A stretch of 64,000 bases of DNA from Myxococcus guangdongensis. GTDB lineage: Bacteria; Myxococcota; Myxococcia; Myxococcales; Myxococcaceae. Each line of letters starts with the position of its first letter. Positions within the stretch are counted from its first letter, which is position 1. The stretch spans positions 186,001-250,000 of the forward strand of contig NZ_JAJVKW010000004.1 of assembly GCF_024198255.1 (NCBI RefSeq), in the 5' to 3' direction. This document shows, in pieces, positions 1-64,000 of the stretch. Both the position numbers and the translations under genes were made by a program. Under the pieces are notes generated by a model. That model saw only the letters and a list, made by a program, of their open reading frames with translations, did not search any database and had not been told where the DNA came from.

Positions 1-2
1 CT

Positions 3-2216
3 CCAGCGGGCGGGCCACGCTGGTGGTCCTTCGGGCGGAAGGTCAGTGGGCCCGGGGAGCTGTCGCTCCCGGTGCTCGAGGCGTTGGATCGCGAATTGGA
101 CCGCGTAGGCGTCCACACGTCGGCGGATGCCCATCTGCTCCATGCCCTGGGGGCCCGACGTGGGCGCGCGGGTGCGCTGTCCCAGGGCCTGCAGGCGCGC
201 GCGGGACAGGCGCTCGGAGAGCTCGAGGAGTGTCTGGGGCGCGTGGAGCGCGCGTGGCGGGCGGGTGTGCTGCCCCCGGGGACCCTCTCCATCCTCGAGC
301 GGGCCTTCGTCCGGCTCGCGCGCGCGGTGAAGGTGGCCGACCTCTTCCTCCGGCCCTACATGGAGGACCTCCCGGACGAGGAGTTCGTCGTCTACGAGCG
401 CCCGGCGTCCGCGAGTCGACCCCAGCGGCCCCCGAGCAGCGCGCGGATGGCCGTGGCCGAGTACTTCGCGTCGCGGGCCCGGGAGAATGTCGCCGACGTG
501 GTGCAGAAGCGCAGGGACCTGGACCTGGCCCACGAGATGTTGCTGCGACTGGGCGCGGACCATGACCGGGAGCGGGCGGTGCCCCTGCGTCGCGACGTGG
601 CCGAGGCGCGCGAGCGCACGCGCGCGGTGCCCGCGGTTCGCTCGCTCGAGGAGCTGCTTCGTCACGTGCGGCATGCCGCGCGCCACGAGCCCCAGGTCGC
701 CTATCGCTCGCTGCGTGGCCTCTACGAGCGGGCCTTGGAAGCAGGGGACATGGCGCTGGCCGCCGCGGCCCGCTCGGGCCTGGAGCCTTTGCTCCCCACG
801 CGGACCCACCTGACGGTCATGGTGGAGAACTCGGAGCGGGACGCCCTGGCCGAATGGTTCGGCGAGGCGCCCCAGCCGTCGCGGCCCGAGGTCGATGCCC
901 CCCGCCCGGATGAGCTGCTGGCCGACCTGGCCTTCTCGTTGCGCCCCGAGCAGCTCGCGACCTTCGAGCTGGCCGCGGGCTGTGCGCGGTACTTCGACGT
1001 GGAGGACGCGCTCTCGGAGGAGATCGTCCTGGCGGAGACGAAGACCGCCCGGCCGGTGGCGCGCCGCGTGCCCTATCCCACGCAGACGATGACCTTCGAG
1101 ACGACGGGCGCCCTGCACGAGGTGAACAACTTCGTGCTGACGGACCCTCGCATGCTCCTGCGGGACCTCGCCGCCAACCGTCAGCTGGTGCGGGCGTACG
1201 TCGAGGACGCGCCTCCACCCCAGTCGAAGAAGGTGAAGCGCACCGCCGTGCGTGTCTACGTCTGCGACGCGTCCGGCTCCATGCATGGTGCCCGCGCGCG
1301 CTTCCGCGACGCCCTCATCATCGCCGAACTCAACAACTTGCGGGTCAAGGCCCGCAGGGGCGAGTCGTTCGACCCGCTCTACTTCAGCTTCTTCAACGAC
1401 GTGCCCACGGAGCTGGCCCGCGTGGACACGGCCGTCGAGGCCACCCGGCAGATAGAGCGCCTCTTCCGCGACTCTCCCGCGGAGGGTCAGACGGACATCT
1501 CGCTCGCGTTGATGTCCGCGTTCGACTCCATCCGCGCCGCGCAGGGGCGGGACCCGTATCTGGCGCGCGCCACGGTGGTGCTCGTCACCGATGGTGAGGA
1601 CCGCGTGGACCTGGACCTCATCCGCCGCACGCGCGCGCCCATGGGGGCGCTGGACATCGCCCTGAGCTTCATCTCCCTGGGCGAGGAGAACCCGGACCTG
1701 CGCTCGCTGGTGCGCGAGCAGCGGGCCTCGGGGGTGCGCGCCTTCTACCACCACCTCTCCGACGAGGAGATTCTCTGGGCCCGCACCGAGTTCGACACGC
1801 CCTGGCGCACGTTGCTGCCCCGCGACGTGCCGGCCACGCCGGATGCGCTGGAGCTGCTCGTGCCGCACCTGGAGGCGCTCGAGGCCGTGGCGAGCGGACG
1901 CGGCACGGGCACACCCGTCGCGGTGGAGGCCTCGTTCGAGGCGCTCTTCCCTGAATCGCCCCCCAGACCCGAGGGCGGACAGGTCCCCAGCGCGGACGTG
2001 GTGGGCCGGGTGGTGGACATCCTCGGCGCGCTGGTGGAGGCCACGTCCCTGGCGCCAGCGGACAAGCGGGCCACGGAGAGCGTCGTCCTCCTCCAGCACC
2101 TGCTCACGGTGTACGGGCTGACCCCCGCGCGCTACCTCGCGGCGCTGTCCGTCGGCGGACCCTCGGTGGAGGAGGCCCTGTCGCGAGTTCGGTTGTTGTG
2201 CCGCCCCTTCGGTTAG
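3..2216 (+). CDS. VWA domain protein (5' end outside window)
   Basis: The reading frame is open from the first bases of the window (WWSFGRKVSGPGELSLP precedes the first in-window GTG at 72), so the gene very probably starts upstream; 737 residues are visible. The N-terminal half is helical and Arg/Glu-rich and unassigned. The C-terminal half is a von Willebrand A domain with a complete MIDAS: DASGS at about nt 1267, TDIS at about nt 1492 and TDGED at about nt 1588, so it should bind a divalent metal. Proteins of this layout often pair with MoxR-type AAA ATPases, but none is visible. A short coiled-coil gene follows 14 bp downstream and is probably co-transcribed. The true partner and role are unknown. 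Confidence 0.85.
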   Translation, partial: PAGGPRWWSFGRKVSGPGELSLPVLEALDRELDRVGVHTSADAHLLHALGARRGRAGALSQGLQARAGQALGELEECLGRVERAWRAGVLPPGTLSILERAFVRLARAVKVADLFLRPYMEDLPDEEFVVYERPASASRPQRPPSSARMAVAEYFASRARENVADVVQKRRDLDLAHEMLLRLGADHDRERAVPLRRDVAEARERTRAVPAVRSLEELLRHVRHAARHEPQVAYRSLRGLYERALEAGDMALAAAARSGLEPLLPTRTHLTVMVENSERDALAEWFGEAPQPSRPEVDAPRPDELLADLAFSLRPEQLATFELAAGCARYFDVEDALSEEIVLAETKTARPVARRVPYPTQTMTFETTGALHEVNNFVLTDPRMLLRDLAANRQLVRAYVEDAPPPQSKKVKRTAVRVYVCDASGSMHGARARFRDALIIAELNNLRVKARRGESFDPLYFSFFNDVPTELARVDTAVEATRQIERLFRDSPAEGQTDISLALMSAFDSIRAAQGRDPYLARATVVLVTDGEDRVDLDLIRRTRAPMGALDIALSFISLGEENPDLRSLVREQRASGVRAFYHHLSDEEILWARTEFDTPWRTLLPRDVPATPDALELLVPHLEALEAVASGRGTGTPVAVEASFEALFPESPPRPEGGQVPSADVVGRVVDILGALVEATSLAPADKRATESVVLLQHLLTVYGLTPARYLAALSVGGPSVEEALSRVRLLCRPFG

Positions 2217-2230
2217 GCTTGTCGCACGCC

Positions 2231-2788
2231 ATGTTCTTCGGCCTCTGGAAACGCAAGAAGGAGCGCTCCCGGCCAGTGGACCCGCTGGCCGCCTTCGACG
2301 AGCTGCTCGAGAACCTGGAGCGGCAGGCCTCCGAGCTGCGCAAGTCCGCGGCCACGCTGCTCGCCCTCAAGGGAGAGCTCACCCGCGCGGTGGAGCGCTA
2401 CACGCGCCGCCTCGCGGAGCTGGACACACGCCGTGCCATCGCGGAGTCCCGCTCGGACGCCAAGGCGGTGGTCGTGTTGAAGAAGGACCGCGTCCAGGCC
2501 GAGGCACTCCTCGCCTCCACCCGCGAGTCGCTGGAGCGCGCGGAGTCCGACGGCGCGCTGCTCCTGGAGGCCGCCGCGGAGCTGGGGGAGCGGGTGGAGG
2601 AGCTGCGGCGTGAGCGGGAGAGCGCCTCCGCGCGACTCGTGATGGGCGGCATCGTCACCGACGCCTTGAAGGAGCGCGTGGCTCGCTTCGAACAGGCGCT
2701 GGTGGTGGACGCCGCGCGCGACGAGGTGGAGCGCGCGCACGCGCTGGCGGACGTCTACCGCGAGGAGCTTCGGGAGAGGCCGGACTGA
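2231..2788 (+). CDS. Coiled-coil protein, PspA/chaperone-adaptor like
   Basis: A 185-residue protein that I do not recognise as a named family. Start ATG at 2231 (MFFGLWKRKKERSRPVD) rather than an upstream in-frame codon at 2198 that overlaps the preceding gene. Almost the whole length is predicted charged heptad helix (LENLERQASELRKSAATLL, then repeated Glu/Arg/Leu), with no signal peptide or membrane segment. Size and composition resemble PspA/IM30-type coiled coils, but the family signature is not clear. It follows the VWA gene closely and converges on the diadenylate cyclase gene with only 4 bp between stop codons. Confidence 0.75.
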   Translation: MFFGLWKRKKERSRPVDPLAAFDELLENLERQASELRKSAATLLALKGELTRAVERYTRRLAELDTRRAIAESRSDAKAVVVLKKDRVQAEALLASTRESLERAESDGALLLEAAAELGERVEELRRERESASARLVMGGIVTDALKERVARFEQALVVDAARDEVERAHALADVYREELRERPD

Positions 2789-2792
2789 GGCT

Positions 2793-3674
2793 TCAGGTCC
2801 GGCGTGCCGTCTGGTGCAGTTCGAGGACGATGTTGCCGCCCTTGAAGAGGCGCACCGCGCCGGACGTCTGGCTCACCACCAGCGCGATGCAGTGCGTGGT
2901 GGAGGTGATGCCCGCGGCGGCCGCGTGCCGGGCGCCCAGGCCGAGCGGAATCTTCACCGCCTCGTCCGCGGAGGACAGGTAGCGCCCCGCGGCCAGCACC
3001 ACGCCGTCCTCGCGGATGACGAAGGCGCCGTCGAGCACGCTGAAGTTCTTGATGGCCTCGCGAATCTTCGGGTCCAGCACGTTCCGCTCCGCCTCGGAGA
3101 GGCCCTGGAACGGATTGATGGTCATCTGCCGGCTCTTCTCCAGCACCGTCGTGTGGTCGCCGATGGTGATGATGGTGCCGATGGGATGACCCTCGAAGCC
3201 CTCCTGGCCGATCTGGAGCGCCAGCTGGATGAGCGCGTCCACCACCTGGGAGTTGAACTCCTCGCCCAGCTTCACGCCCTCGATGGCGAGCCGGTCATCC
3301 AACGAGCCACCGATTCGCATCTGCATCAGCGTGTCGGGAGCGCGGCCCACGCGCCCCGTCATGCAGAGCACCAGGTCGCCCTCCTTGAAGGCCCCCTGGG
3401 AGAGCGCGGAGACGAGCGCCACCTTGACCCGCTCGGTGCGCGAGTAGTCGTAGGCGGGGATGACGAGCGCGCGGACCTTCTTCAGCTGGTGCTCCTGCGC
3501 CAGCTTGTCCAGCGTCACCGCGTACACGAGCTTCTTGCGAGCAGGCCTGCCGCGCAACTCCTCGGGAGGGATGGGCGTGTCGCAGATGTACAGGAAGTGA
3601 TCGACGTCACTCTTCGCGGCCAGGGAGAGGGCCGAGCGCAGGAACTCCCGATCGAACTTCGTGTTCTCGCTCAA
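2793..3674 (-). CDS. DisA_N (diadenylate cyclase) domain protein
   Basis: 293 residues, starting at TTG 3674 behind a strong GGGAGGGG. The C-terminal half carries the DAC signature: LDGAFVI (the catalytic DGA motif) and GLGARHAAAAGIT (equivalent of the G(T/A)RHRAA motif). It would make c-di-AMP from two ATP. The N-terminal half (about residues 1-150) is not the DisA DNA-binding region nor a CdaA membrane region, so this belongs to the lesser-known soluble DAC group. The usual RHR is RHA here, so activity may be altered. The gene sits alone, convergent with the coiled-coil gene and divergent from dksA. Confidence 0.85.
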   Translation of the reverse strand: MSENTKFDREFLRSALSLAAKSDVDHFLYICDTPIPPEELRGRPARKKLVYAVTLDKLAQEHQLKKVRALVIPAYDYSRTERVKVALVSALSQGAFKEGDLVLCMTGRVGRAPDTLMQMRIGGSLDDRLAIEGVKLGEEFNSQVVDALIQLALQIGQEGFEGHPIGTIITIGDHTTVLEKSRQMTINPFQGLSEAERNVLDPKIREAIKNFSVLDGAFVIREDGVVLAAGRYLSSADEAVKIPLGLGARHAAAAGITSTTHCIALVVSQTSGAVRLFKGGNIVLELHQTARRT

Positions 3675-3801
3675 ACGCCCCTCCCTTCACCCGCAGTCCG
3701 TGACCACGTCAGCTTGACACCGAAGGCTCCCTGAATAAAGCTTTCGGGCCCTTTTTTTGGGGGACAGGGCCCAAAAACCCTCGCGTACTGGAGCGAAGGC
3801 T

Positions 3802-4164
3802 GTGAACCAGAAAGATCTCAAGCGTTACAAGAAGATGCTCGAGGACAGCAAGGCGAGCCTGCTCGAGAGCGCCAAGAAGACCCTGGTGGAGGAGTCGAGC
3901 TTCGACACCGACGATCTCCCCGACGAGATCGACCTGGCCTCTTCCGAGTATGCGCAGTCGATGGTGTTCAGACTCCGCGACCGCGAGAAGTTCCTGCTGC
4001 AGAAGATTGATAAGGCGCTCGAGCGCATCGAAAACGGCTCGTTCGGCGTCTGCGAGCGTTGCGAGGAGGACATCTCCCCCAAGCGGTTGGAGGCGCGTCC
4101 GGTGACGACGCTCTGCATCCGCTGCAAGGAAGAGCAGGAGAAGAAGGAGAAGTCCTACGGCTGA
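3802..4164 (+). CDS. dksA: DksA/TraR family zinc-finger protein
   Basis: 120 residues from GTG 3802, chosen because a GGAGCGAAGG ribosome site precedes it; an in-frame TTG at 3757 would add 15 atypical residues. The N-terminal coiled-coil hairpin (KDLKRYKKMLEDSKASLLES, then DDLPDEIDLASSEY) and C-terminal C4 zinc finger (CERC...CIRC) are typical of DksA-like proteins that enter the RNA polymerase secondary channel and potentiate ppGpp. The acidic tip residues DDLPDEID are present. A relA/spoT gene lies 5 kb away, so both halves of a stringent-response circuit occur in this window. Myxobacteria have several paralogues, so the exact orthology is inferred. Confidence 0.88.
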   Translation: MNQKDLKRYKKMLEDSKASLLESAKKTLVEESSFDTDDLPDEIDLASSEYAQSMVFRLRDREKFLLQKIDKALERIENGSFGVCERCEEDISPKRLEARPVTTLCIRCKEEQEKKEKSYG

Positions 4165-4181
4165 TGGCCGTGGGGGTCCTG

Positions 4182-4215
4182 GGGCCGCGCGGGAGGGAAA
4201 TGTCCCGTGCGGCCC
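4182..4215. terminator. Hairpin between convergent dksA and FHA genes
   Basis: A 13-bp stem (GGGCCGCGCGGGA against TCCCGTGCGGCCC, one G-T wobble) with an 8-nt loop lies between the stop codons of two convergent genes. There is no U-tract, as is common in very GC-rich genomes. It could serve both directions. Confidence 0.55.
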
Positions 4216-4241
4216 GGGGAGCCGGAAAAGAGGGTGGCGCT

Positions 4242-5009
4242 TCAGGCGAGCGGTGCCTGGATCTCCACCCTCAGCAGCTGCCGACCGATGAGGTAGTGGT
4301 CCCCGTTGTCGACGAAGGTGGGGCCGGCCAACCGCATGAAGGTGCCGTTGGACGAGCCCACGTCGCGCACGGACAGTCGATCTTGACGCACCTGAAGCAC
4401 CGCGTGCCGGCCGGAGACGAAGCCGTCGGTGGGGAAGGTGAGGTCGCCCTGTTCGCGGCCCAGCAGGTTGTCGCCCTCGCGCAGCGGATAGGCCGCGCCG
4501 CGCAGGCCCCCCTCCAGCAACTGGATGAGGCGCAGGCGGTAGCCGGGATCCGGTGAGCCCCAGACCTGGGTGCCTCCCGGGCCGGGCGTCGCGGTGGGGA
4601 TGGGCTCCAGCACCAGCCGTTGCCGACCCAGGCGCAGCTCGCCGCCGGGGGACAGCTCCCGCTCCTGGCGCAGGCGGACGAAGACGCCGTTGGCGCCTCC
4701 CACGTCCTCGACGGCCAGGCGCGAGCCGGAGAAGAAGAAGCGCATCTGGACGGGCATGATGAAGGGGTCATCCGGGAGCGGGATGTCCCCCTGCTGACCG
4801 CAGGTGAGGGTGTCACGCTGCATGCGGACGACGGACTCGGGGCCGCCGTCGGCCCGCACCACGCGGATGGAGACCTGGGGCCGCGAGGACAGGCTGGCCA
4901 CGGCCATGACCATGGTGCCGGAGCGCAGCGGCGAGCCGCAGGCTCGGCAGACGGTGGCATCCCGGGGGTTCTCGGTGTCGCAGCGGGGGCAGTATTCCAT
5001 CGCTTCCAT
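4242..5009 (-). CDS. Zinc-ribbon protein with two FHA domains
   Basis: 255 residues. The N-terminus is a zinc ribbon (CPRC...CRAC). The first FHA-like domain (about residues 50-135) is degenerate: the usual GR and SxxH are replaced, leaving only GGANG. The second (about 160-250) is canonical, with LLGREQGD, SGRHA and SSNGTF, and should bind phosphothreonine. It is divergent from a Ser/Thr kinase that also begins with a zinc ribbon, which suggests the two work together in phospho-signalling. ATG 5009 and ATG 5000 (MEYCPRC) are both possible starts. The partner is an inference from position only. Confidence 0.88.
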   Translation of the reverse strand: MEAMEYCPRCDTENPRDATVCRACGSPLRSGTMVMAVASLSSRPQVSIRVVRADGGPESVVRMQRDTLTCGQQGDIPLPDDPFIMPVQMRFFFSGSRLAVEDVGGANGVFVRLRQERELSPGGELRLGRQRLVLEPIPTATPGPGGTQVWGSPDPGYRLRLIQLLEGGLRGAAYPLREGDNLLGREQGDLTFPTDGFVSGRHAVLQVRQDRLSVRDVGSSNGTFMRLAGPTFVDNGDHYLIGRQLLRVEIQAPLA

Positions 5010-5123
5010 GGGGCTGGGCGGGTTCTACCAGGGGTGGGGCGCGGTTGCTCGCATTGCGCGCGGCTTGCTCATCACCCGAGCGACGTGGTGAACTTCCAGC
5101 CCCACCCTTCGGGGACGTTTGAC

Positions 5124-6818
5124 TTGCACTGCCCCTCCTGCGGCGCTGACGCCCAAGAATCCTCCCGTTTCTGCCCGGCCTGCGGCGCGACCCTCGTGCG
5201 CACGGCGGATGCTGACGACTACGTCGGCATGACGATTGCCCAGAAGTACCGGGTCGAGGCCCTCATCGGCGAGGGAGGCATGGGCAAGGTGTTCCGGGCC
5301 CGGCAGATCTCCCTCGACAAGGTGGTGGTGCTCAAGGTGCTGCGGCACACGCTGCTGTCGGACGAGCGCACCGTGGCGCGCTTCCAGCGCGAGGCCAAGG
5401 CGGCCAGCCGGCTCAACCACCGCAACTCCATCAGCGTGCTGGACTTCGGCCAGGCCGAGGACGGCGCGCTCTTCATCGCCATGGAGTACGTGGCGGGGCA
5501 GGACCTGCACCAGATTCTGAGCCGCGAGTGGCCGCTGGGCGAGGCGCGCGTGGTGCGCATCGTCAGCCAGGTGCTCGGCGCGCTGTCGGACGCCCACGGC
5601 GCGGGCGTCATCCACCGGGACTTGAAGCCCGAGAACATCATGGTGGAGCAGCGGCGCAACGAGCCGGACTTCGTCAAGGTGCTCGACTTCGGCATCGCGA
5701 AGATCACCGACTCCACGGACGACGGTCCGGCGCTCACGCGCGCGGGCTTCGTCTGCGGCACGCCCGAGTACATGTCGCCGGAGCAGGCGCGTGGGGCGCA
5801 GCTGGACCACCGCTCGGACCTGTACGCGGTGGGCGTCATCCTCTACCAGCTGATGACGGGGCTGTTGCCGTTCGAGTCCGACTCGGCGGTGGGCTTCGCC
5901 ACCAAGCACCTCACCGAGGAGCCGCCGCCCCCGACCCGGCGACGGCCCGACGCGCGCATCTCCCCGGCGATGGAGCGGCTCATCCTGCGCACGCTCTCCA
6001 AGGACCCGGATGATCGCCCGGCCAACGCGGAGGCCTTCCGCGCGGAGCTGCTGGCGGTGGAGAAGGAGCGCCGTCGCGAGGCTGCGGGCTCACGGCGTCC
6101 CCAGCCCTCGGCCGTGCTGGCGCCGCTGCCGCGCAAGCCTGGTGGTCGCCCCGATGATGCCCGGGATGCCACGGCTCCCGGGTGGGGCAGTGAGATGACG
6201 GTGGAGGCCACCGTCCGCGCGCTTCCGGACGTGCTGTCGCCGCTGCCCTCGGGCGCCGACGTGATGCCCGCGACGCGGGAGAAGACGGACTCCGTCGTCC
6301 CCACCCAGCCCGGCGTCGGTGGTGGCGGACTGGCCTTCTTCTTCAAGTCGCTCACCGTGCTGCTGGTGTTGGGCGCGGGGCTCTTCTTCGCCTACTTCTA
6401 TTACACGCAGGGCCCGGGCAAGGGCGGGGCCTCGCACTTCCCGATTCCCTCCAACGCTCCGGTTCCCGGCAGGACGGGGAGTGTCCTCCCCTCGGACGCG
6501 GACCAGCCGCTGTACGAGCGGATGATTCCGGCGGCCGATCGCAACGTGGATCTGTCCAGGAAGCACGCCCAGGACGGCGATCAATCCCTGGAGCGCGGGA
6601 AGCTCGACATGGCCGCCACGAGCTACCGGAACGCGTTCGAGGCGAACCCGGACCCGGAGCTGGCGCTGAAGCTGGGCGAGGTCTACTGGCAGCGGGACCA
6701 GATGGATGAGGCCCGTAACTGGTGGATGCGTCACCTGCGCGACGTGCGGGACTCGCGGGCCCGTGCGCTCATCGAGCAGCGGCTGGGCGGCAGCGTGGCC
6801 CGCCCGTCGGCTCCGTAG
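5124..6818 (+). CDS. Ser/Thr protein kinase with zinc ribbon, TM segment and TPR-like tail
   Basis: 564 residues. Start taken as TTG 5124 (LHCPSCGADAQ), with GGGGA eight bases upstream; GTG 5085 or 5088 would add about 12 residues. Order of parts: zinc ribbon (CPSC...CPAC, residues 3-24); a Hanks-type kinase with GEGGMGKV glycine loop, VVLKVL lysine, HRDLKPENI catalytic loop, DFGIAK and GTPEYMSPEQ; a proline-rich linker; one membrane helix (LTVLLVLGAGLFFAYFYY); and a C-terminal region with one or two TPR-like repeats (GEVYWQRDQMDEARNWW). All catalytic residues of an RD kinase are present, so it should be active in the cytoplasm with the tail across the membrane. Confidence 0.93.
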   Translation: MHCPSCGADAQESSRFCPACGATLVRTADADDYVGMTIAQKYRVEALIGEGGMGKVFRARQISLDKVVVLKVLRHTLLSDERTVARFQREAKAASRLNHRNSISVLDFGQAEDGALFIAMEYVAGQDLHQILSREWPLGEARVVRIVSQVLGALSDAHGAGVIHRDLKPENIMVEQRRNEPDFVKVLDFGIAKITDSTDDGPALTRAGFVCGTPEYMSPEQARGAQLDHRSDLYAVGVILYQLMTGLLPFESDSAVGFATKHLTEEPPPPTRRRPDARISPAMERLILRTLSKDPDDRPANAEAFRAELLAVEKERRREAAGSRRPQPSAVLAPLPRKPGGRPDDARDATAPGWGSEMTVEATVRALPDVLSPLPSGADVMPATREKTDSVVPTQPGVGGGGLAFFFKSLTVLLVLGAGLFFAYFYYTQGPGKGGASHFPIPSNAPVPGRTGSVLPSDADQPLYERMIPAADRNVDLSRKHAQDGDQSLERGKLDMAATSYRNAFEANPDPELALKLGEVYWQRDQMDEARNWWMRHLRDVRDSRARALIEQRLGGSVARPSAP

Positions 6819-6904
6819 CGTCGCGGCGTCGGGTGGGGCTGCCCCACCCGTGCGGCTTCGACTCATTCCCACGCAGCAACGTGTCGCGCCTCTTCACCGG
6901 GCAG

Positions 6905-7287
6905 GTGTCACCCCGGCGAGGACAGGCTGATGCGGGTGGGGCTCGTCGCCCTGTCCCCGTGCCGCCCCATGAGATGCGGCCATGCGGCACCAGGCACTGA
7001 CTCCCGTGCGGCACCGGCCCCACGAGTGTCGCGTCAGCAAGACAGGATGAGGCGGGCGGGTGCTCGTCGCCTTGGACCTGTGCCGCCTCGTGAAGGACTG
7101 TCACTCAGCGCCATGCACTGCTTTTCGCGAGGCGCTGGCCCCACGAGTGGCGCGCCGGCAAGGCCATGCAGAGGCGGTCGGATGCTCGCTGGCTTGGACC
7201 TGTCTTGCCTCGCCAGGCGCTGCCACGCAGCACCATGTCCTGCTTACCGTCCAGCGCTGGCCCCATGCGAGTCGCCAGCAACGCATG
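6905..7287. repeat. Degenerate ~121-bp direct repeats, three copies plus a fragment
   Basis: Three head-to-tail units start at 6905, 7026 and 7147 (lengths 121, 121 and 124), followed by a fragment from 7271. Each begins like GTGTCGCGTCAGCAAG, carries a central CTTGGACCTGTGCCGCC-like core (best shared by units 2 and 3) and ends GGCCCCACGA or GGCCCCATGCGA. The period is not a multiple of three and units drift in frame, arguing against a protein repeat. Small potential stems occur in unit 1 (6959-6965 with 6984-6990) and unit 2 (7106-7112 with 7131-7137). I do not recognise the family. Confidence 0.7.
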
Positions 7288-7533
7288 TTTCGCCGTGGAC
7301 GCAGGCGTCGTGCGCACGTGCATGCTCGAGTGCGCGTCGCTTTCCCGTCATCGGCACGTGTCCGAAGGGAGCACCGCGAGGGCTCGGGATGGGCTTCGCG
7401 CGTTGTGCATGCTCGGGTGCGAGCCGCTCACAGCGGCTGTCCGCAGGCACCTGAACGGAGGTCGTCCGCGAGCCCTCGAACGGAGGCCGTCAGCACGTTT
7501 GGTCGCGCTTCGCGACAGCGTGCACCTGCTCGC
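7288..7533. other. Intergenic stretch with short direct repeats, no gene
   Basis: I find no convincing coding region here. It contains GTGCATGCTCGAGTGCG at 7318 and a near copy (GTGCATGCTCGGGTGCG) at 7405, and GAACGGAGGTCGTC at about 7453 with GAACGGAGGCCGTC at about 7478. Together with the 121-bp units upstream, the whole 6819-7533 gap appears built from decayed direct repeats. Confidence 0.5.
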
Positions 7534-8706
7534 TCAGGCGAGCGTCTCCACCTGCAGCACATGCTGGCCCAGGCGGACGCGGTCTCCGGGTCGCAGCGGG
7601 CGCTCCTCGCCGGGCGGGATTCGCACGTAGGTGCCCAGCCCTCCAGACAGGTCGCGCAGCAAGGCGCCCGTCGGAGTGGGGGACAGCTCGCAGTGCCGAC
7701 CCGCGAGGCCCTCGTCGCCCGGGAAGCTCAAGTCGCAGTGGGCCTGTCCCAGCGTGAGCAGGGGGGCCGCCGTCACCACCGCGCGGCCACCTCGGCCACC
7801 CATGATGACCTCCTCGACGCCGTACACCGCCTGCCCGAGGGGCACGGGCGCGCCATACACGATGGGCCGACCCGCCACCGGTGCGACCGGCTCCAGCCGG
7901 CCCGTGAAGCGGAACAGCCGCTGGCCCGCGCTGAAGTGCGTGCGCGCGGTGATGGCCTCCGTGCCCGCCACCGTGACGTACACACCCGAGGCGCTGTTCT
8001 CGTCGCGCACGAAGAGCGCGCCGTCCTTCACCAGGAACGTCGCATGGAGCGGCGAGACGAACCCGTCATCGGGGAAGAGGATGGCGCCGCGCTGCCGGCC
8101 CACCACACAGCCCGTCACCGGCAGCTTGTATCTCTGCCCCCGCGTGGACCCGGCGATGACCGCCAGCCCGAAGCGAGAGGCCGCGGGAGGAGGGCGGGGC
8201 GCCGCCACGGCTGGGGCGGAGGTCCCGGTGCGCCCGGGCAACGCGGCGTCGGGCACCGGCGGCGGCGGCCGGGTGTTCGCCGGCCCCTGAGGCGCGGCCC
8301 GGGGCGCCAGCGACGGAGGCGCGTTGCCCGCGGGAGGCGCCGCCGGAGGCCGGGTGTTCGCGGGGCGCTCCACCATCAACCCGGCGGCGGCCGTGGGGGG
8401 CGGCGTCCGGGCGGACGGCCTCATCCCCGGCGGAATGGCGCTGGGCGGGGGTGGGGTGGTGGGAGGGCCCACTGGCTCGGAGCCCCGGGGCCCGGGGAAG
8501 GAGGCGACGGCCGCCGGGCGGCCCCCCTGGGGTGTCACGGCGGGCGGCGGGCGGCCCGTGGCGGCCGGCTTTGCCGCGGGGGCCTTGGCGGCGGGGGCCT
8601 CTCCCATGGCCTGGCCGCACAGCACACAGGTGGCCGAGCGCGGCGGATTGAACCCGTCACAGTTCGGGCAAACCACGGAGAGAGCCGACAACAAGAGCTG
8701 TGACAT
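7534..8706 (-). CDS. Zinc-ribbon, proline-rich, double FHA-like protein
   Basis: 390 residues from ATG 8706 (MSQLLLSALSVVCPNC). It has an N-terminal zinc ribbon (CPNC...CVLC), a Pro/Ala-rich linker of roughly 150 residues, then two FHA-like domains. The first keeps VVGRQRG and SPLHA but has SASG where NG is expected; the second has AGRH and GLGT. Both are therefore imperfect phosphothreonine readers. The overall build matches the FHA protein at 4242-5009, and the two flank the kinase gene, so a shared signalling role is plausible. It is divergent from relA with about 150 bp between them. Confidence 0.88.
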   Translation of the reverse strand: MSQLLLSALSVVCPNCDGFNPPRSATCVLCGQAMGEAPAAKAPAAKPAATGRPPPAVTPQGGRPAAVASFPGPRGSEPVGPPTTPPPPSAIPPGMRPSARTPPPTAAAGLMVERPANTRPPAAPPAGNAPPSLAPRAAPQGPANTRPPPPVPDAALPGRTGTSAPAVAAPRPPPAASRFGLAVIAGSTRGQRYKLPVTGCVVGRQRGAILFPDDGFVSPLHATFLVKDGALFVRDENSASGVYVTVAGTEAITARTHFSAGQRLFRFTGRLEPVAPVAGRPIVYGAPVPLGQAVYGVEEVIMGGRGGRAVVTAAPLLTLGQAHCDLSFPGDEGLAGRHCELSPTPTGALLRDLSGGLGTYVRIPPGEERPLRPGDRVRLGQHVLQVETLA

Positions 8707-8854
8707 GGGCGGAAGCGAATCTACGAGCGCGTAAAACGTCGGGTCAACGAAAGCGAACGCGACGGGTGGGACAAAACCGGCAGAGAAATGTGACAGGCAC
8801 TGTGGGGCAACGTTGCCCCCCCTCCGGCACGAAGTTACGATTCCCCCTGCTTCG

Positions 8855-11068
8855 ATGATCCGCCTGAACGACATCCTCCAACGGGTTTCCTCGTACCACC
8901 CGGACCCGGACCTGGACATCATCAAGAAGGCCTACGTCTACTCGGCCAAGGTGCATCAGGGCCAACTGAGGAAGTCGGGAGAGCCCTATCTCGTCCACCC
9001 GCTGGAGGTCGCCGGCATCCTCGCCGACCTCAAGCTGGACGAGGCGTCCATCGTCACCGGGCTCCTCCACGACACCATCGAGGACACGCTCGCCACCGCC
9101 GAGGAGCTCACCGAGCTGTTCGGCGCCGAGGTGGCCCAGCTGGTGGACGGCGTCACCAAGCTGTCCAAGTTCTCCGCGTCCGCCAGCCTCTCCCAGGAGG
9201 AGAAGCAGGCGGAGAACTTCCGGAAGATGATCATCGCGATGGCGCAGGACATCCGCGTCATCCTCGTGAAGCTGGCCGACCGCACGCACAACATGCGGAC
9301 GCTGGACCACATGAACGAGGAGAAGCAGGCGCGCATCGCCCAGGAGACGCTGGACATCTACGCGCCCCTGGCGAACCGGCTGGGCATCTCCTGGATCAAG
9401 ACGGAGCTGGAGGACCTGAGCTTCCGCTACGTGAAGCCGCAGGAGTTCTTCGGGCTGCAGGAGAAGCTCAACAAGCGCAAGAAGGAGCGCGAGAAGTACA
9501 TCGAGGACACCTGCGACCTGGTGCGCACCAAGCTGGCCGAGCGCAACTTGAAGGGCGACGTGAGCGGCCGCTTCAAGCACGTCTACAGCATCTACAAGAA
9601 GATCAAGGCGCAGGGCATCGACTTCGATCAAATCCACGACATCATCGCGTTCCGCATCATCTCGCCCACCGCGCCCGCCTGCTACGAGGCGCTGGGCCTG
9701 GTGCACGAGATGTGGAAGCCGGTGCCGGGGCGCTTCAAGGACTTCATCGCGATTCCCAAGCCGAACATGTACCAGTCACTGCACACCACGGTGATTGGCC
9801 CCCTGAGCGAGCGCGTGGAGGTGCAGATCCGCACCGCGGAGATGCACAAGATCGCCGAGGAGGGCATCGCGGCCCACTGGAAGTACAAGGAGGGCAAGGC
9901 GGTCATCTCCAAGGATGACGAGAAGTTCGCCTGGCTGCGCCAGCTCATGGAGTGGCAGCAGGACCTGAAGGACCCCAAGGAGTTCCTCGAGACGGTGAAG
10001 GTGGACCTCTTCACCGACGAGGTCTTCGTCTTCACGCCCAAGGGCGACGTGCGCTCGCTGCCTCGCGGTGCGACGCCGGTGGACTTCGCGTACGCCATCC
10101 ACTCGGACGTGGGCAACCGGTGCGTGGGCGCCAAGGTGAACGGCAAAATCGTTCCCCTGCGCTACAAGCTGAAGAACGGCGACACGGTGGAGGTGCTCAC
10201 CAGCCCGCAGCAGCACCCGTCCAAGGACTGGCTCACCTTCGTCAAGACCAGCCGCGCGCAGCAGCGCATCCGCGGCTTCATCAAGCAGCAGCAGCGCGAG
10301 AAGAGCCTCCAGCTGGGCCGCGAGCTGACGGACCGCGAGCTCAAGCGCTTCCAGCTCAACTTCAACCGCCTGCTGAAGAACGGCGAGGTGAAGCGGGTCG
10401 CCGAGGAGCTGGGCTTCCGCGTCGAGGACGACCTGCTGGTGGCCGTGGGCTACGGCAAGGTGACGCCGCAGCAGCTGGTGCAGCGCCTGGTGCCCGAGGA
10501 GAAGCGCAACGAGGCGGAGGCCACGCCGCGAGGAGAGTCCTCCGGCAACGGCGCGTCCTCGGGGGGCTCGTCCATGCTGCCCGGCCTGTCGCGCGTGACG
10601 GACCTGGCCAAGCGCCTGGTGGGCCGCAGCAACCGAAGCGGCGTGCAGATTGGCGGCGTGGATGACGTGCTGGTCCGCTTCGGACGGTGTTGCAACCCCG
10701 TCCCCGGCGACCCCATCGCCGGCTTCATCACCCGGGGGCGGGGCGTCACGGTGCATACGGTGGGGTGCGAGAAGGCGCTCGCGACGGACCCCGAGCGGCG
10801 CGTGGACGTGAGCTGGGATGTGCGCGGAGACTTCAAGCGCCCCGTCACCCTGCGCGTGCTCACCGCGGACCGCACGGGCCTGTTGGCCGACATCTCCAAC
10901 ATCTTCTCGAAGAAGGGCGTCAACATCTCCCAGGCCAACTGTCGGGCCACCGGGGATGACCGGGCCGTGAACACCTTCGAGGTCATCATCTCGGACCTGA
11001 AGCAGCTCACGGACCTGATGCGCACCATCGAGCGCTTGAGCGGTGTGTACTCCGTGGAGCGAATCTAA
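8855..11068 (+). CDS. relA: Bifunctional (p)ppGpp synthetase/hydrolase RelA/SpoT
   Basis: 737 residues from ATG 8855 (MIRLNDILQRVSSYHPD). It has the hydrolase domain with HPLEVAGIL and the LLHDTIEDT His-Asp motif (residues 71-79), the synthetase domain with GRFKDFIAIPKPNMYQSLH, a TGS domain (VDLFTDEVFVFTPKGDVRSL), a conserved-cysteine region (RCCNPVPGD) and a C-terminal ACT domain (LRVLTADRTGLLADISN). The RFKD motif in place of ExDD is that of bifunctional Rel/SpoT enzymes. It makes and destroys ppGpp, the starvation signal that starts myxobacterial fruiting. ridA follows 78 bp downstream. Confidence 0.96.
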   Translation: MIRLNDILQRVSSYHPDPDLDIIKKAYVYSAKVHQGQLRKSGEPYLVHPLEVAGILADLKLDEASIVTGLLHDTIEDTLATAEELTELFGAEVAQLVDGVTKLSKFSASASLSQEEKQAENFRKMIIAMAQDIRVILVKLADRTHNMRTLDHMNEEKQARIAQETLDIYAPLANRLGISWIKTELEDLSFRYVKPQEFFGLQEKLNKRKKEREKYIEDTCDLVRTKLAERNLKGDVSGRFKHVYSIYKKIKAQGIDFDQIHDIIAFRIISPTAPACYEALGLVHEMWKPVPGRFKDFIAIPKPNMYQSLHTTVIGPLSERVEVQIRTAEMHKIAEEGIAAHWKYKEGKAVISKDDEKFAWLRQLMEWQQDLKDPKEFLETVKVDLFTDEVFVFTPKGDVRSLPRGATPVDFAYAIHSDVGNRCVGAKVNGKIVPLRYKLKNGDTVEVLTSPQQHPSKDWLTFVKTSRAQQRIRGFIKQQQREKSLQLGRELTDRELKRFQLNFNRLLKNGEVKRVAEELGFRVEDDLLVAVGYGKVTPQQLVQRLVPEEKRNEAEATPRGESSGNGASSGGSSMLPGLSRVTDLAKRLVGRSNRSGVQIGGVDDVLVRFGRCCNPVPGDPIAGFITRGRGVTVHTVGCEKALATDPERRVDVSWDVRGDFKRPVTLRVLTADRTGLLADISNIFSKKGVNISQANCRATGDDRAVNTFEVIISDLKQLTDLMRTIERLSGVYSVERI

Positions 11069-11105
11069 AGGGCCGCCATTCGTGGTAGAGCGCCCAGGAA
11101 AACCC

Positions 11106-11125
11106 GGCGGCCACCTCCGGCCGCC
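11106..11125 (+). terminator. Hairpin between relA and ridA
   Basis: A perfect 7-bp GC stem (GGCGGCC, loop ACCTCC, GGCCGCC) lies 38 bp after the relA stop and just before the ridA ribosome site (GAGGTG). It may act as a weak terminator or attenuator; no U-run follows. Confidence 0.35.
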
Positions 11126-11146
11126 CGACTCCTCGAGGTGCGCTCC

Positions 11147-11533
11147 ATGGCTCGACAGACCATCCACTCGGACCAGGCCCCCAAGGCCATCGGTCCGTAC
11201 TCGCAAGCGGTGCAGGTGGACTCGGGGAAGATGACCTTCCTCTCCGGGCAGATTCCCCTGGACCCCGCCACCATGGAGATGGTGCCCGGGGACGTCGTCG
11301 CCCAGGCGGAGCGGGTGATGCTCAACCTCCAGGCGGTGCTCAAGGCGGCCGGGCTGGACTTCAGCCACGTGGTGCGCAGCACCATCTACCTCACGGACCT
11401 GGGTGACTTCGCCCGCGTCAACGAGGTCTACGGCCGCTACTTCACCGGCGCCCCTCCGGCCCGCGCCACCGTGCAGGTGGCGGCGCTGCCGCGCGGCTCC
11501 AAGGTGGAGATCGACGCCATCGCCGTGTCCTGA
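11147..11533 (+). CDS. ridA: RidA family reactive enamine/imine deaminase
   Basis: 128 residues from ATG 11147 (MARQTIHSDQAPKAIGPYSQ), chosen over an upstream ATG at 11138 because GAGGTG sits seven bases before it and the family starts here. It shows the YjgF/RidA signature near the C-terminus (GAPPARATVQVAALPRGSKV) and the substrate-contacting Arg in PPARAT. It removes 2-aminoacrylate and similar intermediates formed by PLP enzymes. The length is exactly that of the family. It lies just downstream of relA. Confidence 0.95.
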   Translation: MARQTIHSDQAPKAIGPYSQAVQVDSGKMTFLSGQIPLDPATMEMVPGDVVAQAERVMLNLQAVLKAAGLDFSHVVRSTIYLTDLGDFARVNEVYGRYFTGAPPARATVQVAALPRGSKVEIDAIAVS

Positions 11534-11573
11534 AGTCGCTCTCGGACGACGGGCTTCATCGCCGTGAAAGCAA

Positions 11574-11606
11574 GAGGCCGTCGGACCCAAGCGGTCCGAC
11601 GGCCTC
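11574..11606. terminator. Bidirectional terminator between ridA and triple DsbA gene
   Basis: A perfect 14-bp inverted repeat (GAGGCCGTCGGACC, loop CAAGC, GGTCCGACGGCCTC) sits between two convergent genes. No long U-tract is seen, but the stem is very stable. Confidence 0.75.
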
Positions 11607-11634
11607 GAGTGCTTCAGGGCCAGTAAGGCGTGGA

Positions 11635-13617
<1,983 letters not shown>

Positions 13618-13816
13618 AGGTCCGACTCCGGCCCCGAGCGTGGATGTACGAGAAAAGTCGAGAGGGCCGGGGTACTTAACAGAGGGATTTCCAGACACGC
13701 AAGCCGAGTGGAAGCCCTCTGGGCTCGCCACCAAGACCCCTCAGGGGCCCGAAAACTGGGCGGTTCTCGGAAAAATTCCGCACGCTCGGATCTCACCCAT
13801 GGGAGACAGTTCTCGG

Positions 13817-14047
13817 ATGGACAACAGCGTGCGCGTGGACACGTCCGGGAGGCCCTGTCCGGTGCCCATCCTGGAGATCGCCAAGGCGATGCGGCGGCTG
13901 CCCGTCGGCACGCTCGTGGAGCTGGTGTCCACGGACCGGGGCCTGGAGGCGGATCTGCCCGCCTGGTGCGAGGCCACGGGCCACGAACTCGTCCGCCTGG
14001 AGCGCAGGGAGACGAGCTACGTGGGCTGGGTCCGCAAGGTGGGTTGA
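13817..14047 (+). CDS. TusA/SirA family sulfur-carrier-like protein
   Basis: 76 residues from ATG 13817, with GGGAGA ten bases upstream; ATG 13799 would add six residues. The single-domain TusA fold is indicated by VDTSGRPCPVPILEIAKAM, which holds the CPxP motif whose cysteine carries a persulfide, and by the usual total length. It probably delivers sulfur to a thiolation or redox pathway, but no Tus partner is nearby, and other family members serve different roles. It faces the ABC ATPase gene, with 10 bp between stops. Confidence 0.88.
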   Translation: MDNSVRVDTSGRPCPVPILEIAKAMRRLPVGTLVELVSTDRGLEADLPAWCEATGHELVRLERRETSYVGWVRKVG

Positions 14048-14057
14048 AACCCGGTGG

Positions 14058-14966
14058 CTACAGCAACTGGAGGACGCGGTCTTCCAGGCGCCGGCCGCGG
14101 CTGACGCCGAGGATGAGCACGCCGCTCTGGAGGAGGTGGGCCACGACGCGGCTGATGACCTCCTCGGGGGGCACCTGACCGCCGAAGCGCACGACGAGCA
14201 CGTGCTCGCCCTCCATGCGCGCGTCGGTGACGTGGGGGAGGGTGGTCAGCTCGGGCGGGATGACGGTGCCGCGGGCGATCTGCACGCGGAACTCGGCGCC
14301 CTGTCCGGTGAGCTCGGACATGGTGCCGTCCTGCGCCAGCGAGCCCTTGTCGAGGATGGCCGCCGCGTCGCACAGCTCCTCCAGCTCCTGGAGGTTGTGG
14401 CTGGAGACCACCACCGTCTGGCGGCCCTTCATGTCCTTGATGACCTGACGCACCTGCGCGGCGATGCGCGGATCCAACCCGGCGGTGGGCTCGTCGAGCA
14501 GCACCAGCGGGGGGGCTCCCATCAGCGCCTGCGCCATGGCGGTGCGCTTGGCCATGCCGTGGCTGAGCGCCTGCGTCTGGACGTTCCAGGCCTCCATCAG
14601 CCCGACCTTCTCGAGCGCCTCGCGGGCCTCGCGCTCGGGGGCGTCGAGGTCGGACAGCTTCGCCCAGTACATCAGGAGCGCGCCCACCTCCCAGCCGGGG
14701 GGCAGCACCGCGTCCTGGGGCAGGGCGCCCAAACGGCCCTTGAGGGCGCCGGGGGTGGTGGGGTCCACGTCCATGACCTTGAGCGTGCCCTCGGACGGAT
14801 AGAGGTAGCCGCACATCATGGAGAAGGTGGTCGTCTTGCCGGCGCCGTTGGGGCCGATGAGGCCGTACACCGCGCCCTTGGGCACCGAGAAGCTGACGTT
14901 GTTGACCGCGACCTTGGGGCCGAAGCGCTTGGAGATGCCGAACAACTCGATGGCCAGGTCGCTCAC
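14058..14966 (-). CDS. ABC transporter ATP-binding protein
   Basis: 302 residues from GTG 14966, overlapping the permease stop by 4 bp (GTGA), so the two are translationally coupled. It has Walker A (GPNGAGKTT), a Q-loop (LPQDAVLPPGW), a signature region that reads LSHGMAKRTAMAQAL, where SHGM replaces the usual SGGQ, Walker B (VLLDEPTAGLD) and the H-switch (VSSHN). A C-terminal extension of roughly 80 residues follows. It is of the exporter class that drives drug, Nod-factor or Na+ export, with the adjacent membrane protein as its pore. The substrate is not predictable. Confidence 0.93.
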   Translation of the reverse strand: MSDLAIELFGISKRFGPKVAVNNVSFSVPKGAVYGLIGPNGAGKTTTFSMMCGYLYPSEGTLKVMDVDPTTPGALKGRLGALPQDAVLPPGWEVGALLMYWAKLSDLDAPEREAREALEKVGLMEAWNVQTQALSHGMAKRTAMAQALMGAPPLVLLDEPTAGLDPRIAAQVRQVIKDMKGRQTVVVSSHNLQELEELCDAAAILDKGSLAQDGTMSELTGQGAEFRVQIARGTVIPPELTTLPHVTDARMEGEHVLVVRFGGQVPPEEVISRVVAHLLQSGVLILGVSRGRRLEDRVLQLL

Positions 14967-15877
14967 AGGTCCCTCGCGCGCAGGGCCCCGTAGGCGCCCA
15001 GCAGGAAGATGGTCGCGAAGCTCGCGTAGGCCGCGCCGCTCACGCCGAACTCGGTGAACCTCGGGTGCAGCAGGTTCCCGGCGTAATACGAGGGCGAGAG
15101 GTAGCACAGGAACCGCAGCGCGCCCTCCTGCTGACCCGACGCCGCGTCCACCACGCTCGAGGCCCGGCCCACGGTGTCCATCAACCAGAAGACGAACAGG
15201 AGGATGAAGTTGAAGACCAGGCTCACCGCGGGGCTGCGGAAGAGGCTGGAGCACAGCGTGGTGAGCGCCACGTAGGACAGCGAGAAGACGATGGCGGCCA
15301 TCCAGAACTTGAGCAGGTTGAGGCTCAGCGCGGCGAAGCCGAAGTCCGGGTTGGCGATGCGCGCGTAGATGAAGATGGCCAGGTCGATGATGAGCACCAG
15401 GCCCACCAGCAGCGCCGCCTGGGACAGGAACTTGCCCAGGAGCACCGAGGAGCGGCGGGCGCGCACCGTGAGGTAGCGCATGGAGCGCGGGCCCACTTCA
15501 CCGCTGATCTGGTCGAACCCCATCAGCGCCACGTAGGCGGGCAGGAAGAAGAGGGTGACCTTGAAGACGAGCAGCACCTCGATGGGCACCTGCGCCAGGG
15601 CCTCCATCATCGCGGTGTCGTTGCTGGTGAGGAAGCCCAGCACGCCCTTGCGCATCTCCTCGGCGAAGCGCGCGGAGGTGTCCGCGTCCGCGCCTCCGGC
15701 CTCGGCGAGCTTCAGGTTCACCGCGGCGCGGACTTCCCGGGCGAGCCAGCCCACCACCAGCAGCACCAGCGCGGAGAACATGCTGTAGAGGCCGAGCAGC
15801 ACCACCGCGCGCCCGCTGCGCACGGCCCGGCGCAGCTCCGCGCTCCAGATGACCAGGGTTTCTTTCAGTCCGTCCAA
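14963..15877 (-). CDS. ABC-2 type permease
   Basis: About 304 residues. The start is uncertain; TTG 15877 (LDGLKETLVIWSAELRRAV) gives the usual short N-terminal amphipathic helix before the first membrane span, whereas the open frame extends much further upstream without good coding character. Six hydrophobic segments are visible (first AVVLLGLYSMFSALVLLVVG, last ASFATIFLLGAYGALR) with a large extracytoplasmic loop after the first, as in ABC-2/NatB-like exporters. It is coupled to the downstream ATPase gene. The transported substrate is unknown. Confidence 0.85.
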   Translation of the reverse strand: MDGLKETLVIWSAELRRAVRSGRAVVLLGLYSMFSALVLLVVGWLAREVRAAVNLKLAEAGGADADTSARFAEEMRKGVLGFLTSNDTAMMEALAQVPIEVLLVFKVTLFFLPAYVALMGFDQISGEVGPRSMRYLTVRARRSSVLLGKFLSQAALLVGLVLIIDLAIFIYARIANPDFGFAALSLNLLKFWMAAIVFSLSYVALTTLCSSLFRSPAVSLVFNFILLFVFWLMDTVGRASSVVDAASGQQEGALRFLCYLSPSYYAGNLLHPRFTEFGVSGAAYASFATIFLLGAYGALRARDL

Positions 15878-16031
15878 AGTGTGGGGGACCCTACTGGGGA
15901 GGTGCACACGCCGTCGCCTGGTTTTTGACGAGGGCGCCGTTCGGGCGGGCAGGGAAGCGTCCGTGGACAGCGGGCCGCCAGTCGCTAGGATTCGCCTGCC
16001 TCGCCCCCCTCCTCGCCCCCTCGCGCCGCAC

Positions 16032-17507
16032 ATGACGATTCGCCGACGACTCCTGTCCGCCGCCGCCCTGCTGCCGCTCTCCCTCCTGCTGGGAGCGAAC
16101 GAGTCCCCGTCCGGGAGCGCTCCGGCCGTGGGCTCGGAGGACGCGGGTGTCGTGGCTTCCTCCCCGGATGCCGGGGGCGTGGCGGTGGCGCTTTCGGGCG
16201 GCGAGGACGCGGGCCCGGGAGCCCATGCGGGCGGAGGCGGTCCGCTGGAGGCCCAAGCAATTCCGGGACAAGACGGCGACTCGGAGGCGGTGGCGGCGGC
16301 CGCGGTGCAGGGTGGGGCGGACGGTGGACTGGCCACGCTGGTGACGGTGCCCGGTTTGGTGCCGCCCTCGCCGGTGCCCTCGCGGCTGACGGCGCCCCCC
16401 ATCACGACGCTGCGGACGATGGCGAAGTCCCAGGACCTGCTGGCGCGCGCGAAGCTGCAGGGCGAGCGGCTGGTGGTGAAGGAGAAGAACGGTGAGGAGA
16501 AGGTGCTCACCGTGGACCCGGTGCTCCAGGCGCAGCTGACGAAGATCCTCCGCGACTACGAGGTGCCGTACGGCGCGGCCGTGGTGCTGGAGCCGTCGAC
16601 GGGGCGGGTGCTGGCGCTCGCGGAGCACTCGGCGGCGCAGCCGGAGCTGCGGGGGCTGCCGTTCCGCGCGGTGTTCCCCGCGGCGAGCATCTTCAAGATC
16701 GTCACGGGCAGCGCGCTGCTCGAGGCCGGTGTCTCGCCGGAGAGCGAGGAGTGCTTCCACGGCGGCAAGCGGCGGCTGACGGAGCGCCACCTGGAGGACA
16801 GCGAGCGCGACGGGGCCTGCTACTCCCTGGCGATGGCGATGGGCAAGAGCGCCAACGTCATCTTCGCCAAGCTCACGCAGAAGCACCTCACCGCGGAGGT
16901 GCTGCGCCACATGGCCGCGCGCTTCCGCTTCAACCGCGCCATCGACTTCGTGGTGCCCACGGACGTGTCGCTCGCGGCGGTGCCGGAGGAGGGCTTCGCG
17001 CTGGCGAACACGGGGGCGGGCTTCGGGGATGTCTACCTCTCGCCGCTGCATGGCGCGCTGGTGGCGTCGGTGGCCGCGAACGATGGAATGTGGGTGAACC
17101 CGGTGTTGGTGGAGCCCCCGCCCCAGCCGGGTGTGTTGCTGCCTCCCGAGGAAGGGGAGCGCGTGCTGACGTCCGAGGCGGCGAAGGCGCTGACCGACAT
17201 GCTGGAGACGACCGTCACGCACGGCACCGCGCGCGGCGTGTTCCGTGAGCGGCACTTCCGCGTGGACAACGCGGTGGGCAAGACGGGCACGCTCGCGGAC
17301 CGCAACCCCTTCCGGGACTACTCGTGGTTCGTCGGCTTCGCGCCTCGGGACAACCCGCGCGTCGCGGTGGCCGCGCTCGTGGTCAATGACCCGAAGTGGC
17401 GCATCCGTGGCACGTGGCTCGGACGCGAGGCCATCCGGCTCGGGCTCGAGCGTGCGCCCGCCATCGTCGAAGTGACGGCGCCCGCGTCCACCGCGGGCAA
17501 GCACTGA
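16032..17507 (+). CDS. Penicillin-binding transpeptidase-domain protein
   Basis: 491 residues from ATG 16032 (MTIRRRLLSAAALLPLSLLL), a clear signal peptide. A low-complexity Gly/Ala/Asp linker of about 100 residues precedes a transpeptidase domain with the three active-site motifs: ASIFK (Ser219-Lys222), SAN in GKSANVIF, and KTGT in VGKTGTLAD. It lacks the glycosyltransferase and PBP-dimer regions of true class A/B PBPs, so it is a compact, probably periplasmic, transpeptidase or carboxypeptidase. It is divergent from the ABC transporter with about 150 bp between. Confidence 0.9.
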   Translation: MTIRRRLLSAAALLPLSLLLGANESPSGSAPAVGSEDAGVVASSPDAGGVAVALSGGEDAGPGAHAGGGGPLEAQAIPGQDGDSEAVAAAAVQGGADGGLATLVTVPGLVPPSPVPSRLTAPPITTLRTMAKSQDLLARAKLQGERLVVKEKNGEEKVLTVDPVLQAQLTKILRDYEVPYGAAVVLEPSTGRVLALAEHSAAQPELRGLPFRAVFPAASIFKIVTGSALLEAGVSPESEECFHGGKRRLTERHLEDSERDGACYSLAMAMGKSANVIFAKLTQKHLTAEVLRHMAARFRFNRAIDFVVPTDVSLAAVPEEGFALANTGAGFGDVYLSPLHGALVASVAANDGMWVNPVLVEPPPQPGVLLPPEEGERVLTSEAAKALTDMLETTVTHGTARGVFRERHFRVDNAVGKTGTLADRNPFRDYSWFVGFAPRDNPRVAVAALVVNDPKWRIRGTWLGREAIRLGLERAPAIVEVTAPASTAGKH

Positions 17508-17612
17508 GCGCGAGGCGCTCGTGGGCTCATGCCGGTTTGAATGGCTCGCGACGCGGCGCATGCCCGCGAGCACTGAGGGTGACTCGCCCCTGCCGTGAGG
17601 GCGCCTCGTGGC

Positions 17613-18770
17613 CTACCGGGGGGTGAGCTTCACCAGCCCCATGTCCACGAAGCCGTGGATGAACCTCAGCGCGTCGAGCTCCTGCAGCGGTGACACGTGG
17701 ACGATGGCGGCCACATCCCGGCGCCCGTCGATGCGCGACAGCAGGTAGCGCTCCGGCGCGGTGAGCTGGAGCGTCTTGAGGTTCGCGGGCGCCACCAGCA
17801 GCGCCGGCACCTTCGCCGAGTCCATCAGCTCCCGGCGCAGCTCCGCCAACAGCTTCTCCTGCGCCGACTTCACCAGCGCCGAGGAGCGGGGCGACGGCGA
17901 CATCTCATGCGCCTGCCGCGCGAGCGCCTCGCCATCCCGGACATTGCCCGCGTCCAGGAACAGCTGCGCGGCCTGCAGCACCTCGTCCGAGGACGACTCC
18001 GCGCCGATGACGCCGCCCTCCTGCTTCTCCTCCTCCACCACCGCGGCCGTGACGGGGACAGGCGCCTCTTCCGACACCTTCACCGCGTCCAGCCGATAGA
18101 GCGCGTACAGCCGCTGGTACAGGAAGAAGTCCGTGGCGTGCAGCGCCCGCGCCATCCCGTCGATGCTCAGCCCGTCATGGATGAGCTGGATGATGCGCTC
18201 GTCCATGCTGCCGGGCTTGCGCTCGGGCAGCTTGCGCTCGTCCACCGCCAGGCGCGTGCCGCCCGTGGGGAACACCGCGCGGATGGCCTCCCACGCCGTC
18301 TCCCGGAACTCGCCCTCGCGGTGGATGTCCACCAGGTCCACTTCCACGTCCAGCCCGGCGATGTCCGGCGCCGTGTCCGAGGCCTCGAAGGTGAACTCCC
18401 CCTCCTGCCAATGGAAGGCGTCCAACATCATCTCCCGGAACTTGTGGCTCAGCGTCGAGCGCGCCATCGCCTCCGGCACCACCCCCGACGTCGCCAGCAC
18501 CTTGCCCAGGAACACCCGCGTCTGGGCTTGCGTGGCGAAGGCCTTCTCGAGCTGGGCTTCCGTCAGGTGCCCCATGTTGATGAGGAATTGACCGAAGAAC
18601 TCCCGAGGCTGGTTGGAGCTGGCGCAAACGACCTGCCCGTCGCGCAGGACCCATTGCTTGCGCACGTCCCCGCGCTCCACCTTGAGCGAGCCCGTGGCCC
18701 GTCGGTTCCCGAGGTAGACGACGAGGTCCTTGAGGGGCATCGTCGAGAAGTCACCAGTCAGGCCGCGCAT
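17613..18770 (-). CDS. DUF4388 domain protein
   Basis: 385 residues from ATG 18770 (MRGLTGDFSTMPLKDLVVYL). The N-terminal 100 or so residues match the DUF4388/PATAN-like module common in myxobacteria (GDFSTMPLKDLVVYLGNRRA, then GSLKVERG). The rest is helical, with Glu-rich linkers and a C-terminal block (LTAPERYLLSRIDGRRDVAA) seen in other myxobacterial regulators. No catalytic residues are apparent. Such proteins are thought to be signalling adaptors. The start lies only 21 bp from a divergent glutaredoxin-like gene, so the promoters must overlap. Confidence 0.85.
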   Translation of the reverse strand: MRGLTGDFSTMPLKDLVVYLGNRRATGSLKVERGDVRKQWVLRDGQVVCASSNQPREFFGQFLINMGHLTEAQLEKAFATQAQTRVFLGKVLATSGVVPEAMARSTLSHKFREMMLDAFHWQEGEFTFEASDTAPDIAGLDVEVDLVDIHREGEFRETAWEAIRAVFPTGGTRLAVDERKLPERKPGSMDERIIQLIHDGLSIDGMARALHATDFFLYQRLYALYRLDAVKVSEEAPVPVTAAVVEEEKQEGGVIGAESSSDEVLQAAQLFLDAGNVRDGEALARQAHEMSPSPRSSALVKSAQEKLLAELRRELMDSAKVPALLVAPANLKTLQLTAPERYLLSRIDGRRDVAAIVHVSPLQELDALRFIHGFVDMGLVKLTPR

Positions 18771-18791
18771 CGGCCGCCCATCCTGCACGCC

Positions 18792-19070
18792 ATGAGAGTC
18801 GAGATCTACTCGAAACCCAAATGCTCGCTCTGCGACAAGGCAGCCGACGTCGTGGAGGCCGTCCGCGCTCGCATCCCCTTCGAGCTGCGGCTCATCTCCA
18901 TCCTGGAGTCCCCGGACCTGTTCGAGCGGTGGCGCTACGACATCCCGGTGATCGTCATTGAAGGGGTGCCCGCCTTCAAATACCGCGTCACGGAGGCCGA
19001 GCTGGAGGCCCGGCTGCGTGAAGTCCAAGGTGGCATGTCCATTGCTAAAACCGATGCCCAGGATGGGTAG
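18792..19070 (+). CDS. Glutaredoxin-like (DUF836) protein
   Basis: 92 residues from ATG 18792. MRVEIYSKPKCSLCDKAADV has a CSLC redox motif at positions 11-14, followed by a thioredoxin-fold pattern ending in YDIPVIVIEGVPAFKYRV, where IPV is the cis-proline element. The length and the CxLC motif fit the small DUF836/glutaredoxin family, which performs thiol-disulfide exchange. It precedes the receiver-domain gene by 117 bp and may be independent. Confidence 0.88.
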   Translation: MRVEIYSKPKCSLCDKAADVVEAVRARIPFELRLISILESPDLFERWRYDIPVIVIEGVPAFKYRVTEAELEARLREVQGGMSIAKTDAQDG

Positions 19071-19187
19071 CCGAATGCCCTTCCCCAGGAAATCCGGGGG
19101 GATGAAGAGGTCAGGGAAGGGCTGGAGACTGTAATTCCGGGCACGCGCCGGGGGAGCGGTGGAGAAAATTCTGGTGGGGAGGCGGAT

Positions 19188-20144
19188 GTGGTGAGCGTTC
19201 GACGCAAGCGGGTGGGGAAGGCGGGACAGCCGCCCACCGTGCTGCTCATCGAGCCGAGGGCGGACGACCTGGAGCGGACCCGGATGCTCCTCGGGGAGGC
19301 CGGCTTCAGGGTGGTTCCCGTCACTCGCTTCGACGCGGCGGTGCCGCTGTTCGAGGTCATCCAACCCGACGCGGTGATTCTGGCGGTGCAGGCGCCCGAC
19401 TTCAGCGCCGTGCAGGTGGCCCGGCGGCTGCGGCAGCTCAGCCGAGGCACCGTGCCCCTGCTGTACATGGTGGACCCCCAGGACGCGGGGGCCTACCAGC
19501 ACTGCCTGGAGAAGGGACAGTGCGTGGACGTGGTGCCGCGCGGGGGCAGCGGGGCGGAGCTGGCGGTGAAGCTGCACGCGCAGCTGCGGCTGAAGGCCGC
19601 GGTGCTGCGGGCCGCGGCGGGTGAGGAAGAGGACACGGCGCTGGCGCTGCATGACCCGGTGACGGGCGTCTACAACCGGCCCTTCCTGCTGTCGCTGATG
19701 GGGTTGGAGATGCGCCGGTGCGAGCGGTACGGCGGGACGTTCTCCGTGGTGGCGGCGGAGGTGGGGGGCTGGAGCGCGCTTCGCAAGGAGTACGGGCGGG
19801 GCATGGCGGAGCGTCTGTTGGTGTACAGCGCGGTGGTGCTGGGGCAGACGGTTCGCGAGGCGGACGCGGTGGCCCGGGTGGGCGACAGCCAGTTCGCGCT
19901 GATGTTGCCGGGCACGCCCGCGGAGGCGGTGCCGGTGTTGTTGTCGCGGGTGGCCGCGAGGTTCGAGGCGGCCCGCTTCCAGGTGGATGGTCGGGTGGTG
20001 CGCACCACGTTGGAGCTGGGGGCGGTGAGCTTCCCGGACACCGTGGGGACGCCGATGCAGCTCTTGGGCGCTGCGCAGCAGGAGATGCGGCGCACGCGTG
20101 AATTTCGTCGAGGGGCCGGGTCGATGACCCGGCTCTCGGTGTGA
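19188..20144 (+). CDS. Receiver-like plus degenerate GGDEF protein
   Basis: 318 residues; GTG 19188 or 19191 behind GGGGAGGCGG. The first 120 residues form a receiver-like domain (VLLIEPRADDLERTRMLLGE) but the expected phospho-acceptor Asp region is VILAVQAPDF, so it lacks a normal acceptor. The C-terminal half resembles a GGDEF domain (LHDPVTGVYNRPFLLSLM; READAVARVGDSQFALMLPG), with VGDSQF replacing GGDEF. It is therefore unlikely to make cyclic-di-GMP. It lies directly upstream of, and near-overlapping, the NtrC-type regulator, suggesting a regulatory pair. Confidence 0.85.
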   Translation: MVSVRRKRVGKAGQPPTVLLIEPRADDLERTRMLLGEAGFRVVPVTRFDAAVPLFEVIQPDAVILAVQAPDFSAVQVARRLRQLSRGTVPLLYMVDPQDAGAYQHCLEKGQCVDVVPRGGSGAELAVKLHAQLRLKAAVLRAAAGEEEDTALALHDPVTGVYNRPFLLSLMGLEMRRCERYGGTFSVVAAEVGGWSALRKEYGRGMAERLLVYSAVVLGQTVREADAVARVGDSQFALMLPGTPAEAVPVLLSRVAARFEAARFQVDGRVVRTTLELGAVSFPDTVGTPMQLLGAAQQEMRRTREFRRGAGSMTRLSV

Positions 20145-20161
20145 GGATGGGCGGAGGTTCG

Positions 20162-21841
<1,680 letters not shown>

Positions 21842-21864
21842 TCGACAGTTCCCGCCTTGCGTTC

Positions 21865-21892
21865 GCCCCCCGCTCCCGTTATCGCGGGGGGC
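21865..21892 (+). terminator. GC hairpin abutting a start codon
   Basis: A perfect 9-bp stem (GCCCCCCGC / GCGGGGGGC, loop TCCCGTTATC) ends exactly one base before ATG 21893. It may terminate the upstream regulator transcript or mask initiation of the next gene, since no Shine-Dalgarno lies outside it. Confidence 0.5.
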
Positions 21893-23206
21893 ATGACGCC
21901 ACCACTCGTCCTCCTGGGCTCTGGATACACGCTGACCCGGCTCGCAGTCGGCCAGGCCCAGGCGGGACGCGAGGTGCTCGCGACCACGCGAGACCCCGCC
22001 CGCCGCGAGGAGCTCCAGCGCGCGGGCGTCCGCGTCGCCTCGCTGGAGGACGCGCTCCTCCAGACGAAGGGCGCGCACGGGGTCGTCTCGATTCCGCCCG
22101 AGGCCGGGCTCGACGTGGCCCTGGCCCAGGCGCTGGCGGCCCAGCCTCCCGCGCGGCTGATGTACCTGTCCTCCACGGGCGTCTACGGCGGCGCGCGCGG
22201 CGTGGTGGACGAGGACACGCCGGTGGACGTCACCTGGCCCGCGTCGCTGCCGCGCCTGGAGGCCGAGTCTCGCTACCTGCCGCTCGGCGCGATGGTGCTG
22301 CGCATCGCCGGCATCTACGGCCCGGGGCGCGGCGCGCACTCGCGGCTGCTCTCCGGCAACCTCCGGCTCCCGGACAAGGGCGGGCGCATCTCCCGCATCC
22401 ACGTCGACGACCTGGGCGCGGCCATCCTCGCGGTGCTCGAGCGCGGCACGCCAGGGGCGCTCTACTGCGCGGCGGATGACCGGGCCGCGCCGCTGGAGGA
22501 GACCGTCACCTGGCTGTCGCACCGGCTGGGCATGAGGCCTCCGCCCCGCGTGCCCCTGGAGACGCTGCACGAGTCGCTCCGGGGCGACCGGGCCATCTCC
22601 AACGAGCGGCTCAAGGAGCTGGGCTGGACGCCGCGCTACCCGGACTTCGTCCAGGGCTTCACCGCGGTGCTCCAGGAGGAGGGGCGCTCGAGCGGGGAGG
22701 GTGACGTCGCCATCCGCCCCATCTTCCCCTCGGAGGTGGAGGACTTCTTCGCCCTGCGGCTGCGCGCGCTGAAGGAGCACCCGGAGTCGTTCGGCGCCTC
22801 GTTCGAGGAGGATTCGCAGCTCTCGCTCGAGGTGATGCGCGCGAAGCTGGAGCCGAGCGACTCGCAGCGCGTGCTCGGCGCCTACGACGGGACGAAGCTG
22901 GTGGGCATGGTGGGCGTGCGCCGGGAGCCGCGACACAAGAGCGCGCACAAGGCCTTCGTCTGGGGCATGTACGTCTCGGGTGAGGCGCAGTCGCGCGGGC
23001 TGGGACGCAGGCTGCTCCAGGCCGCCATCGCCGAGGGGCGCAAGCTGCCCGGCGTCGAGCAGCTCCTGCTCGCCGTCGTCGCCGGCAACACCTCCGCCCA
23101 CGAGCTGTACCGCTCCGTCGGCTTCCAGACCTACGGCGTCGAGCCCCGGGCCTTGAAGATCGCCGGCGCCTACGTGGACGAGGAGCTGATGGTCCTCACC
23201 TTCTAG
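21893..23206 (+). CDS. Fusion of NAD(P)-dependent epimerase-like domain and GNAT acetyltransferase
   Basis: 437 residues from ATG 21893. The first 270 or so residues are an SDR of the YeeZ type: dinucleotide motif LLGSGYTLTRLAVG, LMYLSSTGVYGG and a downstream IYGPGRGAHSRLL. The remaining 155 residues are a GNAT acetyltransferase (AIRPIFPSEVEDFFALRLRA, then VSGEAQSRGLGRRLLQAAI with the acetyl-CoA P-loop and NTSAHELYRSVGF). Both domains look intact, so this is a genuine fusion rather than a frameshift join. The substrate is unknown. The ATG directly follows a strong hairpin. Confidence 0.9.
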   Translation: MTPPLVLLGSGYTLTRLAVGQAQAGREVLATTRDPARREELQRAGVRVASLEDALLQTKGAHGVVSIPPEAGLDVALAQALAAQPPARLMYLSSTGVYGGARGVVDEDTPVDVTWPASLPRLEAESRYLPLGAMVLRIAGIYGPGRGAHSRLLSGNLRLPDKGGRISRIHVDDLGAAILAVLERGTPGALYCAADDRAAPLEETVTWLSHRLGMRPPPRVPLETLHESLRGDRAISNERLKELGWTPRYPDFVQGFTAVLQEEGRSSGEGDVAIRPIFPSEVEDFFALRLRALKEHPESFGASFEEDSQLSLEVMRAKLEPSDSQRVLGAYDGTKLVGMVGVRREPRHKSAHKAFVWGMYVSGEAQSRGLGRRLLQAAIAEGRKLPGVEQLLLAVVAGNTSAHELYRSVGFQTYGVEPRALKIAGAYVDEELMVLTF

Positions 23207-23367
23207 CCTTCGCCCCAGTGGCCGCCCACATCCGCGCACCTGCGCCAGTCGCGGCCGGGGCGTGTCCTCACGGGCGGGTGACAGTTCCCGGACATGGCGG
23301 TGTTCCAGTGGGTGGAGGGCGCGGCGGAAGCCTGGAGACGGGGCTTGTGGACCGCGCTGGAGGCTTC

Positions 23368-24183
23368 GTGAGCATGGCCCTGTGCACCCCTGACTGGCTG
23401 CTGGAGCGGATTGCCCTGGGCGAGCTGTCCCCGGACGCGCTCGCCGACGCTCGCGCCCGGCTGGAGCGCGAGCCCCACGGGACGGCCCGGCTGGCGCGAC
23501 TGGAGGCGGACTCGGCCCAGACGCTGGCCCGCCATCCCCCCGAGGGCTTCGCCCGGGAAGTCGGCCGCCGCGCCCGCACCGCGGACGTCCAGCGCGAGCA
23601 CGCGGCGCGCTACCCGGGCTGGCATGGGCTGTCCATGGGGCTGCCCGTGGCGGCGTCGCTGGTGCTGCTCATGCTGTCGGCCCAGCCTGAACGGGGGGGC
23701 GAGCCCCCGGCGCTGATGCCCGCGAGGGTGGAGCTGCTGGAGGAGACGGTCGGCATCAAGGGCGACGCGCGGCTCCTGGTGTACCGGCAGCACGACGGCG
23801 CCACGGAGCTGCTCCCGGACCGCACGCGCGCCCGGCGTGGGGACCTGCTCCAGCTGAGCTACCTCGCCGGTGGGCGGCGCTACGGGACGGTGGTGTCCGT
23901 GGATGGCCGGGGCGCGGTGACGCTGCACCACCCCACCACGCTGGTGGGGAGCACCCGGCTCCAGAAGGGGGACGCGGTGTCGCTCGCGCACTCGTACGAG
24001 CTCGACGACGCCCCCGCCTTCGAGCGCTTCTTCTTCGTCACCTCGGATTCACCCATCGATGTGGGCCTCGTGCTGGAGTCCGCGCGGCAGCTCGCACGTC
24101 AGCCCACCGAGGCGAGCACCCGGCCGCTCCCGCTTCCGGGTACCCTGGCCCAGACATCCTTCACGTTGGAGAAGGTGCCGTGA
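23368..24183 (+). CDS. ActD-like/anti-sigma-like protein with membrane helix
   Basis: 271 residues from GTG 23368 (VSMALCTPDWLLERIALGEL) with GGAGG four bases upstream; ATG 23374 is an alternative. The N-terminal region (LGELSPDALADARARLE) resembles anti-sigma or ActD-like proteins of myxobacteria. One membrane helix follows (WHGLSMGLPVAASLVLLMLS), then a beta-rich extracytoplasmic domain of the DUF4384 kind (LLQLSYLAGGRRYGTVVSVD). It overlaps the caspase-like gene by 1-3 bp at TGATG, so the two are co-translated and probably act together. The name follows convention for this neighbourhood; function is not established. Confidence 0.75.
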   Translation: MSMALCTPDWLLERIALGELSPDALADARARLEREPHGTARLARLEADSAQTLARHPPEGFAREVGRRARTADVQREHAARYPGWHGLSMGLPVAASLVLLMLSAQPERGGEPPALMPARVELLEETVGIKGDARLLVYRQHDGATELLPDRTRARRGDLLQLSYLAGGRRYGTVVSVDGRGAVTLHHPTTLVGSTRLQKGDAVSLAHSYELDDAPAFERFFFVTSDSPIDVGLVLESARQLARQPTEASTRPLPLPGTLAQTSFTLEKVP

Positions 24184-26423
24184 TGGCGCGGTCACTCCTG
24201 TTCCTGTCCCTGTTGCTTCCCACCCTGGCCACGGCGGCCCCTGCCGGTACCCCTTCCTCCAACCCTGTCGCCGTGCGCCGGTTCGCGCTGCTCGTGGGCG
24301 TCAACGACGGCGGCCCCGGCCGCGCGAAGCTGCGCTACGCCGTCACCGACGCGAACGCCTTCGGCCAGGTGCTCGAGGAGCTCGGCGGCGTGCAGCGGCA
24401 GGACCGGATGATGCTGCTCGAAGGCGACCGCAAGGCGCTGGAGAGCGCGCTGGCCCGCTTCAAGGCGATGGTCGCCGCGGGCAAGACGCCGGGCGGGCGC
24501 ACCGAGGCGCTCATCTACTACTCCGGCCACTCCGACGAGGAGGGGCTGCTTTTGCACCAGGACCGCTTCGGCTACCGCGAGCTGCGGCAGGCGCTGGAGC
24601 AGCTGCCCGCGGACGTGCGCATCGCCATCCTGGACTCGTGCGCCTCCGGCACGCTGGCGCGCTCGAAGGGCGGTGTGCGCCGTCCCGCGTTCCTGGTGGA
24701 CACGTCCACGGCCGTGCGGGGCCACGCCATCCTGACCTCCTCTTCCGAGGACGAGGTGTCGCAGGAGTCGGACCGCATCGGCGGCTCGTTCTTCACGCAC
24801 AACCTGGTGTCGGGGCTGCGCGGCGCGGCGGACGCCACGGGGGATGGCCGCGTCACGCTGCACGAGGCCTACCAGTTCGCCTTCCACGAGACGCTCGCGC
24901 GCACGGAGCGCACCCGCGCGGGCGCGCAGCATCCGGCCTATGACATCGAGCTGGCCGGCACGGGCGAGCTGGTGATGACGGACCTGCGCTCCACCTCCGC
25001 GGTGCTCGTCATGGACGAGAACGTGGAGGGGCGCCTGTTCATCCGCGACGAGCCCGGGCGCCTGGTGGTGGAGCTCAACAAGCTGGCGGGCCGCTCCACA
25101 GAACTGGGCCTGCAGCCGGGCCGCTACACGGTGACGCGCGAGTCGCGCGGCGCCAGCTCCCAGGCGGTGCTCACGGTGGGCGACGCCGGGCGCACCGTGC
25201 TGGCCCACACGGCCTTCGTGGCGATGCAGGGCGAGATGACGGCGATGCGCGGAGGCGGCGCGCCGATGGCCAGCGCGCAGGGGCCGATGGTCGAGCCCGT
25301 GGCGCGCCGAAACTACCGCTTCATCAACCTGGGCCTGGCCCCGAAGCTCCAGACGAACGACTTGTGGAGCGGCGAGGGGGAGATGGGCAACTCGCTCTCC
25401 GTCTCGCTGGGCGTGGCGACCATGGGACGGCTGGATGGCTTCGCGATGGCGCTGGGGGCGAACCTGAGCTCAGGCGAGCTCCACGGCGTGCAGACGGCCC
25501 TCGGCGGCAACGTGGTGCGCGACATCATGGAGGGCGCGCAGCTCTCCGTGGGCGGCAACTGGGTCAGTGGCAAGGCGGAGGGTCTGCAGGCCTCGGTGGG
25601 CCTCAACATGGCGAGCCAGGGTGGGCGCCTGGGTCAGCTCTCCGTGGGCGCCAACGTGTCGCGCGCGTCCCTGCAGGGGGTGCAGATGGCGGTGGGCAGC
25701 AGCTGGGTGAACGGCGACATGGACGGCTTCCAGGCCGCGGTGGGCCTGAGCTGGGTCTCCGGCGCGATGCGGGGCGTGCAGATGTCCGTGGGCACCAGCC
25801 GGGTCAGCTCCATCCAGGGTGCGCAGGTGTCGCTGCTCAACGTGGGGGGCGACGTGAGGGGCGCGCAGGTGGGCCTGGTCAACATCGCGGGGAAGATGAA
25901 CGGCCTGCAGCTGGGCATCATCAACGTGGCCAACAACCTGGAGTCCGGTGTGCCGGTGGGCCTGCTCAACATCGTGCGCAACGGCCAGTTCCACGTGGAG
26001 GCCTACGGCAACGACTTCAACTACGCCAACCTCGCGCTCAAGGTGGGCAGCCGCTACCTCTACACGACGCTGGTGGTGGGCATGGGCGCGGTGCCGGACC
26101 ACCGGGGCCCCAGCCACTGGACGACGGGCGTGGGCCTGGGCGGCCACGTGCCGCTGACCGAGCGCCTGTACTTCGACGTGGACGTGGTGTCGAACACCCT
26201 CCACGAGTGGGGCGGAGCGCTCGCGGACAACCGGATGCTGCACCAGGGGCGGCTGATGGTGGGCTACGCGTTCGCCCCGCGCTTCGCCGTCTTCGCGGGC
26301 CCGACGTTCAACGTCCTGCACGCCACCGACGGCGAGCCGGTGACGGCGCTCAGCCGGTTCTCCAAGTCGTCGGACCGCGACGTCCTGATGTGGACCGGTG
26401 TCCAGGCGGGTCTGCGTCTCTGA
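24183..26423 (+). CDS. Caspase-family protease fused to surface-repeat region
   Basis: 746 residues from ATG 24183 with a signal peptide (LLFLSLLLPTLATAAP). A peptidase C14 domain (about 35-250) carries the catalytic His (YYSGHSDEEG) and Cys (AILDSCASG). After a beta-rich linker comes a region of about ten 20-residue repeats with a recurring Gly-x-Gln plus hydrophobic-Gly pattern, such as GVQMAVGSSWVNGDMDGF and GAQVGLVNIAGKMNG, like LA_2272-type surface repeats, followed by an outer-membrane-like beta segment. A secreted or surface-anchored metacaspase-like enzyme is likely. It is coupled to the ActD-like gene. Cleavage specificity (Arg/Lys or Asp) cannot be judged. Confidence 0.88.
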   Translation: MARSLLFLSLLLPTLATAAPAGTPSSNPVAVRRFALLVGVNDGGPGRAKLRYAVTDANAFGQVLEELGGVQRQDRMMLLEGDRKALESALARFKAMVAAGKTPGGRTEALIYYSGHSDEEGLLLHQDRFGYRELRQALEQLPADVRIAILDSCASGTLARSKGGVRRPAFLVDTSTAVRGHAILTSSSEDEVSQESDRIGGSFFTHNLVSGLRGAADATGDGRVTLHEAYQFAFHETLARTERTRAGAQHPAYDIELAGTGELVMTDLRSTSAVLVMDENVEGRLFIRDEPGRLVVELNKLAGRSTELGLQPGRYTVTRESRGASSQAVLTVGDAGRTVLAHTAFVAMQGEMTAMRGGGAPMASAQGPMVEPVARRNYRFINLGLAPKLQTNDLWSGEGEMGNSLSVSLGVATMGRLDGFAMALGANLSSGELHGVQTALGGNVVRDIMEGAQLSVGGNWVSGKAEGLQASVGLNMASQGGRLGQLSVGANVSRASLQGVQMAVGSSWVNGDMDGFQAAVGLSWVSGAMRGVQMSVGTSRVSSIQGAQVSLLNVGGDVRGAQVGLVNIAGKMNGLQLGIINVANNLESGVPVGLLNIVRNGQFHVEAYGNDFNYANLALKVGSRYLYTTLVVGMGAVPDHRGPSHWTTGVGLGGHVPLTERLYFDVDVVSNTLHEWGGALADNRMLHQGRLMVGYAFAPRFAVFAGPTFNVLHATDGEPVTALSRFSKSSDRDVLMWTGVQAGLRL

Positions 26424-26435
26424 ACCGCGGGTCCA

Positions 26436-26474
26436 GGGGGGCCACTCACGGGGTCCGGGCCCCGGGGGCCCCCC
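26436..26474 (+). terminator. Hairpin after caspase-like gene
   Basis: GGGGGGCC pairs perfectly with GGCCCCCC over a 23-base loop that is itself GC-rich. It starts 13 bp after the caspase-like stop codon and lacks a U-run. Confidence 0.45.
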
Positions 26475-26608
26475 GAGCGCAGCGGATGGCTCCCATCAGT
26501 CGGACGAAGCCGAGACGACCTGGAACGGCTTTCCACTCGGTGCTCCACGGTGCGAGGCTGGATGAACGGCCATTGGCATGGCCGGGCAATCCTTGCCCTG
26601 GGGGCACG

Positions 26609-27175
26609 ATGTCCAAGTTGCTGTTCGCGGCGTTCAACGAGGGCTCCAGCCTCTCGATGTCTGGCCACCACGAGGCCGCGATCTCCGCCTTCGACAAGGT
26701 CCTCGCCGTGGACCCGAAGCACTTCCCGGCCCTGACGGGGCGGGGTTCGTCCCTGGCGCAGCTCGGCCGCGCGGAAGAGGCCCTGCGCTGCTTCGAGCGC
26801 GCCATCGAGGTGGACCCGTCCGCCGCGGACCCTCATCGCCAGGCCGCCCTGTGTCAGCTCGAGCTCGGAGAGCCCGAGGCCGCCGCCCAGCTGATGGGCC
26901 GCGCCACCCAGCTCAACCCGGAGCCCCGCTACCGCGAGGCCGCCGCCATCGAGGTCTACGAGCTGGGCAACGCGCTGCTCACCCGTGGCTCCCGGCGTCC
27001 CGACAAGGCGCGGTACCGGTTGGCCCGCTACACCTTCGAACTCGCCCTGGAGTTGTCTCCCGCGTACGTCGAGGCCGCCAAGGCCCTGGCCGACGTCTGG
27101 GAGAACCTGGGAGATACCACCCAGCGGGACCATTACGCGCAGATGGCCTTGCGGCTGCGGCCCGCGAGCAACTGA
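26609..27175 (+). CDS. TPR-repeat protein
   Basis: 188 residues from ATG 26609 (MSKLLFAAFNEGSSLSMSGH). It contains four TPR-like repeats, for example HHEAAISAFDKVLAVDPKHF and RAEEALRCFERAIEVDPSAA, with the usual Gly/Ala/Tyr/Pro spacing, and no signal peptide. TPR repeats mediate protein contacts, so it is probably a cytoplasmic scaffold; no partner is evident. The neighbouring genes are unrelated. Confidence 0.85.
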   Translation: MSKLLFAAFNEGSSLSMSGHHEAAISAFDKVLAVDPKHFPALTGRGSSLAQLGRAEEALRCFERAIEVDPSAADPHRQAALCQLELGEPEAAAQLMGRATQLNPEPRYREAAAIEVYELGNALLTRGSRRPDKARYRLARYTFELALELSPAYVEAAKALADVWENLGDTTQRDHYAQMALRLRPASN

Positions 27176-27181
27176 AGCAGG

Positions 27182-27225
27182 CGGCGGGGCAGGGGGCCGC
27201 GTGCCCCGAGGCGTCCGCCCCGCCG
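27182..27225 (+). terminator. Hairpin downstream of TPR gene
   Basis: A perfect 9-bp inverted repeat (CGGCGGGGC / GCCCCGCCG, 26-base GC-rich loop) begins six bases after the TPR stop and ends about 130 bp before aroF. It probably separates the two transcripts. Confidence 0.45.
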
Positions 27226-27355
27226 GGGTGGGCCGCTCTTGCTGCCTCTCGCCCGGGTGTGGACGCATCCGCGCGTTCCCGATGTTACAAGTCGCGCGAC
27301 CCGGTCCGCGCCCACTCAAAGACCTACAAGACAGAGTTGTCTGGAGATTCCGAAG

Positions 27356-28465
27356 ATGATCGTCATGCTCGAGCCGGACTCACCCGAGTCCGTGGTGTCC
27401 GCCGTCCTCCAAACCGCCGCCCAGTACAAGGGGGTGACGCCGCGTCCTCACGTCATCGAGGGCGCGGAGTTCACGGTGACGGAGGTGTACCTGCTGGGCT
27501 CCACGGCCCAGGTGCCGACGGAGGTCTTCGAGCAGATTCCGGGCGTGCGGCAGGTGGTGCGCGTGTCGCAGAAGTACCGCGTCATCGGCCGGCACAAGGG
27601 CCAGCGCACGTCGACGGGCTTCGAGTACAACGGCGTGACGTTCGATGAGCGCTCGGTGCAGCTGTTCGCGGGCCTGTGCGCGGTGGACACGAAGGAGAAC
27701 GTGGAGACGATGATGGCGGCGCTCGCGCGCCACGACATCCGCACCACGCGCATGGGGGCGTACAAGCCGCGCACCAACCCGTACGAGTTCCAGGGCCTGG
27801 GCGCCGCGTGCCTGCCGTGGGTGTTCGAGTCCGCGGGGAAGCACGGCATCAAGGTGGTCGCGATGGAGGTGACGCATCCGCGCCACATCGACGAGATTCG
27901 CGACGCGCTGGAGCGCTCGGGCAACGCCACGGGGGCCATGCTCCAGGTGGGCACGCGCAACGCGCAGAACTTCGAGCTGCTCAAGTCCATCGGTCAGCAG
28001 CGCGTGTTCCCGGTGCTCTTCAAGCGCGGCATGGGCATCACGTTGGAGGAGTCCCTCAACGCGTGCGAGTACATCGCGAGCGAGGGCAACCCGAAGATTG
28101 TCTTCTGCCTGCGCGGCGTGAAGACGCACCTGGGCGACCCGCACCGCAACATGGTGGACTTCGCGCACGTGCCCGTGGTGCGGCGGCTCACGCGCATGCC
28201 CGTGTGCGTGGACCCGTCGCACGCCATCGGCCGCGCGGACCTGCCGCCGGACGGTCTGCCGGACATCTTCCACGCGATTGGACAGGGGCTCATCGCGGGC
28301 GCGTCCATGGTGCTGGTGGACTTCCACCCGCAGCCCGAGGCCGCGCTGTGCGACGGCCCGCAGGCGCTGCGCATGGAGCAGCTCGGCGCGCTCCAGCGCT
28401 ACACGCAGATCATCCGCGAGGCGTACCAGTCCGCCGTGAAGAACGGCGATGGACTGACGGCCTGA
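27356..28465 (+). CDS. aroF: 3-deoxy-7-phosphoheptulonate synthase, type I-beta
   Basis: 369 residues from ATG 27356. It condenses phosphoenolpyruvate and erythrose 4-phosphate, the first step of aromatic amino-acid synthesis. The N-terminal 80 residues form the small ferredoxin-like regulatory domain of the type I-beta class; the barrel shows RTTRMGAYKPRTNPYEFQGL, LQVGTRNAQNFELL, VLFKRGMG and FCLRGVKTH, then MPVCVDPSHAIGR and DFHPQPEAALCDG with metal ligands. The last codons are partly duplicated downstream. It converges on two prephenate dehydratase genes, so the end products include phenylalanine. Confidence 0.95.
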   Translation: MIVMLEPDSPESVVSAVLQTAAQYKGVTPRPHVIEGAEFTVTEVYLLGSTAQVPTEVFEQIPGVRQVVRVSQKYRVIGRHKGQRTSTGFEYNGVTFDERSVQLFAGLCAVDTKENVETMMAALARHDIRTTRMGAYKPRTNPYEFQGLGAACLPWVFESAGKHGIKVVAMEVTHPRHIDEIRDALERSGNATGAMLQVGTRNAQNFELLKSIGQQRVFPVLFKRGMGITLEESLNACEYIASEGNPKIVFCLRGVKTHLGDPHRNMVDFAHVPVVRRLTRMPVCVDPSHAIGRADLPPDGLPDIFHAIGQGLIAGASMVLVDFHPQPEAALCDGPQALRMEQLGALQRYTQIIREAYQSAVKNGDGLTA

Positions 28466-28661
28466 TGAAGCACCGCGCGGCGTGGCGCTCGACTCAGGCC
28501 ACGCCGTGGCTGCCGCTCATCCGCGAGGCGTACCAGGTCCGCCGCGAAGCATCGCGATGGGCTGATGACGCCCGCGCGGCGAGGTGCTCGGCGCGGGTCA
28601 CGCAGTCTCTGGCGGGCGCCAGCGCGCCGCTTCGACTCAGGCGGCTCCGTAGCTGCCGAGC
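28410..28661. repeat. Decayed duplication of aroF and pheA 3' ends
   Basis: TCATCCGCGAGGCGTACCAG at 28410-28429 (inside aroF) recurs exactly at 28517-28536. Conversely CGACTCAGGC at 28490 with the following 16 bases repeats with four mismatches at 28633-28658, which spans the convergent prephenate dehydratase stop. The intergenic stretch appears to be a partial tandem duplication of the convergent junction. Confidence 0.7.
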
Positions 28662-29467
28662 ACGCGCAGCGTGATGCACGCCGCCTGGGCCGCCTGCACC
28701 GCCTCGCGCACGCGCGCCTCCTCCAGCGCCCCTTCTACGTCGAGGCACCAGACGTACTCCCACGCGCGGCGCTGGGGACGCGACTCCAGTCGGGACACGT
28801 CCAGCCCGCGCGCGGAGAACGCGCCCAGCACGCGGTACAGCGCGCCGGGCTCGTTCGGCACCGTGAGGGCGAGCGCCGTCTTGCGCCGCTTCCACGAATA
28901 TTCGGGATCCTGGCCCAGCGTGATGAAGCGCGTGTAGTTGTCCGACGAGTCCTCCACGCCATCCTCGAGCACCACCAGCCCATACAGCTCCGCCGCCAGG
29001 CTGCTGGCGATGGCCGCCGTGCGCGGGAGCGCCTCGCGCGAGAGTCTGCGCGCCGCGATGGCGGTGTTCATCTCGGGCACGGGCCGCAGCCCTCGTCGCC
29101 GCAGATAACCCGCGCACTGCGCCAGCGCCTGGGGATGCGACAGCACCTGCTCCACGTCCTTCAGCGCGAGCCCTGGAGGCGCGACGAGACAGTGGTGGAT
29201 GCGCAGCGACAGCTCGCCGGAGATGGGCAGGTCATGCTCCAGCAGCAGGTCCACGTTCTCCGCCACGGGCCCGCCCAGCGAGCTCTCCACCGGAATCACG
29301 CCGCTGTCCACGTGGCCCTCTGCCACGGCCTCGAACACGGCGCGGAAGGTGGGGTAGGGGACCGCCTCGACGTCCGGTCCATACAACACGCGCAGGGCCT
29401 CTTCCCCGTACGCGCCCGCCTCTCCTTGGAACGCGACACGAACCTCGAAAGTCGACAACTCATCCAT
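28637..29467 (-). CDS. pheA: Prephenate dehydratase with ACT domain (no chorismate mutase)
   Basis: 276 residues from ATG 29467 (MDELSTFEVRVAFQGEAGAY). A periplasmic-binding-protein-like dehydratase core is present, with ESSLGGPVAEN (the usual IENS region) and the catalytic NYTRFITLG (Thr-Arg-Phe). An ACT domain follows (NEPGALYRVLGAF, ESRP in RLESRP) that would bind phenylalanine. It should convert prephenate to phenylpyruvate. It overlaps the preceding P-protein gene by 8 bp, so two prephenate dehydratases lie in one operon. A cyclohexadienyl dehydratase role is possible. Confidence 0.92.
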   Translation of the reverse strand: MDELSTFEVRVAFQGEAGAYGEEALRVLYGPDVEAVPYPTFRAVFEAVAEGHVDSGVIPVESSLGGPVAENVDLLLEHDLPISGELSLRIHHCLVAPPGLALKDVEQVLSHPQALAQCAGYLRRRGLRPVPEMNTAIAARRLSREALPRTAAIASSLAAELYGLVVLEDGVEDSSDNYTRFITLGQDPEYSWKRRKTALALTVPNEPGALYRVLGAFSARGLDVSRLESRPQRRAWEYVWCLDVEGALEEARVREAVQAAQAACITLRVLGSYGAA

Positions 29468-30599
29468 GGCTTCCCTCGGCCCGGGCATACGTGCCCAGCA
29501 CGCGCAGGAAGGAGGTCAGCGGCCGGATGTCCTCCAGCGCGGCCGTCAGCGGCGCGGAGGCCGCGTGGCCCTCCACGTCGACATAGAACCGGTACTGCCA
29601 CGGCCGACCCGGAATGGGACGCGACTCCAACTTGCTCAGGTTCACCCCACGCAGCGTGAGGCGCTGGAGCATCTCGCCCAGCGTGCCGGGCTTGTGTTCG
29701 AGCACCATCAGCAGTGACGTCTTGCACGGCACGCCCGGGGCCAGCGGCGTGGGCTCGCGGCCCACCTCCACGAAGCGCGTGTAGTCGAACTCCGGCTGGA
29801 GCTCGCGCGCCAGGACCTCCAGGCCGAAGCGCTGCGCGGCCGTCTCACTGGCGATGGCGGCCACCGTGGCATCATTGCGCTCACGCACCTTCTGCGCCGC
29901 GCCACCCGTATCCGCATCCGGCACCGCCCGCACCCAGGGCAGCTTCTCGCGCAAGTACGCCTCACACTGCGCCAGCGCCTGCGGATGCGAGATGACCTCG
30001 CGCAGCGCCTCCAGCTTCGCGCCCGGCAGCCCCAGCAGCCGGTGGTCCACCTGGCTCACCAGCTCCGCGGTGATGACCACGCCGCCCTCGGCGAGCAAGT
30101 CGTACGTCTCATTCATGCTGCCGGCGGTGGTGTTCTCGATGGGCATCAGCGCCAGGTCCTGCTCGCCGCGCCGCACCGCCTCCACCACCTCGCGCGCATG
30201 GTCGAACCCGGTGAGCAGCACCCCTCCGGAGCGGCCCGTGTAGCGCCTGCGCGCGGCCAGGTGGCTGTAGGAGCCCTCGATGCCTGGATAGCCCACGCGC
30301 AGCGGCGTGGTGTCCAACCGCGTGACGAGCGCCTGCTGCCGCGCCACCGACATGTCGATGACCAGCCGCCAGATGCGCTCCGTCTCGTGCGGGTCCAACC
30401 CGTGCTCGGACGCGCGCGCGCGGATGCGGCGCAGGAGCAGGTCCTCGCGACGTTGATCTCGAAACGGCGCCGCGGTGGCCAGCTTGGAGCGCGCCACGTC
30501 GTCCGCCAGGTCCATGCGACGGCGGAGCGCGTCGAGAATCTCCTCGTCCAGGTTCTCGATGGCGATGCGCAGCGCGTCCAGGTCCGGCGAGGTGCTCAT
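29460..30599 (-). CDS. pheA: Chorismate mutase/prephenate dehydratase (P-protein)
   Basis: 379 residues from ATG 30599 (MSTSPDLDALRIAIENLDEE). The N-terminal 90 residues are a helical AroQ chorismate mutase domain with LDEEILDALRRRMDLA and a distal RLVIDMSVARQQ helix. The dehydratase domain has MPIENTTAGSMNET and FDYTRFVEVG with the catalytic TRF. The ACT domain carries KPGTLGEMLQRL and SKLESRP. It converts chorismate to phenylpyruvate with feedback by phenylalanine. It overlaps the upstream GNAT gene by 4 bp and the second dehydratase by 8 bp, so all three are one operon. Confidence 0.95.
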   Translation of the reverse strand: MSTSPDLDALRIAIENLDEEILDALRRRMDLADDVARSKLATAAPFRDQRREDLLLRRIRARASEHGLDPHETERIWRLVIDMSVARQQALVTRLDTTPLRVGYPGIEGSYSHLAARRRYTGRSGGVLLTGFDHAREVVEAVRRGEQDLALMPIENTTAGSMNETYDLLAEGGVVITAELVSQVDHRLLGLPGAKLEALREVISHPQALAQCEAYLREKLPWVRAVPDADTGGAAQKVRERNDATVAAIASETAAQRFGLEVLARELQPEFDYTRFVEVGREPTPLAPGVPCKTSLLMVLEHKPGTLGEMLQRLTLRGVNLSKLESRPIPGRPWQYRFYVDVEGHAASAPLTAALEDIRPLTSFLRVLGTYARAEGSHG

Positions 30600-31087
30600 C
30601 GCGCCGGCTCCCTCAGCTCGCGGGACATGAGGTGATGAGGCCCGATGCCGGGCATCTCGAACTGCTCTCCATGCGCGGTGAAGCCGAGCGAGCGATAGAA
30701 GCCCGAGGCGGTCGACCGCGCGTTGCACCACACCTGCGTGCCCCTCTGCGTCACGGCGTGCTCCATACACGCCTTCAACAGGGCCGCGCCCAGGCCCTGT
30801 CCCTGGCGTCCGTGCTCCACGGCCATGCCCCGCAGGCGCCACGCGGTGATGGCCTTCAGCGCGTAAGGTGGCGGCTCCCGATAGATGGAGGCCACCCCGA
30901 GCAGGCGGCCGTCCGAGTACAGGCCCAGGTGCACGGTGTCCGGGTCGTCATCTCCAGGATAGACAACGGCCTCGGGAGGCTGGTGGGGGCGAAGCACGGC
31001 GCGGCGCAGGCCACGGGTCTCCGCGGCGGGAATCCGTCGGATTTCGGAGGAGCTCACGCTGTCGAGTATGCCGTTTTCCGACCTCAT
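30596..31087 (-). CDS. GNAT family N-acetyltransferase
   Basis: 163 residues from ATG 31087. The acetyl-CoA site is clear in WRLRGMAVEHGRQGQGLGAA (Q/RxxGxG/A), and CNARSTASGFYRSLGFTAHG is the usual C-terminal motif. The substrate is unknown. It leads the aromatic operon, and its 4-bp overlap with the P-protein start suggests co-translation, although a link to phenylalanine metabolism is only positional. Confidence 0.9.
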   Translation of the reverse strand: MRSENGILDSVSSSEIRRIPAAETRGLRRAVLRPHQPPEAVVYPGDDDPDTVHLGLYSDGRLLGVASIYREPPPYALKAITAWRLRGMAVEHGRQGQGLGAALLKACMEHAVTQRGTQVWCNARSTASGFYRSLGFTAHGEQFEMPGIGPHHLMSRELREPAR

Positions 31088-31129
31088 GCGTCCTCATTCC
31101 GTGAAGGCAGTCGAGGAGGTCTTTCCACC

Positions 31130-31684
31130 GTGAAGGGTACCGCCATCCTAGAGGAGCCCGGAACTCCAGCGCGCACCACCGTCGCGCTCGGGTTCGAGTC
31201 GCTCCTGGAGGCGGAGCAGGCCGGTTTGCTGCGCCTGGCCCGGCGGTTGGTCTGGGACGCGGAGGAGGCGAGGGACGTGGTGCAGGCAACCCTGGCTGAT
31301 GCCTACGAGAAGCGCCACGGCTTGAAGGACCCGAAGGCGGGGCCCGCGTGGCTGCGGCGCATCCTGGTGTCCCGCGCGATGAGCCACCTGCGCAGGCGGC
31401 GCGTGTGGAACGTGCTGCGTGAGGCGTTGGACGGGGGCACGCCCCTGGAGCTGTCACCGGAGGAGCGCTTCGTCGGCGCCGAGCGCTGGCGGGCCCTGGG
31501 CAGAGCGGTGCGTGCGCTCCCGTCGCAGCAGGCCACGGCCTTCAGCCTGCGCTACCTGGAGGGACTCGAGTTGGACGCTGTCGCGGAGGACATGGGCATC
31601 GAGCGGGGCACCGTCCGCATCCACCTGTATCGCGCGCTCAAGAAGCTCAAGGCCGAGCGGGCCCTCGAAGGAGAAACGCCATGA
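31130..31684 (+). CDS. ECF-type RNA polymerase sigma factor
   Basis: 184 residues from GTG 31130 with GAGGAGGT nine bases before. Region 2 is visible as LEAEQAGLLRLARRLVWDAE followed by EEARDVVQATLADAY, and region 4 as LPSQQATAFSLRYLEGLELD with DMGIERGTVRIHLYRALKKL as its helix-turn-helix. The gap between is short, as in ECF factors. It overlaps the downstream zinc-binding anti-sigma gene by 4 bp, the usual arrangement. The GNAT gene upstream is divergent. Confidence 0.94.
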   Translation: MKGTAILEEPGTPARTTVALGFESLLEAEQAGLLRLARRLVWDAEEARDVVQATLADAYEKRHGLKDPKAGPAWLRRILVSRAMSHLRRRRVWNVLREALDGGTPLELSPEERFVGAERWRALGRAVRALPSQQATAFSLRYLEGLELDAVAEDMGIERGTVRIHLYRALKKLKAERALEGETP

Positions 31685-32280
31685 GATGCCACGACGTGGC
31701 CCCCCTCCTCCTGGAGTGCTCGCCCCCTTGGACGCCCGACGTGCGTGCCCACCTGGAGGGCTGCGAGGAGTGCCGGACGCTCGCGGCCGTGCATGCCTCG
31801 GCGTCGCGGTTGCGGCTGCCGGTGACGCCGCCCCTGACGCCGGTGACGCATGAGGCCGTGCTGGGCGAGGTGCGCCGCCGCAAGGTGCGTCGCCGGGTCA
31901 TCGCGGGCGTGGTGGCGTCGTGCTGTGTCCTCGGCCTGACGTGGCTGACGCGGCCCGCGCCGCCGGTGCCCCACGTGTCGGAGGACGCGTACGTCCAGGA
32001 GCATGACACCGCGCCACGGCCCGAGCTGGAGCTGCGCCGCGCGGACACGGAGGACGAGGTGTCTCCGGAGGCCCTGGCGCAGGGGGCTCGCGCCTCGCTG
32101 ACCGACCTCTTCACGGAGGTCCGTGGCTACACGCGGCGCGACGCCGTGTACCGCGATGACCTCTACCGACCTTTCGGGGCGATGGCCGCCTGGCTTCGCC
32201 CCCCGGATTCCCGCGCGCTGGAAGCACCGCCGTTCCGTACGGCGATTCACCCCATCACTTACCAGGAGTCGATGCCATGA
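31681..32280 (+). CDS. Zinc-binding membrane anti-sigma factor
   Basis: 199 residues from ATG 31681. The N-terminal ZAS-type motif MRCHDVAPLLLE then HLEGCEEC provides the H-x3-C-x2-C zinc ligands. A single membrane helix (VIAGVVASCCVLGLTWL) follows, then an acidic extracytoplasmic tail. It should hold the adjacent ECF sigma factor and release it on an envelope signal. It overlaps both neighbours by 4 bp. Orthology to a named factor is not claimed. Confidence 0.9.
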   Translation: MRCHDVAPLLLECSPPWTPDVRAHLEGCEECRTLAAVHASASRLRLPVTPPLTPVTHEAVLGEVRRRKVRRRVIAGVVASCCVLGLTWLTRPAPPVPHVSEDAYVQEHDTAPRPELELRRADTEDEVSPEALAQGARASLTDLFTEVRGYTRRDAVYRDDLYRPFGAMAAWLRPPDSRALEAPPFRTAIHPITYQESMP

Positions 32281-32858
32281 AGCTTCGCATGTCCATGTGG
32301 TTGGCCGCGGCGGCGTTGAGCCCGCTGCTCGCGGCTTTGCCCGCACAGGCCCAACCCGAACCCGAGAACGTCGTCGTCCACCGCGCGGGCCCCGGAGCGT
32401 TGCACGTCATGGGGCCCGCGGACAGCGCGCTCCCGCTGGGCCCGCTCCCTCCCGCCGCGCACGGCATCCCTCCGCAGGTGGTGGAGAAGCTGGGCATCCC
32501 CCGGGAGGTGGCCAAGCAGATTCAAGAGCTGACGTTCGACGCGAACGAGGCCGTCATCCCGCTGGAGGCGGACCTCAAGCGCGCGCAGCTCCAGCTCGAG
32601 CGCCAGCTGCGCGCGGACTCCACCGATGAGAACGCGGTGCTCAAGCAGGTGGAGGAGGTGGGCCGCGCGGAGACGGCGGTGCGCAAGAACCGTCTGTCGT
32701 TGATGGTCCGCATCAAGCGACTGTTGGGTCCCGAGCTGTGGCGCAAGGTGGAGGCGGAGATGGGCACGATGCGCATCCAGAAGCGCATCGAGATCCGCAA
32801 GGGCATCCCGGACGAGGACGGCCCCGGTCCCGGCGGTCCTGGCCCGCGCAAGCCGTAG
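32277..32858 (+). CDS. Secreted CpxP/Spy-like helical protein
   Basis: 193 residues from ATG 32277 with a signal peptide (LAAAALSPLLAALPAQA). The mature part is a charged helical hairpin (IPREVAKQIQELTFDANEAV, then LKRAQLQLERQLRADSTDEN and VRKNRLSLMVRIKRLLG), resembling periplasmic heavy-metal-sensor/Spy-type proteins, and ends in a Gly/Pro-rich tail. It is the third gene of the sigma/anti-sigma operon, so it is probably the stress-induced or stress-sensing periplasmic component. The family assignment is by shape, not by a decisive motif. Confidence 0.78.
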   Translation: MKLRMSMWLAAAALSPLLAALPAQAQPEPENVVVHRAGPGALHVMGPADSALPLGPLPPAAHGIPPQVVEKLGIPREVAKQIQELTFDANEAVIPLEADLKRAQLQLERQLRADSTDENAVLKQVEEVGRAETAVRKNRLSLMVRIKRLLGPELWRKVEAEMGTMRIQKRIEIRKGIPDEDGPGPGGPGPRKP

Positions 32859-32933
32859 CGTTCCGGACAGACGCGGGCTCTTTCGGTGGACCCCTCCAGG
32901 GAAGGACGAGGGGGCCCGCGTATCCTGGGAGGC

Positions 32934-34415
32934 ATGGCCCACCTTCCGGATTCGGAGCGTCAGCTCGAGGAGGATGCCGCCCAGCTCCAGCGGCTGGGGT
33001 ACGCGCAGGAGCTCTTGCGCGGCATGGGTGGCTTCTCCAACTTCGCCGTCTCCTTCTCCATCATCTCCATCCTCACCGGCGCCGTGACGCTGTATGGCCA
33101 TGGGCTGCGCTTCGGCGGACCGATGGTGATGGGCGTGGGCTGGCCGCTGGTGGCGGTGATGACGCTCACGGTGGCGGCGAGCCTGGCGCAGCTCGCGTCG
33201 TCGTTCCCCACCGCGGGCGCGCTGTACCACTGGGCCGCCATGCTCGGCGGCCCTCGGGTGGGCTTCTTCACCGCGTGGCTGAACACCCTCGGACAGTTCG
33301 CGATTACCGCGGGCATCGACTACGGGCTCGCGGAGTTCCTCGCGGACATGCTCGGCTGGCCTCGTGAGCGCATGTCCGTGCTGCCGTTGTATGCGGGCAT
33401 CCTCCTGTCCCACGCGGTGCTCAACCACGTGGGCGTGCGCGTCGTCGCGTGGCTCAACGACTTCTCCGCCTGGTACCACGTGGGCGGGGTGGCGGTGCTC
33501 ATCGGCGCGCTCGCGCTGTTCGCGCCCAAGCAGGACGCGGCCTTCCTGATGACGCGCTTCAGCTCGGAGACGCCGCTGTATGCCTATGGCTTCCTCATCG
33601 GCCTGCTCCAGGCGCAGTGGACCTTCACCGGCTATGACGCCAGCGCGCATGTCTCCGAGGAGACGAAGGACCCCACGCGCAATGCCCCGTGGGGCATCTT
33701 CCTGTCCGTGGCCGTCAGCGCCGTCGCGGGCTACCTCCTGCTGGGCGCGGTGACGCTGGCCATCCAGGACCTGCCGAGCACCGCCGCCGCCGCCAACCCG
33801 TTCCTCCACGTGCTGACGCAGGGCCTGGGCCCCGCGCTGGGCGGCGCGCTGGTGTGGGTGGCCATCGGCGCCATGTGGTTCTGCGGACTGTCCTCGGTGA
33901 CGTCCAACTCGCGCATGCTGTTCGCCTTCGCGCGCGACAATGGATTGCCCGCGTCGAGGTGGCTCGCGAGCGTGTCGCCGCGCTTCCGCAGTCCCGCGGT
34001 GGCCGTCTGGGTCTCGGTGGCGGGGAGCGGCCTCGTCGCGCTGTGGAGCGAGGCGTACGCGGCCATGGTGGCGCTGAGCACGCTGGCGCTCTACGCGTCC
34101 TATGCCTTGCCCGTGTGGGTGGGCTTCCGGGCGCGCCGCTCCGGGACGTGGTCGCACCGCGGGCCGTGGGACTTGGGGCGCGCGTCGTCGTGGGTCAACG
34201 CGGTGGCGCTGGCGTGGTGCGGGGTGGTGATGGTGCTGTTCGTGCTGCCGCCCAACCAGCTCGCCGGCTACACGTTCGCCGGCGCGCTGGGACTGTTGGG
34301 CCTGTACTGGGCGCTGGTGCAGCGGCACAGCTTCACGGGGCCGAAGGTGACGCTGCTCCGCCCACCGGAGGCCGCGGCTACTTCGGCAGCGCCGTCTTCC
34401 CCATCTTCAGGATGA
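32934..34415 (+). CDS. APC family amino-acid permease
   Basis: 493 residues from ATG 32934 (MAHLPDSERQLEEDAAQLQR), preferred to ATG 32886. About twelve membrane segments are visible, with the family motifs GGFSNFAVSFSIISILTGAV near helix 1, SSFPTAGALYHWAAML, GYDASAHVSEETKDPTRNAP and SVTSNSRMLFAFARDNGLPA. These resemble the GabP/UctA-like amino-acid or GABA uptake group. It is likely an H+-coupled importer; the substrate is unclear. Its 3' end overlaps the convergent EVE gene by 38 bp, which may give antisense effects. Confidence 0.9.
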   Translation: MAHLPDSERQLEEDAAQLQRLGYAQELLRGMGGFSNFAVSFSIISILTGAVTLYGHGLRFGGPMVMGVGWPLVAVMTLTVAASLAQLASSFPTAGALYHWAAMLGGPRVGFFTAWLNTLGQFAITAGIDYGLAEFLADMLGWPRERMSVLPLYAGILLSHAVLNHVGVRVVAWLNDFSAWYHVGGVAVLIGALALFAPKQDAAFLMTRFSSETPLYAYGFLIGLLQAQWTFTGYDASAHVSEETKDPTRNAPWGIFLSVAVSAVAGYLLLGAVTLAIQDLPSTAAAANPFLHVLTQGLGPALGGALVWVAIGAMWFCGLSSVTSNSRMLFAFARDNGLPASRWLASVSPRFRSPAVAVWVSVAGSGLVALWSEAYAAMVALSTLALYASYALPVWVGFRARRSGTWSHRGPWDLGRASSWVNAVALAWCGVVMVLFVLPPNQLAGYTFAGALGLLGLYWALVQRHSFTGPKVTLLRPPEAAATSAAPSSPSSG

Positions 34416-34806
34416 GCTTGAAGTGCTCGGCGGTGACGGGGGCCACGCTGAGCCGGCTGCGGGTGATGAGCGGGAAGTCCTTCAGCGCGGCGGTGGCCTT
34501 GACGGTGGCCAGCTCCACGGGTGCCTTGACGGGGATGACGGCGGCCACCTTCACGGAGGCCCAGTCCTCACCCGGGGCGGTGGAGTCCTCGGTCGCCAGC
34601 GTGAGCACCTGCGCCACGCCCACCACGGCCTTGCCCTCGTTGGAGTGGTAGTAGAGGCACAGGTCCCCGGGCTTCATCGCCCGCAGGTTGTTGCGGGCCT
34701 CGAAGCTGCGGATGCCCGTCCACTCCGTCTGCTTGTCCTTCTCGAGCTGCGCGTACGGGTACACCGTCGGCTCGCTCTTGATGAGCCAGTACTGGGTCTT
34801 CGACAT
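34378..34806 (-). CDS. EVE domain protein
   Basis: 142 residues from ATG 34806. MSKTQYWLIKSEPTVYPYAQ and MKPGDLCLYYHSNEGKAVVG are characteristic of EVE (PUA-like) domains, which recognise modified bases in nucleic acid. The length is that of a stand-alone EVE protein. It overlaps the permease end by 38 bp on the opposite strand. No restriction or modification gene is nearby, so it is probably a housekeeping RNA- or DNA-base reader. Confidence 0.92.
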   Translation of the reverse strand: MSKTQYWLIKSEPTVYPYAQLEKDKQTEWTGIRSFEARNNLRAMKPGDLCLYYHSNEGKAVVGVAQVLTLATEDSTAPGEDWASVKVAAVIPVKAPVELATVKATAALKDFPLITRSRLSVAPVTAEHFKLILKMGKTALPK

Positions 34807-34852
34807 GGCGGCGCACCATAGAGCACGTCCGCGTCGCCGCGCGCGGTGTTCC

Positions 34853-35407
34853 TCAGTGCAGCAGGTCGGAGACCGGCCGCCCGGGCCCGGAGGCCGTCAG
34901 GCACTGGGCGGCCCACGTCAGCCGCTCCACCTCCCGGAGGCTCGCGAGCATGGCGGCCGCCACGTTCCGGGGACTCTGGAAGTGGAAGTCTCCCCGGCGC
35001 GTGCCCTCCGTGAAGACGGACTCCAGCAGGGCGAGCTCCCGCGCGCGCAGGTCCGTGACGTACAGGTCGATGAGCGGGAGGATGTCGAGCAGGGCGTCGA
35101 AGGAGACGTTCAGCTCCCGGATGATGCGCTCGGTCTGCTCCTGGCGGACCTCCACGAAGGTGCGCACCTGCTGCTCGGGGGAGGGCGCGCGGGCGACGGC
35201 GCGCTCCAGCTCTTCCATGGCGGGCACGCCGTGCTGCCGCACCACCTCGATGAACAGCGCCTCCTTGGTGGAGAAGTGGCGGGAGACCTGTCCGTGCTCC
35301 AGGCCCGCGCGCCGCGCGATGTCCTCCAGCGAGACCCGGGTGAAGCCGAGCTGGGCGAAGTGCTGCGTGGCGGCGGTGAGGATGGCGGCGCGGTGATGCG
35401 TGCTCAA
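34853..35407 (-). CDS. TetR/AcrR family regulator
   Basis: 184 residues. Start taken as TTG 35407 (LSTHHRAAILTAATQHFAQ) with GAGG a few bases upstream; no in-frame ATG gives a better N-terminus. The DNA-binding domain reads AATQHFAQLGFTRVSLEDIA, then ARRAGLEHGQVSRHFSTKEA, a standard TetR helix-turn-helix. The helical ligand domain follows. It lies 29 bp downstream of the outer-membrane protein gene, itself preceded by MarR, so it may be the last gene of that operon. Ligand unknown. Confidence 0.88.
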   Translation of the reverse strand: MSTHHRAAILTAATQHFAQLGFTRVSLEDIARRAGLEHGQVSRHFSTKEALFIEVVRQHGVPAMEELERAVARAPSPEQQVRTFVEVRQEQTERIIRELNVSFDALLDILPLIDLYVTDLRARELALLESVFTEGTRRGDFHFQSPRNVAAAMLASLREVERLTWAAQCLTASGPGRPVSDLLH

Positions 35408-35436
35408 AAGGGACCTCGCGGTCTGGGGGACGACGG

Positions 35437-36777
35437 CTACATGGAGAGGCCCGCGGCGAAGCTGACGACGAGCTCTCGAGTCTGGGGGGCCCGCGTTACA
35501 TCCAGGCCCAGGGCGGGGACGGCGACACTGCGGAGGTACATGCGAAGCCCGGCCCCGGGGGCGACGTAGCGCGTGACTGTATTGCTCCACTCCACGTGAC
35601 CGGCGTCGATGAAGGCATGCGCGGTGAAGGTCGCCAGGCTGGGACTCCAGAGGGGGACCTGGTACTCGAGCGTGGCGATGGCGGCCCGCTCCGCCCAGAG
35701 CGTGGCCAGCGTGAAGCCGCGCGTGCCCGTGCGCTGCCCCAGCAGCACCGCGTCCAGGGTGGAATCTCCCTCCACGGCATCGAGTGTGCCCGACAGGGTG
35801 AGCGCATGGTTCCCGAACAACGCATGGGTGTAGGCGGCCGTGAGGGTCGCCTGTCGGTAGTCCCGGGAACCGCTCCCCAGGTCGAACCCCTGACGCAGGT
35901 TCAGACGCGCGAACAGACCTTCGTTGAAGAAAAAGTGGAAGTCCTGTCCCAGATACTCCGCCACGACGCTGACGCCCTGGGCGTGGCTTCGTTCAGGAGC
36001 GGGCGCGTCCTCGTTCGCGCGGAGCGGCCGGTTGAAGATACCGAACAGTCCCGCGCCCACGTTGAGCTCGGGCGTGAGCTGGTGGCCGAGCACGCCGGAC
36101 ACGTCCAGGCGCCGGTCCGTGTACTCGTCGACGACGATGTCGCGCACGCGCCGCTCGCGGTCCAGCTTGGCGTACTGCCCGAAGAGCGTGCCTGTCCACC
36201 TGCTGCCGCGGATGCTCGGGTCTTTGTACAGGGAGAAGACGTTGCCGCCGCGGTTGCCCGCCATCGCTCCGAGGACGAAGAGCTTGTGCAGGCCGAAGAC
36301 GTTGCTCTCCAGGAGGAACAACCCCGCCTGCCACTGGCCATTGCTGGAGGTGAACATGGGGATGGGCAGCAGCGTCCAGCGCTCCTCCACCTTGATTCGC
36401 AGCGCCACGCCGTCGCCCTCCTGACGCGTGCTCACCTCGACGTGCTCGAAGAGCTTCAGGTTGAGCAGCCGTCGCTTCAGCTCCTCCGTCGCGCCGGTGG
36501 TGAGCAGTTCCCCACGTTGGGTGCGCAGCGCGCGCAGGATGACGACCTCCTTCGTGCGCTCGTTGCCTTCGATGTCGATGCGCTCGATGCGCCCGGTCAG
36601 CTCGGGCTCGGGCTCGGGCGGCACCTCGGGGGCGGCGACGGCGCGGGACAGCTCCGTCGTGGGCTCGTCCGGGGGTGGCTCCTGGGCGCGTGCGTCCGAT
36701 GGCATCAGCGCGGTGTTGAGCGCGAGCACCAGCCACGCCGGTGGATAGGTGCACACGCAGGATGAGAAGGGCCTCAT
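35437..36777 (-). CDS. BamA/TamA-like outer-membrane protein (POTRA plus barrel)
   Basis: 446 residues from ATG 36777. A signal peptide (WLVLALNTALMPSDARA) precedes a Pro-rich stretch, one POTRA-like domain (GRIERIDIEGNERTKEVVIL, then LNLKLFEHVEVS) and a beta-strand-rich barrel of about 300 residues ending in a C-terminal hydrophobic strand (ELVVSFAAGLSM). It is much shorter than BamA, with one POTRA rather than five, as in small Omp85-like surface-antigen proteins. It is flanked by MarR and TetR genes on the same strand. Confidence 0.85.
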   Translation of the reverse strand: MRPFSSCVCTYPPAWLVLALNTALMPSDARAQEPPPDEPTTELSRAVAAPEVPPEPEPELTGRIERIDIEGNERTKEVVILRALRTQRGELLTTGATEELKRRLLNLKLFEHVEVSTRQEGDGVALRIKVEERWTLLPIPMFTSSNGQWQAGLFLLESNVFGLHKLFVLGAMAGNRGGNVFSLYKDPSIRGSRWTGTLFGQYAKLDRERRVRDIVVDEYTDRRLDVSGVLGHQLTPELNVGAGLFGIFNRPLRANEDAPAPERSHAQGVSVVAEYLGQDFHFFFNEGLFARLNLRQGFDLGSGSRDYRQATLTAAYTHALFGNHALTLSGTLDAVEGDSTLDAVLLGQRTGTRGFTLATLWAERAAIATLEYQVPLWSPSLATFTAHAFIDAGHVEWSNTVTRYVAPGAGLRMYLRSVAVPALGLDVTRAPQTRELVVSFAAGLSM

Positions 36778-36804
36778 GCGAGACTCCTGGTGACGGTCAT
36801 CGCG

Positions 36805-37293
36805 TCACTCGGGGGAGACGCGAACGGTGTCGTGGAGCCGGTCCATGAGTCGGAAGACGGTCTCCAGGTCTTCAGGGGTCAGTGTGGCGAAGAAGCCCGC
36901 GAGGGCCGTTTCGATGCGCTCGCGGATGCCGCCATAGATGGACTGGCCTTCCCGCGTGAGGGCGTTGACCACGGTGCGCCGGTCCGAGGGATGACGCTTG
37001 CGCTCGACGAGCCCCCGGGCCTCGAGCCGGTCCACCACGCCGGTGATGCTCTTGTCGTGGATGTCCGCCAGGCGCGAGAGGGTGCGCGTGTTCAGCGGCC
37101 CTTCGTGACCCAACCAGATGATGACGTGGCTCTGGGGCGAGCTCAGGTCGTGCGCGTCGCAGAACTGGCTGACGGGGTTGCGCAGCACGGAGCGGTCCCG
37201 GTTGAAGTCCAGCAGCTTTCCGAAGAACCGCGCGCCCTGCTCGCGCAGCACCCGCGAGCCGTCGACGGAGGTCTTCGTCGCCTTCTTCCGCAT
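36805..37293 (-). CDS. MarR family transcriptional regulator
   Basis: 162 residues from ATG 37293. A winged helix is visible: SPQSHVIIWLGHEGPLNTRT, then LSRLADIHDKSITGVVDRLE as the recognition region, and LVERKRHPSDRRTVVNALT as the wing. It is divergent from the SDR gene, with a strong palindrome (37364-37386) between them, so it probably represses the SDR and its own operon. The barrel-protein gene follows after 27 bp. Confidence 0.92.
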   Translation of the reverse strand: MRKKATKTSVDGSRVLREQGARFFGKLLDFNRDRSVLRNPVSQFCDAHDLSSPQSHVIIWLGHEGPLNTRTLSRLADIHDKSITGVVDRLEARGLVERKRHPSDRRTVVNALTREGQSIYGGIRERIETALAGFFATLTPEDLETVFRLMDRLHDTVRVSPE

Positions 37294-37363
37294 CGAGTCG
37301 CACGCGCTCCCGCCAGACGCTCCCGTGAGGGCGTCATGCCCCGGAGAGATACACCACGTTGCC

Positions 37364-37386
37364 GATATTCCGCAATGTGGAATATC
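37364..37386. promoter_or_regulatory. Probable MarR operator
   Basis: Perfect inverted repeat GATATTCC, seven-base spacer, GGAATATC, AT-rich within a GC-rich genome, located between the divergent MarR and SDR starts (about 70 and 100 bp from them). Site size and position suit a MarR dimer. Confidence 0.7.
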
Positions 37387-37486
37387 CGCGTTGCGTCGGG
37401 ATGGGCGTGGGGAGGGGGCGTGAAGCGGGCTGGCGAGGTACGACGGCGCGCGTTACCTGTGGCCGCGCATTCTCACGAGGGAACGA

Positions 37487-38281
37487 ATGGACCTGGACTT
37501 GAAGGACAAGGTGGCGTTGGTGACCGGCTCCACGGCGGGCATCGGCCTGGCAATCGTGGAGGCGCTCGCGCGCGAGGGAGCGGAGGTCATCGTCAATGGC
37601 CGCACCCAGGCGCGCGTGGACGCGGCCATCGCCGAGGTGCGCCGCAAGCAGCCGGACGCGCGCCTGCGCGGCGTCGCGGTGGACCTGGGCACCGCCGAGG
37701 GCGCCGGCCGCTTCCTCCAGCAGGTGCCCCACGTGGACATCCTGGTCAACAACCTGGGCATCTTCGAGCCCAGGCCCTTCGAGGACATCACCGACGAGGA
37801 GTGGCTGCGCATCTTCGACGTCAACGTGATGAGCGGCGTGCGCCTGAGCCGCCACTACCTCAAGGGCATGCGCCAGAAGGACTGGGGCCGCATCGTCTTC
37901 ATCTCCAGTGAGTCCGGCGTGCAGATTCCGGTGGAGATGATTCACTACGGTGTGACGAAGACGGCCCAGATTGCGCTCGCGCGCGGCATCGCCGAGGGCC
38001 TGGCGGGCACGCAAATCACCGCCAACTCCATCCTCCCGGGCCCCACGCGCTCCGAAGGCGTGGAGGTGTTCCTGGGGGACCTGTCCCGGCAGCAGGGCGT
38101 GGACGTGGCCACGGTGGAGCGGGAGTTCTTCAAGAGCGCCCGGCCCTCGTCGCTGCTCCAGCGCTTCGCCACCCCGGAGGAGGTCGCCGCGCTGGTGGCC
38201 TTCGTGTGCAGCCCCAAGGCCTCCGCCATCAACGGCGCCGCGCTGCGCGTGGACGGCGGCGTGGTGCGCGCCGTCCCCTGA
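37487..38281 (+). CDS. Short-chain dehydrogenase/reductase
   Basis: 264 residues from ATG 37487 (MDLDLKDKVALVTGSTAGIG). TGSTAGIG binds NAD(P), DILVNNLGIF gives the NNxG motif, and IHYGVTK carries the YxxxK catalytic pair with the preceding ISSESG serine. It is a classical SDR of the 3-oxoacyl-ACP reductase type, with the substrate unknown. It is divergent from the MarR gene and its operator, and ends at a strong intrinsic terminator 60 bp downstream. Confidence 0.93.
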   Translation: MDLDLKDKVALVTGSTAGIGLAIVEALAREGAEVIVNGRTQARVDAAIAEVRRKQPDARLRGVAVDLGTAEGAGRFLQQVPHVDILVNNLGIFEPRPFEDITDEEWLRIFDVNVMSGVRLSRHYLKGMRQKDWGRIVFISSESGVQIPVEMIHYGVTKTAQIALARGIAEGLAGTQITANSILPGPTRSEGVEVFLGDLSRQQGVDVATVEREFFKSARPSSLLQRFATPEEVAALVAFVCSPKASAINGAALRVDGGVVRAVP

Positions 38282-38340
38282 AGTCGTCGCGTGGACGACA
38301 TCCAGCCACCCTCGAGTCCCGGGCGAGGCTGAAAATAAGA

Positions 38341-38375
38341 AGGCCCGGTGTCCCATGGGGCACCGGGCCTTTTTA
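38341..38375 (+). terminator. Intrinsic terminator of the SDR gene
   Basis: A 10-bp perfect stem (AGGCCCGGTG / CACCGGGCCT, loop TCCCATGGGG) is followed by TTTTT at 38370-38374: a textbook rho-independent terminator. The A-rich 5' flank (GAAAATAAGA) could let it work for the minus-strand small gene as well. Confidence 0.9.
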
Positions 38376-38394
38376 CTGTCACGGCTTTGGAGCG

Positions 38395-38592
38395 TCAGGC
38401 CTGGTTGGCCATGCCGCGCGCCGTTTCCTCTCCAGGCTTGCCGCTCAACAGCGCGCTGCTCGCGTACAGGGCCAGGCCCACGACACCCAGCGCCGCGGCC
38501 TCCGTCTGCGCCATGAAGGCCACGCCCATCCACGCCATCACACCGGTTCCCATCGCGAACGCCGCCGCCACCGCCCCCGCTGCCTTCCTCAT
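38395..38592 (-). CDS. Small two-helix membrane protein
   Basis: 65 residues from ATG 38592, preceded by GGGAG. Two hydrophobic helices (AVAAAFAMGTGVMAWMGVAF and AAALGVVGLALYASSALL) and a short polar tail. No family is recognised. It is divergent from the exo operon across a 377-bp gap, and its end meets the SDR terminator. The start, ribosome site and composition support a real gene, but expression is unknown. Confidence 0.55.
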   Translation of the reverse strand: MRKAAGAVAAAFAMGTGVMAWMGVAFMAQTEAAALGVVGLALYASSALLSGKPGEETARGMANQA

Positions 38593-38872
38593 CCGCTGGC
38601 TCCCTGTCTGCTGGGCCCCCTGGCCCGTTGTGGAAACAAAACTCCTTCGCCCGAACAGACTTCAATCCGCGTGCCGAGCACCCACCGTGCGGATTGAGAA
38701 CCCACATGCCCCGCGGTGGGAAATCGTCTTCCATCAACAGGGCCCGGACTGTCGAAAGCACCAGACTCCTACCCTGTCGGATGCCAGTAATTCTTCCCGA
38801 CCCGCGCGACGCCACAACGTGGGCAGTTTCGTAACCCACGGCGATCCATGGGCTTTCCCTCCCAGGGCTCAG
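38593..38872. promoter_or_regulatory. Divergent upstream region of exoA
   Basis: About 280 bp without a gene. It includes an inverted repeat CAATCCGC (38663-38670) with GCGGATTG (38689-38696), and CAACGTGGGC at 38815 with CCACGGCGAT at about 38836. The last two resemble the consensus I recall for the enhancer-binding protein Nla6, C(C/A)ACGNNGNC. All lie upstream of the sigma-54 promoter, where activator sites belong. Confidence 0.5.
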
Positions 38873-38888
38873 TGGCACACCCGCTGCT
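38873..38888 (+). promoter_or_regulatory. Sigma-54 promoter of the exo operon
   Basis: TGGCACACCCGCTGCT matches the -24/-12 consensus TGGCACGNNNNTTGCW at 14 of 16 positions (the four N positions included) with correct GG-GC spacing. It ends 81 bp before exoA ATG. Sigma-54 control needs an enhancer-binding protein. Confidence 0.75.
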
Positions 38889-38969
38889 ATGGCAACCGCG
38901 CCGAGAGCGATGGTCACCGCGAGGTGCGGGACCTCGGAAGACATCCGCAGCGAGACGAGGGAGAGGACG

Positions 38970-39542
38970 ATGGGCAAGACGAGCGCGGGGTTCTGGACGG
39001 TGTTGGGGGTGATGCTGCTGGGCGGGTGCGCGCACCAGCCGGCGGTGAAGGTGGACAACTCCGAGCAGCCCTACCGCATCGGCCGTGAGGACGTGTTGGA
39101 CATCGCGGTGTGGCGGGACGCGGAGCTGAGCCGCACGATTCCCGTCCGCCCGGATGGCTTCATCTCCATGCCGATGGTGGGCGAGGTGCAGGCCGCGGGC
39201 AAGACGCCCACGGAGCTGGCCGAGTCGCTGAAGCAGGGCTTCCAGTCGTATGTGCAGGAGCCGCGCGTGACGGTGATTGTCCGCGAGGTCAACAGCAGCC
39301 GCGTGTTCGTCACCGGTGAAGTCACGCACCCGGGCGCCTATCCGCTGCGCGGCCGCGTGTCGCTCATCCAGGCGATTGCCCTGGCGGGCGGCTTCACGGA
39401 CTTCGCCAACTCGGACGGCATCGTGGTCATCCGCAGCGACGGCAACGGCGGGCAGATTCCGGTGCGCTACAGCGACCTCATCTCGCCTGACGGGGGCCAG
39501 GACGTGATGCTGCGTCCGGGCGACACCATCGTCGTGCCGTGA
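38970..39542 (+). CDS. exoA: Wza-like polysaccharide export lipoprotein ExoA
   Basis: 190 residues from ATG 38970 (MGKTSAGFWTVLGVMLLGGC), with GGGAGAGG upstream; the cleaved Cys of LGGC would be lipidated. It has the Poly_export domain (YRIGREDVLDIAVWRDAELS) and one SLBB domain (SSRVFVTGEVTHPGAYPLRG). Shorter than Wza and without the outer-membrane helix, it should form the periplasmic part of the export channel with the following barrel protein. It heads the exo operon, known in M. xanthus for the spore-coat polysaccharide (also called fdgA there). Confidence 0.95.
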   Translation: MGKTSAGFWTVLGVMLLGGCAHQPAVKVDNSEQPYRIGREDVLDIAVWRDAELSRTIPVRPDGFISMPMVGEVQAAGKTPTELAESLKQGFQSYVQEPRVTVIVREVNSSRVFVTGEVTHPGAYPLRGRVSLIQAIALAGGFTDFANSDGIVVIRSDGNGGQIPVRYSDLISPDGGQDVMLRPGDTIVVP

Positions 39543-39613
39543 AGAGTCAACGAGGGCAGTCGGGTGGTGGTGGGTCCATGGGTCGAGGGTGGCGTAGGCG
39601 AGGGAGGACGACG

Positions 39614-40768
39614 GTGAAGGGCGACTGGAAGAAGTGGTTGCTGACAGGCCTGATGCTCACCGCGCCGGCGGCTTCCGCGGCGACCGTGTGGGAGCCCCGG
39701 CTGCGCATCTCCGCCGAGGAGCGCTACGACGACGATTTGCGCCTGGGCGGCCCGGATGCGACGGGCGGCCAGCTGATGACGAAGCTGTCGCCGCGCGTGG
39801 GAGTGCAGGGGCGCGACGCACGGCTGGACCTCAACAGCTTCTATGCCGCGGACGTGCTGATGCGGCATGGCTCGGGCAAGGTGACGCTGGACCACCGGGG
39901 TGGGCTGGAGTTGCGCCACCTGCTGACGCGCAGGCTGCGGGTGGACTCCAACGTGCGCGTCTTCCGCGTCACGGACCCCATGTCCCTGCCGCGTGACGGC
40001 CTGGCGCGCTCCACGTCGCCAACGTTCTACACCCAGGCCCGCGTGGGCCTGACGGGCCGCGCCACGGACCGCATGGACGTGCGCGTGGGCTACGGGCTGG
40101 AGGCGGTGCGCATCCTCGAGGATGGCCAGAAGGCGGGCTATGCGCATACGCCGTCGCTGGAGCTGATGTACCGCACCACGCGCCGGCTCACCCTGGGCAT
40201 GGAGTACCGCTACCAGGGTTTCCTGTATGACAATGAATTGTCCCAGTCGCATGGCGTGGCGGGAACGCTGCGCTACCGGCTGACCCGTCCGACGACGTTC
40301 ATCGCCCGGGCGGGCCCGGTGCGCTACCTGGCGCCGACGGGGCAGGAGGGCGGCTGGGTGCCTCGCGTCAACCTGGAGCTGGCGCGCGAGGGCGAGCTGT
40401 TCGACTTGGGAGTCGCCGTGGGACACGACCTGGTGGGCGCGAGCGGCTTCGCGAACGCCCTGTGGGCGGACTACGCGTCGGTGTCGCTGGCGCGCAGGTT
40501 CAACCACCAGTTCTCGGCGTTCGGCGCGGCCAGCTTCTTCCGCAACGGGCGGGCGCCCGGGCGGGACTGGTCGACGTTCAGCAGCACCCCCCTGGTGTCG
40601 CAGGGGTACGCAGTTGGAGGCGGAGTGGAGTACCGCTTCGGTCGCCAGGTGGCGGCGCAGGGGGCGGTGGATCGGATTGCCCAGGTGGGCGTGGCGGACT
40701 CGGCGGGCGTGGCGGGCGATCTGACGCGCAACGTCTTCGCGGTCCGTCTCATCGTGACGGCGTGGTGA
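39614..40768 (+). CDS. exoB: Outer-membrane beta-barrel protein ExoB
   Basis: 384 residues from GTG 39614, chosen for GGGAGG seven bases upstream and because the signal peptide (WLLTGLMLTAPAASA) then begins at once; frames at 39539 and 39578 are alternatives. The mature region is rich in alternating beta strands (RTTRRLTLGMEYRYQGFLYD and similar), ending in an aromatic strand (VFAVRLIVTAW), typical of a porin-like barrel. In M. xanthus the equivalent is needed for spore-coat export, probably as the outer-membrane channel that ExoA lacks. Confidence 0.9.
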   Translation: MKGDWKKWLLTGLMLTAPAASAATVWEPRLRISAEERYDDDLRLGGPDATGGQLMTKLSPRVGVQGRDARLDLNSFYAADVLMRHGSGKVTLDHRGGLELRHLLTRRLRVDSNVRVFRVTDPMSLPRDGLARSTSPTFYTQARVGLTGRATDRMDVRVGYGLEAVRILEDGQKAGYAHTPSLELMYRTTRRLTLGMEYRYQGFLYDNELSQSHGVAGTLRYRLTRPTTFIARAGPVRYLAPTGQEGGWVPRVNLELAREGELFDLGVAVGHDLVGASGFANALWADYASVSLARRFNHQFSAFGAASFFRNGRAPGRDWSTFSSTPLVSQGYAVGGGVEYRFGRQVAAQGAVDRIAQVGVADSAGVAGDLTRNVFAVRLIVTAW

Positions 40769-40801
40769 CAACACGTGAGTGGGTTGGAGGAGGAGCGAGT
40801 C

Positions 40802-42211
40802 ATGGAGCGTGGGATGACGGCGGACCAGCTGCTGGCCTCACTGTGGCGCCGCAAGGCGTTGGTGGGAGCCATCGCGGCAGTGGTTTTCGCGGTGGGCGCG
40901 GCCATCGTGTTGACCCGGCCGAGCATGTACGAGGCGTCGGTGGTGGTTCGCGTGGAGCCGCAGCGGCCCGGTGAAGAGATGGTGCAGCGCACCGTGAGCG
41001 AGCTCATCGAGCAGCGGTTGCTCACCGTTCGACAGGAGCTGCTGGCACGGCCCGTGCTCCAGAAGGCCATCGAGGAGATGAACCTCTACCCGGACATCGT
41101 GTCCGAGAAGGGCATGGAGGCGGCCGTCGCGCAGATGCGCAAGGATTTGACGGTGCGCGTGGAGGGGGAGACGGCGTTCGAGCTCACCTATGCGAACCGC
41201 GACCCGCAGGTGGCGTCGCAGGTGGCCAACCGGCTGCCCACCATCTTTTCGGAAGAGACGCTGAAGCTGCGCCAGGCGCAGGCGGCGCGCGCCACGGACC
41301 TCTTCAACGACGAGATGGTGCAGATGGGCAAGGCGGTGTCCAGCTGGGAGCACAAGATTGCCCAGTTCAAGGTGTCGCACCTGGGGGAGCTGCCCGAGCA
41401 GATGGAGATGAACATGCGCGGGCTCGAGCGGGTGTCGCACGAGCTGCAGACCAAGTCGGAGGAGCTGCGCGTGGCGGAGGCGCGTCGCTCGGACCTGGCC
41501 CGGGCTCGCAACGCGGTGGACAGCGAGGCGGGGCGGCTGGAGGCGGCGGAGAGCGGGCTGACGCGAGCCCTGGTCAACGCGCGCACCACGTGGACGGAGG
41601 ACCACCCTGAAATCAAGCGCATGTCGTCGGAGCTCGCCGGCATGACGGAGCGCCGCAAGGACGCCGAGGGCCGGCTGTGGGCCGAGCGCGCCGAGCGCAC
41701 CCGGGTGGCCAGCCTCATCGGCAACATCCAGAAGGAGATTGTCGACCTGCAGGCGAAGGCGGAGGGCTACCAGGCGCGGCTGAACAACACGCCGAAGTGG
41801 GCGCACGAGCTGGCGGTGATGAACCGCGACTACGAAATCGCGCGCACCAAGTACCAGAGCGTGGTGAGCCGCAAGGTGGAGGCGGAGATTGCCCAGGAGC
41901 TGGAGGCCAAGAGCGCCAAGAGCCTGTTCAACGTCATCTCCCCGGCGGGGGTGCCGGTGACGCCGGCCCGTCCGGACAAGATGGCGGGGATGGTGATGGT
42001 GCTGCTGGTGGCGCTGGGCCTGGGCGTGCTGGCGGGGGCGGTGTTGGAGATGCGGGATGACAGCCTGCGCGACGGGACGGAGGTGCGCCAGCGCCTGACC
42101 CTGCCGGTGCTGGCGGTGGTGCCGGACATGCAAGGCAAGACGGAGCGTCGGGTGCTGATGCCTTCGTCGGGGTCGCGCAACAACGTGTCGAACCCCACCT
42201 CGTTGAACTGA
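40802..42211 (+). CDS. exoC: Wzc/Wzz-like polysaccharide co-polymerase ExoC
   Basis: 469 residues from ATG 40802 with GGAGGAGGAG upstream; GTG 40775 is an alternative. Two membrane helices (ALVGAIAAVVFAVGAAIVL near the N-terminus and GMVMVLLVALGLGVLAGAVL near the C-terminus) flank a long coiled-coil periplasmic region with the GNVR-type NTPKWAHELAVMNRDYEIAR. The chain-length domain is present but no kinase domain; the kinase is the next gene. The split Wzc layout is typical of this locus. Confidence 0.94.
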   Translation: MERGMTADQLLASLWRRKALVGAIAAVVFAVGAAIVLTRPSMYEASVVVRVEPQRPGEEMVQRTVSELIEQRLLTVRQELLARPVLQKAIEEMNLYPDIVSEKGMEAAVAQMRKDLTVRVEGETAFELTYANRDPQVASQVANRLPTIFSEETLKLRQAQAARATDLFNDEMVQMGKAVSSWEHKIAQFKVSHLGELPEQMEMNMRGLERVSHELQTKSEELRVAEARRSDLARARNAVDSEAGRLEAAESGLTRALVNARTTWTEDHPEIKRMSSELAGMTERRKDAEGRLWAERAERTRVASLIGNIQKEIVDLQAKAEGYQARLNNTPKWAHELAVMNRDYEIARTKYQSVVSRKVEAEIAQELEAKSAKSLFNVISPAGVPVTPARPDKMAGMVMVLLVALGLGVLAGAVLEMRDDSLRDGTEVRQRLTLPVLAVVPDMQGKTERRVLMPSSGSRNNVSNPTSLN

Positions 42212-42238
42212 CACCCACGGAAAGGACGGAAGACGGAC

Positions 42239-42979
42239 ATGGACCAGACGATGGAGCGGGCGGGAAACTTCCTCCCCCGGGTGGATGACAACGCGGCGAA
42301 TCCGAACGCGGTGGACCGGCGAGTGGTGACGCTCACGGCGCCGGCCTCGGCGGCGGCGGAGCAGTACCGCAGCCTGTACTACCGGTTGGAGCGGATGCGG
42401 GAGCTGCGGCCGATGAAGGTCGTGGCGCTCACCTCGGCGATGCCGGGTGAGGGCAAGACGGTGACCAGCGTCAACCTGGCGATGGCGGCCGCCCGGGCGA
42501 ACCCGGAACGGCGCATCCTCCTGGTGGACGCGGACCTGCGGCGCGGCGGGGTGGCGAACACGCTGGGGGTGCGCAACAAGACGGGCCTGGCGGAGCTGCT
42601 CACGGGCGAGGTGGAGGTGCGCGACGTGGTGCGCCGCTTCAACTCCACGCGCCTGGCGCTCATCCCCGCCGGCGCCACGCCGGAGGAGCCGTCGCAGGTG
42701 CTGGCGAGCCCTCGCATGAAGCAGTTCCTCAAGGCGGTGCGTGAGGGCTTCGACGAGGTGTACATCGACCTGCCGCCCACGCTGCCCTTCGCCGACGCGG
42801 CCATCCTGGGCCACCAGGTGGACGGCGTGCTGATGGTCATCCGCGCCAACGTGACGCCGGGCAAGACGGTGCACCAGGCGGTGGAGCAGCTGGCCGGCGC
42901 GCCCATCCTGGGCTGCGTCCTCAACGGCGCGGAGGTGCACGCCACGCCGTACCTGAAGAACTACGAGAAGCAGAAGTAG
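42239..42979 (+). CDS. exoD: Bacterial tyrosine kinase ExoD/BtkA
   Basis: 246 residues from ATG 42239. BY-kinase signature: Walker A SAMPGEGKT, Walker A' LLVDADLRRG and Walker B VYIDLPPTL. The C-terminus (LKNYEKQK) has only one or two tyrosines rather than the usual cluster. The M. xanthus counterpart, reported as BtkA, phosphorylates itself and is needed for mature spores. It should be activated by the ExoC tail and regulate polymerisation. It lies 27 bp after exoC, and a hairpin follows immediately. Confidence 0.94.
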   Translation: MDQTMERAGNFLPRVDDNAANPNAVDRRVVTLTAPASAAAEQYRSLYYRLERMRELRPMKVVALTSAMPGEGKTVTSVNLAMAAARANPERRILLVDADLRRGGVANTLGVRNKTGLAELLTGEVEVRDVVRRFNSTRLALIPAGATPEEPSQVLASPRMKQFLKAVREGFDEVYIDLPPTLPFADAAILGHQVDGVLMVIRANVTPGKTVHQAVEQLAGAPILGCVLNGAEVHATPYLKNYEKQK

Positions 42980-42980
42980 A

Positions 42981-42998
42981 GGCGGAAGACCTTCCGCC
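42981..42998 (+). terminator. Hairpin just after exoD stop
   Basis: A 7-bp stem (GGCGGAA / TTCCGCC, loop GACC) begins one base after the exoD stop codon. It may tune readthrough to exoE or protect the upstream mRNA; there is no U-run. Confidence 0.4.
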
Positions 42999-43084
42999 CC
43001 AGCTCCTGGTGACGGGGGATGGGGCGGAGGGCTTTGTCGGGGGGGCGGGTCGTCGTGAGTCGGGCGGGTTGGTCGGAGGGGCAA

Positions 43085-44452
43085 GTGCTCCGCGTCTTTC
43101 ACCACTATTTTTCAGCCAAGAAGCTGACGTTTTTTCTCGCCGAGAGCTCGGCAATCGCACTGGCCTGCGTGATGGGCGCGGCGGCTTGTGCGGCACTCTT
43201 CGCGCCCGAGGGCACCCGGCCGCCGATGGCGGCGCTGTGGCCCACGTTGATGGGACTGGGCGCGGCCTTCGTCGTCACGTTCCAGTTCACGCTGTACCTG
43301 TTGGACTTGTATGACTTGCGCGTCGCCGCGGAGGACCGGGCGCGGGGCTACCGCTTCCTGAAGGCCGCGGGTGTCACGGCCATGGTGACGGGCGGGCTGA
43401 TGCTGGTGGCGCCGCTGCTCTTCCCCGTGGCGCTTCCTCCGGGGGCGCTGCTCGGTGGGGCGATGGGCGCCCTGGCGGGCACGCTGGTGGTCCGGGTGTC
43501 CATCCGCGCGCTGGTCGGCGCGCCGGACTCGGTCCTCATCGTCGGTGACGGCCTCAAGGCCCGCGCGGTGGCGAGCGCCATCGAGGCGGGCGGCGAGGGC
43601 AGCTACCGCGTCATCGGCCTGGTGGACCCGCGCTCGAGCGCGGAGCCGCTGGACCAGATGGCGGCCCGTCTGGGCGCGGCATATGTCGTGCAGGCTGCTG
43701 ACGACATGCGCGGGGCCAACTGGGTGGACTCACTGCTCATCTGCCGACTGCAGGGACGTCGCGTGTACGACGCGACGGGGTTCTGCGAGCGGGTGCTGCG
43801 GCGCATTCCCGTGCAGTTCCTCCGGGCGAGCGACTTCGCCTTCGCCGATGAGCTCACCGTGTCGCCGCTGCGTCGGGCGTTCAAGCGGGCCTTCGACCTG
43901 GCGGTGGCGTCTCTCCTGCTCACGTTGTCGGCACCGTTCCTGCTTCTGGTGGCGGTGGCCATCAAGCTGGATTCGAAGGGCCCGGTGTTCTACCGGCAGG
44001 AGCGCACGGGCCTGGGCGGCGCGACGTACTACTTGTGGAAGTTCCGCAGCATGCGGACGGACGCGGAGAAGAACGGCGCGGTGTGGGCGCGGGCGAACGA
44101 TGACCGTGTCACGCGGGTGGGCAAGTTCATCCGCCGCACGCGAATCGACGAGATTCCGCAGGTGTTCAACGTGCTGATGGGGGAGATGAGCTTCGTGGGT
44201 CCGCGGCCTGAGCGGCCCGTGTTCGTCGAGCAGCTCAAGCAGCAGATTCCCTTCTATGGGCTTCGCGAGGCGGTGAAGCCGGGCCTGACGGGCTGGGCCC
44301 AGATTCGCTACCCCTACGGGGCTTCGGTGGAGGACGCGCGCAACAAGCTGGAGTTCGACCTGTACTACGTGAAGAACGGCTCGTTGTTCCTCGATGTGGG
44401 AATCATCTTCCACACCGTGAGACATGTTCTTCTCGGTCGTGGAGCTCGTTAG
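43085..44452 (+). CDS. exoE: Polyisoprenyl-phosphate hexose-1-phosphate transferase ExoE
   Basis: 455 residues from GTG 43085 with GGAGGGG just upstream. Four N-terminal helices (for example SSAIALACVMGAAACAALF), then a CoA-binding-like region (DSVLIVGDGLKARAVASAIE), a fifth helix and the bacterial sugar transferase domain (YRQERTGLGGATYYLWKFRS, IDEIPQVFNVLMGEMSFVGP, KPGLTGWAQIRY). It starts synthesis by moving a sugar-1-phosphate to undecaprenyl phosphate. In M. xanthus, GalNAc-1-phosphate is reported. Confidence 0.95.
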   Translation: MLRVFHHYFSAKKLTFFLAESSAIALACVMGAAACAALFAPEGTRPPMAALWPTLMGLGAAFVVTFQFTLYLLDLYDLRVAAEDRARGYRFLKAAGVTAMVTGGLMLVAPLLFPVALPPGALLGGAMGALAGTLVVRVSIRALVGAPDSVLIVGDGLKARAVASAIEAGGEGSYRVIGLVDPRSSAEPLDQMAARLGAAYVVQAADDMRGANWVDSLLICRLQGRRVYDATGFCERVLRRIPVQFLRASDFAFADELTVSPLRRAFKRAFDLAVASLLLTLSAPFLLLVAVAIKLDSKGPVFYRQERTGLGGATYYLWKFRSMRTDAEKNGAVWARANDDRVTRVGKFIRRTRIDEIPQVFNVLMGEMSFVGPRPERPVFVEQLKQQIPFYGLREAVKPGLTGWAQIRYPYGASVEDARNKLEFDLYYVKNGSLFLDVGIIFHTVRHVLLGRGAR

Positions 44453-44465
44453 GTACACCTCCCGC

Positions 44466-44496
44466 GGGCCCCCCTCCTCGTGAGGGGAGGGGGCCC
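44466..44496 (+). terminator. Strong hairpin between exoE and exoF
   Basis: GGGCCCCCCTCCTC folds against AGGGGAGGGGGCCC with a small loop and one bulge. It sits 14 bp after the exoE stop, inside the otherwise continuous exo operon, so it could cause partial termination or processing. Confidence 0.5.
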
Positions 44497-44548
44497 TAGG
44501 GGACCCGCCAGGGGTGGCGGGTCGGGCGTCGTGGATGGGGGTTGGGAC

Positions 44549-45640
44549 ATGGTGGGGATGGACATGGATTCGCCGCTCCCTGAGTCGTGGGAGGATGCGC
44601 GCGCCCGTCGTGAGCGCGAGCTGGAGCGGGAGACGGAGCGCAACGAGCTTTTGCAGTCCCAGGTGGACCGGCCCACGCGCATCGTCGCCATCGGCGGCGG
44701 CACGGGGCTGCCCATGGTGCTGCGAGGCCTGGCGCGGCGCGCGACGCCGAAGGCCGGGGACCCGGGCGTGGACATCACCGCGGTGGTGGCCATGAGCGAC
44801 GACGGTGGCAGCTCCGGGCGCCTGCGCCGGCTGCACGGCGCGCTGCCGCCCGGTGACATCCGCAACTGCCTGGTGGCGCTCGCCGGTGGCAAGAGCGCGC
44901 TCAAGGACGTGTTCCAGTTCCGCTTCGGCGGGGCGAGGGGCCTGGCCGGGCACGCGGTGGGCAACCTGCTCATCGCCGCGCTCGCGGAGCTCAAGGGCGA
45001 CTTCCTGGAGGCGGTGCGCATGTCCGGGGAGCTCTTGGGCGCGCGGGGCAACGTGCTGCCGTGCACGCTGGCCTCGGTGCAGCTGGTGGCGCAGATGCAC
45101 GACGACACGGAAGTGGTGGGCGAGCGCAACATCTGCCGCGCCCAGGGCCGGGTGCGCAAGGTGTCCCTGAGCCCGCGCTCGCCGCCGCCGGTGGACGGCC
45201 TGCTGGAGGCCATCTACGCCGCGGACCTGGTGGTCATCGGCCCGGGCTCGCTGTACTCAAGCCTCTTGCCCAACCTCCTGGTGGACGGCGTGGCCCAGGC
45301 GCTGAAGGAGACGCGCGCGCTCAAGGTCATGGTGGCCAACCTGATGACGCAGCCGGGTGAGACGGACGGCATGTCCTGCCTGGACCACGTGCAGGCGGTG
45401 CGCGAGCACGTGGGGCCGGTGCTGGACGCGGTGCTCGTCAATGGCACGGAGCCCTCGCCGGAGGCCATGCGGCGCTACGGGCGGCGCGGCTCGTTCACGG
45501 TGAACGTGGACACGCGCGAGCTCATCGCCGCGGGCGTGGTGCCGGTGCGGGCGGACCTCCTCAAGGAGGGGTCCAGGATCCGACACGACAGCCGCAAGGT
45601 CGCCGCCTGCCTGCTGAAGATGGCGCGCAGCGGCTTGTAG
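44549..45640 (+). CDS. exoF: YvcK/CofD-like protein ExoF
   Basis: 363 residues from ATG 44549; ATG 44558 or 44564 are possible. The YvcK/UPF0052 signature is plain: IVAIGGGTGLPMVLRGLARR, VVAMSDDGGSSGRLR, LPPGDIRNCLVALAG and VVIGPGSLYSSLLPNLLVDG. In other bacteria YvcK binds UDP-sugars and affects cell-wall precursor flow. Its place in the spore-coat operon suggests a regulatory or sugar-nucleotide role here, which is an inference. A charged N-terminal extension of about 40 residues precedes the domain. Confidence 0.92.
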   Translation: MVGMDMDSPLPESWEDARARRERELERETERNELLQSQVDRPTRIVAIGGGTGLPMVLRGLARRATPKAGDPGVDITAVVAMSDDGGSSGRLRRLHGALPPGDIRNCLVALAGGKSALKDVFQFRFGGARGLAGHAVGNLLIAALAELKGDFLEAVRMSGELLGARGNVLPCTLASVQLVAQMHDDTEVVGERNICRAQGRVRKVSLSPRSPPPVDGLLEAIYAADLVVIGPGSLYSSLLPNLLVDGVAQALKETRALKVMVANLMTQPGETDGMSCLDHVQAVREHVGPVLDAVLVNGTEPSPEAMRRYGRRGSFTVNVDTRELIAAGVVPVRADLLKEGSRIRHDSRKVAACLLKMARSGL

Positions 45641-45675
45641 CCGAGCAACCCCATCACCACCTTGGGCGCCCGAAC

Positions 45676-46794
45676 ATGGAAGCAACCCTGAGCAGTCCCG
45701 GGCCGCGTGTCGTCGAAATCGATGACCGCGCGGCCTTCATGGCCCTGGAGTCGGAGTGGAACGCGCTCGTCGAGGCCACGACGGACGAGCTGTTCTACCG
45801 CCACGAGTTCATCCGCATCTGGCTGGACAACTTCGCGCCGGGGGCGCGGCTGCGCATGCTGACGCTGCGAAACAGCGAAGGCCAGCTCTGCGCGGCGCTG
45901 CCCCTGTGGGAGGAGCGTACGAATCTGTACGGCGTGCCGGTGCGGCAGCTCTCCGCGGCGGCGAACACGCACTCGTGCCGGTTCGACCTGCTGGCCCGCG
46001 AGCCGGACGCGGCCGCGGCGATGTTCCTGTCCCATCTGCGTCAGCAGGGCGGGTGGGACGTGCTGCGGTTGACGGACGTGCCGGACGGCGGCGCGGCGTG
46101 GCGGGTGCACGCGGCGGCGCAGGCGGCCCGCATGCCGGTGGGCGCGTGGGAGTCGCTGCAGTCGCCGTACATCCCGCTGCCGGGCACGCGCGAGAAGTTC
46201 CAGGCGTCGCTCCAATCCAAGTTCAAGGCGAACTGCCGGCGTCGTCGCCGCAAGCTCGAGGAGAAGGGGAAGGTCACCTTCGAGCGGGTGGACGGTGGAC
46301 AGGGCCTGGAGGGCACGCTCGAGGAGGGCTTCCTGCTGGAGCAGAGCGGCTGGAAGGGCGAGCGCGGCACGGCCATGGCGCAGGACACGGCGACGCGGGG
46401 CTTCTACACGGAGCTGGCGCGCGACGCCGCGTACCGGGGGAAGCTGGCGCTGTACTTCCTGCGGCTGGACGGACGGCCCGTGGCCTTCCACTACGGCCTG
46501 GAGCACGGCGGGCGCTACTTCCTGCTCAAGCCCGGCTACGACGAGCAACTGCGCGAGTGCAGCCCCGGTCAGCTCCTGATGGAGGAGGTGGTGGGGACGT
46601 GCATCGACCGGAAGCTCGGCGAGTTCGACTTCCTGGGGCCGGACATGGTGTGGAAGCGCGACTGGACGGACCAGGTCCGGCGCCACACGTGGCTCTACAT
46701 CTTCAATGACACGGCTTTCGGCCGGGCGCTGTGCGCGGCGAAGTTCCGGTGGACCCCCGCGGTGAAAGAGGTGGTGGCGAAATGGAAGCGATGA
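45676..46794 (+). CDS. exoG: FemAB/GNAT-like transferase ExoG
   Basis: 372 residues from ATG 45676. The double-GNAT FemAB/BioF2-like fold is seen in SKFKANCRRRRRKLEEKGKV, LALYFLRLDGRPVAFHYGLE and GGRYFLLKPGYDEQLRECSP, with EFDFLGPDMVWKRDW near the end. Such enzymes transfer acyl or aminoacyl groups. Since the M. xanthus spore coat contains GalNAc and glycine, an N-modification or glycine-transfer role is attractive but unproven. Another member, ExoI, lies two genes downstream. Its stop overlaps exoH. Confidence 0.92.
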   Translation: MEATLSSPGPRVVEIDDRAAFMALESEWNALVEATTDELFYRHEFIRIWLDNFAPGARLRMLTLRNSEGQLCAALPLWEERTNLYGVPVRQLSAAANTHSCRFDLLAREPDAAAAMFLSHLRQQGGWDVLRLTDVPDGGAAWRVHAAAQAARMPVGAWESLQSPYIPLPGTREKFQASLQSKFKANCRRRRRKLEEKGKVTFERVDGGQGLEGTLEEGFLLEQSGWKGERGTAMAQDTATRGFYTELARDAAYRGKLALYFLRLDGRPVAFHYGLEHGGRYFLLKPGYDEQLRECSPGQLLMEEVVGTCIDRKLGEFDFLGPDMVWKRDWTDQVRRHTWLYIFNDTAFGRALCAAKFRWTPAVKEVVAKWKR

Positions 46795-47960
46795 CTCCCT
46801 CGGGCCGGCTGTTCGTTCCGTCGCTGCCCACGCTGTGGCCCCACATGCTGGTGTCCAAGCCGAGGCCAGGCTCGCTTCCGCCGTTCTCCTCGCCCAACGT
46901 CCGCTACTTCTACTTCGCCCGCAACGCGGTGTGGTTGACGGTGAAGATGCTGGGGTTGGACAACGGCGAGGTGCTGATGCCGTCCTACCACCACGGCGTG
47001 GAGGTGGAGGCGCTGGTGGACGCGGGCGCGACGCCGCGCTTCTACCGCGTGGGCAGCCGCTGGGACGTGGACCTGGAGGACGTGGCCCGGCGCATCACCC
47101 CGAAGACGAAGGCGCTGTACCTGACGCACTACGCGGGCTTCCCGGGCCCGGCGGCGGAGATGCGCAAGCTGGCCGACCAGCACGGGCTGGTGCTCATCGA
47201 GGACTGCGCGCTGTCGCTGCTCTCGTCCGACGGCGCGGTGCCGCTGGGGACGACGGGCGACGTGGGCATCTTCTGTCTGTACAAGACGCTGCCGGTGCCC
47301 AACGGGGGCGCGCTGGTGGTGAACGGGCCGCGCTCGTACAGCCTGCCGGAGCCTCCGGCGCCGCCGTCCGCGTCGACGTTCAGCCACACGGTGTCCGCGC
47401 TCCTGCAGAACCTGGAGCTGCGCGGCGGCGCGGTGGGCCGCGGCCTGCGCGGGCTGGTGCGCACGGTGGGGCACGGCACGGTGAAGGCGGCGAGCATCGA
47501 GCGGGTGGCCACCGGCACGCAGCACTTCGACCGCAAGCACGTGGACCTGGGCATGAGCCCGCTGACCAAGCGGATTGCATTGGCGCAAGATTTGGAGTCC
47601 ATCGTCGAGAAGCGCCGTCGCAACTACTTCTACCTGCTGGGCCGGCTGCGCGACGTGTCGACGCCGCTGTTCAATCAGCTGCCGGCGGGGAGCTGCCCGC
47701 TGTTCTACCCGATGGTGGTGCAGGAGAAGGCGGAGGTGCTGGCGCGGCTGAGGGCCAAGGGCATCGACGCCATCGACTTCTGGAAGCGCTTCCATCCGGC
47801 GTGTGACGCGGCGGCCTTCCCGGAGGTCGCGCAGCTGCGGCGCAGCATCGTGGAGATTCCGTGCCACCAGGATTTGTCGCCGGAGGTCATGGCGGACGTG
47901 GCCTCGGTGGTGCGCGACGCGATGCGGGCGGAGAAGCGGACGAAGAAGCGCGCGGGTTGA
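46782..47960 (+). CDS. exoH: DegT/DnrJ/EryC1-like aminotransferase ExoH
   Basis: 392 residues; ATG 46782 or ATG 46791, the latter giving an ATGA overlap with exoG. A PLP fold type I pattern is present: LMPSYHHGVEVEALVDAGAT, HYAGFPGPAAEMRKLADQHG, LVLIEDCALSLLSSDG and the PLP lysine in IFCLYKTLPVPNGGAL. It is likely to aminate a keto-sugar for the coat polymer. Its neighbours are two FemAB/GNAT proteins, so a sugar that is aminated then N-acylated is plausible. Confidence 0.92.
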   Translation: MEAMTPSGRLFVPSLPTLWPHMLVSKPRPGSLPPFSSPNVRYFYFARNAVWLTVKMLGLDNGEVLMPSYHHGVEVEALVDAGATPRFYRVGSRWDVDLEDVARRITPKTKALYLTHYAGFPGPAAEMRKLADQHGLVLIEDCALSLLSSDGAVPLGTTGDVGIFCLYKTLPVPNGGALVVNGPRSYSLPEPPAPPSASTFSHTVSALLQNLELRGGAVGRGLRGLVRTVGHGTVKAASIERVATGTQHFDRKHVDLGMSPLTKRIALAQDLESIVEKRRRNYFYLLGRLRDVSTPLFNQLPAGSCPLFYPMVVQEKAEVLARLRAKGIDAIDFWKRFHPACDAAAFPEVAQLRRSIVEIPCHQDLSPEVMADVASVVRDAMRAEKRTKKRAG

Positions 47961-48012
47961 GTCGGAGTGCGGGGATGGGAGGGGCGAAAGGTCCCCTCCG
48001 AGGAGGCGGGCG

Positions 48013-49215
48013 GTGATTCGCGAGGACGAGCTGAGGCAGGGGCCCAAGGCCGCGCGGCGGCTGGACGTGAGCGCCGTGGGCAGTCTGTCCGCGCTGGCGG
48101 GGATGAGGGCCGAGTGGGACGCGCTGCTGGATGCCAGCGACGCGGGCCCCTTCAATGCGTGGGAGTGGCTGTACCCGTGGTGTCGGCGCATCGCGCCGGA
48201 GCGGCGCCCGTTGGTGCTCACCGCGCGCGACGCGGCGGGCATGCTGGTGGGGCTGCTGCCGCTGGGGCTGGAGACGCGCCGCGTGGCGGGGGTGCCGGTG
48301 CGTCGCCTGGGCTTCCTGGGCGAGACGCACGTGGGCAGCGACTACCTGGACGTGGTGGCGCGGCGCGGGCTGGAGCGCGACGTGGCGGAGTCCTTCGCGC
48401 GGATGCTGGTGGCGCTGCGCGAGGAGTGGGACGTGTTGGACCTGACGGACCTGCGGGAGGACTCCGTCACGGTGGACGTGCTGCGCGAGGTGTTCCAGGG
48501 ACACGACGTGCGGCTGTCGGAGCGGTACGTGTGTCCCTACGACGTGTTGGACCCGCGCGAGCCGTTCGACGCGTTCCTCAAGCGCACGGGCCGACGCGAC
48601 AACTACCTGCGCCGGCGCAAGTGGCTGGAGAAGCAGGAGGGCTACCGCATCGAGCGCACGGAGGCCCCGGGCGAGCTGGCCGGGCCGATGACGGACTTCT
48701 TCCGGCTGCACTCGGCCCGGTGGGCCGAGGACGGCGGCTCCCAGGGCATCAAGGGCTCGGGCGTGGAGGCCTTCCACCGTGACGCCACGCAGTGGCTGGC
48801 GGAGCGCGGCCGGCTGTGGCTGTACACGATGAAGGTGGGCGGCAAGGCGGTGGCCTCCGTGTACGGCATCGTCCACGGCAATCGCTTCGTGTACTTCCAG
48901 TCCGGGTACGATCCGGCGTGGCGCAACCGCAGCGTGGGCCTGGTGCTGGTGGGGGAGAGCTTCAAGGACGCGCTGGCGGCGGGGCTCACCGAGTACGACT
49001 TCCTGCGCGGCACGGAGACGTACAAGTCCGACTGGGTGTCGAAGCAGCGGCGCACGGTGTCGGTGCGCGTGCACTCGGGCACGAAGGCGGGGCCGTGGTA
49101 CTCGCGCGCGGAGGAGCTGGCGCGCAAGGGCCGCAACGCCGCCAAGCAGGTGCTGCCGGGCACGTGGGTGGAGAAGGTCCGCCGGCTGCGTCGGCGCCGC
49201 GCGGCGGTGCACTGA
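48013..49215 (+). CDS. exoI: FemAB/GNAT-like transferase ExoI
   Basis: 400 residues from GTG 48013 with GAGGAGG six bases upstream. Domains resemble ExoG: FNAWEWLYPWCRRIAPERRP, RRDNYLRRRKWLEKQEGYRI, LWLYTMKVGGKAVASVYGIV, FQSGYDPAWRNRSVGLVLVG and YDFLRGTETYKSDWVSKQRR. A basic C-terminal tail follows. It is the last exo gene before a strong bidirectional terminator. It is named ntdA in some M. xanthus work. Confidence 0.9.
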   Translation: MIREDELRQGPKAARRLDVSAVGSLSALAGMRAEWDALLDASDAGPFNAWEWLYPWCRRIAPERRPLVLTARDAAGMLVGLLPLGLETRRVAGVPVRRLGFLGETHVGSDYLDVVARRGLERDVAESFARMLVALREEWDVLDLTDLREDSVTVDVLREVFQGHDVRLSERYVCPYDVLDPREPFDAFLKRTGRRDNYLRRRKWLEKQEGYRIERTEAPGELAGPMTDFFRLHSARWAEDGGSQGIKGSGVEAFHRDATQWLAERGRLWLYTMKVGGKAVASVYGIVHGNRFVYFQSGYDPAWRNRSVGLVLVGESFKDALAAGLTEYDFLRGTETYKSDWVSKQRRTVSVRVHSGTKAGPWYSRAEELARKGRNAAKQVLPGTWVEKVRRLRRRRAAVH

Positions 49216-49231
49216 CACGGCCTCGCGTGGA

Positions 49232-49265
49232 GTCGGCGCCCCCGCAAACGGAGCGGGGCGCCGAC
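49232..49265. terminator. Bidirectional terminator at the end of the exo operon
   Basis: Perfect 11-bp inverted repeat (GTCGGCGCCCC / GGGGCGCCGAC, loop of 12) between convergent exoI and the small lipoprotein gene, 17 bp after the exoI stop. Confidence 0.8.
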
Positions 49266-49273
49266 GGGTGCGG

Positions 49274-49549
49274 CTAGTTGCAGTAGAAGTTTTGCGTCTG
49301 CGAGTAGCGGCCCGTGAGTTGGCCGAACTCGGAGAGCGTGCCGTCGCAGTCGCAGTACTCGCGACCCACCTCGACGCCGTTCACCTTCCAGTAGCGGTTG
49401 AACGAGCGCGTGCCGTCACAGGCCCAGATGAGGCCCTGCTCGGTCGACTCGAGCGTCTGCGTCTCGGACGGCTGCTGCTCCGGGGCACCACCACAACCAC
49501 TCAGGACCAACGCGACGACACAGGCCAGCTTCGCGGAGTACTTGAACAT
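49274..49549 (-). CDS. Small cysteine-rich lipoprotein (DUF6289-like)
   Basis: 91 residues from ATG 49549 (MFKYSAKLACVVALVLSGCG), a lipoprotein signal with LSGC lipobox; the frame upstream to 49597 is less likely. The mature part has RYWKVNGVEVGREYCDCDGT and a final NFYCN, resembling the small DUF6289-type secreted proteins common in myxobacteria. Four conserved-looking cysteines could form disulfides. No role is known. It is convergent with the exo operon across the terminator. Confidence 0.72.
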   Translation of the reverse strand: MFKYSAKLACVVALVLSGCGGAPEQQPSETQTLESTEQGLIWACDGTRSFNRYWKVNGVEVGREYCDCDGTLSEFGQLTGRYSQTQNFYCN

Positions 49550-49652
49550 GTCGAGCTCCCTACCAACGACGGGGGGACGGCGAGACATGTCTACCACGGA
49601 GATGACATCAGTCCCGGATAAACTGTAGTGACTGTGTTACAGGAGCCTTGTT

Positions 49653-50633
49653 TCAGGGCACGTTGGCGATGTCCGCGCGGAGCTGGGCGATGGCGGGTCC
49701 CAGCTGGGGCGGCTGCATGTTGCGGGGCACCTCGACGGAGAATCGCTCGAAGTGCTCCAGGGCCTTGGGCTTGTCGTCGCGGCGCAGGGCCAGGCTGCCC
49801 AGGAAGATGAGGGCCTCCTGCGCGTCCGGCCAGGTGTTGACCAGCTCGGTCAGCTCGGCCTCGGCGCCCTGCAGGTCGCCCTTGGTGGCGCGCAGCACGC
49901 CGCGGTGCACGCGCAGCTCGACGTGGAACGGGTCCACCGCGAGCCCCTTGGCCGTCACCTGCGCGGCCTCCTCGAACTGCTGGCGGCGGATGAGCTCGTG
50001 GCTGAGCATGGACGCGGCGTCCAGGTCACCGGGGTTCGACTCCAGCCGCGCGCGGGCCTGGGCGAGCTCCTGCTCCTGGGGGTCACCCATGCCGCCGCCC
50101 TGCTGCTGCGCCTGCTGTCCGGCGCCGCCCGGGGGCATGCGGCCGGTGGCCTCCTGGCCGTCGACGCGGGTCTGCTGCTCGGAGACGAGCAGGTAGCCCA
50201 GGCCGCCGAAGAACAGGACGATGCCGGCGCCCCACAGCGCGCCCGACAGCTGGGGGTTGCGCGCGGACCAGCCGGTGGGGGCGGGGAGCTCGCGGGCGCG
50301 GGGGCGGCTCTCACCGCGGGTGGTGGCCTTGCGCTTGAGGTGCTCGTCCTTGGCGCGCAGGGCGCCGGCGGCCTCGCGCTCCAGGCGGGACTTCTCCGTG
50401 GCGTACTGCTCGGGGGCCAGGTTGTGCTTGTCGGCCTCCAGCGCGCGGAGCTGGTCGATGAGGGACTGGGCGCGCTGGCTCAAATCGTCGAGCACGCCGT
50501 CCTTGGACGGCTCGGGCGGGGTGGCGGCGATGGCGCCCCGGCTGCGCATGTAGAGGAGCCACGCGGCGGCGGCGACGAAGGCCACGGCGAGGACGATGAT
50601 TCCGGGCAACCAGTTCGTAGGCTGAGGCTGCAT
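49653..50633 (-). CDS. ccmI: CcmI/CycH-like cytochrome c biogenesis TPR protein
   Basis: 326 residues from ATG 50633. An N-terminal membrane helix (GIIVLAVAFVAAAAWLLYMR), a coiled coil (KSRLEREAAGALRAKDEHLK), a second helix (GALWGAGIVLFFGGLGYLLV) and TPR repeats (FEEAAQVTAKGLAVDPFHVE). This is the CcmI/CycH layout: it presents apocytochrome c to CcmF and CcmH. It follows ccmH by 3 bp, but the rest of the ccm genes are several kilobases away. Confidence 0.9.
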   Translation of the reverse strand: MQPQPTNWLPGIIVLAVAFVAAAAWLLYMRSRGAIAATPPEPSKDGVLDDLSQRAQSLIDQLRALEADKHNLAPEQYATEKSRLEREAAGALRAKDEHLKRKATTRGESRPRARELPAPTGWSARNPQLSGALWGAGIVLFFGGLGYLLVSEQQTRVDGQEATGRMPPGGAGQQAQQQGGGMGDPQEQELAQARARLESNPGDLDAASMLSHELIRRQQFEEAAQVTAKGLAVDPFHVELRVHRGVLRATKGDLQGAEAELTELVNTWPDAQEALIFLGSLALRRDDKPKALEHFERFSVEVPRNMQPPQLGPAIAQLRADIANVP

Positions 50634-50636
50634 GGC

Positions 50637-51149
50637 TTAGCGCTCCAGCTCCCGGCGCACGGCCTGGAGGTAGGGGTCGGCGTCATCCGCCGCGGAAGGG
50701 GTGCCACCCGGGGCGGCGGGGGCGGAAGGCGAGGTGGCCTGGGCGGTGGGCTCCAGGGCGGGGCCCTGCTGGAGCTGTCTCCAGATGACGAAGCCGCCCA
50801 CGATGAGCAGCGCGACGGGGCCCAGCCAGACGAACCAGTTGAAGCCCTCGGCCTTGGGCTCCAGGAGGACCCACTCGCCGTAGCGGGACACGAAGAACTC
50901 GACCACCTCCTGGTCGCTCTTCCCCTCGGAGACGAGCTCGCGGACCATGTCCAGCTGGGCGCGGGCCATGGAGGACGGGCTGTCGGAGATGGAGAGGCCC
51001 TGGCAGACCGCGCAGCGCAGCGTCTTGCCGAGCTTCTGGACGCGCTCCTCCAAGGCGGGGGCGAGAGGTTCACTCCCGGCCTGCTGGGGCGCGAACTGGC
51101 CGGTGACGAGGCCGAAGGCGAGGGTCAGGGACAGCAGGGCGGCGGTCAT
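50637..51149 (-). CDS. ccmH: Cytochrome c-type biogenesis protein CcmH
   Basis: 170 residues from ATG 51149. A signal peptide (ALLSLTLAFGLVTGQFA), then the RCxxC motif in LGKTLRCAVCQGLSISDS, VRELVSEGKSDQEVVEFFVS, a C-terminal helix (GPVALLIVGGFVIWRQL) and a Pro/Ala-rich tail. It reduces apocytochrome cysteines before haem attachment, working with CcmG. It forms a pair with ccmI, split from the main ccm cluster. Confidence 0.95.
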   Translation of the reverse strand: MTAALLSLTLAFGLVTGQFAPQQAGSEPLAPALEERVQKLGKTLRCAVCQGLSISDSPSSMARAQLDMVRELVSEGKSDQEVVEFFVSRYGEWVLLEPKAEGFNWFVWLGPVALLIVGGFVIWRQLQQGPALEPTAQATSPSAPAAPGGTPSAADDADPYLQAVRRELER

Positions 51150-51381
51150 CGGAACTCCCGGAAGCCGTCTTAACTAGCGCTACCGCCCGGTGTTGGACAG
51201 CGAAACCTGAGCGCCGGGCGCCTGCCCCGCTCCCCGGGCTGTAGGTGGGCATCCGTCACCGCGTGGAGCGGGGCGGGGGGCGGCATGGGCCACGACGCAA
51301 TGGTTGGCCGCCCGGTTCGTTCCCGGTGGATCAGGAGGCGCCGCCGGGGCACAGCGCGTCTCGACTTCCTTGGAGCGTGGA

Positions 51382-52863
51382 ATGAAGCACGGATGGATGG
51401 ATGCGGGTGTCGCGGTGGGCCTGGGGTTCTTGTTGGCGGTCTCCCCGGCCGCGGCGGCGAGCCGCAAGGACAAGGAGGCGGTGGATCGGCTGGCCGCGAG
51501 GTACCACGCGCTCAACCAGTTCAACGGGAGCCTGCTGGTCGCGGACGAGACGGGCATCGTCCTCAAGAAGGGCTACGGCCAGGCGGACATGGAGTGGGGG
51601 ATTGCCGCCGGGCCCGACACGAAGTTCCGCATCGGCTCCGTCACCAAGCAGTTCACCGCCACGCTCATCCTGCAGCTGGTGGGTGAGGGCAAGGTGGGGC
51701 TCGAGGACCCGGTGACGAAGTACCTGACGGACTACCGTCAGGACACGGGCTCGCGCGTCACGGTGACGCACCTGTTGAACCACACCTCCGGCATCCCCAG
51801 CTACACGTCGAACCCGAAGTTCGGCGACGTGGCCAGAGACCCCTTCACCGTCGCCGCGTTCGTGAAGGAGCACTGCTCGGGCGACCTCCAGTTCGAGCCG
51901 GGGACGAAGTACGCGTACAACAACTCGGGCTACTTCCTCCTGGGCGCCATCATCGAGAAGGTGACGGGCAAGACGTACGCGCAGGTGCTGGAGGAGCGCA
52001 TCTTCAAGCCGGCGGGCATGAAGAACACGGGCTACGACGTGAGCGCGACGGTGCTGCCCAAGCGCGCGGCGGGTTACGACTTCAAGTCGGGCCAGTACGT
52101 CAACGCGGACTACCTGGACATGGGGCTGCCGTACGCGGCGGGCTCCATGTACTCGACGGTGGAGGACCTGTACCTGTGGGACAAGGCGCTGCAGGGCACC
52201 ACCGTGTTGTCGGCGGAGCTGAAGCAGAAGATGACGACGCCGGGCCTGGACCATTACGGCTTCGGGGTGTCGATGGAGCCGTTCGAGCTGGATGACGGCA
52301 AGACGAAGCTGGCGGCCGTCTCCCACGGGGGCGGCATCAACGGGTTCAGCTCCTTCTTCGTGCGGGTCCCCGAGAAGAAGCAGGTCGTCGTCGCGCTCTC
52401 CAACGTGGGGCGCGGCGCGAGCCCCCGGCCGCTGTCCGCCGGCGTGCTGAGCATCCTGAACGGTGTCGCACCGAAGCCGCCGCTCAAGTCCATCGCGGAC
52501 GAGGTCTCGCGCATCCTGGCCACGGGCACCGCGCAGCAGGCGCTGGCCACGTACAAGCAGCTCAAGGGCAGCAAGGCGGGCGCCGAGTTCTTCTTCGGGC
52601 CGGGGCAGCTCAACCGCGTCGGGTATGACCTGCTGCGCGCGGGCCGGGGACCCGAGGCCATCGAAATCTTCAAGGCCAACGTGGAGCAGTTCCCCCAGGA
52701 CGGGAACGTCCACGACAGCCTGGGCGAGGCGTACCTGGCCCAGGGGGACAAGGCCCTGGCGAAGGCGAGCTATCGCCGCTCGCTGGAGCTGGACCCGTCC
52801 AACACGAACGCGGAGAAGGCGCTCAAGGAGCTGGACGCACCCGAGGCGAAGAAGGCTCCCTGA
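51382..52863 (+). CDS. Secreted beta-lactamase-family serine hydrolase with TPR tail
   Basis: 493 residues from ATG 51382 with a signal peptide (VAVGLGFLLAVSPAAAA). A class C beta-lactamase/esterase fold is shown by SVTK (Ser86-Lys89), YNN in YAYNNSGYF, and HGGG in SHGGGINGF. The C-terminal part has TPR-like repeats (EAIEIFKANVEQFPQDGNVH, and a second ending SLELDPSNTN). It could be a D-amino peptidase or esterase rather than a drug-resistance enzyme. It lies on the plus strand between the two parts of the minus-strand ccm cluster, and ends at a terminator. Confidence 0.9.
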   Translation: MKHGWMDAGVAVGLGFLLAVSPAAAASRKDKEAVDRLAARYHALNQFNGSLLVADETGIVLKKGYGQADMEWGIAAGPDTKFRIGSVTKQFTATLILQLVGEGKVGLEDPVTKYLTDYRQDTGSRVTVTHLLNHTSGIPSYTSNPKFGDVARDPFTVAAFVKEHCSGDLQFEPGTKYAYNNSGYFLLGAIIEKVTGKTYAQVLEERIFKPAGMKNTGYDVSATVLPKRAAGYDFKSGQYVNADYLDMGLPYAAGSMYSTVEDLYLWDKALQGTTVLSAELKQKMTTPGLDHYGFGVSMEPFELDDGKTKLAAVSHGGGINGFSSFFVRVPEKKQVVVALSNVGRGASPRPLSAGVLSILNGVAPKPPLKSIADEVSRILATGTAQQALATYKQLKGSKAGAEFFFGPGQLNRVGYDLLRAGRGPEAIEIFKANVEQFPQDGNVHDSLGEAYLAQGDKALAKASYRRSLELDPSNTNAEKALKELDAPEAKKAP

Positions 52864-52880
52864 GTGGCGCTGCATCACCG

Positions 52881-52909
52881 GGCTCGCGTGATGACTCGTC
52901 ACGCGAGCC
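52881..52909 (+). terminator. Terminator after the beta-lactamase-family gene
   Basis: A perfect 11-bp stem (GGCTCGCGTGA / TCACGCGAGCC, loop of seven) begins 18 bp after the stop, followed by TTT. Confidence 0.75.
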
Positions 52910-52910
52910 T

Positions 52911-53152
52911 TTGACGTGTCTGGCTTCGTCGCGGACACGTCAGGAGGACGAGCGAGAGGAGTTGAAGGCGCGGCATGGTCGCTTCTCGGCGGAGGACCGC
53001 TTCCTCGAGAGCGCGGGGGCGTTGAGGGACTGGCCCCAGGGGCGCGGCATCTTCACGTCCGCTCGCGTGGGGCGCTGGCGTCTCTCGATGAGCGGCTGGA
53101 CTTCGCGTGGGACGCGGAGCGCGGCCCGCGACGACGGGCGCGTGGAGGCTGA
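52911..53152 (+). pseudogene. Remnant of an ATP:guanido phosphotransferase (phosphagen kinase)
   Basis: No intact gene is here. Reading from 52911, the peptide includes AEDRFLESAGALRDWPQGRG then IF, which matches the phosphagen-kinase block AxxRDWPxGRGI(F/W). From about 53067 the similarity continues in the next forward frame (GALASLDERLDFAWDAERG), corresponding to a later segment (LxxLEExLxFAxDExLGYLT) of the same family. Thus about 30 residues are missing and the frame has shifted. No start, C-terminal catalytic Cys or nucleotide-binding part remains. It should be a decayed gene fragment. M. xanthus is known to carry an intact arginine-kinase-like gene elsewhere. Confidence 0.65.
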
Positions 53153-53157
53153 CAGGG

Positions 53158-54066
53158 TCAGCGCTTCGCCGTCAGTCGGTTCTCGCGCCCGCGCTCCTCG
53201 TAGTCGGGCCAGCCGAAGTGGCCCTCGGACTCCTCGACGCCCAGCTCCACGGTGTCCGAGGCGCGGAGGGCCTCGAACTGGCCGCTGTCGCGCATCTCGA
53301 GCAGCATCGCGACGAGCATCTTCCCCAGGTACACCTCGAGTCGCGCATGGGTCTCGGGCGTGCCCCACGTCCCATCATCGCGGGCCGCGAGCTTCACGCC
53401 GTCGAGCCCCACCACCGCGGGCCTGTGCTCCTGCACATCCGGCCACCGGGGGACGAGCAGCTCCGCGAAGTCGTCATGGGTCATCCCTTCGCCCGGCTCT
53501 GAAGCGGGGTTCAGGTCGAAGCCCACGTTCAGCGACCCGTTGTCGGTGGAGTACCGGAGCCCCAGTCGTTGAACGGGCCGCGGGTCCTTGTTGCTCCGCG
53601 CGAAGTCCTTCACCGTCTTGGCCAGGAACTTCGAGACGCGCGCCTTCTCCTTGCCCAGGTCCAGCGGAGCGACCTTCTTCTTTGGCGGAAGCTCGACGTA
53701 GTACGACGCGCGGAAGGCGCCCTCGGTGCCCTCCCATGGGGCCAAGGAGAGGAAGGCCTCGGTCTGGTGTCCCTTCTCGTTCTTCAAAACCAGGTCACAC
53801 CAGTACGTCGGTTGCGGGTGCAATCGCGTCGTACGGAAGATGGACCACTTGGGCTGTACGAAGGGCTTCAGCTTCGCGCTCGCGACCCGGTAGCCACCCT
53901 GGCCGAGCCCCCGCATGAAGCTGTCGTTCTGCTTGGGCGGACCGGACTCCGGGAAGTCGGGATGCTCGTGGGCCCGCAGGGCAGCCCAGTCACGCGCATC
54001 GAACAGCTCACGCCAGCGGTCCACGAAGGCGACCGCGCCAGGGGGGAGGGGAGGAGTGGACGACAT
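53158..54066 (-). CDS. Uncharacterised 302-residue protein
   Basis: 302 residues from ATG 54066 (MSSTPPLPPGAVAFVDRWRE). I do not recognise a family. It has no signal peptide or membrane segment. Visible features are a mixed alpha/beta composition, a Lys-rich stretch (LPPKKKVAPLDLGKEKARVS) and a conserved-looking TYWCDLVLKNEKGHQTEAFL. The gene is convergent with the phosphagen-kinase remnant and lies in the minus-strand series interrupting the ccm genes. Its downstream overlap with the 54081 gene is absent (14 bp gap). Confidence 0.75.
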   Translation of the reverse strand: MSSTPPLPPGAVAFVDRWRELFDARDWAALRAHEHPDFPESGPPKQNDSFMRGLGQGGYRVASAKLKPFVQPKWSIFRTTRLHPQPTYWCDLVLKNEKGHQTEAFLSLAPWEGTEGAFRASYYVELPPKKKVAPLDLGKEKARVSKFLAKTVKDFARSNKDPRPVQRLGLRYSTDNGSLNVGFDLNPASEPGEGMTHDDFAELLVPRWPDVQEHRPAVVGLDGVKLAARDDGTWGTPETHARLEVYLGKMLVAMLLEMRDSGQFEALRASDTVELGVEESEGHFGWPDYEERGRENRLTAKR

Positions 54067-54080
54067 GCCTCCCCTCTACC

Positions 54081-55397
54081 TCAACGGCCACGCGGCTTGG
54101 GCTCCTCCTCGTCGTCCGGGCCCATGTCATCCGGGTTTCCCTCGTCATCCGGACCCATGTCATCCGGGTTTCCCTCGTCATCCGGATACATGTCCTCGGG
54201 CTCGGGCTCCGGGTCCTCCTCGCGCTGTGTCACATCGACGCTGTCGTCGTACGCGGGCGCCGGGGCCAGCGCCTCCTGCGACTCCCGCAGCTGACGCACG
54301 GCCTGCACGCCCATGGCCGCCAGGCCCACGACGAAGATGAACGGACCGGGCGACAGCTTCAGGTGCAACAGCGCCCAGAGCAGCCCCACGCCCAGCACAC
54401 CCACCGGCGCGAAGCGCGTCCACGCGGGACGGGACACCTCGGGCCTCAGCGCGAGCAGCGCCAGCACCGACAGCAGCAGCAGCTCCACCAGCACCGCGCC
54501 GGACAAATCCCAGCCCGTCAGCGTGATGGTGCCGGCGTTCGCGGAGTACAGCACGTCGTCCGCGGCCTTCTGCGCGCCGATGACCCGCAGCTCCGGCGGG
54601 CCCGAGGGCACGGGCGCGTCCGGCACCTCCGGCAGCGTGCTCAGCGTGGCCCAGGGCGCGAACAGCGTCAGCAGCGCCAGCCCCACGCCGCCGAGCGTGA
54701 GCACCGACGGCATCACCAGCAGCTGGCGCAAATCGAACCACCGCGCGAGCACGCCATCCGGTCCGGAAATCACCTTGCGCCACTGGTCATGGATGATGAG
54801 CCCCGAGGCCAACAGCCACAGCACGGGCATCACGCCAATCCCCAGCATGCGGAAGCTCAGCGCCGCCAGCAGCGCGGAGAAGGCCGCGGGAATCTCCGGA
54901 CGGTAGAGCACCTCCGGCAAGAGCTTCGTGACGCCCTGGGCCTCGCCCGCGAGCCGCAGCTCCCGCGCCAGCGTCAGCACCGCGCCCACCACCGCCAGCA
55001 GCGCGCCCACCACGCCCACGCCGTCGAAGGAGGGGAGGATGGAGAGCGCCAGCGCGAACGACAGCACCGCGAGCCCCACGACGCTCTGCGAGTGCGCCGG
55101 CACGCTCGCCAGCCACTTGGGGCCGTCGTAGCCGGGGCGCGATTGGCCCGGGTCCGTGTCCTCCGTGGTGTCGCGGGTGCCCGCGGGCACGTAGGCGGCG
55201 CCCTGGCTGTGGGCCTCCGCCTCGTCGAGGATGTCCGCCGCGTAGGACGGCCCCTCCGTGGCCCGCCGCGTGGAGTTCGTCCGCAGCGCGGGGCGCGAGC
55301 CCGTCAGCCCCTGGGGGCTCTCCGGCATCTTGCCGCCGCAGTTCTCGCAGTACTTCAGCCGCGCGTTCGAGGACTCACCGCACTCCGGGCACCGCAT
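54081..55397 (-). CDS. Zinc-ribbon multi-pass membrane protein with acidic repeat tail
   Basis: 438 residues from ATG 55397. An N-terminal zinc ribbon (CPEC...CENC), a low-complexity linker, then seven or so hydrophobic helices (VVGLAVLSFALALSILPSF; LLAVVGAVLTLARELR; VLVELLLLSVLALLALRPEV and others). The C-terminal tail is acidic with an exact 11-residue repeat (DDEGNPDDMGP twice), coded by a perfect 33-bp duplication. It is unassigned and may be a membrane sensor. It sits 123 bp after ccmG on the same strand. Confidence 0.85.
   Translation of the reverse strand: MRCPECGESSNARLKYCENCGGKMPESPQGLTGSRPALRTNSTRRATEGPSYAADILDEAEAHSQGAAYVPAGTRDTTEDTDPGQSRPGYDGPKWLASVPAHSQSVVGLAVLSFALALSILPSFDGVGVVGALLAVVGAVLTLARELRLAGEAQGVTKLLPEVLYRPEIPAAFSALLAALSFRMLGIGVMPVLWLLASGLIIHDQWRKVISGPDGVLARWFDLRQLLVMPSVLTLGGVGLALLTLFAPWATLSTLPEVPDAPVPSGPPELRVIGAQKAADDVLYSANAGTITLTGWDLSGAVLVELLLLSVLALLALRPEVSRPAWTRFAPVGVLGVGLLWALLHLKLSPGPFIFVVGLAAMGVQAVRQLRESQEALAPAPAYDDSVDVTQREEDPEPEPEDMYPDDEGNPDDMGPDDEGNPDDMGPDDEEEPKPRGR
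54121..54186. repeat. Perfect 33-bp tandem duplication in coding sequence
   Basis: Two identical adjacent 33-bp units (beginning CCCATGTCATCCGGGTTTCC), coding for the Asp/Gly/Pro/Asn-rich C-terminal tail of the 54081-55397 protein. A third, imperfect copy follows. Copy number could vary by slippage. Confidence 0.85.
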
Positions 55398-55520
55398 GAA
55401 CCCACCTTGCTGTGCGGAGGGCGGGGGGAGCCCTCACGGTCAACGCAAGTCGTGGAATAACACGAGGTTTTCACCGGAAGCGAGAGGCCCCACGTGAAGC
55501 AAGGGTAACGGTTGCTGCCC

Positions 55521-56072
55521 CTACGGACGCTGGGCCTCGGCGGCGGGCGAGCTGGTCGTAATCTCCCGGATGCGGCGGGTGAGCGACTCCGGGTCGATGG
55601 GCCCCACGTGCTTGCCTCGGATGATGCCCGACGGGTCGATGAAGTACGTCTCCGGCACCCCCGCCACGCCATAGCTCACCGCCATGCGCGAGCGCGGGTC
55701 GATGAGCTGCGGGAACTTGGCCTCCTGGCGCCGCAGGAAGGCGCGAGCGTTGTCCTCGGAGTCCTCGAACACCACGCCCAGGAACACCGCCTTCGAGCCG
55801 TACTCGCGATGGCCCCACTCGAGCACCGGGTGCTCGTACTGGCACGGCACACACCAGGACGCCCAGAAGTTGATGACCAACGGGCGGCCCTTCAGGTCCG
55901 CCAGGCTCACCCGCTCGTTGCTGGTCAGCGAGCGCAGCACGAAGTCCGGCGCGGGCTTGCCCGTCAGCATGAAGGGCACCTCGTGCGGGTTGCGCCCGAA
56001 GCCCTTGTAGAGCACCGTCAGCAGCGCCAGGGAGAGGACGACGAAGCCCAGCGTGTAGCGCCAGCGCTTCAT
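55521..56072 (-). CDS. ccmG: CcmG/DsbE thiol-disulfide oxidoreductase
   Basis: 183 residues from ATG 56072. A signal anchor ([20 protein letters not shown]) precedes a TlpA-like domain: [19 protein letters not shown] with the CVPC site, [20 protein letters not shown] with cis-proline, and [12 protein letters not shown]. It keeps apocytochrome c cysteines reduced. It overlaps ccmF by 4 bp and is the last contiguous ccm gene. Confidence 0.94.
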
Positions 56073-58084
56073 GCCGCCCCCCGTTCCGCGTCACCCCCGG
56101 CGATGCTCGCGCCGACCTCCGCGCTCGACAGCGCCACCGCCGCCCTGCGACGCGGCCAGATGGCGATGAGCGTGCCCAGCACCAGGAACGGGATGCTCCA
56201 CCAGATCCACCCCACCATCGGGAAGACCCAGACGTTGAAGCTGGCGTTGCCGGCCTGCTCGGAGAAGGCCATGAGCGAGAGGTAGAAGTCCTCGCCCGCC
56301 GTCTCGCGCACCGCGGGCGTGCCGATGGGGTCCGTGCTCCGCTCGTAGTAGTTGAGCCGGGGCTTCATCTCCGTGACCTTGCCGCCCGGCGTCGTCACCT
56401 CCACGCGCGCGGCCACGAAGGTGCGGTGCGGCTCCTCGCCGCTCATCAGCCCCAGGTACTTCATCTGGTAGCCGTCCAGCTGCATCGTCTGGCCCTTCTT
56501 CAGCGTGCCGGACGTGTGCTTCACGTACGCGGACGACGCGGCCACCGCGACGATGATGAGGACGATGCCCAGGTGCACCACGTAGCCGCCGAAGCGGCGC
56601 TGCGCCTTGGTGGCGCTGGTGACGAGCGCGGTGAACAGCCCTTCCTTGCGCTCCGACATGCGAACGCGCACCGGCGCCACCAGCTCCCGCAGCGTGACGA
56701 CGGTGACGAAGCCGGCGAGCCCGAAGGTGAGCAGCGGGTAGACGCCGCGCAGCCCCACCGCGAAGCACACCGCGGTCACGATGAGCCCCACCACCGCGGG
56801 GATGATGAACTGCCGGCGCAGCGTGGCCTTGTCCGGCGTGCCCCACGGCAGCACCGGGCCCACGCCCATCAGGAACAGCACCGCGATGCCGCCCGGCACC
56901 GCCATCTTGTTGAAGTACGGCTCACCCACGCTGACGCGCACGCCGCGCACCGCCTCGGACACCAGCGGATAGAGCGTGCCCAGCAGCACCGTGAAGGTGA
57001 TCGCCACGAACACCAGGTTGTTGACCAGGATGCTCGCCTCGCGCGACACCAGCGAGCTCATCCGGCCCTCGGGCACGAGCAGCGGTCCGCGCACCGCCAG
57101 CAGGCCGATGCACACCACCAACAGCACGCCCAGGAACACCAGGAACGTGGGGCCGATGTCCGACTGGGTGAAGGAGTGCACCGAGTTGAAGATGCCCGAG
57201 CGCGTCATGAACGTGCCCAGGATGGTCAACACGAAGGACGCCAGCGCGAGCGACAGCGTCCACAGCTTCAGCATCCGCTTGCGCTCCTGCACCATCGTCG
57301 AGTGCATGAACGCGGTGGCCGTCAGCCACGGCAGGAAGCTAGCGTTCTCCACCGGGTCCCACGCCCAGTAGCCGCCCCAGCCGAGCACGGCGTAGGCCCA
57401 CCACGCGCCGAGGATGATGCCGATGGACAGGAACAACCAGGCGACCAGCGTCCAGCGCCGCAGGGGCGCCATCCACGCCTCGCCAATCTCACCGCGCAAG
57501 AGGCCCGCCACCGCCACGCCGAACGGCACCGTCATGCCCACGTAGCCCAGGTAGAGGAAGGGCGGGTGGATGACCATCAGGATGTGGTTCTGCAGCAGGG
57601 GATTGGGACCCGGGCCGTCCGGCGGCACCGGCGACACGGCGCCCCAGGGGTTGGCGGGGCCCGCGATGAGGAACGTGAAGAACACGCCCACCGCCAGCAT
57701 GGTGCCCAGCGCCAGCGACATGTAGCGCGCGTGCTCGCGGCGGTGCAGCCACGCGAACGCCGCGACGTACGCGCCCATGATGAAGCCCCAGAAGAGGATG
57801 GACCCCTCCAGCGCGCTCCACAGCGACACCACCGTGTAGAGCAGCGGCGTGTCCCGGCTGCCCACCTGCGCCACGTACTTCACGCTGAAGTCGTGCGAGA
57901 CGAGCGCGTACACCATCACCAGGTTCGCGGCGATCATGCAGCCGGCGAAGCCCCACACCGCGCGCATCACCCACGGGAAGCCCGCCTCGCTGCGGCGCAG
58001 GCCGGTGACCAGGCCGACCAGCGCGCCGAAGGTCGCGAACGCGAGCCCTCCGAGCACCAGTCCATATCCGAGCGAGCCGTTCAC
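56069..58084 (-). CDS. ccmF: Cytochrome c haem lyase subunit CcmF
   Basis: 671 residues from ATG 58084, the usual length. About fifteen membrane helices are present, with the tryptophan-rich WWD region WGGYWAWDPVENASFLPWLT, conserved HPPFLYLGYVGMTVPFGVAV and GTFMTRSGIFNSVHSFTQS. It joins holo-CcmE haem to apocytochrome c. It overlaps ccmE and ccmG by 4 bp each. Confidence 0.97.
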   Translation of the reverse strand: MNGSLGYGLVLGGLAFATFGALVGLVTGLRRSEAGFPWVMRAVWGFAGCMIAANLVMVYALVSHDFSVKYVAQVGSRDTPLLYTVVSLWSALEGSILFWGFIMGAYVAAFAWLHRREHARYMSLALGTMLAVGVFFTFLIAGPANPWGAVSPVPPDGPGPNPLLQNHILMVIHPPFLYLGYVGMTVPFGVAVAGLLRGEIGEAWMAPLRRWTLVAWLFLSIGIILGAWWAYAVLGWGGYWAWDPVENASFLPWLTATAFMHSTMVQERKRMLKLWTLSLALASFVLTILGTFMTRSGIFNSVHSFTQSDIGPTFLVFLGVLLVVCIGLLAVRGPLLVPEGRMSSLVSREASILVNNLVFVAITFTVLLGTLYPLVSEAVRGVRVSVGEPYFNKMAVPGGIAVLFLMGVGPVLPWGTPDKATLRRQFIIPAVVGLIVTAVCFAVGLRGVYPLLTFGLAGFVTVVTLRELVAPVRVRMSERKEGLFTALVTSATKAQRRFGGYVVHLGIVLIIVAVAASSAYVKHTSGTLKKGQTMQLDGYQMKYLGLMSGEEPHRTFVAARVEVTTPGGKVTEMKPRLNYYERSTDPIGTPAVRETAGEDFYLSLMAFSEQAGNASFNVWVFPMVGWIWWSIPFLVLGTLIAIWPRRRAAVALSSAEVGASIAGGDAERGAA

Positions 58085-58584
58085 CGCGCCTCCGCTCCGG
58101 GCGTCGCGCTCGCCGTCGTCGTGCCGTCCGACAGCGTCTCACGCCACTTGTTCGGGTCCTCGCCCTCCTTGGGGGCGCGGTACTCGTTCGAGTGGTTCAC
58201 CATCAGCCGGTTGGAGCTGAACACGCCGGACGCGTCGTAGGTGCCCTCCACCACGACGCCAATCTTGTCGCGGAACATCTGCGGCGGCGTCTCCGTGGAG
58301 CGCACCAGCACGCTGGCCGCGCCCTCCGTCACGTCGTTGGCGACGCGGAAGTGCAGGGTGGTGTGCTCGGCGTTCCACTGGATGCTGCCCGGCTGCACCA
58401 CGCCGCCCAGGCGGATGGTGGCCGTGTAGGCCTTGTCACCCTGGGCCAGCATCTCCGCCGGGCTCCAGTAGTAGACGAGGTTCTCGCCGATGTTGCCGAA
58501 GGCGACGAAGCCCAGGCCAGCTCCCGCGACGAGCAGGGCTCCCAGGGCGAAGATCCGATTACGGGCGACAGGCGTCATGACCAC
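58081..58584 (-). CDS. ccmE: Haem chaperone CcmE
   Basis: 167 residues from ATG 58584 (or ATG 58578). A membrane anchor (IFALGALLVAGAGLGFVAF), then an OB fold (LRVANDV-type strands) and the haem-ligand segment LMVNHSNEYRAP, whose His is the covalent haem site and Tyr the axial ligand (HxxxY). It receives haem from CcmABCD and passes it to CcmF. It follows ccmD without a gap. Confidence 0.94.
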   Translation of the reverse strand: MVMTPVARNRIFALGALLVAGAGLGFVAFGNIGENLVYYWSPAEMLAQGDKAYTATIRLGGVVQPGSIQWNAEHTTLHFRVANDVTEGAASVLVRSTETPPQMFRDKIGVVVEGTYDASGVFSSNRLMVNHSNEYRAPKEGEDPNKWRETLSDGTTTASATPGAEAR

Positions 58585-58767
58585 CTACTCCTTCGCGTCC
58601 TGCGGGGCCTGGGGCCGGCGCAGCCAGAGGGACAGCGAGTAAAGCACGAGCGCCGCCACGGTGATGCCGTAGCACGCCCAGACATAGCCCCAGCCCCCCT
58701 GGATGCGGCCACTTCCCACCTGGCCCGCGGCCTGGGCGAGGACTCCCAGCGTCGTCAGCGTCGTCAT
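58585..58767 (-). CDS. ccmD: CcmD-like small membrane protein
   Basis: 60 residues from ATG 58767 (MTTLTTLGVLAQAAGQVGSG). One membrane helix (YVWACYGITVAALVLYSLSL) followed by a charged tail. Sequence conservation is always weak in CcmD, so the call rests on length, topology (Tyr-containing helix) and position between ccmC and ccmE. It helps release holo-CcmE. Confidence 0.85.
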   Translation of the reverse strand: MTTLTTLGVLAQAAGQVGSGRIQGGWGYVWACYGITVAALVLYSLSLWLRRPQAPQDAKE

Positions 58768-58769
58768 GG

Positions 58770-59486
58770 TCAGGCCACCTTCGGGGTGTTGTGGACATCC
58801 GGCGCGCCCGCGGCGGGCAGCGCGTCCGGCAGCGCCACCTCCGCCTGGCGCTCGGCCAGGGCGATGCGGTAGCGGTAGACGAGCATGGCGATGGTGAGCA
58901 GCAGCAGGCCGATGGCCGACACGCGCAGCGGCAGCACCATCTGCGGATCCACCGTCTTCGGGCTCGACTGCACCTGGTGCAGGCTTCGCCACCAGCGCAC
59001 CGAGAACCAGACGATGGGCAGGTTGATGGCGCCCAGGATGGCCACCACCGCGCTCCACGTCGCGCGCTTGTCGGGGTCCTCCACGAAGCGCCGCAGCACC
59101 AGATAGCCGGTGTACGTCACCAGCATGATGGCCTCCGACGTCAGGCGCGGGTCCCACGACCAGTAGACGCCCCACGTCGGGCGGCCCCAGATGGCCCCGG
59201 TCACCATGCCCAGCGCGCCCAGCAGCAAGCCCACCTCGGCCGCCGACTCCGCCGTGGAGTCCAGCTTCCAGCCCGGCTTGGACTTGAGCAGGTGTGACAC
59301 CGCCATCACGAAGTTCAGGAACATGGCCAGCATGGCCATCCACTGGAGTGGCACGTGCACGTACATGATGCGCTGCACGTCACCCATCTCCCGGTCCGGA
59401 GGCGCCCACGCCAGGCCCAACCACCAGCCCGCCGCGAGCACGCCCAGGCCCACCACCGGGAGGCCCCACTTGATGAGCTTGTTCAT
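58770..59486 (-). CDS. ccmC: Haem-handling membrane protein CcmC
   Basis: 238 residues from ATG 59486. Six helices and the WWD motif WGRPTWGVYWSWDPRLTSEA, together with the external His ligands (for example RIMYVHVPLQWMAML). It presents haem to CcmE. Spaced 2 bp from ccmD and 3 bp from ccmB, in a single operon. Confidence 0.96.
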   Translation of the reverse strand: MNKLIKWGLPVVGLGVLAAGWWLGLAWAPPDREMGDVQRIMYVHVPLQWMAMLAMFLNFVMAVSHLLKSKPGWKLDSTAESAAEVGLLLGALGMVTGAIWGRPTWGVYWSWDPRLTSEAIMLVTYTGYLVLRRFVEDPDKRATWSAVVAILGAINLPIVWFSVRWWRSLHQVQSSPKTVDPQMVLPLRVSAIGLLLLTIAMLVYRYRIALAERQAEVALPDALPAAGAPDVHNTPKVA

Positions 59487-59489
59487 CCG

Positions 59490-60203
59490 TCAGTCCTCGA
59501 TGATGCGAGGGAAGAGCATGAAGCCCACGCCCCAGTAAATCAGATTGAAACCGAGCAAAAGCCCTAGCCATGAGCCCAACTGATTCATGGGGTCTCCCTG
59601 CAATACGAGCGTGGTCGCCTTGGCCGCGGACAGCAGGGCAGGGATGACCAGCGGGAACAATAGCAGAGGCAGGAGCACATCCCTTGCCCGGGCATTGCTG
59701 GAAATCGCGGCGTAGACAGTGCCCGGTGCGCTGAGGGCCAGGCTTCCGAGCACCAGCACACTGCCCAGGTCCACCACACCCATGACCACCTGGACGCCGT
59801 ACAGGGCCACCATGACGGGCAGGAGCAGGAGGCCCAGCGCGATGAGCAGCAGCGCGTTGCCCAGGGCCTTGGACAGGTAGATGGCGCGCGGGTCCGCGGG
59901 GGCCAGGCGCACGCCGTCCATGCAGGCGTTCTCCGACTCGACGCGGAAGGACTCGCCCAGGGCGAGCACGCTGGCGAAGAGGATGGCCAGCCAGAAGTAG
60001 CCGCCGGCGTTCTTCTCCAACAGGCGCGTGTCCGGGCCCAGCGCGAAGGAGAACATCAGCAGCGTGGCCATCGCGAAGAAGACGATGGCGTTGAGGCGCG
60101 CGCGCGTGCGCCACTCGATGAGCAGGTCCTTGCGCAGCAGCGCCAGCGTGGCGCCGATGAGGCCGATGGGCCGGGGACGCGGGGGGCTTGTTGGCAGTTT
60201 CAT
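59490..60203 (-). CDS. ccmB: Haem exporter permease CcmB
   Basis: 237 residues from ATG 60203 (MKLPTSPPRPRPIGLIGATL), overlapping ccmA by 4 bp. Six hydrophobic segments with LLRKDLLIEWRTRARLNAIV, FWLAILFASVLALGESFRVE and LGNALLLIALGLLLLPVMVA are as in CcmB. It forms the ABC complex with CcmA that releases CcmE from CcmC. Confidence 0.94.
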   Translation of the reverse strand: MKLPTSPPRPRPIGLIGATLALLRKDLLIEWRTRARLNAIVFFAMATLLMFSFALGPDTRLLEKNAGGYFWLAILFASVLALGESFRVESENACMDGVRLAPADPRAIYLSKALGNALLLIALGLLLLPVMVALYGVQVVMGVVDLGSVLVLGSLALSAPGTVYAAISSNARARDVLLPLLLFPLVIPALLSAAKATTLVLQGDPMNQLGSWLGLLLGFNLIYWGVGFMLFPRIIED

Positions 60204-60859
60204 GCCAATACCGCCCGTCCGTCCTGCAGGTGCAGCCGCTCCTCGCACAGGGACAGACCCTGGTCGATGAGGTGCGTGGCCAGCACCACCGTGACGCCGT
60301 CCGACTTGAGCTGGGCGATGATGCCCTCCATCTCCCGGATGCCTTCGGGGTCCAGCTCGCCGAAGGGCTCGTCGAGCAGCGCGAGCGTGGGGGCCTTCAG
60401 GAGCAGCCGGGCGATGGCCAGGCGCTTGCGCATGCCGGCGCTGAAGCCGCGCACCGGGTTGTCCGAGCGCTTGCCCAGGCCCACCCGTCCGAGCAGGCCC
60501 TCCGCCGTGTCCTTCGGCGAGGGGTGCCCCAACAGCCGCGCCAGCACCGTGAGGTTCTGGTGCGCGGTGAGGTCCTCATAGAGGAAGCTGGCGTGGGACA
60601 GGAGCGCCACGTCGCGGCGGACCTCGTCGCGGTGGACGACGGCGTCCTTGCCCAGCACCTCCACGCGGCCCGCGGTGGGACTCAGCGCGGTGGCGAGCAT
60701 GCGCAGGAGCGTGGTCTTGCCGGAGCCGTTGTGGCCGGTGAGCAGCAGCGAGCGCCCGGCGGGGAGCGCGTACGTCAAACGCGCCAGCGCCCAGCGACGT
60801 CCATAGCGCTTGCTGACGTCATGCAACGCGAGCGCGGGAGCGGCGGAGTGGGAAGGCAT
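60200..60859 (-). CDS. ccmA: Haem exporter ATP-binding protein CcmA
   Basis: 219 residues from ATG 60859 (MPSHSAAPALALHDVSKRYG). Walker A (GHNGSGKTTLLRML), signature FSAGMRKRLAIARLLL, Walker B LALLDEPFGELDPEG and the H-loop VVLATH. This is the ATPase of the CcmAB complex. It is the first gene of the cluster, and its upstream 320 bp are shared with the divergent exoL promoter. Confidence 0.94.
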   Translation of the reverse strand: MPSHSAAPALALHDVSKRYGRRWALARLTYALPAGRSLLLTGHNGSGKTTLLRMLATALSPTAGRVEVLGKDAVVHRDEVRRDVALLSHASFLYEDLTAHQNLTVLARLLGHPSPKDTAEGLLGRVGLGKRSDNPVRGFSAGMRKRLAIARLLLKAPTLALLDEPFGELDPEGIREMEGIIAQLKSDGVTVVLATHLIDQGLSLCEERLHLQDGRAVLA

Positions 60860-61090
60860 CGGGAAGCCGGTTCGTATCCGGAATCGCAACTGTCATCCAG
60901 TGAAACCCGGGCGGCTGGCCGGCCAGGGGTGGGGCGACCCTGAAGACAGGAAAGTTTTTCCAACGGGTGGGGCACGGTGTGCCCGCGTGGTCCGCCATCT
61001 TTCCCTGCGGCGTCGTGTCCAACCGTCGTCATCCCTCTCGTCCCGTCGGGCCTCCCCCCGAACGCGGACGTCGGGCGCCTGAATCGGCTA
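60860..61090. promoter_or_regulatory. Divergent ccmA / exoL upstream region
   Basis: About 230 bp without a gene, holding the presumed ccmA promoter (not identified) and the upstream activator region of exoL. GAACGCGGAC at 61060 matches nine of ten positions of the Nla6-like consensus I recall, as a possible activator site 22 bp before the sigma-54 promoter. Confidence 0.4.
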
Positions 61091-61106
61091 TGGCATCCCC
61101 CCTGCA
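61091..61106 (+). promoter_or_regulatory. Sigma-54 promoter of exoL-exoM
   Basis: TGGCATCCCCCCTGCA has the correct 16-base -24/-12 layout, with GG and GC in place and A at the end. It is 73 bp upstream of exoL ATG and resembles the exoA promoter. Confidence 0.7.
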
Positions 61107-61178
61107 AAGGCTCCCGCGCGAGTTGGAAGTTCCCTGAGGGGAACGTGGGCCAGGGGTTCCTTTTCCGCGGAGGGCGTG

Positions 61179-62360
61179 ATGGCAACGGCGAGGGTCTTGC
61201 GGAGGGCGGTCAAGGCGGCGGCCGCTGGCGTGCTGCACTACAGCGGCATGCGTCGGGCGATGGCGGCCTATCGGAGGGTGCAGTCGGGTGGCAGGCGCAT
61301 CCTCATCGTGAGTTATCACCGCGTGGTGAGCGACTTCACCGGGGAGCTTCAGCGCTCCATCCCGGGGTTGCTCATCAGCCAGGAGACGTTCCGACGTCAT
61401 CTCGAGGAGGCCTCCGCGGCCGGCTTCGAGCTGGCGTCGATTGGCGACGCGGTGGATGTGATGTCGGGCAAGAGGGTGGCGAAGAAGGACCTGTGCGTCA
61501 TCACCTTCGACGACGGGTACCGGGACGTGTACCGGTACGCGTACCCCATCCTGAAGCAGATGGGGGTGCCGGCCATCACCTATCTGCCAACAGCGTTCAT
61601 CGGCACGAAGCGGCGGTTCAATCACGACCGCCTCTTCCACCTGCTGAGGCGCGCGCAGGAGCGGCACTACCACCCGGTGTACGCGGCGCTGCCGGAGGCG
61701 TCGATGGAGCTGCTCGGCCCCATCCTCTCCGGACAGAAGACGGTGTCCGCGGCGCTGGATGACTTCATCGGGGAGCACCCCACGCGGGTGCTGACGGCCA
61801 TCATCGACGCGCTGGAGCAGCAGCTCGGCGGTGGGCAGGACCTGGTGCCCGAGCAGGGCGACGTCATGAACTGGGACGAGGTGCGCCGCATGGCGCGCGA
61901 CGGGTTCGAGTTCGGCGCGCACACGCTGGGGCACACGGTGTTGACGCTGGAGCCCCAGGCCGTGGTGGAGCAGGAGATCCTGGAGTCCAAGCGGACCATC
62001 GAGGCGGAGGTGGGCATCCAGGTGCGCGACTTCGCGTACTGCAACGGGTGGTACTCGGACGAGGTCATCCGCGTGCTCGCCTCGAATGGCTTCCGCTCGG
62101 GCGTGACGACGGAGGACCTGCCCAACCGCATCGGCGGGGACCCCTTCACCCTCAAGCGCAAGGTGCTGTGGGAGAACTTCAGCCTGGGGATGCTCGGGGA
62201 CTACTCGTCGCCGCTCACCGGCTGCCAGTTGGATGACTGCTTCGGGTTGCTCGGCGTGAGCCGCCCGGTGCCGGGGCGCAGGACCCACTCCTTCCGCGGC
62301 AGCCTGTTGGGCAACGTGCTGGCGACGCCCGACGGAGTGTCCCTGGAGGAGGCTCCGTGA
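61179..62360 (+). CDS. exoL: Polysaccharide deacetylase-family protein ExoL
   Basis: 393 residues from ATG 61179 with GGAGGG upstream (GTG 61176 possible). The NodB homology domain is present: VITFDDGYRDVYRYAYPILK (TFDDG), EFGAHTLGHTVLTLEP (HTxxH zinc ligands) and a late VTTEDLPNRIGGDPFTLKRK. It could remove acetyl groups from GalNAc in the coat polymer. It begins a plus-strand operon with exoM, starting at the sigma-54 promoter. In M. xanthus the equivalent is MXAN_3259. Confidence 0.92.
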   Translation: MATARVLRRAVKAAAAGVLHYSGMRRAMAAYRRVQSGGRRILIVSYHRVVSDFTGELQRSIPGLLISQETFRRHLEEASAAGFELASIGDAVDVMSGKRVAKKDLCVITFDDGYRDVYRYAYPILKQMGVPAITYLPTAFIGTKRRFNHDRLFHLLRRAQERHYHPVYAALPEASMELLGPILSGQKTVSAALDDFIGEHPTRVLTAIIDALEQQLGGGQDLVPEQGDVMNWDEVRRMARDGFEFGAHTLGHTVLTLEPQAVVEQEILESKRTIEAEVGIQVRDFAYCNGWYSDEVIRVLASNGFRSGVTTEDLPNRIGGDPFTLKRKVLWENFSLGMLGDYSSPLTGCQLDDCFGLLGVSRPVPGRRTHSFRGSLLGNVLATPDGVSLEEAP

Positions 62361-63877
62361 GCGGAGCCGCGTCACCGGCGGCGGCGGGGGGCTCGTTCCT
62401 CGGCCGCGCCGGTCCCCTGGTGTTGGCCCGGTTGTTCACCGCCGGGCTGACGCTGTCCATTCCGCTCGTGCTCGCCCGGGTGCTGCACCTGGACGAGTAC
62501 GGGACGTACTACCAGCTGTTCCTCATCGCCACGACGCTCTACTACGTGCTGCCGTTCGGCGTGGTGCAGAGCCTCTACTACTTCCTGCCGCGCACCGGTG
62601 AGAAGCGGCCGTACCTGGGGCAGACGCTGCTGTTCATGTCGGGCGCGGGCCTGGTGGGCGGGCTGCTCGTCCAGCTGTTGATGGGCCCGGTGGCGGGGTG
62701 GTTCTCCAATCCCCAGCTGCTCGAGTACCGGTGGGAGCTGGCGGCCTACACCGCGTTCCTGTTGGGCAGCTTCCCGCTGGAGGTGTCGCTCACGGCGCAG
62801 GGGCGCACCAAGGCCTCGGCCGTGGTGTACCTGGTGTCGGACGCCGTGCGGGCCTCGGTGATGGTGCTGCCGCCGCTGCTCGGCTTCTCGTTGCACGGGC
62901 TGATGGTGGCGGTGTGTGGCTTCACGGCGCTGCGCTTCGTGGCGACGTGGGTCGTCTGTCTGCGCGGCGTCAGCGGTCCCCTGGTGAGCGGGCCGCTCTT
63001 GCGCGCGCAGCTTGCGTACGCGGCGCCGTTCGGCGCGGCGATGTTCCTGGCGATTCCCCAGCAGAACGCGCACCTGTACATGGTGGCGGGCGCGGTGGCG
63101 CCGGCGATGTACGCGCTGTACCGCGTGGGCTGCTTCCAGTTGCCCGTGGTGGACCTGCTCTACACGCCCACCAGCGAGGTGCTGATGGTGCGCCTGGGGG
63201 AGCTGGAGCGGGAAGGGCGTCTGGAAGAGGGCGTGGACGCGTTCCGCGAGGCGGCTGGGAAACTGGCGTATGTGTTCCTGCCCTTCGCGGCGTTCCTCTT
63301 CGCCGCGGCGCCGGAGTTCATCGGCGCGCTGTTCGGCGAGAAGTTCCTGCCGGCCGTCCCCGTGTTCCGCATCAGCGTGCTCGGGGTGGTGCTGTCCATC
63401 CTGCCCATGGACGGGACGCTCCGGGCGCGCGGGCTGACGCGGGCCATCTTCGTCTCATACGCGGTGAAGGCGGCGGTGACGGTGCCGCTGGTGTACTTCG
63501 GCGTGAAGCACCTGGGGATGATGGGCGGCATCGGCTCGTGGGCGGTGGCGGAGGTGGTGGGCAAGGTGCTGCTGCTCACCCGGATTCCGGCGGCGCTGTC
63601 CACGCCCCGACGCTCCTTGCGTCTGGTGGACGTCATCCCGTGGCGGGAGCTGGGGCGCGCGTCGCTGGCGGCGGGGGCGGCGGGCCTGGGCGTCTTCGTG
63701 CTCCGCGCGGCGGCGCAGGGGGCCTGGGGGCACCTGCCCGAGGGCTTCTTCTGGCGCGTGCTGCCGCTGGCGTTGGCCGGGGTGCTGTTCTCGGTGGGCT
63801 ACGTGGTGATGCTGTACGTCGCGGGCGTGCGGCCGCTGGCGGTGCTCGCGGGGCTGCGTCCCCGGAGGACGGCCTGA
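62357..63877 (+). CDS. exoM: Wzx-type lipopolysaccharide/spore-coat flippase ExoM
   Basis: 506 residues from GTG 62357, overlapping exoL by 4 bp. Twelve to fourteen hydrophobic helices in the MOP/PST pattern, such as LVLARLFTAGLTLSIPLVLA, TTLYYVLPFGVVQSLYYFLP and PFAAFLFAAAPEFIGALFGE. It should flip undecaprenyl-linked coat repeat units to the periplasm. With ExoE at the start and ExoA-C at export, this supplies the flipping step of a Wzx/Wzy pathway; no Wzy polymerase is seen in the window. Confidence 0.92.
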   Translation: MSGAASPAAAGGSFLGRAGPLVLARLFTAGLTLSIPLVLARVLHLDEYGTYYQLFLIATTLYYVLPFGVVQSLYYFLPRTGEKRPYLGQTLLFMSGAGLVGGLLVQLLMGPVAGWFSNPQLLEYRWELAAYTAFLLGSFPLEVSLTAQGRTKASAVVYLVSDAVRASVMVLPPLLGFSLHGLMVAVCGFTALRFVATWVVCLRGVSGPLVSGPLLRAQLAYAAPFGAAMFLAIPQQNAHLYMVAGAVAPAMYALYRVGCFQLPVVDLLYTPTSEVLMVRLGELEREGRLEEGVDAFREAAGKLAYVFLPFAAFLFAAAPEFIGALFGEKFLPAVPVFRISVLGVVLSILPMDGTLRARGLTRAIFVSYAVKAAVTVPLVYFGVKHLGMMGGIGSWAVAEVVGKVLLLTRIPAALSTPRRSLRLVDVIPWRELGRASLAAGAAGLGVFVLRAAAQGAWGHLPEGFFWRVLPLALAGVLFSVGYVVMLYVAGVRPLAVLAGLRPRRTA

Positions 63878-63971
63878 GGAAAAGTCGGGATGCGCCTGGG
63901 GCCTACTTCCCTCTCGGGGGGGCGGTACCTAGGTTGCTCCCCGTCGCGAGGGTTGGGTCAGGGAGGCGTGG

Positions 63972-64000
63972 ATGGGTGTCGATGCGATGACGTTGTACCG
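63972..64000 (+). CDS. Start of next gene, truncated by window end
   Basis: ATG 63972 with GGGAGG six bases upstream opens MGVDAMTLYR and runs off the window. Such a beginning (LYR) is seen in serine O-acetyltransferase-like proteins, and this locus in M. xanthus continues with further exo genes, but ten residues cannot prove a family. Part of the exoL-exoM transcript is likely. Confidence 0.55.

Follow-up and report, generated by a model that had tools for sequence, protein, structure and literature searches.

A secreted caspase and its putative anti-sigma partner in Myxococcus: a candidate for the site-1 cut in a proposed envelope sigma pathway split over two loci

Sequence comparison suggests that a secreted caspase of Myxococcus guangdongensis is a switch that would cut a membrane-bound brake and thereby turn cell-surface genes on, and not a killer enzyme. 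On the best reading of the data it is a candidate for the site-1 cut in an envelope sigma pathway split over two loci. We give a probability of roughly 0.6 to the proposal that a caspase gates an ECF sigma pathway here, with this caspase as the protease arm, the protein encoded just upstream as the anti-sigma arm, and the sigma gene at a different place on the chromosome. The pair lies in a 64,000-nucleotide stretch of contig NZ_JAJVKW010000004.1, which as a whole is called the window here. Bacterial caspases are usually discussed as death enzymes, and to our knowledge the natural substrates of most of them are unknown. For the present family a candidate substrate can be named, together with a putative cut site at residue level, a candidate set of regulated genes and a natural division of the pathway over two loci. 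New here, as judged from the sequences, are a Lys/Arg-Gly pair common to the anti-sigmas, which is the candidate caspase cut site; the loss of the sigma gene at the window locus and of the caspase at a sister locus beside dnaN; and a promoter-like element common to both operons.

The caspase gene comprises the following features (residue numbers are those of the protein):

24183..26423, + strand: secreted caspase with beta-solenoid repeats and a barrel-like end (746 aa, no internal stop)
24183..24239, + strand: signal peptide, residues ~1-19 (judged by eye)
24270..24962, + strand: caspase (C14) domain, residues ~30-260 (Pfam, Foldseek/VIA-align, catalytic dyad)
24528-24530 and 24639-24641, + strand: codons of His116 and Cys153, within the C14 domain
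24666..24671, + strand: K162-G163, candidate self-processing site just past the catalytic Cys (K/R-G of relatives)
24993..25217, + strand: beta-rich connector domain, residues ~271-345 (strands in the AlphaFold2 (AF2) model)
25347..25982, + strand: beta-solenoid repeats, residues 389-600 (LA_2272 repeat, VIA-align, 16/14 period)
25983..26420, + strand: barrel-like end, residues 601-746, eight strands (AF2)

The first-pass annotation had placed a C14 fold in the N-terminus of this protein, and three methods bear it out. Pfam PF00656 (Peptidase_C14) matched residues 32-222 (E 1.2e-11; 45.2 bits, cut-off 21.4), all 50 Foldseek matches listed for the AF2 model were caspases, metacaspases or MALT1 (best E 9.6e-05), and VIA-align of residues 28-260 gave Z ~17-18 over ~175-205 residues. 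A PDB sequence search with the caspase domain alone returned no match at E 1, and the family profile reached metacaspase-1 (1.5e-05). The PADLOC label 'caspase' (1.3e-05) is read at fold level only, and the protein fell below the cut-offs of the NCBIfam families EACC1-caspase NF047832 (62.3 vs 140 bits) and VC2662 NF047437 (30.9 vs 140 bits). In the AF2 model of the whole caspase (pTM 0.43), pLDDT is ~71-90 for residues 31-150 and mostly <60 for the poorly modelled residues 151-270, with values <50 at 154-184 and low confidence also over much of 187-271. The dyad residues H116 and C153 are kept in 74/74 related caspases, aligned from matches to the triad model at E<1e-40. We take D151 of the DSC motif to fit a basic P1 pocket; the Asp of this putative S1 pocket is replaced by Ala in 17/74 caspases, whose anti-sigmas retain KG. 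All 57 relatives with a DxC motif carry a K/R-G pair within 20 residues from the Cys on, the first pair being KG in 52 and RG in 5. The N-terminus, MARSLLFLSLLLPTLATAAP, was judged by eye to be a Sec-type signal peptide, and because of it the caspase is expected outside the cytoplasm. A similar hydrophobic N-terminus occurs in most of the listed family members, whose genes were called by a codon-composition caller that set some starts wrongly (that of the window caspase 90 bases late).

A secreted protease, surface-type repeats and a barrel-like end are thus predicted in one chain, in agreement with the architecture described earlier. The ~20-residue repeats of that description were recovered as repeats by NCBIfam LA_2272_repeat NF047436 (31.4 bits, cut-off 25) and AF2, with a different length: the spacing is 16 residues (435, 451, 467, 499, 515, 531) and then 14 (546, 560, 574). 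AF2 places seven short strand pairs at 402-509 and longer strands up to 586, with pLDDT 90-94 through 570, and VIA-align superposed the solenoid on beta-helical 3p4g (Z 19.2, rmsd 1.9, 205 residues aligned). The repeats show in the protein only, as TRF detected no tandem repeats at the DNA level. The final ~145 residues are predicted by AF2 as eight strands and look barrel-like; a closed barrel and its place in a membrane would be predictions. VIA-align listed no known barrel for this end, its match list being taken up by caspases and a single beta-helix. Across 31 full-length relatives the chain ends in I in 16, L in 9, F in 5 and M in 1; hence the classic aromatic end is absent in most of them. 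A plasmid collection gave no match for one triad caspase, and P0001 matched plasmid and phage collections only by tail-like or caspase-like pieces (7 plasmid and 2 phage records).

The upstream gene, whose stop codon overlaps the caspase ATG by one base, has the following features:

23374..24183, + strand: ActD-like gene (269 aa), assigned by homology to the ECF anti-sigma factors (profile relatives, AF2)
23626..23682, + strand: transmembrane helix, residues 85-103 (AF2 helix, hydropathy)
23758..23763, + strand: K129-G130, candidate caspase cut site (the best-conserved position across these anti-sigmas)

For the earlier label 'ActD-like' we found no family tie, and the relatives of the protein point instead to a one-TM ECF anti-sigma factor, an assignment made by homology. 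Its profile relatives sit behind ECF sigma genes and match zf-HC2 or DUF4384. The protein itself has no Pfam family at E 1, only a weak anti-sigmaE match in NCBIfam (E 0.028) and no Foldseek match at E 0.001. Its AF2 model (mean pLDDT 86.7) shows a cytosolic helical domain, one TM helix, a disordered linker (104-127) and a periplasmic beta domain (133-267). The zinc-finger HCC residues, present in 20/24 divergent relatives, are lost in the window anti-sigma; zinc is missing from many anti-sigmas.

The two genes were expected to remain neighbours across genomes, and they do so in 27/27 Myxococcus/Pyxidicoccus genomes and in 59 loci fetched across the phylum. A one-TM partner, defined as a protein of 150-330 aa with one strong hydrophobic helix encoded directly upstream on the same strand, accompanies 59/85 caspases of this type (triad-model matches at E<1e-15), or 59/74 at E<1e-40, and a sigma gene is next in 46 of these 59 paired loci. 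The loci comprise 40 stretches around relatives of P0001 and a further 80 hand-picked for spread among the matches listed, and are not a random sample. The 26/85 caspases without such a partner reflect in part contig ends or missed gene calls and in part genuine absence: seven have a sigma gene within three genes (L172, L173, L174, L193, L199, L204 on the other strand, and L232), five have no upstream gene called, and the others have different neighbours. The C2 locus holds a caspase of this type inside an exbB-exbD-tonB-receptor operon with no sigma or anti-sigma gene adjoining. MAGs with Latescibacterota and Gemmatimonadota labels also contain this triad, tail included.

Of the 10 caspases detected in the genome of the window, eight occupy the third position of a sigma/anti-sigma/caspase operon. 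The genome encodes 11 full-length anti-sigmas of this type, nine of them directly before a caspase and the remaining two in operons that have apparently lost it. Distance matrices of 20 divergent triads correlate at r 0.84 for caspase and anti-sigma and 0.83 for caspase and sigma (0/5000 permutations each), and those of eight triads of one genome at 0.87 (0/5000) and 0.82 (10/5000), in the same order.

The locus in the window departs from this operon type. No sigma gene lies beside the pair in any of the 27 genus genomes (26 loci, L013-L034 and L037-L040, with the window as the 27th), the best sigma matches being at E 0.13 or worse; the sigma gene is missing as well from L035 and L036 of another genus. 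In 26/27 genomes a sister locus beside dnaN encodes a sigma factor, an anti-sigma and a barrel remnant, with no caspase match, and the remnant has, as judged by eye, a signal peptide in the 7 of 26 genomes listed. In G057 (820 contigs) the dnaN-locus sigma was not seen, yet six exact sites of the element described below are present. The window anti-sigma is 68% identical in its cytosolic part vs 75% in its periplasmic part (72% vs 70% for the dnaN copy). This slightly lower cytosolic conservation, together with the lack of an adjoining sigma gene and of the zinc finger, could mean that the window anti-sigma is a decoy without a sigma of its own, or that the caspase binds it without cutting. 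Both are improbable in our view, since the cytosolic part is still under constraint (median dN 0.27, dS 0.58, rough NG86 estimates at high G+C) and the intact catalytic dyad favours proteolysis.

The two loci are connected by a shared upstream sequence:

23278..23305, + strand: promoter-like element GTGACAG-N14-GGTGTTC ahead of the operon of the ActD-like and caspase genes (exact match)

This is the only site in the window at <=2 mismatches. At <=1 mismatch the element precedes 27/27 orthologous window operons of the genus (exact in 26) and 26/26 dnaN-locus sigma operons. The 27 genomes contain 112 exact sites, against 0 for the reversed control pattern. Of these, 40 (26 + 14) are the window and dnaN loci themselves, as expected because the element was derived from these operons; the other 72 lie elsewhere. 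Within the genome of the window, 14/15 sites at <=1 mismatch fall outside called genes, and at <=2 mismatches there are 101 sites vs 52 for the control, about twice as many. The element also stands upstream of the genome's other repeat-barrel genes, an ExbB-ExbD-TonB-receptor operon and DUF2807 lipoproteins. It is present before the exbB operon at the C2-type loci L059 and L091, and was not seen at L280-L286 and L300 because their 5-kb flank stops short of exbB.

These linked genes bear on the role first suggested for the protein, in which a surface-tethered metacaspase kills prey or lyses siblings in development. The genus preys and develops, and a protein that joins a secreted protease to surface-type repeats would suit such a role there; metacaspases of M. 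xanthus have been put forward as candidates for developmental lysis (PMC3501461). Against it, the partner is an anti-sigma by homology, the sigma/anti-sigma/caspase operon type is regulatory, and most of the element-linked genes that were examined belong to the envelope; the triad and tail in Latescibacterota- and Gemmatimonadota-labelled MAGs also count against it. A Pfam search of 12 proteins of element-linked or related operons found no dedicated lytic family, and two of the 12 belong to beta-lactamase family PF00144, which includes cell-wall enzymes. The proposal of killing or lysis is hence unsupported, and we regard it as very unlikely.

The candidate cut site lies in the anti-sigma linker just outside the membrane, at the border between the disordered linker (104-127) and the folded domain (133-267) of the AF2 model. 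K/R is found there in 59/59 sequences and G in 59/59 (56 KG, 3 RG), and in the divergent set (<45% identity) both positions are kept in 24/24, exceeding the zinc-finger residues (20/24). Control anti-sigma-like proteins have any K/R-G in the matching stretch in 4/9 and 6/16 cases. The 4/9 control derives from 19 loci with 15 genes listed, six of them without a helix; one of the nine has only three residues past the helix, and some may be wrong frames. The 6/16 control derives from 21 rows with 18 counted, seven having K/R-G before exclusions; L390 was dropped (a divergent caspase follows, triad model E 2.9e-47), and L392 and L401 are one protein. The pair persists where the operon has no caspase, namely in 26/26 dnaN-locus copies and at L311, and KG is present in L417, a weak anti-sigma-like match without an adjoining caspase. 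The outer domain of L392, from a genome with no Pfam C14 match, has no Lys/Arg-Gly in the 35 residues past the TM helix. L392 is one divergent case, and Pfam overlooked a caspase in another genome of the same set. It should be noted that the absence of a Pfam match is no proof of caspase absence, because G141 had counted as caspase-free by Pfam.

The same data could be read with the caspase as an effector of the sigma regulon and not its activator, made together with the anti-sigma and degrading other envelope proteins or foreign ones at the surface. The anti-sigma Lys-Gly would then serve as a hinge in the structure or be cut by a different protease. The retention of Lys-Gly where the caspase has been lost is in line with this, as is the C2-locus caspase in its Ton operon, and co-expression alone would suffice to explain the common element. 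Such an effector role leaves unexplained, however, why the tightest co-variation is that of the anti-sigma with the caspase, why full-length anti-sigmas of the type occur hardly anywhere in this genome but in caspase operons, and why no site of the family is better conserved than the linker Lys/Arg-Gly; the single divergent case of L392, without Lys/Arg-Gly in a genome without Pfam C14, also speaks against it. We therefore consider it the less probable account, though one to be taken seriously.

Under the preferred reading of a caspase-gated sigma pathway, both ActD-like proteins would hold the sigma factor at the inner membrane until an envelope signal is sensed through the solenoid/barrel tail. 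The caspase, perhaps self-processed near K162-G163, would on that signal cleave the anti-sigma behind K129, close to the outer face of the membrane, and a site-2 protease would then release the sigma factor. From its position, the dnaN-locus sigma probably reads the GTGACAG-N14-GGTGTTC element, and therefore the window operon would be driven in trans. The freed sigma factor may induce itself, both anti-sigmas and the caspase genes, along with other repeat-barrel proteins, the TonB/ExbBD receptor operon and surface lipoproteins. If this is right, proteases of the caspase type act as gatekeepers of transcription across the bacterial envelope, a part played by Csx29 in type III-E CRISPR, with several parallel versions per myxobacterial genome (eight sigma triads here).

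A more specific and speculative form, whose steps taken jointly we think doubtful, would make the protease its own sensor client. An assembled outer-membrane tail would park the caspase far from the inner-membrane anti-sigma, and after failed assembly or pulling of the tail the caspase would stay or return within reach. The Lys/Arg-Gly cut would then fire the sigma factor and yield more repeat-barrel and Ton proteins. As regards pulling, the C2 paralogue sits with ExbB-ExbD-TonB. If true, secreted bacterial caspases would be a general class of ECF site-1 proteases, and every paralogous triad would have its own tail and promoter.

Several known systems share parts of this proposal. DegS, an inner-membrane PDZ serine protease, makes the site-1 cut of the one-TM anti-sigma RseA that frees sigmaE in envelope stress. 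A periplasmic site-1 protease, a one-TM anti-sigma and an ECF sigma are common to both (the cut being a proposal here), but the window protease is a C14 caspase with a solenoid/barrel tail. In FecA/FecR/FecI, a TonB-dependent receptor acts as outer-membrane sensor upstream of a one-TM anti-sigma and an ECF sigma. The arrangement proposed for the present family is similar, and here a TonB-linked operon carries the element; the sensor in the Fec system is a receptor, however, and not a caspase. LA_2272 surface-repeat proteins (NF047436) share the repeat unit, which is here fused behind a caspase.

Among caspase systems, the EACC1-caspase and EACC2-caspase systems have a caspase whose C-terminal domains vary, accompanied by a small TM protein in EACC1 and by an ECF sigma gene in EACC2 (PMC7159879, PMC8195603). 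The pair in the window differs from EACC1 in that the partner, by homology an anti-sigma, has a large domain in the periplasm and the caspase scores 62.3 against the cut-off of 140. The open-access literature searched yielded no paper in which a secreted caspase is connected with the cleavage of an anti-sigma; the ECF re-classification, outside that coverage, may list these groups. According to the available portion of Asplund-Samuelsson et al. (2012), 4/5 metacaspases of M. xanthus lie in operons with sigma-70 factors, and such operons also occur in Anaeromyxobacter, Haliangium, Sorangium, Ralstonia and Fibrobacter (PMC3501461). That portion names no anti-sigma, Lys-Gly site, promoter or locus split, and at the window locus the sigma gene is at another locus. 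There is also a functional likeness to Craspase of type III-E CRISPR, in which, as described in the accessible part of the source, the CHAT protease Csx29 cuts the inhibitor Csx30 and relieves the ECF-like CASP-sigma (PMC10028731). In both cases a caspase-like protease would relieve a sigma factor by cutting its inhibitor, which for the window is only proposed; as far as that part of the source goes, Craspase differs in being an RNA-triggered CRISPR complex with a CHAT and not a C14 protease, with an inhibitor that is not of the membrane type of the window anti-sigma and with no outer-membrane tail.

The ActD-like partner of the secreted caspase points to a probable sigma factor pathway. The operon and a separate nearby group comprise the following features of the window:

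23278-23305: promoter-like element GTGACAG-N14-GGTGTTC
23374-24183, + strand: gene of the ActD-like partner
24183-26423, + strand: caspase gene (746 aa)
31130-32858: separate group of an ECF sigma (Pfam), an anti-sigma-like protein, with HxxxCxxC seen by eye but without a Pfam match at 0.001, and a protein that looks secreted

In family-profile searches the 23374-24183 product alone has no family match. Among 24 of its relatives, five match zf-HC2 and six match DUF4384; an ECF sigma gene directly precedes most relatives, and all three sigma proteins scanned match both sigma region 2 and region 4. In the AF2 model a cytosolic helical part is followed by one transmembrane helix at residues 85-103; beyond it, residues 104-127 form a disordered linker to a beta domain that is well folded (residues 133-267). 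By homology, the partner is classed as an anti-sigma factor, from which the zinc-finger residues are gone in the window lineage according to the alignment.

The caspase reading frame is genuine upon translation, and the chain unites a secreted C14 domain, repeats and a barrel-like end, as the first-pass annotation had described. Pfam, Foldseek and VIA-align support the C14 domain, the alignment shows H116 and C153 both kept, and the N-terminal signal peptide was judged by eye. In the AF2 model a beta-rich connector leads from the caspase domain to the repeats (residues 389-600), which form a beta-solenoid comparable to beta-helical 3p4g (VIA-align: Z 19.2, rmsd 1.9, 205 residues), and the C-terminal end is an eight-stranded, barrel-like structure; confidence is 90-94 in the repeats and poor for residues 151-270. 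The repeat length of about 20 residues in that annotation needs correction to a period of 16, then 14 residues. The tail is much less conserved than the caspase part, with mean identities to 26 Myxococcus/Pyxidicoccus orthologues of 0.61 for the repeats, 0.61 for the end and 0.90 for residues 30-270.

Operons joining sigma factors and metacaspases are already known (PMC3501461). Ten C14 proteins were detected in the window genome (nine by Pfam, one more by similarity), eight of them encoded by the third gene of a sigma/anti-sigma/caspase operon (triad); of the remaining two, the window copy has no sigma beside it and the one on contig C2 neither sigma nor anti-sigma. The phylum was sampled by 80 stretches around C14 genes, picked for spread, and a further 40 picked around relatives of the window caspase (P0001). 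Across all fetched stretches, 85 caspases match the triad model at E<1e-15 (74 at E<1e-40). A one-TM partner lies directly upstream in 59 of the 85, with a sigma gene next in 46 of those 59, while the other 26 include incomplete contigs, neighbourhoods that truly differ, and seven cases in which a sigma is called no more than three genes away. The three triad proteins are inherited jointly: Mantel r among 20 divergent triads is 0.84 for caspase/anti-sigma, 0.83 for caspase/sigma and 0.71 for anti-sigma/sigma. Likewise, the eight triads of the window genome give 0.87, 0.82 and 0.72, respectively, and since this correlation arises within one genome, species history cannot explain it. MAGs labelled Latescibacterota and Gemmatimonadota carry the same triad, complete with its tail, at 36-37% identity. 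At L289-L293, L297 and L299, MAGs under these two labels hold very similar triads, whole or partial, which reflect either a recent transfer or inconsistency in how the MAGs were named. The BNCN01 records titled Comamonas sp. KCTC 72670 (L271, L284) carry clearly Myxococcus-like genes and are probably a mislabelled genome.

Between transmembrane helix and outer domain, a single alignment column of the anti-sigmas holds Lys-Gly in 56/59 and Arg-Gly in 3/59. Among 24 anti-sigmas below 45% identity this is the best conserved site (Gly 24/24, Lys/Arg 24/24, versus 20/24 for the zinc ligands), and a second alignment gave the same result. Shuffled linkers contain such a pair somewhere in ~48% of cases, so it is the fixed place that counts, not mere presence; other anti-sigma-like proteins have a pair anywhere in that stretch in 4/9 of one set and 6/16 of another. 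Metacaspases (PMC3501461) and orthocaspases (PMC6426788) cut after Lys/Arg, and the pair therefore suits P1-P1', making it a candidate caspase cleavage site. Caspases with DxC also carry Lys/Arg-Gly soon past the catalytic Cys (57/57), a pair absent in the same form from 17 caspases with Ala for the DxC Asp. In one subtype (L068, L069 and, by eye, L390) caspase and anti-sigma both have Arg-Gly at the aligned place; at locus L064 an anti-sigma with Arg-Gly goes with a caspase loop that carries both Arg-Gly and Lys-Gly. One 500-aa chain (L392, G159:C158) fuses an ECF sigma to an anti-sigma with a related outer domain; the 35 residues past its TM contain no Lys/Arg-Gly, and its genome has no Pfam C14 match. 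A weak anti-sigma-like match (L417) has Lys-Gly with no caspase nearby.

The sigma gene is absent from the window locus in 27/27 genus genomes. Between element and anti-sigma, L090 has a sigma gene, and its flanks are those of the window (GNAT upstream, TPR downstream); L089 (TPR downstream) has a sigma gene there as well. A sister locus in 26/27 genus genomes encodes a sigma (90-99% identical), an anti-sigma and a short protein in which the barrel end is retained (with a signal peptide in 7/7 of those inspected), with no caspase match in any of the 26; its sigma was not found in the fragmented assembly G057. The sister locus adjoins dnaN (DNA polymerase III beta by Pfam) in the window genome (L065), the other 25 fetched stretches being too short to reach it, and in another genus a complete triad adjoins dnaN (L092). 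The two loci are complementary, parts lost at one being kept at the other. L311 (C4:535008 of the window genome) seems to have lost its caspase too: a sigma and an Arg-Gly anti-sigma, which shares 58% identity with the anti-sigma of the C7 triad, are followed by a lipoprotein and no caspase. At L041/L081 (G041:C301) the recognisable sigma gene upstream of the anti-sigma is a 35-residue stretch only, perhaps a decaying gene or an assembly fault.

Separate alignments of the regions upstream of the window and dnaN operons yielded the same bipartite element. It lies 42-47 bases before sigma in 26/26 genomes, exact in 14 and with one mismatch in 12, and 37-75 bases before the aligned ActD start in 27/27 (26 exact). 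The exact element occurs 112 times in the 27 genomes versus none for the reversed control, and 29/29 exact sites in fetched loci lie outside called genes. The window genome has five exact and ten one-mismatch sites (14/15 outside called genes); up to two mismatches, 101 sites in all versus 52 for the control suggest that two-mismatch sites are largely chance. The element heads the window operon, the dnaN sigma operon, a stand-alone repeat-barrel gene (C24), two DUF2807 lipoproteins and two beta-lactamase family proteins, among others; it is present at 4/4 repeat-barrel loci of this genome found by similarity, two of them outside its definition set. It also heads an exbB-exbD-tonB-TonB-dependent receptor-lipoprotein-caspase-repeat operon (L059, C2:940000-955000), whose receptor has a TonB_C domain of its own and whose caspase has no neighbouring sigma or anti-sigma. 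L093 (G052:C480) has three copies, of which one precedes the sigma operon and the other two precede one further gene each, both genes having a repeat-barrel or barrel part.

Among the 59 caspase/partner pairs, 26 of the 29 with a repeat-barrel tail have the element within 300 bases upstream at up to two mismatches; of the remaining three, two have an exact copy one gene further up and one a one-mismatch copy inside a called gene. The best matches of the 30 other-tail pairs have 4-6 mismatches in 28, three in one, and two in one at 249 bases. The element thus tracks the repeat-barrel subfamily, whether a sigma gene is linked (16) or not (13). The main rival explanation is that the caspase is a mere output of the sigma regulon.

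The findings are most simply read as an ECF pathway with the caspase as its proposed outer (site-1) protease, which would cut the anti-sigma outside the membrane; the sigma for the window operon would be supplied in trans. The role in prey killing or developmental lysis once suggested for the protein found no support here. The proposed caspase pathway would work like DegS/RseA/sigmaE and like Csx29/Csx30/CASP-sigma (PMC10028731), without being a member of either system.
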